Assembly (NCBI GenBank): GCA_005801425.1
Contig: SYDY01000119.1
Span: 1-26,566 of the forward strand
DNA length: 26,566 nucleotides
Direction: 5' to 3'
Source of the DNA: Bdellovibrionales bacterium
GTDB lineage: Bacteria; Myxococcota; XYA12-FULL-58-9; SYDY01
Shown: positions 1 through 26,566 of the stretch, piece after piece
How the letters are laid out: each line of letters begins with the position of its first letter
Position numbering within the stretch: the stretch's first letter is position 1
The notes under the pieces: generated by a model
What the model was told of the DNA's origin: nothing
Database searches by the model: none
What the model saw: only the letters and a program-made list of their open reading frames with translations
Position numbers and translations under genes: made by a program

Positions 1-331
1 ACATTTTTTTCTTGCTCATGGTTTCAGGCATCGTAAGAATCAATGGATAGCCTTTTTGGGCTGCGACAAAAGCCAAAGCAATGCCTGTATTGCCACTTGT
101 GGGCTCAACGAGGGTCATACCTGGTTTGAGCTGTCCACTTTTTTCTGCGGCTTCGATCATGGCCGCACCAATACGATCTTTAACGCTCGATAAAGGATTA
201 AAAAATTCGAGTTTCAAAAGAATGTCGACCGGATATTCACGGCCAATCTTGGTGAGACGCACCAAAGGCGTATTGCCTATGGTTTCGAGAATACTGTTTG
301 AAATTTTAGGACGCAGGCGACGTTCGTACAT
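1..331 (-). CDS. cysK: Cysteine synthase (O-acetylserine sulfhydrylase), N-terminal part, cut by window edge
   Basis: PLP enzyme that makes L-cysteine from O-acetylserine and sulfide in the cytoplasm. The first 110 codons are present; the rest lies beyond position 1. Reading from the ATG at 331, the protein shows the family N-terminus IGNTPLVRL (residues 18-26), the PLP lysine in SSVKDRIG (Lys51) and the substrate loop TSGNTG (78-83). The start is fixed by AAGGAG at 340-345, eight bases upstream. The gene follows cysE by 21 bp on the same strand, so the two are probably cotranscribed and their products form the cysteine synthase complex. Cystathionine beta-synthase shares the fold, but the neighbour cysE favours CysK. 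The family is secure; the exact subtype cannot be settled without the C-terminus. Confidence 0.93.
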
Positions 332-352
332 AAAAAGATCTCCTTGATGTTC

Positions 353-1180
353 TCATATCCCATCCCCTTCCGAGAAATAAGACGACAGGTAACGTTGTTG
401 TGTCACGCGACTATGGGCTGAAACATTTTCCGTAAGCCACACGTTGCCACCAATGACCGATTGTTCGCCGATTGTGATCCGTCCAAGGACAGTCGCACCC
501 GAATAAATGGTGACTCCATCACAAAGAATAGGATGTCGTGCCTCGCCATGGATAGGCACACCTTGCGCGTCGCGTGGAATACGTTTTGCCCCGAGCGTGA
601 CACCCTGATAAAGCGTCACCCGTTTACCAATCACCGCTGATTCGCCGATGACCACACCTGTGCCATGATCAATAAAAAAATGTGCCCCAATTTGCGCGCC
701 TGGATGAATGTCGATGCCTGTCAACTCATGGGCGAGTTCGGCGATCATACGCGGCAAAAGCGGAACATGGTGGCGATAAAAAACATGTGCAATCCGATGA
801 TAACGAACCGCCTTGCAACCGGGATAACACAGGACCACTTCGAATGCGTCGTTCGTGGCAGGATCGTTATCGAGTGCAGCTTCAATATCCGAATGAAACA
901 AAGAACCCAAAGCCTGTATCTCATCACCTAATGCCACTGCGGATAAATGAGCCAATTTTGGATGACTGGCACCATAGCAATGTCGTAAAGCTGCGAGCAG
1001 CTTCTCAATCACAGGACGAATTGAATTTTCAAAAACAATGCCAGGACTTGTTTCAAACAACAATGCGGTCGTGACCCAACGCACCAAGAGATGAATTTCC
1101 GCATGCATTTCGCAAAGCAGCGTATGTTCGAGATGATGTTCGCGTAAGCGTTCTTGCAGCGTGTGCGAATGATTCAGCAT
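353..1180 (-). CDS. cysE: Serine O-acetyltransferase
   Basis: Acetylates L-serine with acetyl-CoA to give O-acetylserine, the first committed step of cysteine synthesis. The 275-residue protein has a helical N-terminal half and a C-terminal left-handed beta-helix made of hexapeptide repeats (about residues 150-250). The active-site stretches TGIDIHPGA and FIDHGTGVVIGE carry the Asp and His expected in this family. The last four residues are GDGI, ending in Ile, as in E. coli CysE, where this tail inserts into the CysK active site. The ATG at 1180 has an AGAGGGA Shine-Dalgarno about eight bases upstream. The gene lies between ilvA (upstream, separated by a palindromic repeat pair) and cysK (21 bp downstream). 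The tail predicts feedback control through the CysE-CysK complex. Confidence 0.95.
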   Translation of the reverse strand: MLNHSHTLQERLREHHLEHTLLCEMHAEIHLLVRWVTTALLFETSPGIVFENSIRPVIEKLLAALRHCYGASHPKLAHLSAVALGDEIQALGSLFHSDIEAALDNDPATNDAFEVVLCYPGCKAVRYHRIAHVFYRHHVPLLPRMIAELAHELTGIDIHPGAQIGAHFFIDHGTGVVIGESAVIGKRVTLYQGVTLGAKRIPRDAQGVPIHGEARHPILCDGVTIYSGATVLGRITIGEQSVIGGNVWLTENVSAHSRVTQQRYLSSYFSEGDGI

Positions 1181-1203
1181 TTATTTTCCCTCTGGGGTGC
1201 TTC

Positions 1204-1280
1204 TTGTAAGGGCGGTTCGCGAACCGCCCTTGCGGCGCTTGTCATATGCAAACAGGGCGGTTCACGAACCGCCCCTACAA
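1204..1280. repeat. Mirror-image pair of GGGCGGTTC palindromes (BIME-like)
   Basis: Two palindromes sit in inverted orientation between ilvA and cysE. The first is a perfect 24-bp palindrome at 1208-1231 centred on TTCGCGAA. The second is GGGCGGTTCACGAACCGCCC at 1255-1274. The outer ends TTGTAAGGG and CCCCTACAA are near inverted copies, so the whole unit is itself palindromic. The same family recurs at 4698, 18258, 23549 and 26159. It may act as a transcript stabiliser or attenuator between two co-directional genes. Confidence 0.9.
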
Positions 1281-1291
1281 TAGGAAATGCA

Positions 1292-2806
1292 CTATCTCTC
1301 GGTGGGGTCCGACAAAAACAAATCGTAAGCCGTGTTGTCGGTTTCATCCCAATAACGGTAACCGATACTATCCAATGCTTTGAATAATTCTTTGCGTTCA
1401 CCATCACCGATTTGAAAACCGGCAAGCACACGTCCATAGGCCGCACCGTGATTGCGATAATGAAACATGCTGATGTTCCAACGTTTGCCTACAGTTTCGA
1501 GAAACGCAATCAATGCGCCAGGACGCTCGGGAAATTGCACCCGCACGAGTACTTCTTTGCCAATGCCAACCCCACGACCGCCCACCATATAACGGATATG
1601 AAGCTTGGCCATTTCGTTGTCACTCAAATCGGTCACTTCATAACCCGCACGAATAAGTCGCGCGGCAACACCCGTACGATCGGCCGTGGACGCTGTTTTG
1701 ACACCACAAAAAACACGGGCTTTGGTCGCATCGGCATAACGATAATTGAATTCGGTGATCATCGCACTTTTGCCAAGCTCACGACAAAAACGCCGGAAAC
1801 TTCCGGGTCGCTCAGGAATAGTGACCGCAAGCAACGCTTCTCGATTTTCGCCAAGCTCAGCACGTTCGGCCACATGACGCAAACGATCGAAATTGGTGTT
1901 GGCGCCGCTCACAATGGCCACATGACGCGTGCCCGCACCACCTGCTGCGATGTATTTTTTCAAACCCGCGATGGCGATGGCCCCCGAAGGCTCGGCCACC
2001 ACACGCGTGTCCCCAAAAACATCTTTGATGGCCGCGCAGATCTCATCGGTTTTCACCAAAATCACTTCATGGACATGATTGCGCACCACATCAAACGGAT
2101 GTTTGCCTATTTGCTTGACCGCCACACCATCGGCGAAAATTCCAACCCAATCGAGAACCACACGGCGAGCCGCTTTAAGCGAGTCGTGCAATGTGGCGGC
2201 ATCTTCAGGCTCCACACCGATAATTTTAATATGAGGCGCAACACGCGAGACATACGCCACAATGCCTGCAATCAGCCCACCGCCACCGACTGGCACAAAA
2301 ATGGTGTCGATGTTTTGTTGCTGGCGCAAGATCTCCATGCCCACGGTGCCCTGCCCCGCGATCACATGGGGATCATCAAACGGATGGATGTAAACGCAGT
2401 TCTTTTTCTTCGCCAGATCCGTGGCATAGATCTGGGCCTCATCGTAGGTATCGCCCTTAAGCACAACCTTGGCACCAAGCGCCTCCACCGCTTCAACTTT
2501 GATGGCAGGTGTTGTGCTCGGCATCACGATAAGCGATTTGATCCCCAAGTGACGGGCGCCATAGGCCACACCCTGCGCGTGGTTGCCTGCCGATGCGGCA
2601 ATCACACCGCGTTTGCGCTCTTCAGGCGTCAGGCTTGCCAGCTTGGCATAGGCACCACGGATCTTGAATGAAAAAATCGGTTGCAGATCTTCACGCTTCA
2701 ACCACACTTCAACGCCCAAACGCTTGCTTAACATAGGCGCAGGATCAAGCGGCGTGTATTTTGCGACGTCGTAAACAGGGGCGCGAAGGATCTGCTCAAG
2801 TTCCAT
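1292..2806 (-). CDS. ilvA: Threonine ammonia-lyase, biosynthetic type with two C-terminal ACT-like domains
   Basis: Deaminates L-threonine to 2-oxobutanoate, the first step towards isoleucine; it also acts on serine, releasing 2-aminoacrylate. The 504-residue length is that of the long, isoleucine-regulated form. The PLP domain shows SFKIRGA with Lys48 and the phosphate-binding loop VGGGGLIAG. After about residue 330 there are two related regulatory segments, recognisable by AVTIPERPGSF and VRVQFPERPGAL. The ATG at 2806 is preceded by GGAG inside the end of argJ, whose stop lies 5 bp upstream, so translation is probably coupled. The lower-case context (argJ before, cysE and cysK after) makes an amino-acid biosynthetic operon. 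The divergent ridA gene at 4219 fits, because RidA removes IlvA's enamine by-products. Confidence 0.95.
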   Translation of the reverse strand: MELEQILRAPVYDVAKYTPLDPAPMLSKRLGVEVWLKREDLQPIFSFKIRGAYAKLASLTPEERKRGVIAASAGNHAQGVAYGARHLGIKSLIVMPSTTPAIKVEAVEALGAKVVLKGDTYDEAQIYATDLAKKKNCVYIHPFDDPHVIAGQGTVGMEILRQQQNIDTIFVPVGGGGLIAGIVAYVSRVAPHIKIIGVEPEDAATLHDSLKAARRVVLDWVGIFADGVAVKQIGKHPFDVVRNHVHEVILVKTDEICAAIKDVFGDTRVVAEPSGAIAIAGLKKYIAAGGAGTRHVAIVSGANTNFDRLRHVAERAELGENREALLAVTIPERPGSFRRFCRELGKSAMITEFNYRYADATKARVFCGVKTASTADRTGVAARLIRAGYEVTDLSDNEMAKLHIRYMVGGRGVGIGKEVLVRVQFPERPGALIAFLETVGKRWNISMFHYRNHGAAYGRVLAGFQIGDGERKELFKALDSIGYRYWDETDNTAYDLFLSDPTER

Positions 2807-2811
2807 GATCT

Positions 2812-4128
2812 CTAACTCCGATAATCAGCATTTTCGCTGATATATTCATGGGTGCGATCGCCACCCCAAACCGTGCATGCAACGTTACCACCGCCCAGAT
2901 CGATCACAATATCCACGCATCTTGCATGCGCTGGGAAATTGATAGGTGGATGAAACATACCCTGAGCATCAGGCGCACCACTTTCGTACAACTCAGCCTC
3001 TTTAAGATAACGCACGAGACGTTTTTCTTTTTCGGCATCAAGTCGCGAACGGCCTTCTTCAAAAACAACTTCATTGCCAAGCCACACACTGCATGCCTCA
3101 GGTGCAAACCAGGCGTTATTTTGTTCTAAGCATTTGCCCACAGCCATAATCAAACGCCCCACATTGGGATCGTTGCCTGCCACCGCACATTGCCACAACG
3201 GCGAATTGACCACCGATTTACCCACAGCGCGCGCTATGGTGTGATCAGGCGCCCCTTCAACACGCACGCGCATGACATGATGCACGCCTTCGCCATTGCG
3301 AACCACGTCCACCGCAAGTTCGCGGCACACATCGCAAAGCGCTTCGGTAAAAGCATCTTCCGATATAGAAGCACCGCGCCGCGATGATACAAGCACCACC
3401 GTGTCCGATGTACTTTGATCGGTGTCGATGCTAATGGCATTGAACGAACCATTGACCGCTCGCTTCAATGCACGGCGCATGGCATCGCGATCGATATCAA
3501 GATCCGTCGTAATAAAAACAAGCATGGTCGCAAGATTGGGTTCAACCATCCCAGCGCCTTTGGCAATGCCCACAATGCTGCCGCCCTCAAGATCCCGTCT
3601 GCGCACTTTTGGATAAAGATCGGTCGTCATGATTGCGCGCGCCATGGGCAGAATACTTTGGCTTTGCAAATGTTCAACCGCATGTGGAATGGCAGCCGTC
3701 ATCGCATTCACAGGCAAGCACCATCCGATCACACCGGTGGATGATGGCAATACCTGAGAGGCATCAAAACCAAGCGCCGCACCCACCGCAGAACAAATCG
3801 ATTCCGCTGCTTCGCGTCCACCAGGTGCCGCCACATTGGCGATTTTGTTATTCACCACAACCGCACCGAGTGAATCATAGGCAAGACGCTCCCGCCCTAC
3901 ATGGATCGCATCACCACAAAATGCATTTTGCGTGAACATCGCAGCAAAGGCCTCGGATGGTTCGTCGAGAACCAGCAGCGAGAGACGCATCTCCGTTTCA
4001 CGTTGCACCTCTTCGGCCACAAAACGAAATGTTGCACTCCCGACACGGAATCCCGCCGGCAAATCGGACTGTTCCCTAAGCCAAGCGTCATGTTCGTCGC
4101 ATGTGCGAAACACCATAACATCAGCCAT
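2812..4128 (-). CDS. argJ: ArgJ-family glutamate N-acetyltransferase (ornithine acetyltransferase), divergent N-terminus
   Basis: ArgJ moves the acetyl group from N-acetylornithine to glutamate, recycling it in arginine synthesis. It is made as a precursor that cuts itself before a catalytic threonine. Here the cleavage segment is visible as EPNLATMLVF, with Thr201 the expected nucleophile. Other family signatures are LPSSTGVIG (127-135), KGAGM (190-194) and the C-terminal ENADYRS. The protein is 438 residues from the ATG at 4128, chosen because GGAAGGG lies 6-7 bases upstream; an earlier in-frame ATG at 4143 overlaps that ribosome-binding site. The first 100 residues are unusual: the common GIK motif near the N-terminus and the NANA-TG motif are replaced by ANVAAPGG. 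Whether it is mono- or bifunctional, or even fully ArgJ in substrate, is uncertain. Confidence 0.88.
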   Translation of the reverse strand: MADVMVFRTCDEHDAWLREQSDLPAGFRVGSATFRFVAEEVQRETEMRLSLLVLDEPSEAFAAMFTQNAFCGDAIHVGRERLAYDSLGAVVVNNKIANVAAPGGREAAESICSAVGAALGFDASQVLPSSTGVIGWCLPVNAMTAAIPHAVEHLQSQSILPMARAIMTTDLYPKVRRRDLEGGSIVGIAKGAGMVEPNLATMLVFITTDLDIDRDAMRRALKRAVNGSFNAISIDTDQSTSDTVVLVSSRRGASISEDAFTEALCDVCRELAVDVVRNGEGVHHVMRVRVEGAPDHTIARAVGKSVVNSPLWQCAVAGNDPNVGRLIMAVGKCLEQNNAWFAPEACSVWLGNEVVFEEGRSRLDAEKEKRLVRYLKEAELYESGAPDAQGMFHPPINFPAHARCVDIVIDLGGGNVACTVWGGDRTHEYISENADYRS

Positions 4129-4218
4129 CTCACGCCCTTCCATTCCCTGCCCGTCTTTCTATTATCGACCCACCGCAGTGCATCGACAAGAGAAAGACAG
4201 TGTATTACGGTTTTCTCC
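4129..4218. promoter_or_regulatory. Divergent intergenic region between argJ operon and ridA
   Basis: This 90-bp gap separates two divergent starts, so it should hold the promoters of both the argJ-ilvA-cysE-cysK run and ridA. The argJ ribosome-binding site (GGAAGGG on the minus strand) is visible at about 4135-4142. I cannot pick out convincing -35/-10 pairs or an operator by eye. Confidence 0.45.
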
Positions 4219-4686
4219 ATGATTTCTGACATCGAAACGCGTCTTATTGAAAAAGGCCTTACCCTTCCCCATGCGGCAGCCCCTGCTGCCAATTACGTGC
4301 CCTTTGTCTGTACGGGCAATCTGGTGTTCATTTCTGGGCAATTGCCCATGCAAGACGGAAAGCTCCAGTACAAGGGTACCGTGGGCCGCGATGTGAGCAT
4401 CGAGGATGCGATCAAAGCTGCGGAGATCGTGGCGCTCAATATTCTTGCGCAACTCAAAGCGGCATGCGGCGGCGATCTCTCACGCGTCAAGCGCTGCGTG
4501 CGTTTGGGTGGTTTTGTGGCATGCACCAATGAGTTTACCGAACAACCCAAAGTCATCAACGGTGCATCCAATTTGATGGTCGAATTGTTGGGCGATGCCG
4601 GACGGCATTCGCGCGCCGCCGTAGGCACCAATGCATTGCCACTCGGTACGCCTGTGGAAATCGATGCGGTGTTTGAGATTCAATAA
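4219..4686 (+). CDS. ridA: RidA/YjgF-family enamine/imine deaminase
   Basis: RidA proteins hydrolyse reactive enamines and imines such as 2-aminoacrylate, which PLP enzymes including threonine ammonia-lyase release and which would otherwise inactivate other PLP enzymes. The 155-residue protein shows the trimeric chorismate-mutase-like fold signatures: VFISGQLPMQDG near residues 36-48, the NILAQLKAACGGDLSRVKRCVRL helix-strand region in the middle, and HSRAAVG...LPLGTPVEIDAVFEI at the C-terminus, where the Arg binds the carboxylate in characterised members. The ATG at 4219 is the first one consistent with the family length. The gene diverges from argJ-ilvA across about 90 bp, which probably holds promoters for both directions. 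A palindromic repeat pair follows the stop codon. Confidence 0.92.
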   Translation: MISDIETRLIEKGLTLPHAAAPAANYVPFVCTGNLVFISGQLPMQDGKLQYKGTVGRDVSIEDAIKAAEIVALNILAQLKAACGGDLSRVKRCVRLGGFVACTNEFTEQPKVINGASNLMVELLGDAGRHSRAAVGTNALPLGTPVEIDAVFEIQ

Positions 4687-4697
4687 AATCGCTGCCG

Positions 4698-4754
4698 TGT
4701 AGGGGCGGTTCGCGAACCGCCCTCAACAAGGGTCGTTCACGAACGCCCCCTACA
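4698..4754. repeat. Mirror-image pair of GGGCGGTTC-type palindromes
   Basis: This lies between ridA and the next plus-strand gene. The left palindrome is GGGCGGTTCGCGAACCGCCC at 4703-4722. The right one, at 4730-4750, is an imperfect relative with GGTCGTTCACGAACG at its core. The outer ends TGTAGGGGC and GCCCCCTACA are inverted copies, so the 57-bp unit could fold into one long hairpin or two short ones. Confidence 0.9.
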
Positions 4755-4769
4755 GACAAGGAGTAAAAT

Positions 4770-6029
4770 ATGAGCACCATGAAGGTAACAGATGCGGCTG
4801 TCCTAGGAATGCAAGCCAAACTGCGCGATGCATGGACCCCCGCCATGTATGCAGCGCTTCAAAACGGCATGGAAGAAAAATGCGGTAACGCATGGCCCAA
4901 GTGGGCCGAACAACCCATTTTCATGCCACCCACATTGCGGGAAAAAATCACGGGTGCGGCGATGAGCATCGCGAACGATCTCAAAGCACTGGATATTCCC
5001 GCACGAAGAATCGACGCCGTTCCCGAGAGTTTCCAAACCCTTTTACCCGCAAATCCTCTTCCAAAAACTTTGCTCATTGATTTCGCGGTTGTAGAAAATC
5101 CAGAAACAAAAAACCTCGACGTCAAACTCATTGAGCTCCAAGGCGCTGCCAATTATTTTTTCCAAACCCAAGCGCAAGCACAAACATGGGTTGAACTTTT
5201 AAAAGGCGTGCCCGGCATACCCCAAGCCTGGGAATGGACACTCAATGGATCCAATCACGAAGGATTCACCGCACTGATGCGTGATTGCATCCTCGGCACG
5301 CATCGGCCCGAAGAATGCGCCATGGTCGATGTGGATCTTGAGAGCCAACACTTTCATACCGATTTTGTGGCCACGGCCCGTGCTCTTGGTATTCCTGTGA
5401 TCGACGCCGAGGATTTAATCCAAATCAATGACAAGCTATACCGCCGTCCAACTGAACTTGGCGGTGCACTCATCGAAATTAAGCGCCTCTACAACCGCGT
5501 CATCGGCGATGAAGTCGCATCAAAAAAAATCGTGCTCCCTTTCGATTTTACGACACTCGATATTGAGATGTTTCCCAATCCAGCGGACCAGTATCGCTGG
5601 GCCAAAGGTGTCATGGTCTATCTCAAAGATCATCCCAGCGTACCCAAAACTACGGTACTTTCAGAGGTTCCTGCCGACGTTCTATCGGGCGATCTTTCTG
5701 GTTTTGTACTCAAGCGCGCCGAAGGTTTCGGCGGCAATGCGGTCATCACCGATATTACGTTAGATAGCCTTTCCGGTATTCCTGAGGCAGAACGCAATCA
5801 GTGGCTCATGCAAGAAAAAGTAAAATATGCCCATTGGGTCACGCCCTGTGGCGAAGATCCAAGGCCGATTGGAACAGAAGTTCGTGTGGTGATGGTACGG
5901 CGCGATGAAGACACAGAAATGACACCTGCTTATCTTTGGGTGCGCGCGTCACGTGGCAAGATGTTTAACGCAGGTTTCAATAAAACAGAAACGGGTGTCG
6001 GCGTTACGTTGGGCATGTGGCCGAAATAG
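4770..6029 (+). CDS. Putative ATP-grasp-like protein of unknown substrate
   Basis: A 419-residue soluble protein with no signal peptide. I do not recognise a named family with certainty. The middle and C-terminal parts resemble ATP-grasp ligases, possibly of the glutathionylspermidine-synthase-like permuted kind: LYRRPTELGGALIEIKRLYNRVIGDE near residues 223-248, then FVLKRAEGFGGNAVI (about 311-325), which looks like the Lys and glycine-rich nucleotide loop, and IGTEVRVVMV further on. The ATG at 4770 has AAGGAG nine bases upstream. The gene is preceded by a repeat pair and ends convergently with the DUF5690 gene, overlapping it by 26 bp. A peptide-ligase-type activity is inferred from the fold only. 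Confidence 0.55.
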   Translation: MSTMKVTDAAVLGMQAKLRDAWTPAMYAALQNGMEEKCGNAWPKWAEQPIFMPPTLREKITGAAMSIANDLKALDIPARRIDAVPESFQTLLPANPLPKTLLIDFAVVENPETKNLDVKLIELQGAANYFFQTQAQAQTWVELLKGVPGIPQAWEWTLNGSNHEGFTALMRDCILGTHRPEECAMVDVDLESQHFHTDFVATARALGIPVIDAEDLIQINDKLYRRPTELGGALIEIKRLYNRVIGDEVASKKIVLPFDFTTLDIEMFPNPADQYRWAKGVMVYLKDHPSVPKTTVLSEVPADVLSGDLSGFVLKRAEGFGGNAVITDITLDSLSGIPEAERNQWLMQEKVKYAHWVTPCGEDPRPIGTEVRVVMVRRDEDTEMTPAYLWVRASRGKMFNAGFNKTETGVGVTLGMWPK

Positions 6030-7380
6030 TCACATTCTCAGGGCAGGCATCCCCGCCTTCGCGAGGGTAGATTTGGCCTGCCCCTGCAATTTTTCCCGCC
6101 ATCCGATCAAAATAAAACATCGAAATCAGGTATGAGCCCGTGCAAACGGCACTTGTCACGTAAGCAAAGATCGTAAAAAATTCGATCCACGACAGTTGGG
6201 GTTGGGCAAAGTTTTTATAAAGCAGCACAAGTACGCTTCCCAAATAACCAAAGGCATCGGCGAAATAAATCATGAAACCGCTGGTGCCCACAAATCCTAC
6301 GGTTGCAATCAAGCGATCGAATAAAACACATCCAAAAGGCACATAGGCCGTATAAAGGCCAACACCCACGGCAACCATCCAAGAGATAGGCCCTAGCAAC
6401 CCCTGTTGATACAAAAATGTGCTCACACCCATGAGCGCCGTACCCAATGCCATCAAACCATGGACTGCGAACAATGCACGACGATTGCTCTTGATCACCA
6501 TCACGCTGGCCAAAACAACCAGCACCCCCACAGCAACCGGTGTTTCGGTGGAGGTCAAAATAGTTGGCTGCGCGCCATATCCCAACGCAGACCACAACTC
6601 CGTGGCAAAATTATCACGAAAATCGCGAAATGCTGTAAGCAACATGTACATGGTCGTAAGCACCAACATCCCCGGTGCATACAAAATTAAAAACCGCCGT
6701 CTGTCGGCGTAGGACATGGTCGTGCGTTTGGTGCGCGCCGCTTCATCCGCAGCCGATGGCGGGGGTATTTTATCGAGCATCCACACAAAGAAAAAAAGCG
6801 GAGGCAAATAAACAAGGCCCACCACAAACGGCATCCATGTTTCGGGTACGCCCGAAATAAGAAACCAACGCCCTACGGTTTTTGCAAAACCACTGCCGAC
6901 GATAAAGCTTGCCGATAAGCCTGCGCCGAGTATTTCTGAGATGCGACGTCCTTCAAGAAAACCGAAGATCAATCCCCAACCCATGCCCAACGGAACACCA
7001 TTGAGCAAAAGCCAGATGGCATTCCAAGGCGCCGGTGTGAGCGCAAAGAGCAACAAAGCAAGCTCGGCGATACCGATCAAGACAATAATCGCCATTGACC
7101 TGTATTGGGGTCCCAATTCGGAAATGACTTTGATGCCGATAAATTTAGAGCTGGCGTAACCAATCACCTGAAAGATCACAAACCATACTTTGAGGTCCAT
7201 GGCCGGAAGGAACGGCAACGTGACCTGGCCTGGAAAAATGGCTGCAGCAAAAGCCTTGCGATACCCGTAAACGCATAAATAGGTGCAAAATGCAGCCATC
7301 GTCGCATAGACAATAAAGACGAGACTTTCAGAACGTTTGGTAAGCCAGCGCGTCATTGGATGTGTAATTTCCGTGGTCAT
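6004..7380 (-). CDS. DUF5690-family polytopic membrane protein (MFS-like)
   Basis: A 458-residue integral membrane protein with about 12 hydrophobic segments, a cytoplasmic loop around residue 210-235 (rich in Ala, Arg and Lys) and overall similarity to the DUF5690 family of putative major-facilitator-like transporters. The substrate is unknown. The ATG at 7380 is chosen because GGAG lies nine bases upstream; an in-frame GTG at 7395 overlaps that site. After the last membrane segment the final 24 or so residues (AGAGQIYPREGGDACPEN...) are encoded by a dispersed palindromic repeat at 6041-6085, and the reading frame then runs 26 bp into the 3' end of the convergent ATP-grasp-like gene. The native C-terminus has therefore probably been replaced by repeat-encoded residues. 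Confidence 0.8.
   Translation of the reverse strand: MTTEITHPMTRWLTKRSESLVFIVYATMAAFCTYLCVYGYRKAFAAAIFPGQVTLPFLPAMDLKVWFVIFQVIGYASSKFIGIKVISELGPQYRSMAIIVLIGIAELALLLFALTPAPWNAIWLLLNGVPLGMGWGLIFGFLEGRRISEILGAGLSASFIVGSGFAKTVGRWFLISGVPETWMPFVVGLVYLPPLFFFVWMLDKIPPPSAADEAARTKRTTMSYADRRRFLILYAPGMLVLTTMYMLLTAFRDFRDNFATELWSALGYGAQPTILTSTETPVAVGVLVVLASVMVIKSNRRALFAVHGLMALGTALMGVSTFLYQQGLLGPISWMVAVGVGLYTAYVPFGCVLFDRLIATVGFVGTSGFMIYFADAFGYLGSVLVLLYKNFAQPQLSWIEFFTIFAYVTSAVCTGSYLISMFYFDRMAGKIAGAGQIYPREGGDACPENVTISATCPT
6041..6085. repeat. Palindromic repeat at convergent gene ends, coding in DUF5690 gene
   Basis: GGGCAGGC at 6041-6048 pairs with GCCTGCCC at 6076-6083, and between them lies a CCCCGCCTTCGCGAGGG hairpin of the same type as those at 15214 and 18288. 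It sits just after the stop of the ATP-grasp-like gene, where it could serve as a terminator, and is translated on the minus strand as part of the DUF5690 C-terminus. Confidence 0.8.
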
Positions 7381-7486
7381 GTTCAAATACTCCACCACGG
7401 CTCGGCAGGGGCGTGTTTGTCTTTTATGAAGAAGATCTCATTTTCGTCAAGTTGTGCAAAAGAAGGGGTCAAGCTACAAGCGGGTC
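7381..7486. promoter_or_regulatory. Divergent promoter region of DUF5690 gene and lipoprotein-SDR operon
   Basis: About 106 bp between two divergent starts. The GGAG ribosome-binding site of the DUF5690 gene is at about 7390-7393. Promoters for both directions are expected here, but no clear hexamers or operator can be named. Confidence 0.4.
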
Positions 7487-7720
7487 ATGCGATTTGGCTT
7501 CTTGGTGTTCATCGCGTGCGCCGGATGCGCACCCTGGATCTATACGGGACAGAAAAACGGAAAATGCGTCAATTACAAGCCGTGGTGCTTGAGCACCCTC
7601 AGCGATCGTGACTGCACCATCACGCCCGATGGATGCACCGTGTGTACATGCAATAACAATCAAATGATCCAAAATAATTCAGATATTCTTCAGCAGCACA
7701 ATAAAGGCAAACCCCAATGA
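7487..7720 (+). CDS. Small Cys-rich putative lipoprotein
   Basis: A 77-residue protein starting MRFGFLVFIACAGCAP, a short positively charged start, a hydrophobic run and a CAGC or IAC segment that can serve as a lipobox. After the putative lipid-anchored Cys the mature part is small, with about seven further cysteines (KCVNYKPWC, DCTITPDGCTVCTC) and a Gln/Asn-rich tail. The spacing suggests disulfide bonds in the periplasm or at the cell surface. I do not recognise the family. The ATG at 7487 is chosen because it starts the signal peptide; a GTG at 7454 would add an unlikely leader. The stop overlaps the start of the next gene (ATGA), so translation is probably coupled. Its function is unknown. 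Confidence 0.65.
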   Translation: MRFGFLVFIACAGCAPWIYTGQKNGKCVNYKPWCLSTLSDRDCTITPDGCTVCTCNNNQMIQNNSDILQQHNKGKPQ

Positions 7721-7989
7721 GTGAAGAAACAATCGTCAACCTCTTACGAAATATCGGTGTCACCGATGTGCAGTGTGAAAAATCCGCACGACAAAGCGCC
7801 GCGGAAACTGGACTGCCCGAAGAGCAACCGAGCATTGTGCGTGGCATGTTATCCGGTGCTCCCCTTGCCGTGTGGATCTACAACGACGAAATCGTACTTG
7901 AATACCAAGAAGAGCATTGGGTATGGGAAATCGATGAGGACATCGAAGCGTGCATGCAAGAGGCACTCGGGATAGAGGAAGACGCATGA
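7717..7989 (+). CDS. Hypothetical acidic 90-residue protein
   Basis: A small, soluble, strongly acidic protein without signal peptide or membrane segment. The C-terminal third is rich in Glu, Asp and Trp (EEHWVWEIDEDIEACMQ). I do not recognise the family. It is linked at both ends by 4-bp ATGA overlaps, to the small lipoprotein upstream and the SDR gene downstream, which is good evidence that the reading frame is real and that the three are translated together. A regulatory or adaptor role for the SDR enzyme is possible, but nothing in the sequence shows it. Confidence 0.75.
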   Translation: MSEETIVNLLRNIGVTDVQCEKSARQSAAETGLPEEQPSIVRGMLSGAPLAVWIYNDEIVLEYQEEHWVWEIDEDIEACMQEALGIEEDA

Positions 7990-8843
7990 AGTGGAAAAAG
8001 AAGGTTGCATGGATCACCGGTGCATCAAGTGGGATCGGCCGTGCGTTGGCGTTAGAACTGGCACGCCAAGGGGCTGAAGTGGTTATTTCAGGAAGACGTC
8101 TTGAACGATTAAAATCGTTGCACGCTGAAATTTCTGTGATGGGAGGCCGCGCCCATATCGTTCCTTGCGATGTGAGCGTTGAAGCGTCGATACGCGATGC
8201 GGTTGCATCGATTATTCACACATGTGGCGCCTTGCATGTAGTCATCGCCAATGCCGGCTGGGCATTGCGCGGAGACATCGAAGAATTGAGCATGGACGAT
8301 TGGGAACGCCAATTTAAAACCAACGTCTTTGGTGCCGCACTCACTGCACGCTATGCACTCCCCCATTTGCGCGAAACAGGTGGCCGCATCGGTCTGGTTG
8401 GAAGCGTTTCATCGATGGTCCCCACACCGGCGCATGGCGCGTATACGGCATCTAAATATGCATTGCGCGGTCTTGGGCAAACGTTATCGCTTGAGCTCAC
8501 GGGAAGTGGTGTAAGCTGCACATTGCTGCATCCGGGGTTTGTCGCAAGTGAAGTGGCCCAAGTAGACAATCATGGAGTGTTTCAACCGCAGCGTATCGAC
8601 AAGCGCCCTTCATCGCTTATGTGGACAGCCGACAAAGCGGCACGTGTGATGCTTGGCGCACTCCACAAACGAAAACGCGAATACGTGTTTACATTGCACG
8701 GGAAATTTGCAGGATTCCTAGGGCGTCATCTTCCCGATGTGATGTACATGCTCTTGCGGAAAAAGCGATTTAAAACGTTTGAGGCGCCCTCCAACACCGC
8801 AAAGGCGCAGCAAGCTGCGCCCCTACCCCGCCGCAAGGCGTGA
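7986..8843 (+). CDS. Short-chain dehydrogenase/reductase
   Basis: A classical SDR of 285 residues: cofactor motif TGASSGIG (residues 11-18), NAG motif in VIANAGWAL, catalytic Ser in VGSVSSM, catalytic Tyr and Lys in YTASK, and LLHPGFV after the active site. Arg residues after the second strand (SGRRLERL) favour NADP(H). The substrate is unknown; the extended basic C-terminus with a hydrophobic stretch (FAGFLGRHLPDVMYMLLRKKRF) resembles membrane-associating SDRs that act on lipids or ketones. The ATG at 7986 overlaps the preceding stop. The final residues (AKAQQAAPLPRRKA) are encoded by a palindromic repeat, and the gene overlaps the 3' end of proline dehydrogenase by 21 bp. Confidence 0.92.
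   Translation: MKWKKKVAWITGASSGIGRALALELARQGAEVVISGRRLERLKSLHAEISVMGGRAHIVPCDVSVEASIRDAVASIIHTCGALHVVIANAGWALRGDIEELSMDDWERQFKTNVFGAALTARYALPHLRETGGRIGLVGSVSSMVPTPAHGAYTASKYALRGLGQTLSLELTGSGVSCTLLHPGFVASEVAQVDNHGVFQPQRIDKRPSSLMWTADKAARVMLGALHKRKREYVFTLHGKFAGFLGRHLPDVMYMLLRKKRFKTFEAPSNTAKAQQAAPLPRRKA
8804..8826. repeat. GGCGCAGC palindrome spanning two convergent gene ends
   Basis: GGCGCAGC (8804-8811) and GCTGCGCC (8814-8821) form a perfect 8-bp inverted repeat with a 2-nt centre, followed by CCTAC as in the other repeats. It encodes the last residues of the SDR on the plus strand, and its right flank carries the TAG stop of proline dehydrogenase on the minus strand. It may also act as a bidirectional terminator. 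A relative lies at 13466-13483. Confidence 0.75.
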
Positions 8844-10040
8844 GCGACGCAGAAGTTCGCGTTCGATAAGCGCAACTTGACGATCCGTATGCTCGATCAC
8901 CGAACGATTTTCTTCGGCACGCCGGATCAAGTAAGGAAACGCATCGCGTACGCTGCCGTAGGGAAGATACTTTGCAACACGCAAACCCGCGCGCGCCAAT
9001 GCAAACGTGACATGATCCACCATGCCATACAATTGCGCAAACCAAATATTGGGATCATCCAACGGGATCTCAAGTTCACCCATCCGGCCAACAATTTTGC
9101 GAATGCTTGCTTCATTGTGGCTTGCCACACAAAGCGAAACCCGTGAACGCTGAGACAAGGCCATGATCGCGATACGATCAAAGGCTTCGTCGCTGTGGGC
9201 TTTGCTCGATTGTGTGGGATCAGGCAATCCCTTTGATTTTGCATGTTGTCGTTCTTTTTCAAGATACGCACCACGCACAAGTTTGATGCCCAAGAGATAC
9301 CCACCGATTCGTGCTTCTTCCACCTCGGCCGCATAGATTTTTTCGCACTCACGAAGATACGACTGGATCGTCATGCATATCAACGCACGGTGCCTATTGT
9401 ATTTGGCCATAAGTACACGCACTTGGGCATCTACAGGTTTTTGGAACCATGATTCTTCGGCATCCACAAGAAGTACGACGCCATAACGGGACGCTGCTTC
9501 TGCAAGCATGGTCAGTCGCGCACAACCACGTTCATACTGGGCAAGATCGGCACCTTGAAGGACTTCGCCTTGTTGGATCCGAGCCAACAATTCAACATCC
9601 TGAATCGCCGATGCTTTCACCGCACAGGAAGAAAAGCCGTACCATCCCGAAATAGCCTCAATGCTCACATATAAGCCATTAAAAGCACGATCACGTGCCA
9701 CTTCGTTGCTTTGATTTTCAATGGCTTGGTCTAAAATACAACCCACGTGTTCAACCGCAAGAGACGCTGCCGTATTCCCTGCTTCTTCTAACGTTGTTCC
9801 ACCGCAAAAAATATCAAACACCATACGCTTGATAGCCCACGGAATCATCGGCAATCGTGTCGCCAAGCCCAAACGTCCCGTTGCTTGGGCCATGCGGGCA
9901 AGCCAAGGACGCCGCAAGATATTCAAAAGAAATACCGTGCGTTTAAGGTCTGAATAAGAGAGTCGTGCGAAAGCGGTTTCGGTATCGTCAAAATCAAGCA
10001 AAGGTGCGGCCATAATAGATACTGCCCTGTGCTGTCGCAT
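8823..10040 (-). CDS. Proline dehydrogenase (monofunctional, FAD-dependent)
   Basis: Oxidises L-proline to pyrroline-5-carboxylate with FAD, passing electrons to the quinone pool. The family's (beta-alpha)8 barrel motifs are clear: LLGIKLVRGAYLEKER, VCVASHNE (here SLCVASHNE), WFAQLYGMVDHVTFAL and the C-terminal YLPYGSVRDAFPYLIRRAEEN, which includes the two Arg residues that bind proline's carboxylate. At about 405 residues it is the stand-alone form rather than the bifunctional PutA; no pyrroline-5-carboxylate dehydrogenase lies in the window. The start is uncertain: ATG 10040 or ATG 10013 (MAAPLLDFDD), neither with a strong Shine-Dalgarno. Its stop codon lies in a palindromic repeat shared with the convergent SDR gene. 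Confidence 0.93.
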   Translation of the reverse strand: MRQHRAVSIMAAPLLDFDDTETAFARLSYSDLKRTVFLLNILRRPWLARMAQATGRLGLATRLPMIPWAIKRMVFDIFCGGTTLEEAGNTAASLAVEHVGCILDQAIENQSNEVARDRAFNGLYVSIEAISGWYGFSSCAVKASAIQDVELLARIQQGEVLQGADLAQYERGCARLTMLAEAASRYGVVLLVDAEESWFQKPVDAQVRVLMAKYNRHRALICMTIQSYLRECEKIYAAEVEEARIGGYLLGIKLVRGAYLEKERQHAKSKGLPDPTQSSKAHSDEAFDRIAIMALSQRSRVSLCVASHNEASIRKIVGRMGELEIPLDDPNIWFAQLYGMVDHVTFALARAGLRVAKYLPYGSVRDAFPYLIRRAEENRSVIEHTDRQVALIERELLRRSRLAAG

Positions 10041-10062
10041 GCTGCGATCCCTTAAAAAATTG

Positions 10063-11175
10063 TTACGAAAGAGTGCTCTCTCCAGCCAACCATCGTTTGT
10101 AATACGCCAAAGCCAGACAACTCAATGGGATCGCAAGACAAAAACCCAAAGGGCCAAGCAGTCGCCCCCATACAAAGAGGGAGAGCAAAACAACTATCGG
10201 TGATAGGCCCGTGAGTTGTCCCATCACACGGGGGATCAACACCCAATCTTGAAGTGCCTGCGCAACTGCGTAAATTACAAGTACATAGAGCAACACAATA
10301 CCAATACTGCGTCCATCTTCCACTGCTGTCACCACCGCAAGCAATACAGCAAAGGGCACCGAGGCAAGTTGCAGATAGGGGATAATGCTCAGAAGCCCAG
10401 CAAACATGCCAAAAAGAATCGCCATGCGCAAATCGATGATCACAAATCCCACCGCAAGAATAAGCCCCATCGTCACAGCAACCAGTGCTTGCCCACGAAA
10501 ATAAAGAGACATTTCATGATCGAACTCATGCACCACGTGAACAATTTGCTCGCGCATGGACGGTGGCAACAACTTGGGCCACGTGGTACGCCATCTCCTC
10601 AAATCCGCCGCAAAAAGGACAAAATAAACGAGTGACAAAAAAATCGAAAAAATCACCGCAACCGCATTCATGGCACCTGAAAAAACGCTCCGTAAACCAG
10701 GTAAAATGCGCTTCATACCTTCGACGGCCAAATCGTGCACATTCTCGTTTTCTTTAAAAAATGCAATCGTCGACGGATCCGCCCAAGCCTTTGATATTTT
10801 TTTCGCAAGACCTTCTGGAAGTTTAGACGCGAATTGTTGGCGAAAAGTGGAATTGGGTTCTGCAGCATTGATCACCACTTCACGAAAAGCAGCGATTTCA
10901 TTTTGAACCATAGGGCCAACAATAAGCACAAAAGCCGTGATCCCAGCCGCCATGGTCAACAACACGGCAAAAACGGCCAGTGAACGGTACTTAAGCCAGC
11001 GCTTGTAATAGATCACCAGTGGATCAACAAAATAGGCAAGCAACAACCCGATAATAGGGGGCACCAGAACATCATCCAAGCGCTTCAAAAGCCAATAGGC
11101 GGCCGCCGCCGCCAGAAAAATCCCAATATAACCCATGGCACGCTCGACGGGAGACTTATCATGTGTTGCAAGCAT
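10063..11175 (-). CDS. AI-2E-family (UPF0118) transmembrane permease
   Basis: A 370-residue polytopic membrane protein of the AI-2E/PerM family. It has the usual layout: two N-terminal membrane helices (about residues 13-60), a third at about 65-88, a large polar loop with helices (about 90-170), and a C-terminal membrane bundle ending with the family signature around QDWVLIPRVMGQLTGLSPIVVLLSLFVWG. Characterised members export autoinducer-2 (TqsA) or act as Na+(Li+)/H+ antiporters; which applies here cannot be told. It is divergent from kbl over 76 bp, and proline dehydrogenase follows 22 bp downstream on the same strand, so the two may share a transcript. No clear Shine-Dalgarno precedes the ATG at 11175. 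Confidence 0.9.
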   Translation of the reverse strand: MLATHDKSPVERAMGYIGIFLAAAAAYWLLKRLDDVLVPPIIGLLLAYFVDPLVIYYKRWLKYRSLAVFAVLLTMAAGITAFVLIVGPMVQNEIAAFREVVINAAEPNSTFRQQFASKLPEGLAKKISKAWADPSTIAFFKENENVHDLAVEGMKRILPGLRSVFSGAMNAVAVIFSIFLSLVYFVLFAADLRRWRTTWPKLLPPSMREQIVHVVHEFDHEMSLYFRGQALVAVTMGLILAVGFVIIDLRMAILFGMFAGLLSIIPYLQLASVPFAVLLAVVTAVEDGRSIGIVLLYVLVIYAVAQALQDWVLIPRVMGQLTGLSPIVVLLSLFVWGRLLGPLGFCLAIPLSCLALAYYKRWLAGESTLS

Positions 11176-11183
11176 CCCCGTAT

Positions 11184-11189
11184 TATAAT
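11184..11189 (+). promoter_or_regulatory. Possible -10 element for kbl-tdh
   Basis: A perfect TATAAT lies in the 76-bp gap between the divergent permease and kbl genes, about 62 bp before the kbl start. No good -35 hexamer is seen at 16-18 bp; TTGCAA at 11166 is too close. Weak evidence. Confidence 0.3.
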
Positions 11190-11251
11190 GCTGTAAGCAG
11201 GTGTCAGCACAAGGCGATGGACAAAATGTGCAGTTCCGCTAAATACCCTCC

Positions 11252-12445
11252 ATGCAACACATGGCCGCATTCAACCTGTATTTTGAAAACGAATTACAGA
11301 AGCTTCGTGATACCGGTTTATTCAAGCAAGAACGGGTCATGACATCGCCCCAAGGGGCTGAGGTCGATACCGGCAAGCAGCATGTAGTGAATTTATGCGC
11401 TAACAATTATCTTGGGCTTGCCAATGATCCCACATTGAGAGCCGTTGCCAAGAATGCACTCGATGAATTTGGCTTTGGTCTATCAAGCGTCCGCTTTATT
11501 TGCGGCACACAAACCGTTCACAAAAACTTGGAAAAACGACTTGCGGCCTTCCTCGGATTTGAAGACGCCATTTTGTATGGCTCATGTTTTGATGCCAACG
11601 GTGGCTTGTTTGAAACATTGTTGGGTCCTGAAGATGCCATCATCAGCGATGCACTCAATCACGCGAGTATCATCGATGGCGTCAGGCTATCCAAACCCAA
11701 GCGCCTTCGCTACGACAACAATGATATGACCGATCTCGAAAATAAGCTCAAAGAAGCCGAGAACTGTCGTTTCAAACTGATCGCCACCGATGGTGTTTTT
11801 TCCATGGATGGCATCGTGGCCAACCTACGCGGCATTTGTGACTTGGCTGAAAAATACGGCGCTATGGTGATGGTCGATGATTCCCATGCCGTGGGCTTCA
11901 TGGGACCCAATGGACGCGGAACGCCTGAATACTGCGGTGTTGAAGGCCGTGTGCACATTGTAACAGGAACCCTAGGAAAAGCCTTAGGAGGCGCTTCTGG
12001 AGGATACACCGTGGCGAGCAAAGAAATCGTGGGCTGGTTACGCCAACGTTCACGCCCCTATTTGTTTTCCAATACCCTCGCGCCGATGATCGCCCATACG
12101 TCCATCGCGGTGCTCGATATGCTTGAGCAGACATCTCAAGCGCGTAGTGCTCTCCATGAAAACGCGGCGTATTTTCGAAAACACATGACGGCCTTGGGTT
12201 TTACTTTGATTCCCGGCGAACATCCTATTATCCCCGTCATGCTCGGAGATGCGGCCTTGGCCACACGCATGGCCGATGCATTGCTTCATGAAGGCATTTA
12301 CGTCATAGGCTTTTCGTACCCCGTGGTGCCCCATGGCGCAGCTCGGATCCGTACACAAATTTCAGCGGCCCATACCCAACAACAACTCGACAAGGCGATT
12401 GCTGCGTTTGAAAAAGTTGGACGTGCGTTGGAGATCATTTCATGA
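11252..12445 (+). CDS. kbl: Glycine C-acetyltransferase (2-amino-3-ketobutyrate CoA ligase)
   Basis: PLP enzyme that splits 2-amino-3-oxobutanoate with CoA into glycine and acetyl-CoA, the second step of threonine breakdown after Tdh. The 397-residue protein matches the E. coli enzyme in length and in motifs: NNYLGLA, the SVRFICGTQ stretch, [16 protein letters not shown], and the PLP lysine in GTLGKALGG (Lys243). The C-terminal [18 protein letters not shown] is also typical. The start could be ATG 11252 or ATG 11261 (MAAFNLYF); neither has a good Shine-Dalgarno. The stop overlaps the tdh start by 4 bp (ATGA), so the two are translationally coupled. The alternative, 8-amino-7-oxononanoate synthase, is unlikely given the tdh partner. 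Confidence 0.96.
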
Positions 12446-13464
12446 AAGCACTTGTTAAACGTGAAGCCGGCGAAGGACTTTGGATGGAGAACGTTCCAAA
12501 GCCTGAACCCGGTCCCAATGACCTTCTTATCAAAATACGAAAAACAGCCATTTGTGGCACCGATGTGCACATCTACAATTGGGATGAATGGGCACAGGCG
12601 ACCATCAAAACACCCATGACCATTGGTCACGAATTTGTGGGTGAAGTGGCCGGGCTTGGTAGCGCCGTACAAGGTTGGAAGCTCGGTGAGCGCGTGAGCG
12701 GCGAAGGGCACATAACATGCCATCACTGTCGCAACTGCCGCGCAGGAAAAAAGCATCTATGTCGCAATGCCATCGGGATTGGCGTGAATAGAACAGGTGC
12801 TTTCGGCGAATATCTTGTGCTGCCCCAAGAAAATGCGTTTCGCGTGCCCAACGATATTTCCGACGACATCGCCTCAATTTTTGATCCCTTCGGTAATGCA
12901 ACCCATACCGCCCTCTCGTTTGATCTCGTCGGTGAAGATGTTTTAATCACAGGTGCAGGCCCCATCGGTTTGATGGCCGCGGCTGTATGCCGTCATGTCG
13001 GCGCACGGGATATTGTGATCACCGACATCAACGATGCACGCCTCGATATGGCCAAGGCCTTTGGCGTCACACGCGCTGTTAATCCGAGCAAACAAAGCTT
13101 GCAAAACGTGATGCAGGATCTCGGCATGACCGAAGGCTTCGACGTGGCCTTGGAAATGTCTGGCAGCATTCATGGGCTCAACGATATTTTAAACAATATC
13201 AATTACGGTGGACGCATTGCATTGCTCGGTATTATTCCAGGCACTGCAGGCATCAACTGGGGACAATTCGTATTCAAGGGCCTTCAAATGAAAGGCATCT
13301 ACGGCCGCGCAGTGTTTGAAACCTGGTACAAAATGCAAACCATGCTGCAAAGCGGTTTGCGCATCGGCCATGTGATCACCCACCATTTTCCCGTCGACAA
13401 ATTTCTCGATGGTTTTGCCGCCATGCGGTCGGGAACATCAGGCAAAGTCATCTTGGAGTGGTAG
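12442..13464 (+). CDS. tdh: L-threonine 3-dehydrogenase
   Basis: Zinc- and NAD-dependent oxidation of L-threonine to 2-amino-3-oxobutanoate, which Kbl then cleaves. The 340-residue protein follows E. coli Tdh closely. Catalytic zinc ligands are Cys38, His63 and Glu64 (AICGTD, IGHEF); structural zinc ligands are Cys93, Cys96, Cys99 and Cys107. Other signatures are [16 protein letters not shown], the Rossmann loop [11 protein letters not shown] and [15 protein letters not shown]. The ATG at 12442 overlaps the kbl stop. A palindrome at 13466-13483 follows immediately, between this stop and that of the convergent DUF4392 gene. Together with kbl this gives a complete threonine-to-glycine route, or a way of cycling threonine carbon to acetyl-CoA. 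Confidence 0.97.
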
Positions 13465-13465
13465 C

Positions 13466-13483
13466 GGCACAGCCTGCTGCGCC
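13466..13483. terminator. Imperfect palindrome between convergent tdh and DUF4392 genes
   Basis: GGCACAGC at 13466-13473 and GCTGCGCC at 13476-13483 pair with one mismatch. It fills the 20-bp gap between two convergent stops, so a bidirectional terminator is plausible; there is no T-tract. It resembles the repeat at 8804-8821 and is probably a degenerate member of that family. Confidence 0.5.
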
Positions 13484-13484
13484 T

Positions 13485-14264
13485 TCACAACAAACATTCG
13501 CGTATGCGCAACAAAATATCTTCATGCACCGGCCAATCGAAACCATCCACTGCCAATGCAGCGCCATCGCCGATGGCATTAAGACAACCGGATTCCATGG
13601 TTCGTTCTAAATCGCAACAGGCCTGTTCTGGATCCAGAACAGCATGTCCACACAATACGCCAGCCAGCGCGTAACCGCCCCAATTGGAAACACCACACAC
13701 AAGAAGCGAATCACAAGCAACACGACACGCAATCGGCGCCAAGTTTGTGGTTGAAAGCGCGTCTGAAATTTTTCCCATCCCAATTTCATTACCTCCGTCG
13801 CCGATACCCACAACAAATGCACCTTGGCTGTGTTGATATTCTACCCATGCATCGAGATCGCCTGCAAGTTCTGTGATGTTATCGCGCCTGGATGTATAGG
13901 CACATCCATCAGCCGCACGCCCCACCGCTTCAATGGCAATCACAGCATCGTAATGATCTGTGGCATCAGACGCCAATCGTGTCGTGACACCCAAATCATG
14001 AATAAACGGAAAACACGCCTGTGATGTCACAAACTCCACCGATGCACCCAAGCGACGATACGCACGTGCAAGCATCATAGCCCCTGGTGGACCATCGGTT
14101 TCGCATGCTTTTAAACGCGGCAAAAAAAATCCCGTCACAATCGCCACCTTGCGTGCGTGCTTCGTGCCCTCGCATGCAGCAAGCAAACTGCCGTATTGCG
14201 CCAAATGACACACACCGCGTGCACCTGGATCTTCGGCGATGATCTTTTCAATAGACTGCATCAT
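13485..14264 (-). CDS. DUF4392 protein, D-glutamate-cyclase-like
   Basis: A 259-residue soluble protein with the DUF4392 signature TGFFLPRLKACETDGPPGA (about residues 43-61), followed by LARAYRRLGASVEFVT and, in the C-terminal half, VVGIGDGGNEIGMGKI and WGGYALAG. The mammalian relative DGLUCY converts D-glutamate to 5-oxo-D-proline; most bacterial members are untested. The start is ATG 14264, because ATGA overlaps the stop of the upstream aminotransferase gene by 4 bp. The partner is a class IV aminotransferase, a group that includes D-amino acid transaminases producing D-glutamate. A joint role in D-amino acid turnover is a reasonable inference, not shown by the sequence alone. Confidence 0.85.
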   Translation of the reverse strand: MMQSIEKIIAEDPGARGVCHLAQYGSLLAACEGTKHARKVAIVTGFFLPRLKACETDGPPGAMMLARAYRRLGASVEFVTSQACFPFIHDLGVTTRLASDATDHYDAVIAIEAVGRAADGCAYTSRRDNITELAGDLDAWVEYQHSQGAFVVGIGDGGNEIGMGKISDALSTTNLAPIACRVACDSLLVCGVSNWGGYALAGVLCGHAVLDPEQACCDLERTMESGCLNAIGDGAALAVDGFDWPVHEDILLRIRECLL

Positions 14265-15199
14265 GGGATCCACGCATTGCGCATATGCGCATGGGTATAA
14301 CGAAGCGCTTCTTCTTTAAATGCTTTGCCAAGCTGCCTCGTAAGAGGCCCACCGCCCTTGGGGAATTCAAGGATTGAGCCATCCTGAAGCATCACTTCGC
14401 GCACAGGCATCACCTCGCGGGTACTGCTCGTTGCAAAACATTCATCGGCGCTAAGAAGCTCACGCAAATCCACACGCCGTTCTTCGCATGGGATCCCCAG
14501 ATCACCACAGCACGTTTCTGTGATTGCTTTGGTGATCCCCGCAAGTGCCCCAGCTTTTGGATCGGGTGTCAACACCACACCATTTTTAACAATAAAAATA
14601 TTGCTGTTGGCAAGCTCCGACAAGGCATTGTCGAGGGTAAGAAACAACGCATCGTCATAACCTGCCGCTTTGGCTTCACGAATACCGAGAATGTTATTTA
14701 GATAATTGCCACTCTTGATATTGGGATGAAGGCTATCGGGGGAATTACGACGTACACTCGGAATCATCACGCGCATTCCATTATCAAAAAAATGATTGGC
14801 CCACGGAGGCATCACCTTGGCCATGACCACAAAGGTTTCGTGCAAGAAAGGTTCAGGTGCAAGCTCAAGCATGCCCACGCCGCGGCTGAAAGAAAAACGT
14901 ACCATGACCTCATCACGACCACGCACCGCGCCCATGTGTTGTACTGTACGCGCAATTTCTTCCACAATGCGGTCGTTGCGCATATCAATAGTCATGCCAA
15001 TCGCCACGGCCGAACGATGCAAACGCTGAAGATGTTCTTCCAAATAAAATGGCACGCCATCGTAGGTTCGAACCACTTCATACACCGAATCGCCATACAA
15101 AAAACCGCGGTCCAAAACGGAAACACGCGCATCTTCAATCGGCGTAATCATGCCATCGACATTGGCCATGGCATGTGCTGAACTTTTGTGATCCTTCAC
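14261..15199 (-). CDS. Class IV PLP aminotransferase (branched-chain or D-amino acid type)
   Basis: Fold-type IV transaminase of 312 residues. Family marks are VLDRGFLYGDSVYEVVRTYDG near the N-terminus, EEHLQRLHRSA, the PLP lysine in PNIKSGNYLNN, AKAAGYDDALFL, SELANSNIFIV and LAGITKAI. Whether it is branched-chain, D-alanine/D-glutamate or aminodeoxychorismate-lyase-like cannot be fixed by eye; coupling to a D-glutamate-cyclase-like gene favours a D-amino acid role. The start is set at GTG 15199 because a strong GGAGG (15206-15210) lies six bases upstream; ATG 15169 is an alternative without such a site. The frame is open further upstream, but only by reading through a dispersed repeat at 15214-15241. 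It diverges from the 634-residue gene. Confidence 0.88.
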   Translation of the reverse strand: MKDHKSSAHAMANVDGMITPIEDARVSVLDRGFLYGDSVYEVVRTYDGVPFYLEEHLQRLHRSAVAIGMTIDMRNDRIVEEIARTVQHMGAVRGRDEVMVRFSFSRGVGMLELAPEPFLHETFVVMAKVMPPWANHFFDNGMRVMIPSVRRNSPDSLHPNIKSGNYLNNILGIREAKAAGYDDALFLTLDNALSELANSNIFIVKNGVVLTPDPKAGALAGITKAITETCCGDLGIPCEERRVDLRELLSADECFATSSTREVMPVREVMLQDGSILEFPKGGGPLTRQLGKAFKEEALRYTHAHMRNAWIP

Positions 15200-15213
15200 A
15201 AGAAACCTCCGAA

Positions 15214-15241
15214 CATGGGTCCCCGCTTTCGCGAGGATGAC
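15214..15241. repeat. CCCCGCTTTCGCG-type repeat in divergent promoter region
   Basis: This 28-bp stretch, with the core GGTCCCCGCTTTCGCGAGG, is identical base for base to 18288-18315 and related to 6048-6068. It lies just upstream of the aminotransferase ribosome-binding site, in the 137-bp gap between that gene and the divergent 634-residue gene, so it is likely to be part of the aminotransferase leader. Confidence 0.85.
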
Positions 15242-15336
15242 ATTCTGTGATATTCTAGCACCACAAACCCAGATTTGACGATCATAATACATAGGGCGAC
15301 CCCTCCCTCGCCACTGAATCATCCGGGAGGGAAGCC

Positions 15337-17241
15337 ATGACATCAACACGGATAGGCGTTAGCGCCGTCAACGTTTTAACACCCAACAACCTAGCACAAA
15401 AAATTGATTTTAAACTGGAAGCGTTGATGCCACTCGTGGCCAATAGGCCCGTCGCCTTGCCCCTGCGTGATTCTCCTGCCGCAAAGATGGTGGTTACCCA
15501 TGATCTCATGTCCAAGCTCACAGTGGCCAAAACACCAACAGACGCGACACCGTCTGTCGCACTTACTTTTCTGGGTGAGCCCGCCTTGCAAGTGCGCAAT
15601 GGTGCCGAGCTCAAAGGCAACATGTTTGGCGGTATCGGCCGATGGATCGGCCGTCGCCTCGATACAGTGTGTGATGTTTTAGGGGTTCGCTACACACTCG
15701 ACGGTGTAGGAAGCAGCGCAAATGGCAATGCGCTCTCCATCGGCGCCACAGGCAAAATGCTTGGCTTCCGCGTTCCGCATACCCTCGATCGTATTGTTCC
15801 ACAATTTCTTACCGATGGGATCAGGAGCCAGATCCTTGGGACATCCACACTCGACGAAGGACCTGCTTCACTCACCGATTGGCAAACAGGCGTAGGCGTG
15901 ATGCGCGCCATGGGTTCGATGTCTAAACCTGAAGGGGGTGATTACACACTGACCGCAAAATTTCGTTTGGATGAACCTACACCGATGGTCATGGGTGATT
16001 GGGCCGTTGATCTTCCTAAGGGCACATTCACCTTGAATTTAAGCGGCAATGCGAAAGTCAACGCAGACACAGGTGAACTCACGCTCGAAAGCCAAGGCCA
16101 AGCATCAAACGCCGACCCCTATCGCAATTGCCTCAGTTGGGCCCATGGCGGTCTTTTGCACTATCCTGCAATATTTAACAAAAACACCGTATCCGTACGT
16201 TTTACCGATCCCGAAGCAGCACAAGGCGGCGTCGAAATGACAAGCAGTTATGCTGCAACGCTGCGCAGCCCCGACATCGATGCACAACAAACATGGCTAA
16301 GCATACGCAAAGCGACGTCAGCCGAAAAAGAAGCGGCTACACTGCAAGGCGGTGCGCAAAGCACCACAACATCGTGCCCATGGGCGTCCATGGCACCTCA
16401 AATCATTGAAAAAGCGTTCTCACTTCTACCCCAAAAAGAGCCTGCGCCGCAGATCTCGATTGATGCTATTCGCATGACCTCTGGCAAAGTATTGGCACAC
16501 AGTACTGAAACCAATCGTGACTATTGGCAAGCAGGCCTTGCCCTTGAAGGTGATCTCACGATTGCACCCAATCCTGGATCTATCCCGGGACATACAGTCA
16601 CAGCCCACACACATATCAAAGCATACGATCTTCAAATCAATGCTGCTCTCAACGGCAATCAAACCGTAGGCATTCAGACCAAAGCCAGTCCCTTTGGAAG
16701 TCCTGCCTTCAAAGCCGATATGGCCACAAAACTCGATCTCGGCACGTGGGCTGGGATCACAACAGTCGATCTCCACAATGTGGACGCGAAAATAACAAGC
16801 AATGTCCCAGGCGTTCCATCCAATCGAATCACCCTAGGAGATCCAAGCAGTCCTGATCTTAAAACACGCATCGCGATTGCATTAAGACCCCACGAAGAAA
16901 CAAGTGAGACATGCTATCGCGCTGCGCGAAATGCTTTGGGTGGGGATATGGAAATTCCCGCGCTCGGCACTTTTCAGCGCCATGGATGGGCCATAGGAGC
17001 GTCGATTCAAAGTGACGCCCAACATATGTTGGATCTTGGATTTAAATTTCCAATCCCCGATGGCACACTTCCAGGTTCCTTAACGATCAACGCAAAAACC
17101 CAGGCCATGCAGGCTGCAATCCTTTTAAGTGCATCCCACGCACCGCGTGTGGATACCGATACGCTGATTGAAGTTGCCTCTCAATTGCGCGGCGCAGGCA
17201 AAGAAGAGCCATGGCTTCGTAGCGCGCAACTGTTTGAATAA
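15337..17241 (+). CDS. Unrecognised 634-residue protein, probably beta-rich
   Basis: I do not recognise this protein. It has no signal peptide, membrane helix or lipobox. Composition and pattern suggest many beta strands: alternating hydrophobic and polar residues, many Thr, Ser, Gly and Asn, and repeated phrases such as GDYTLTAKFRLDEP, KGTFTLNLSGNAKVN and LPGSLTINAKTQ, each like a strand-turn-strand. An IGRWIGRRLDTVCDVLG segment near residue 100 could be an amphipathic helix. Six or so cysteines are scattered. The ATG at 15337 is preceded by GGGAGGGA five bases upstream, a strong site implying good expression. It is followed 60 bp later by the Ser/Thr kinase on the same strand. Possible roles include a structural or surface protein exported by another route. 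Confidence 0.8.
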   Translation: MTSTRIGVSAVNVLTPNNLAQKIDFKLEALMPLVANRPVALPLRDSPAAKMVVTHDLMSKLTVAKTPTDATPSVALTFLGEPALQVRNGAELKGNMFGGIGRWIGRRLDTVCDVLGVRYTLDGVGSSANGNALSIGATGKMLGFRVPHTLDRIVPQFLTDGIRSQILGTSTLDEGPASLTDWQTGVGVMRAMGSMSKPEGGDYTLTAKFRLDEPTPMVMGDWAVDLPKGTFTLNLSGNAKVNADTGELTLESQGQASNADPYRNCLSWAHGGLLHYPAIFNKNTVSVRFTDPEAAQGGVEMTSSYAATLRSPDIDAQQTWLSIRKATSAEKEAATLQGGAQSTTTSCPWASMAPQIIEKAFSLLPQKEPAPQISIDAIRMTSGKVLAHSTETNRDYWQAGLALEGDLTIAPNPGSIPGHTVTAHTHIKAYDLQINAALNGNQTVGIQTKASPFGSPAFKADMATKLDLGTWAGITTVDLHNVDAKITSNVPGVPSNRITLGDPSSPDLKTRIAIALRPHEETSETCYRAARNALGGDMEIPALGTFQRHGWAIGASIQSDAQHMLDLGFKFPIPDGTLPGSLTINAKTQAMQAAILLSASHAPRVDTDTLIEVASQLRGAGKEEPWLRSAQLFE

Positions 17242-17301
17242 GACAGCACTGAGGTCACAATCGAAATGACACAGTAAGACGCAAAGTGCTACATGTAACA
17301 T

Positions 17302-18453
17302 ATGACCTCACCCGCAACACGAACCATAGGCGAGTATCACATCATCAAACGCCTCGGCTTGGGTGGCATGGGCGAAGTGTTTTTGGCCGAAAAAACCATG
17401 ACCATGGGATTTCGCAAACGTGTTGCGATTAAAGTGCCTACTGCATTAAATTCCGATGATCTTGCACGTTTTGAAGCCGAAGCAATTTTGGCAGCAACCT
17501 TGCAACATCAAAATATTGTGCAAGTGTACGATCTAAAAACCGATCATGAACGCCCTGCCCTTGTGATGGAATACATCGACGGCGTGACGCTTGCGCAACT
17601 GCTCGCCCACGCGCACGGGCATCGCACACCACTCCCCACCTCGGTGATCGTTCATATTGCGTCAGGCGTAAGCGCAGCACTTGCCTACGCGCACCAACTT
17701 ACCGATGAAAATAATCGCCCACGGCATGTGATCCACCGCGATGTATGTCCTCACAATATCATGATCGACCGCACAGGCCGTGTGCTGCTCACCGATTTCG
17801 GTATCGCATCAAGTATACAAAATCTGTCAGATCCAAGTCTCGGCAAAGATCGCTATGCTTCGCCTGAACAGCGTCAGGGCGGCCCACTCGGACCTGCGAC
17901 AGATCAGTATGCTTTCGGACGTGTGATGTGGGAATGCATCGGTGCGGGCGATAGTAACCTGCGCACAGGTTCTGAACCCACCGCCCATGCGCTTCACCAA
18001 TGGTTTGGACGCGCCATCGAAGAGAAGCCCGAAGACCGATTTTTAAATATGGCGATCTTGCATGACAACGTCCAACGCTTGCCTTGCACACAAGGGATCA
18101 CCGAACTTGCGCAATGGGTCAAACGTGTTGCAGCTCCAAAAGAACAAACGCACAATTTTGAAAGAACAACACGCCTAAGTATTCGGCATGCGCGGTTCAC
18201 AAAAAGACATGCGATCTATGTTTCGGTTGTTATCCTATGCGTGGTATTCATTTTCATTGTAGGGGCGATTCGCGAAGCGCCCCGCACCATGGGTCCCCGC
18301 TTTCGCGAGGATGACGTTTTAAAAGAGCGGTTCACGAACCGCCCCTATACCATAGATCCCCGCCTGCGCGGGGATAACAAGAAAAAGCTATCACAACATC
18401 GATATGAAGAATCACTCAAGAACAAACTCAATCACGACGCGCCTTTTCCATAA
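17302..18453 (+). CDS. Membrane-anchored Ser/Thr protein kinase with repeat-encoded tail
   Basis: Eukaryote-like (Hanks-type) protein kinase, 383 residues. The kinase domain spans about residues 12-270: glycine loop GLGGMGEV (19-26), ATP lysine Lys44, probable helix-C Glu60, HRD at 145-147, DFG at 165-167 and SPE at 187-189. The catalytic loop reads HRDVCPHN, with Cys149 where most kinases have Lys. The C-lobe is short. A juxtamembrane basic region leads to one membrane helix (about 304-322). The remaining residues, from about 319 to 359, are translated from a cluster of palindromic repeats (18257-18380) and are followed by a charged tail. No sensor domain is present. The gene overlaps the convergent exported protein by 26 bp. 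No strong Shine-Dalgarno precedes ATG 17302. Confidence 0.9.
   Translation: MTSPATRTIGEYHIIKRLGLGGMGEVFLAEKTMTMGFRKRVAIKVPTALNSDDLARFEAEAILAATLQHQNIVQVYDLKTDHERPALVMEYIDGVTLAQLLAHAHGHRTPLPTSVIVHIASGVSAALAYAHQLTDENNRPRHVIHRDVCPHNIMIDRTGRVLLTDFGIASSIQNLSDPSLGKDRYASPEQRQGGPLGPATDQYAFGRVMWECIGAGDSNLRTGSEPTAHALHQWFGRAIEEKPEDRFLNMAILHDNVQRLPCTQGITELAQWVKRVAAPKEQTHNFERTTRLSIRHARFTKRHAIYVSVVILCVVFIFIVGAIREAPRTMGPRFREDDVLKERFTNRPYTIDPRLRGDNKKKLSQHRYEESLKNKLNHDAPFP
18257..18380. repeat. Cluster of four palindromic repeat units inside kinase coding sequence
   Basis: Four units in a row: a near-perfect GGGGCG-type palindrome at 18262-18283; a 28-bp copy at 18288-18315 identical to 15214-15241; a GCGGTTCACGAACCGC unit at about 18325-18347; and a perfect 8-bp stem ATCCCCGC/GCGGGGAT with a 4-nt loop at 18356-18375. 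All are read in frame, giving peptides such as GPRFREDD and DPRLRGD in the kinase tail. Confidence 0.88.
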
Positions 18454-19492
18454 AATTCAAATCGACTTTTCCACCTGAAACATGCTTCACGCGTACCACT
18501 TGGCGGAAGCTTTTCGCCTCACCGATAAATGATGCAACATCTTGGGCGCCTCCCAATACACGTGCATGCAATGTGGCAATCCCATTTTCGTAAGATATAA
18601 TTTTCACAGAATCAAACATTTGCACACGACGTTTTAGTTCAGCACGCAACCACGACGCCCAACCATAATCTGGGACATTCGAAATAGTCAGGACCACATC
18701 GCTTTCTGGAAAAATATTTTTATCATATCCCTTTACTGCAAGTTTCAATTTCTCCATAGCCCATACAACACTTCGCTCACGCAATGCATTCAATGCTGCC
18801 GCATCGCTAAATCGTGCTGCGCTTAAGAGCACAAACGGATCTCCCAAAATCTGACCATCGCGCAATGCTGTTGTCGTCAACGTCATCGAAGCACTTCGAT
18901 GCTGCAATGGCATCAATTCTTCATCTGTACTCAAAACCGTTTTCACAGTTGGCGCGTCCATCGCAACATCCATCGAGATACGCACTTCACATCGGCCTTC
19001 ATTGTCATGGACGGTCCATCCACGCTCTTTCATGGTTTCACGCAATGCAGAAATCATTTCACGGCTCGCGGTTTCCGCCGTTTCAGCAAAACACCAGACC
19101 ACTTCCACGGAAGTATTTGATATCGCGTTGCTTGGCATAACCACGGCACTCAATGTCACCGTACACAATGTCCGATCTGTACCCGAAACAGGACGTTTTT
19201 CCGTATGCTCAACACGCACATCATCCACCGCACCCACGCCTGTAAATTCGATTTCTTCATCAACAAGATGTTCCTGAAGCACGCGCGTTCGACTGCGCAC
19301 ATGCACCCCCGCATTGCGCTCGATCACATCCCGCAATGCACGCCGATGGGCTGACTCACAGGCACTCGATTCGTCCTCAGCGGTGGCCTCGCCTTGGCCT
19401 GTCATCCGCGAGGATCCTGCCAATGCACTGCAAGGCACCCACACAGCGATAAAAATCCCAATTAAAGCATTCCATTGTATCATTATATTCAT
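18428..19492 (-). CDS. Exported protein with FlgT/LPP20-like N-terminal domain
   Basis: A 354-residue protein with a signal peptide: hydrophobic run ALIGIFIAVWVP and a likely cut after CSALA (residue 25). The mature N-terminus, GQGEATAEDESSACESAHRRALRDVIERNAGVHVRSRTRV, has the pattern of the FlgT/LPP20 fold found in periplasmic and outer-membrane proteins. The C-terminal third (VVLTISNVPDYGWASWLRAELKRRV... to the end) looks like a second alpha/beta domain of the same kind. The precise family is not recognised. The start is ATG 19492 or the next ATG at 19483; the frame is open upstream but would spoil the signal peptide. It is convergent with the Ser/Thr kinase (26-bp overlap) and divergent from the glutamine synthetase gene. 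Confidence 0.75.
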   Translation of the reverse strand: MNIMIQWNALIGIFIAVWVPCSALAGSSRMTGQGEATAEDESSACESAHRRALRDVIERNAGVHVRSRTRVLQEHLVDEEIEFTGVGAVDDVRVEHTEKRPVSGTDRTLCTVTLSAVVMPSNAISNTSVEVVWCFAETAETASREMISALRETMKERGWTVHDNEGRCEVRISMDVAMDAPTVKTVLSTDEELMPLQHRSASMTLTTTALRDGQILGDPFVLLSAARFSDAAALNALRERSVVWAMEKLKLAVKGYDKNIFPESDVVLTISNVPDYGWASWLRAELKRRVQMFDSVKIISYENGIATLHARVLGGAQDVASFIGEAKSFRQVVRVKHVSGGKVDLNFMEKARRD

Positions 19493-19570
19493 AACGTATA
19501 CACGTTCCCTTGCGAAAACAGTCAAAAAACGCAATGGTGTGGACCTCATTTCCCCAGGAGGCGCCCCCCC

Positions 19571-20623
19571 ATGAAGGGTTTAGCAGAATATATTTGGATG
19601 GACGGTGCAGAGCCCACAAGCAAACTCCGATCCAAAGCCCGTGTTATTAACGTAAAAGGCAATGAAGCCAGCCTCGCCAACTTCCCAAAATGGAGTTTCG
19701 ATGGCTCCTCCACCTATCAAGCCAAAGGACACAGCTCTGATTTGGTCCTCGTACCTGTCAGTTTCGTCCACGATCCCCTGCGCGGCGATGGTTGCTATCT
19801 GGTCATGTGTGAGGTGATGGAGGCAGATGGCGTCACCCCCCATGCAACCAACACCCGAGCCAAATTGCGCCAAGTACTCGATGCCGGTGCCGCAGCCCAC
19901 GACCCTTGGTTTGGCTTTGAGCAAGAATATACATTGTTTGAAGGCCTCAAGCCCTTGGGCTGGCCCGAAGGTGGATATCCTGCACCGCAAGGTCCGTTTT
20001 ATTGCGGCGTCGGTGCCGATGAAGTGTTCGGACGTGAACTCATTGAAGCCCACGCCGCCGTTTGTCTCGAAGCCGGTGTGATGCTCTACGGCATCAACGC
20101 CGAAGTCATGCCGGGCCAATGGGAATTTCAAATCGGTCATCGTGGTTTTGAAGGCGAATCCGGCGATCCACTGACTGTGGCCGATCATCTTTGGTTTGCA
20201 CGCTGGCTGCTCTATCGCATCGGCGAAGATTTTGGCATCACCGCCACACTCGATCCCAAACCCGTACGCGGCGATTGGAACGGTGCAGGCAATCACACCA
20301 ATTTCTCAACCAAAGAAATGCGTACACCAGGCAAAGGTGCTGCCGAATCAGAACGCATCATCAAAAATTTGGCGGCAAAACACGATGAGCATATCGCCGT
20401 GTACGGTGCAGATCTTGATCGCCGTTTGACCGGCCATCACGAAACTTGTCACATCACCGAATTTCGTCATGGTGTTGCAGATCGTGGTGCGTCCATCCGT
20501 GTTCCCCCAGATATGGCCACCAAAGGCTGCGGTTATCTTGAAGATCGTCGCCCCGGCGCCAATTGCGATCCTTACATCGTGTCGGCTCGGATCTTGGCCA
20601 CCATTTGTGACATCGAAATGTAA
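19571..20623 (+). CDS. glnII: Glutamine synthetase type II (eukaryotic-type GSII)
   Basis: ATP-dependent synthesis of glutamine from glutamate and ammonia. The 350-residue length and motifs mark the GSII family rather than the larger bacterial GSI: AEYIWMDG at the N-terminus, KWSFDGSSTYQA (from residue 40), WFGFEQEYTLF with a metal-binding Glu, GINAEVMPGQWEFQIG, and GDWNGAGNHTNFSTKEMR. There is no GSI-type adenylylation loop, so control should not be by adenylylation. The ATG at 19571 has AGGAGG at 19556-19561, nine bases upstream; a C-rich run lies between. The 3' end overlaps the convergent PlsC gene by 52 bp. GSII is found patchily in bacteria, so lateral acquisition or use alongside another GS is possible. 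Confidence 0.95.
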   Translation: MKGLAEYIWMDGAEPTSKLRSKARVINVKGNEASLANFPKWSFDGSSTYQAKGHSSDLVLVPVSFVHDPLRGDGCYLVMCEVMEADGVTPHATNTRAKLRQVLDAGAAAHDPWFGFEQEYTLFEGLKPLGWPEGGYPAPQGPFYCGVGADEVFGRELIEAHAAVCLEAGVMLYGINAEVMPGQWEFQIGHRGFEGESGDPLTVADHLWFARWLLYRIGEDFGITATLDPKPVRGDWNGAGNHTNFSTKEMRTPGKGAAESERIIKNLAAKHDEHIAVYGADLDRRLTGHHETCHITEFRHGVADRGASIRVPPDMATKGCGYLEDRRPGANCDPYIVSARILATICDIEM

Positions 20624-21378
20624 TTTTCGTTCATCGACTGCCGTACTGCCTCGATATGTTCATCGAGGTGGTCGGCGCTCCATTCTTTCGTATCAATCGG
20701 CTCAAGATATCGTATTCTAATTTCACCAGGAAATGGCACGAAACGATGCTTAGGCATGCATTCGTACGCACCCGCCACAACAATAGGATGAATTTTTACC
20801 CTCGCGTGCATCGCCAGTTGAAATGCACCTTTTTTAAAGGGTCCCATCGAACCATCTTTGGAACGCGTGCCCTCCGGAGCCAGCATCACAGTCAATCGTT
20901 CGTTATGCATGCGTGCATACACGCGTTCGAGATCACGAATTGCCTCTTGTGAGTTGCCACGATCCAAAAAGACGAACCCAAGAATATACCAAACGAGATT
21001 AAAAAATGGGATGTACATCAATTCGCGTTTGCCAATGCCAAAACATCGCGGCGGCAAAATCGCGGCCGCCCACACCACATCAAGGGTTGCTGGGTGATTG
21101 ATGATCATGACCCGTGCAGCAGGCTCAGTCATGGTACTCGGGTTTTCTTGCACCATACGGATGCCGATAAACCAGAGAACGGCTCTGCCCCACAATCGGG
21201 CCAAGGGTGCGATCACATCGTAGCGCAATGATCGCGGCAACGGGAGAAGGATCACAAATACGAAAAGCCAAGCAATCACCGTGAATGGCCAGCCTATAAT
21301 CATCGCCAGAACACCACGCGTCCAATAATAGGCTTTGAGCATGCATAATAATGGCTCAAATCGGGGGGATAAAGCCAT
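20572..21378 (-). CDS. PlsC-family 1-acyl-sn-glycerol-3-phosphate acyltransferase
   Basis: Membrane-associated acyltransferase that probably adds a fatty acyl chain to lysophosphatidic acid or a related lipid. The 268-residue protein has N-terminal membrane segments (about residues 20-50), the catalytic HX4D motif in NHPATLDVV, the second motif around FLDRGNSQEA, and the glycerol-phosphate-binding APEGTRSKDG, followed by FKKGAFQLA. The ATG at 21378 follows the DUF2177 stop by only 3 bp, so the two genes are probably coupled. The last 17 residues are encoded antisense to the 3' end of glnII. Whether it is the housekeeping PlsC or one of the specialised paralogues is not clear; its place beside lipid-modifying-type genes suggests the latter. 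Confidence 0.92.
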   Translation of the reverse strand: MALSPRFEPLLCMLKAYYWTRGVLAMIIGWPFTVIAWLFVFVILLPLPRSLRYDVIAPLARLWGRAVLWFIGIRMVQENPSTMTEPAARVMIINHPATLDVVWAAAILPPRCFGIGKRELMYIPFFNLVWYILGFVFLDRGNSQEAIRDLERVYARMHNERLTVMLAPEGTRSKDGSMGPFKKGAFQLAMHARVKIHPIVVAGAYECMPKHRFVPFPGEIRIRYLEPIDTKEWSADHLDEHIEAVRQSMNENYISMSQMVAKIRADTM

Positions 21379-21381
21379 CGT

Positions 21382-21786
21382 TCAACAAAATCTACGCTGA
21401 AACGTATAGGCAAAGGCTGAAGCCGTTGCCGTGAGAACAATCCCCCATAAAATATCGGGAAGAACTATCGATGCCGGCCAACCTGCAATCACCGCCCAAT
21501 TGGTCAAATCATACGTCGCATAGGCAAAAGCACCCAATTGTGCACCACGAACCGCAACATCCCGTACCGAAGAAGCTACACGAACGACAAGCCAATACAC
21601 CGAAAAAGCGTACATGACATAAAACAGAAGCGCTGCCGGAGCATAAACAGGATCGCGCATAAGCGAACCCATGGATTGCACATACAAAGAGCGTGCAACA
21701 ACCCCTAGCCAAAGAAGATCAAATGCCAACATACTTGTCGCAAAAGCTAAAAAACCGACACAATGACGTATGAAACCTTTTTTCAT
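21382..21786 (-). CDS. DUF2177-family small membrane protein
   Basis: A 134-residue protein with four predicted membrane helices and the DUF2177 pattern: DLLWLGVVARSLYVQSMGSLMRD after the first helix, YAFSVYWLVV, GAFAYATYDLTNWAVIAGWP and DILWGIVLTATASAFAY. Its molecular function is unknown. Genes of this family are often found with DUF1295, chalcone-isomerase-like and fatty-acid-modifying genes, the first two of which lie next to it here. The start is ATG 21786, with GGAG five bases upstream. It leads into plsC, 3 bp after its stop. Its 5' end overlaps that of the divergent chalcone-isomerase-like gene by 17 bp if that gene starts at 21770. Confidence 0.88.
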   Translation of the reverse strand: MKKGFIRHCVGFLAFATSMLAFDLLWLGVVARSLYVQSMGSLMRDPVYAPAALLFYVMYAFSVYWLVVRVASSVRDVAVRGAQLGAFAYATYDLTNWAVIAGWPASIVLPDILWGIVLTATASAFAYTFQRRFC

Positions 21787-22363
21787 TTTCGCTCCGATGT
21801 TCTGTGTTCTTCTCATCGCCTATCCTTCAATCGCACGGTCCGAACAAGAAGGACGCATCTTGGTACAACAACACCGTTTGGCTTGCCCCCACCCAATGGC
21901 AAGCACACTCGCACTGCGCGGCGCATATCACTACAAATATATGAGGGTCCTTTCGCTATTTAAAGCAGCTCTGTATGACCAAGTGGAGAACCGAGAAAAA
22001 AGCATTTTAGATGCAGTGCCCAAGTGTCTTGTTCTACGATATGAGCGAAATATCAGTGCATCAGATTTCCGTGATGTAACAATCAAAGGAGTCAATGCCA
22101 ATTTAAATGGCGCACAAATCGCACGAATCAAACCCGCGCTTGATGCCTACAACAAACTTTACGTGGATATACACCCTGGCGATAGTTACGCACTTGCGTA
22201 CGCTCCAAGCACAGGAGTCGAACTCTTCTTTAATGGAACCCTCCTAGGACACGTCAATGATGAGTCGTTTATTCCTGCGCTGTTTGCCATTTGGCTTGGC
22301 CCCGAAAAAAACATGAGCAACAAATTGCGTGACCATTTGCTTGGAAAAGGAAAACGTCGATGA
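21770..22363 (+). CDS. Chalcone-isomerase-like family protein, exported
   Basis: A 197-residue protein with a signal peptide (MKPFFIFAPMFCVLLIAYPSIARS). The mature part fits the bacterial chalcone-isomerase-like domain: ALRGAYHYKYMRVLSLFKAALYD near residues 47-70, PKCLVLRYERNISASDF, then HPGDSYALAYAPSTGVELFFNGTLLG and the C-terminal FALFAIWLG-type motif (here PALFAIWLGPEK). In characterised systems these proteins are fatty-acid-binding or isomerase-like; real flavonoid chemistry is not expected. The start is ATG 21770, which gives a proper signal peptide; ATG 21797 is an alternative. There is no clear Shine-Dalgarno. The stop overlaps the start of the DUF1295 gene by 4 bp. Confidence 0.85.
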   Translation: MKPFFIFAPMFCVLLIAYPSIARSEQEGRILVQQHRLACPHPMASTLALRGAYHYKYMRVLSLFKAALYDQVENREKSILDAVPKCLVLRYERNISASDFRDVTIKGVNANLNGAQIARIKPALDAYNKLYVDIHPGDSYALAYAPSTGVELFFNGTLLGHVNDESFIPALFAIWLGPEKNMSNKLRDHLLGKGKRR

Positions 22364-23142
22364 ATACATTTCCTGTTGTTGCCGCACTGACAGGGTTTAT
22401 GATCTGCCTTTGGCTCGCAAGCCTTTGGATCAAAAATACAAGCATTGTCGACATGTTTTGGGGCATGCTCTTTGTGGGACTCGCGTGGGGATATGTTTAT
22501 ACATCGCCCATTGCAACACCTCGCGGTTTTTTAATCGCTTTCCTCGTCTCCCTCTGGGGACTTCGTCTTTCGTGGCATCTGGCAAAGCGAAATGGATGGC
22601 AGCATGAAGATCACCGTTATGTGGCCATGCGACAGCGTCATGGCAAGCACTGGCCATGGCTAAGTTTGTTTGTCGTTTTTTTCTTGCAGGGGTTAATAGC
22701 CCTCATCGTCGCACTTCCGATTTATAGCGCATCCAATATCGCGGCATCATGGAACATCTACGATGCGATTGGACTTTTACTTTTTATCGTAGGCCTATTA
22801 TTTGAAATCATCGCAGACCATCAACTCAAGGTTTTTAAACATGATCCACAAAACCGTGGGTTGACGATGAAAACAGGTTTATGGCGTTATTCGCGCCATC
22901 CCAATTACTTTGGTGATGCATTGTTATGGTGGGGATTATTTTTGCTTGGTGGCGCCGCAACCGGTGCTTGGTGGAATATAATTAGCCCTATTCTGATGAC
23001 TTTTTTATTGATGCAAGTATCTGGTGTGCCGCTCACAGAACAACGCATGAAAAAGACACGACCTGATTTTTCAGATTATGCTGCATGTACTTCATCATTT
23101 TTTCCATGGTTTCCGAAATCGCAATCAAAAAATGAGAAATAA
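22360..23142 (+). CDS. DUF1295-family membrane protein (steroid 5-alpha-reductase-like fold)
   Basis: A 260-residue polytopic membrane protein with about six to seven helices. Family marks are SIVDMFWG (residues 28-35), LSWHLAKRNGWQHEDHRYVAMR, a segment FEIIADHQLKVFK, and near the C-terminus the GLWRYSRHPNYFGDALLWWG motif shared with steroid 5-alpha-reductases and isoprenylcysteine methyltransferases, which binds NADPH or S-adenosylmethionine in relatives. The reaction is unknown; reduction of a lipid double bond is the usual suggestion. The ATG at 22360 overlaps the preceding stop (ATGA), so it is coupled to the chalcone-isomerase-like gene. Confidence 0.9.
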   Translation: MNTFPVVAALTGFMICLWLASLWIKNTSIVDMFWGMLFVGLAWGYVYTSPIATPRGFLIAFLVSLWGLRLSWHLAKRNGWQHEDHRYVAMRQRHGKHWPWLSLFVVFFLQGLIALIVALPIYSASNIAASWNIYDAIGLLLFIVGLLFEIIADHQLKVFKHDPQNRGLTMKTGLWRYSRHPNYFGDALLWWGLFLLGGAATGAWWNIISPILMTFLLMQVSGVPLTEQRMKKTRPDFSDYAACTSSFFPWFPKSQSKNEK

Positions 23143-23161
23143 AAGCGTTCAACACGCGATA

Positions 23162-23177
23162 ATGTCCCGAGGGACAT
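23162..23177. promoter_or_regulatory. 16-bp inverted repeat over the ribosome-binding region of the next gene
   Basis: ATGTCCC (23162-23168) and GGGACAT (23171-23177) form a perfect 7-bp inverted repeat with a 2-nt centre. The GAGGG that would be the Shine-Dalgarno of the 108-residue gene lies within it, six bases before the ATG at 23184. It could be an operator, an RNA hairpin that hides the ribosome-binding site, or chance. Confidence 0.45.
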
Positions 23178-23183
23178 ATTCTC

Positions 23184-23510
23184 ATGACATCAAAACTTGA
23201 AAACAATTCTGTGGCATCGGCATGCGCGGCTGTTAACGCATTTAAACAAGAACTCGCAAAAACAAATCCAAGCGCTGCGAACAGCATCCAATGCCAACAG
23301 ATTGCCGTTCAAGGACGCGGCCCAAGCGAAACACCCCGTGCATTGATGACATTTCAAAACGATCAATTCGTAGTTGAAGGTCCGCCCTCTTCGGGGATCA
23401 AAGAAGGCGCGATCACATTTGATCGTTCACACTTCGACGGTCAAAAACTTACGATTGGTGCACTCTATTGTGGCGGATGGGAAGCGCCACAAATTTTTAA
23501 GAGCAAATAA
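23184..23510 (+). CDS. Hypothetical 108-residue protein
   Basis: A small soluble protein with no signal peptide or membrane segment. I do not recognise the family. The N-terminal half is Ala- and Asn-rich and probably helical (VASACAAVNAFKQELAKTNPSAAN), and the C-terminal half has short strand-like stretches (ALMTFQNDQFVVEG, GAITFDRSHFDGQKLTIGALYCGGWE). Three cysteines are present. The ATG at 23184 has GAGGG upstream, inside a perfect inverted repeat. It stands alone between the DUF1295 gene and a repeat-rich gap. A hairpin follows at 23522-23547. Codon use and the ribosome-binding site support a real gene, but its function is open. Confidence 0.65.
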   Translation: MTSKLENNSVASACAAVNAFKQELAKTNPSAANSIQCQQIAVQGRGPSETPRALMTFQNDQFVVEGPPSSGIKEGAITFDRSHFDGQKLTIGALYCGGWEAPQIFKSK

Positions 23511-23521
23511 TCAAGTGTTGT

Positions 23522-23547
23522 AGAACAATCGTTCCTGTTATTGTTCT
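23522..23547 (+). terminator. Stem-loop after the 108-residue gene
   Basis: AGAACAAT (23522-23529) and ATTGTTCT (23540-23547) form a perfect 8-bp stem with a 10-nt loop, 11 bp after the stop codon. The stem is AT-rich and has no following T-run, so it is at best an atypical terminator. Confidence 0.35.
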
Positions 23548-23548
23548 C

Positions 23549-23617
23549 GTAGGGGCGCTTCGTGAAGCGCCCTAAAGGTACGATTCAAATACCGAGAGGG
23601 AGGTTCGCAACCGCCCC
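23549..23617. repeat. GGGCGCTTC palindrome plus degenerate partner
   Basis: GGGCGCTTCGTGAAGCGCCC at 23553-23572 is a 9+2+9 palindrome of the same family as at 1208. A worn partner, GGGAGGTTCGCAACCGCCCC, lies at 23598-23617. Together they fill most of the 150-bp gap before the large lipoprotein gene and may stop transcription or form part of its leader. Confidence 0.8.
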
Positions 23618-23660
23618 ACCATATTTTGCCTATCCTTCAGTGGCAGTTGTATCATAACCC

Positions 23661-26159
23661 ATGCGTTTCAGCGCCCCCTTGCCAATCAACATGCTGCTCG
23701 TTTTTGCGTTGGCTTCATGCCAACAAACCGTCGACAACACACGATGTCCCGCGGGCAAGATATGTTACGACAGTGAAGAGCTCACCGAATGCATCGGCGA
23801 CAGTGATTGTGCAGATGGGGCTCTGTGCCTCACCGATGGGCCACTGTTCGGCTATTGCGATGCAGGTACTTTTCTCCTCAGCGACAGTGATCAGGATACA
23901 ATCCTCAATTACCATGACAACTGTTTTCTTGTATCCAACCTCGATCAAGCCAATCACGATAACGACGACCTCGGCGATGCATGCGACACCGACGACGACG
24001 ATGACGGTGTTCTTGATGCGCATCCAGACAACTGTCCACTCATCCCAAACGACGACCAAACCAACACCGATGCAGCCAATGACGGCGGTGATTCATGCGA
24101 CACCGACGACGATAATGACGGAGTCCCCGATCTCAACGATAACTGTTCGCGCATCATCAATAATTCGCAGGCCAATGCCGATTTTGATTCACTGGGTGAT
24201 GCATGCGACAGCGATAAAGATGGCGATGGCGTTACGAATGGCATCGACAATTGTCCGGTGGTCTACAATATCGATCAGCTTAACTTCGACAACGATGAGC
24301 TGGGAGATGCATGCGATGACGATGCCGATGGTGATGAAGTTCTCGATATCTCAGATAATTGTTTGCTTCTGAGCAATTCTGCTCCCCAAGACGACACAGA
24401 CAACGATGCATTGGGCGATGATTGCGATCCCGATGACGACAATGACACGATCCTCGATGGCAATGACAACTGCCCACTTGATGCCAACAACAATCAAGCT
24501 GATGAAGACAACGATGATCTTGGTGATGTTTGTGACGGCGATGCAGATGGAGATGAGGCGGTGAATGACAATTGCCCCACGGCCTACAACCCCGCCCAAG
24601 GCACCACCGATTGCTTTGATGACGATGGCGATGGCATCCCCAATGTGATCGATAACTGTCTCTGGTATGCCAACAGCGACCAGCGCGTGTCTTCCGACAA
24701 TCCTTTTACGTACAGCAATCGCAATATTGCACCCGCTACAGCCATGCCCATGGGCGATGCGTGCACCATCAAAAAAATAGTAGCAGGCGCCCATCACACC
24801 TGCGCACTCCTCTACGGTGGAAACCTCAAATGCTGGGGATACAATGCATACGGGTGGCTCGGTCTCGGCCACACATCAAGTATTGGATCAACTCCCGGAT
24901 CCACAGGAAAAAATATTCCCCTGATCACCCCCGATTCACGACCTGCTATCGACATCGCTTTGGGTCCTTGGAACACGTGTGTGGTGTTGACCGATAATAC
25001 GATCAAGTGTTGGGGCGAGCAGGACTCGGGTATTTTAGGGCAAGACGTCTCAATACTCTCCGGCGTCATCGACAATTACGGCGACTCCATCACCGAGTCT
25101 GTTTTTCGACTTCCATCCTTTGGCATCACCGACAACGACAACATCGGTAGCATCAAAAATATCGCCGTGGGTAGACAAACGAGCTGCGCGCTTCTCGCCG
25201 GTGGCAATATTCGATGCTGGGGAAATACCGGAAGTACCTATTATACCCGTGGTAATAATGCGGCAGAGCCCAGCACAAACTACAGTCTCACGAATGTCGC
25301 CACCACCTCAGGGAACTTAAAAGCCCGCCAAATGCATCTGGGACTTTTCCATGGTTGTGCCATTGGACAAAATATCCAGTCGACTCCAGAGCTCATCGAT
25401 GAATCAAAATATATTTATTGCTGGGGATGGAACCCAAATGGACAGCTGGGTATCGGTTCAACAAACAACACCAATACAGCAACACCAACGCTTCTCAATA
25501 GCGCACCCTATGTATGGACCACGCCACGGCGTGTTGTGACCGCTCTTGGTTGGAGTGATGAGGATGGTGAAAGTACCTACGGACGTTTCAGCTGCGCTCT
25601 CCATGGAACAGGACAGCTGACATGCTGGGGCCTTAACAATATTGGACAACTAGGCCTCAATAGCATCAGCCAACAGCCCAGTATCCCCAACACCTCGGGC
25701 AGCATCCAAACCGTTAATCTCGGCGTTACGAATGCAAAAATTCTCGACATCGCCCTCGGCGCCCAACATGTCTGCGCGCTCTACACAACAAGTGCTGTCA
25801 CGTGGCCAACCGGCGATCTCACATCGCCTGTCTGGGCACTGCAAACCTGCCACAACACAACATGTGCCATTAAATGCTGGGGAGAGAATGACCACAATCA
25901 GCTGGGATTTTCAAACAACCCCAACGTTAATTACGGAAGCGACAGCAGCTCAGCGAGCGTCGCCTCATCTACCGCAATCACCAGTTTAGGATCCAGTTAT
26001 CCACTCCAAGTCACAGCAGGAAAAATGCACACCTGCACACTCAACAAAAATAACGAGGTTTACTGTTGGGGACGCAATGACCATGGAGAGATTGGTCAGG
26101 GTCATACGACCAATCCCATAACCACCCCCACATATGTCGATCTAGGATTGCGACCATAG
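23661..26159 (+). CDS. Surface lipoprotein with thrombospondin type-3 repeats and a seven-unit RCC1-like domain
   Basis: An 832-residue secreted lipoprotein. The signal peptide ends in the lipobox LASC, with lipid-modified Cys20. A short Cys-rich linker (about residues 27-70) is followed by eight thrombospondin type-3 modules (about 74-345), each with Asp-rich calcium loops and a DNC motif. The C-terminal 460 residues hold seven RCC1-like units with a paired-cysteine pattern, CAL followed by CWG (for example HTCALLYGGNLKCWG), and GQLGLG-like turns. Seven units match a complete beta-propeller, probably braced by one disulfide per blade. Unit six has an insertion with extra cysteines. Such proteins are common on the surface of myxobacteria-like bacteria; the ligand is unknown. 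No clear Shine-Dalgarno precedes ATG 23661. The TAG stop abuts a repeat pair. Confidence 0.92.
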   Translation: MRFSAPLPINMLLVFALASCQQTVDNTRCPAGKICYDSEELTECIGDSDCADGALCLTDGPLFGYCDAGTFLLSDSDQDTILNYHDNCFLVSNLDQANHDNDDLGDACDTDDDDDGVLDAHPDNCPLIPNDDQTNTDAANDGGDSCDTDDDNDGVPDLNDNCSRIINNSQANADFDSLGDACDSDKDGDGVTNGIDNCPVVYNIDQLNFDNDELGDACDDDADGDEVLDISDNCLLLSNSAPQDDTDNDALGDDCDPDDDNDTILDGNDNCPLDANNNQADEDNDDLGDVCDGDADGDEAVNDNCPTAYNPAQGTTDCFDDDGDGIPNVIDNCLWYANSDQRVSSDNPFTYSNRNIAPATAMPMGDACTIKKIVAGAHHTCALLYGGNLKCWGYNAYGWLGLGHTSSIGSTPGSTGKNIPLITPDSRPAIDIALGPWNTCVVLTDNTIKCWGEQDSGILGQDVSILSGVIDNYGDSITESVFRLPSFGITDNDNIGSIKNIAVGRQTSCALLAGGNIRCWGNTGSTYYTRGNNAAEPSTNYSLTNVATTSGNLKARQMHLGLFHGCAIGQNIQSTPELIDESKYIYCWGWNPNGQLGIGSTNNTNTATPTLLNSAPYVWTTPRRVVTALGWSDEDGESTYGRFSCALHGTGQLTCWGLNNIGQLGLNSISQQPSIPNTSGSIQTVNLGVTNAKILDIALGAQHVCALYTTSAVTWPTGDLTSPVWALQTCHNTTCAIKCWGENDHNQLGFSNNPNVNYGSDSSSASVASSTAITSLGSSYPLQVTAGKMHTCTLNKNNEVYCWGRNDHGEIGQGHTTNPITTPTYVDLGLRP

Positions 26160-26216
26160 TAGGGGTCGTTCGTGAACGACCCTTTTGAACCCGGGCGGTT
26201 CACGAACCGCCCCTAC
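26159..26216. repeat. Mirror-image palindrome pair between convergent lipoprotein and KMO genes
   Basis: The left unit GGGTCGTTCGTGAACGACCC is at 26163-26182 and the right unit GGGCGGTTCACGAACCGCCC at 26193-26212, with outer ends GTAGGGG and CCCCTAC inverted. The lipoprotein stop touches the left end. The KMO stop codon (TGA, 26200-26202 on the minus strand) lies at the centre of the right palindrome, so the repeat sets the KMO C-terminus. Confidence 0.9.
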
Positions 26217-26566
26217 CCAGAACCGTGAGATCGACGTCATCCGGATCTGAAATATTTTTACAAACCGCTTCTAACGTTTTTTGATTTTGGATCCCGCGTT
26301 CTTCGGCTTCGCGATAGGGCACGTTGGAAAACGACACCAACGAATAGCGCGAAACATATTGTCCATGCAGTTCACGTTCTGCACGCGACTCAACCACGCG
26401 ATGCAACATATGCACAGGATCGGCCACACGATCGCGCATTTCGATAAAATTATCGAGGGCCATGTTCGCGATGGCATCGACATCGGGTTTGCGATTGCGT
26501 TCAAACAACGAAAAAACATCACAAAAACTCCCCCTCTGATAAACCTCTCCCGCTTGCGGGGGAGGT
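26200..26566 (-). CDS. kmo: Kynurenine 3-monooxygenase, C-terminal part, cut by window edge
   Basis: FAD enzyme that hydroxylates L-kynurenine in tryptophan breakdown (kynurenine pathway). Only the last 122 codons are visible; the FAD domain lies beyond the right edge. The family's C-terminal region is clear: FERNRKPDVDAIANMALDN, FIEMRDRVADP and RYSLVSFSNVPYREAEERG. Two things are odd. First, the codons closest to the edge (26524-26566) read PPPQAGEVYQRGSF, which is not KMO-like and comes from a palindromic repeat apparently inserted in frame. Second, the last residues (GRGGS) and the stop come from another repeat. The gene may be intact with tolerated insertions, or decaying. No start codon is given because the gene continues past the window. 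Confidence 0.85.
   Translation of the reverse strand, partial: PPPQAGEVYQRGSFCDVFSLFERNRKPDVDAIANMALDNFIEMRDRVADPVHMLHRVVESRAERELHGQYVSRYSLVSFSNVPYREAEERGIQNQKTLEAVCKNISDPDDVDLTVLGRGGS
26543..26566. repeat. CCTCTCCCGC/GCGGGGGAGG palindrome at window edge, inside kmo
   Basis: CCTCTCCCGC (26544-26553) pairs with GCGGGGGAGG (26556-26565) across a 2-nt loop, with one T-G pair. It is a third palindrome type in this window and lies in the open reading frame of kmo. The right boundary cannot be seen. Confidence 0.7.

Follow-up and report, generated by a model that had tools for sequence, protein, structure and literature searches.

How did a Ser/Thr kinase come to carry a run of dispersed palindromic repeats, read in frame, directly behind its only membrane helix, and is the resulting tail a working part of the protein? 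We addressed this question in a 26,566-nt stretch of DNA (the window), which is contig C116 of a 121-contig, 3.38-Mb genome assembly. Genes were called with a dicodon score made for the present analysis.

The kinase reading frame and its neighbours

The kinase ORF (17302..18453, + strand) encodes 383 aa with a single predicted membrane helix near the C-terminus. A Pfam profile search placed the Pkinase domain at residues 12-213 (E 7e-30), and the motifs GLGGMGEV, VAIK, HRDVCPHN and DFG were readable in the sequence. Hydropathy peaked at residues 305-323, the sole hydrophobic stretch of the protein, so VGAI, the final residues of the helix, is already encoded by the repeats. About 60 residues follow the helix, two thirds of them repeat-derived. 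Beyond residue 222, Pfam returned no match except a sub-threshold one to the helix, and neither Pfam nor hydropathy revealed a folded extracytoplasmic sensor domain of the kind carried by receptor Ser/Thr kinases. The first-pass annotation had placed the tail directly behind the only membrane helix and had seen no other extracytoplasmic domain; hydropathy confirmed the former, and hydropathy together with the Pfam search the latter.

Behind the repeats, the rest of the kinase frame (18382..18453, + strand) encodes KKLSQHRYEESLKNKLNHDAPFP and ends with TAA at 18451-18453, leaving about 24 codons between the array and the stop. These codons, whose coding score favours neither origin, may be either the original short tail or one-time intergenic DNA. 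Codon scores are low from about 18142 onward, that is, already over the helix and before the array. A convergent ORF of 373 aa without Pfam match (18428..19549, - strand) has its stop at 18428, so that the array sits between two convergent genes whose 3' ends overlap by 26 nt.

Four units of two REP families

The array occupies 18259-18378 and translates in the kinase frame as VGAIREAPRTMGPRFREDDVLKERFTNRPYTIDPRLRGDN, about 40 aa. Its four units lie at 18262-18283, 18294-18315, 18324-18345 and 18357-18378. Assignment of all four to a single repeat family was rejected, and two families with separate genome counts were recognised, a GTAG-tagged and a CGTC-tagged REP, both of kinds known in many bacteria. 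The order is GTAG> CGTC <GTAG CGTC, a head-to-head GTAG pair around one CGTC unit with a second CGTC unit outside.

The first GTAG unit (18259..18283, + strand; GTAGGGGCGATTCGCGAAGCGCCCC) has its tag beside a short palindrome (GTAGGGGCG...CGCCCC at 18259) and gives the end of the helix plus the following residues, VGAIREAPR. Within the GTAG pair lies the first CGTC unit (18290..18316, - strand; reverse complement CGTCATCCTCGCGAAAGCGGGGACCCA), which reads CGTC-ATCCTCGC-GAAA-GCGGGGAC-CCA with an imperfect stem and encodes MGPRFREDDV. The second GTAG unit (18324..18348, - strand) is the head-to-head partner of the first; its tag has decayed to ATAG, and it encodes KERFTNRPY. The outer CGTC unit (18353..18381, - strand) has a degenerate tag and the stem and 4-nt loop ATCCCCGC-GCAG-GCGGGGAT, and encodes IDPRLRGDNK. 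The CGTC units show the geometry of CGTC family 1 of Di Nocera et al. (PMC3733652), namely a CGTC/TGTC tag, an 8-bp stem, a 4-nt loop and a CCA-like tail. All units are short and diverged, with a stem mismatch in the first and two changes in the third.

The GTAG tag of the array is out of frame. Of the three forward frames across the array, two contain stops; the third has none, and it allows the kinase frame to continue through the array. Judged from the sequence, the array is an in-frame intragenic REP group lying wholly within an ORF and translated without a stop. As RNA, it folds far better than its shuffles (z = -5.0). The earlier description of four dispersed palindromic units inside the kinase frame was therefore upheld at 18259-18378, with an intact-looking ORF and stop-free translation. 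The repeat origin of the segment, its reading frame and its position, and the copy number of the repeats, are all direct observations.

The GTAG and CGTC families in the genome

The GTAG family (pattern GGGCGNTTCRYGAANCGCCC) has 233 sites genome-wide at ≤1 mismatch, compared with 0 for the reversed-pattern control; with the GTAG tag included, 114 matches per strand were found at ≤1 mismatch. The CGTC family (pattern TCCCCGCNTNCGCGRGGATRAC; on the opposite strand CGTC-ATCCYCGC-NNNN-GCGGGGAY-CCA) has 73 genome matches at ≤2 mismatches, again with 0 in the control. Mononucleotide shuffles of 1.12 Mb contained zero units of either family at ≤2 mismatches. No members of the GTAG family were found in 38 related genomes.

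GTAG units pair head-to-head throughout the genome, most often 47 nt apart and with spacers of about 25 nt that resemble one another, the arrangement and preferred spacing of a REPIN. The kinase pair stands 62 nt apart, with a CGTC unit between its members. The same arrangement, a GTAG pair around a CGTC unit, was seen at C36:11170-11300 (L187) and C68:43137-43245 (L068), and because such pairs recur, the kinase array is a mosaic type present elsewhere in the genome. The C68 pair retains a recognisable end of the common 25-nt spacer (ATTCAAA..CCGCA). A candidate remnant of this spacer in the kinase pair was rejected, 138 of 500 shuffles being equally good. A third short palindrome, GGCGCAGCNNGCTGCGCC, lies near gene ends at window positions 8804-8821 and 13466-13483, once with CCCCTAC-like flanks, and is possibly another REP family.

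Capture of REP units in other genes

Capture rates were estimated from 1.12 Mb, one third of the genome, with units called at ≤2 mismatches. This sample contained 140 units, of which 103 were intergenic, 7 overlapped a gene end and 30 lay in frame inside 20 genes; the sampled stretches were mostly on contigs picked for carrying units, so that unit density may be inflated and the in-gene share should be less affected. The 233 GTAG sites and the intergenic share (103/140, both families pooled) mark the GTAG family as a high-copy, dispersed and mainly intergenic repeat. Genes are avoided about fourfold, since random placement would put 117 units in genes. Units concentrate just 3' of genes, 0-10 nt past stops, and between convergent genes, and some GTAG tags provide the TAG stop codon of genes in this genome.

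At least two units were present in 8 of the 20 captured genes and adjacent groups in 6; the kinase, with four units, has the highest count among the captured genes of the sample. In FeoB, the captured segment (residues 162-180) lies in the linker between FeoB_N (end 160) and Gate (start 295), and in an AddA-like nuclease (residues 857-878) between UvrD_C (end 772) and PDDEXK (start 880). Other captured genes encode an MrfA-like helicase, a PEP-utilising enzyme, two ABC permeases, an Rce1-like protease and large PKS-like proteins; names given without a Pfam match were read off the sequence. The FeoB and OppC captures show tolerance rather than an exact empty site, because the flanking stretches are too variable in alignments with relatives. 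Captures at the C-terminus also occur, in a sugar transferase (L122) that ends in VIPAQAGTQCHYAGSPHARG, its stop lying within a unit, and in a 184-aa ORF (L174:8054-8608) that ends in DPRVREDDGGKK.

Conserved carriers of captures, including AddA/AddB-like proteins, were seen on L115, L123, L106, L103, L112, L094 and L093, with peptides such as GAVREPP and VIPAKAGI. Several capture-carrying genes are DNA-repair genes, matching reports for REPs elsewhere. The window also holds an 832-aa ORF (23661-26159) with Asp-rich thrombospondin type 3-like repeats and RCC1-like CWG repeats, and a similar RCC1-like ORF (L102:1803-3080) begins with a GTAG unit at its very start.

Orthologue searches and the ancestral state

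An orthologue of the kinase was found neither in 38 related genomes, whose matches were confined to the general kinase domain and reached at most 45% identity, nor among GTDB contigs or viral contigs. The C-terminal half had no orthologue in 194 other genomes of the phylum or in plasmids. The upstream neighbour (15337-17241) and the convergent gene were compared with 8 genomes of the order, and each matched only its own genome. Since no array-free orthologue was found, we infer the insertion at the kinase gene from the repeat nature of the segment.

Deleting exactly 18259-18378 (120 nt, from GTAG to GATAAC) keeps the frame and leaves a protein ending in VVFIFIKKKLSQHRYEESLKNKLNHDAPFP, although this depends on the chosen ends and a shift of the deletion by 1-2 nt breaks the frame. 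In the paralogue L193 (469 aa) of this genome, the natural C-terminus consists of a membrane helix followed by about 20 residues. From this in-frame removal and this paralogue, a tail-anchored kinase is favoured as the ancestor.

Proposed origin of the tail and alternative explanations

The tail probably goes back to REPs that entered a tail-anchored kinase gene close to its 3' end and were read through in frame and tolerated, a reading that we hold with good though not full confidence. A REPIN-like GTAG pair and two CGTC units would have inserted near the kinase 3' end, beside the convergent neighbour, and the protein would have gained about 40 residues directly behind its C-terminal membrane helix. 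The array was probably kept since it is harmless there, like the other captured REPs of the genome, and at the RNA level it would give the kinase message a strong hairpin at its end. The segment would be made as protein and is predicted to be neutral, disordered and extracytoplasmic; most likely, the tail is a flexible extracytoplasmic extension without function.

The insertion itself would be the work of a REP-spreading process. RAYT transposases are thought to spread GTAG REPs, and according to PMC3733652 a RAYT flanked by the same REP is common for, and not required of, a GTAG REP. No RAYT flanked by the GTAG family was found: the genome gave 4 Y1 transposase matches, with no GTAG unit in their flanks (mostly 1.5 kb). 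One REP-type tyrosine transposase, L160:5310-6284 (C118:203309-204283, near the contig end), scores above the cut-off for Pfam Y1_Tnp and below it for NCBIfam REP_Tyr_transpos. Its borders are inverted repeats around GTGCCGGGTATTCACCGT instead of the genome's GTAG REPs, and it resembles the TIR-flanked type of Di Nocera 2013 (PMC3733652).

Several other explanations were weighed against this insertion. The array might have inserted between the two genes and eliminated or shifted the original stop, so that everything past residue ~320, including the last 24 residues, is read-through. We give this version somewhat less than an even chance; it is a variant of the insertion near the gene end and shares its mechanism. 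The genome's REPs typically begin just past stops, and the array does lie between convergent genes. The low codon scores over this region also agree with read-through, but they fall before the array, over the helix, and hence do not separate the two cases, and exact removal from GTAG to GATAAC preserves the frame. The first-pass annotation had suggested instead that the repeats may have replaced a sensor domain, which recombination or deletion at the repeats could have removed or truncated. Most other membrane-anchored kinases of the genome indeed exceed it in length, at 500 to over 720 aa, and continue past the helix. However, the genome also has kinases without such a domain, including the tail-anchored L193 and a 347-aa kinase without a helix; moreover, no domain remnant is visible, and only about 24 codons follow before the convergent gene. 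As L193 is naturally tail-anchored and the array-free kinase would be such a protein, the suggestion found no support, and we regard the loss of a sensor domain as improbable.

An assembly or sequencing error, in which a faulty join at the repeats or an indel creates a false frame, is very unlikely. The units are high-copy repeats in a 121-contig assembly, and a one-base shift would bring the TAG of the GTAG tag into frame as a stop; nevertheless, the units are short and diverged, and random errors would not account for an in-frame pattern repeated across many genes. We give still less credence to adoption of the tail as a working part of the kinase, such as an extracytoplasmic ligand-binding or interaction segment. 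The tail is the sole predicted extracytoplasmic segment of the protein, but its peptide is a plain translation of the repeat consensus, and other, unrelated proteins of the genome contain similar peptides (GAVREPP, GPRIREDD). A broader proposal, that mixed GTAG/CGTC arrays actively supply this lineage with new extracytoplasmic tails or linkers and that the kinase tail was kept for a function in anchoring, interaction or sensing, seems to us just as far-fetched.

Meaning of the capture

The kinase capture is neither unique nor a new type, being one of many in its genome. To our knowledge, there is no earlier report of such captures from the lineage of this kinase. The array and its counterparts show that in-frame REP capture, best known from Rickettsia, is common in a Myxococcota-like lineage distant from the best-known published examples. 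For annotation, the array serves as a warning that the final 60 residues of the kinase are for the most part not ancestral protein. A genome rich in captures could also serve to probe which sites in proteins tolerate insertions; it implies no new mechanism. In-frame, grouped capture of GTAG/CGTC REPs was already published in 2013, and the kinase is a well-confirmed further case, with both super-families in one ORF.

Comparison with known systems

Di Nocera et al. 2013 (PMC3733652) described GTAG/CGTC REPs lying in frame inside genes and reported that over half of them are dimers or groups and that intragenic clusters encode 43-82 aa, some at the gene end. The claim that several captured units in a row are unusual is therefore not borne out, with over half of the intragenic REPs grouped in that study and adjacent groups in 6 of 20 genes here. 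Those REPs share with the kinase array the same two tags, head-to-head dimers, in-frame translation, grouping and, in some cases, a position at the gene 3' end, and they too occur in DNA-repair genes. Compared with the paper's text, the kinase array differs in that both super-families alternate in one ORF, and also in its host gene, a Ser/Thr kinase of a Myxococcota-like MAG.

The likeness to Rickettsia palindromic elements proposed at first pass also stands. Palindromes are translated in frame in both systems, and the comparison holds because R. conorii RPE-4 and RPE-6 are CGTC-tagged REPs according to PMC3733652 and two kinase units carry the CGTC tag. Classical RPEs such as RPE-1, as described in the review PMC10969869, are about 150 bp long and encode a conserved peptide; the kinase units, at 22-27 nt, do not belong to the RPE-1 type.

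REPINs (Bertels and Rainey 2011, PMC3116915) resemble the GTAG units of this genome in their inverted pairs, preferred spacing and hairpin potential. Their definition was based on extragenic regions and linked them to RAYT transposases (PMC3116915), whereas the kinase pair is intragenic and has another REP in its spacer, and a RAYT flanked by its family was not found. Finally, the kinase shares with a tail-anchored bacterial Ser/Thr kinase, the paralogue L193, a kinase domain, a juxtamembrane segment, one C-terminal helix and a short tail, and differs from tail-anchored kinases in that about 40 residues of its tail derive from repeats.
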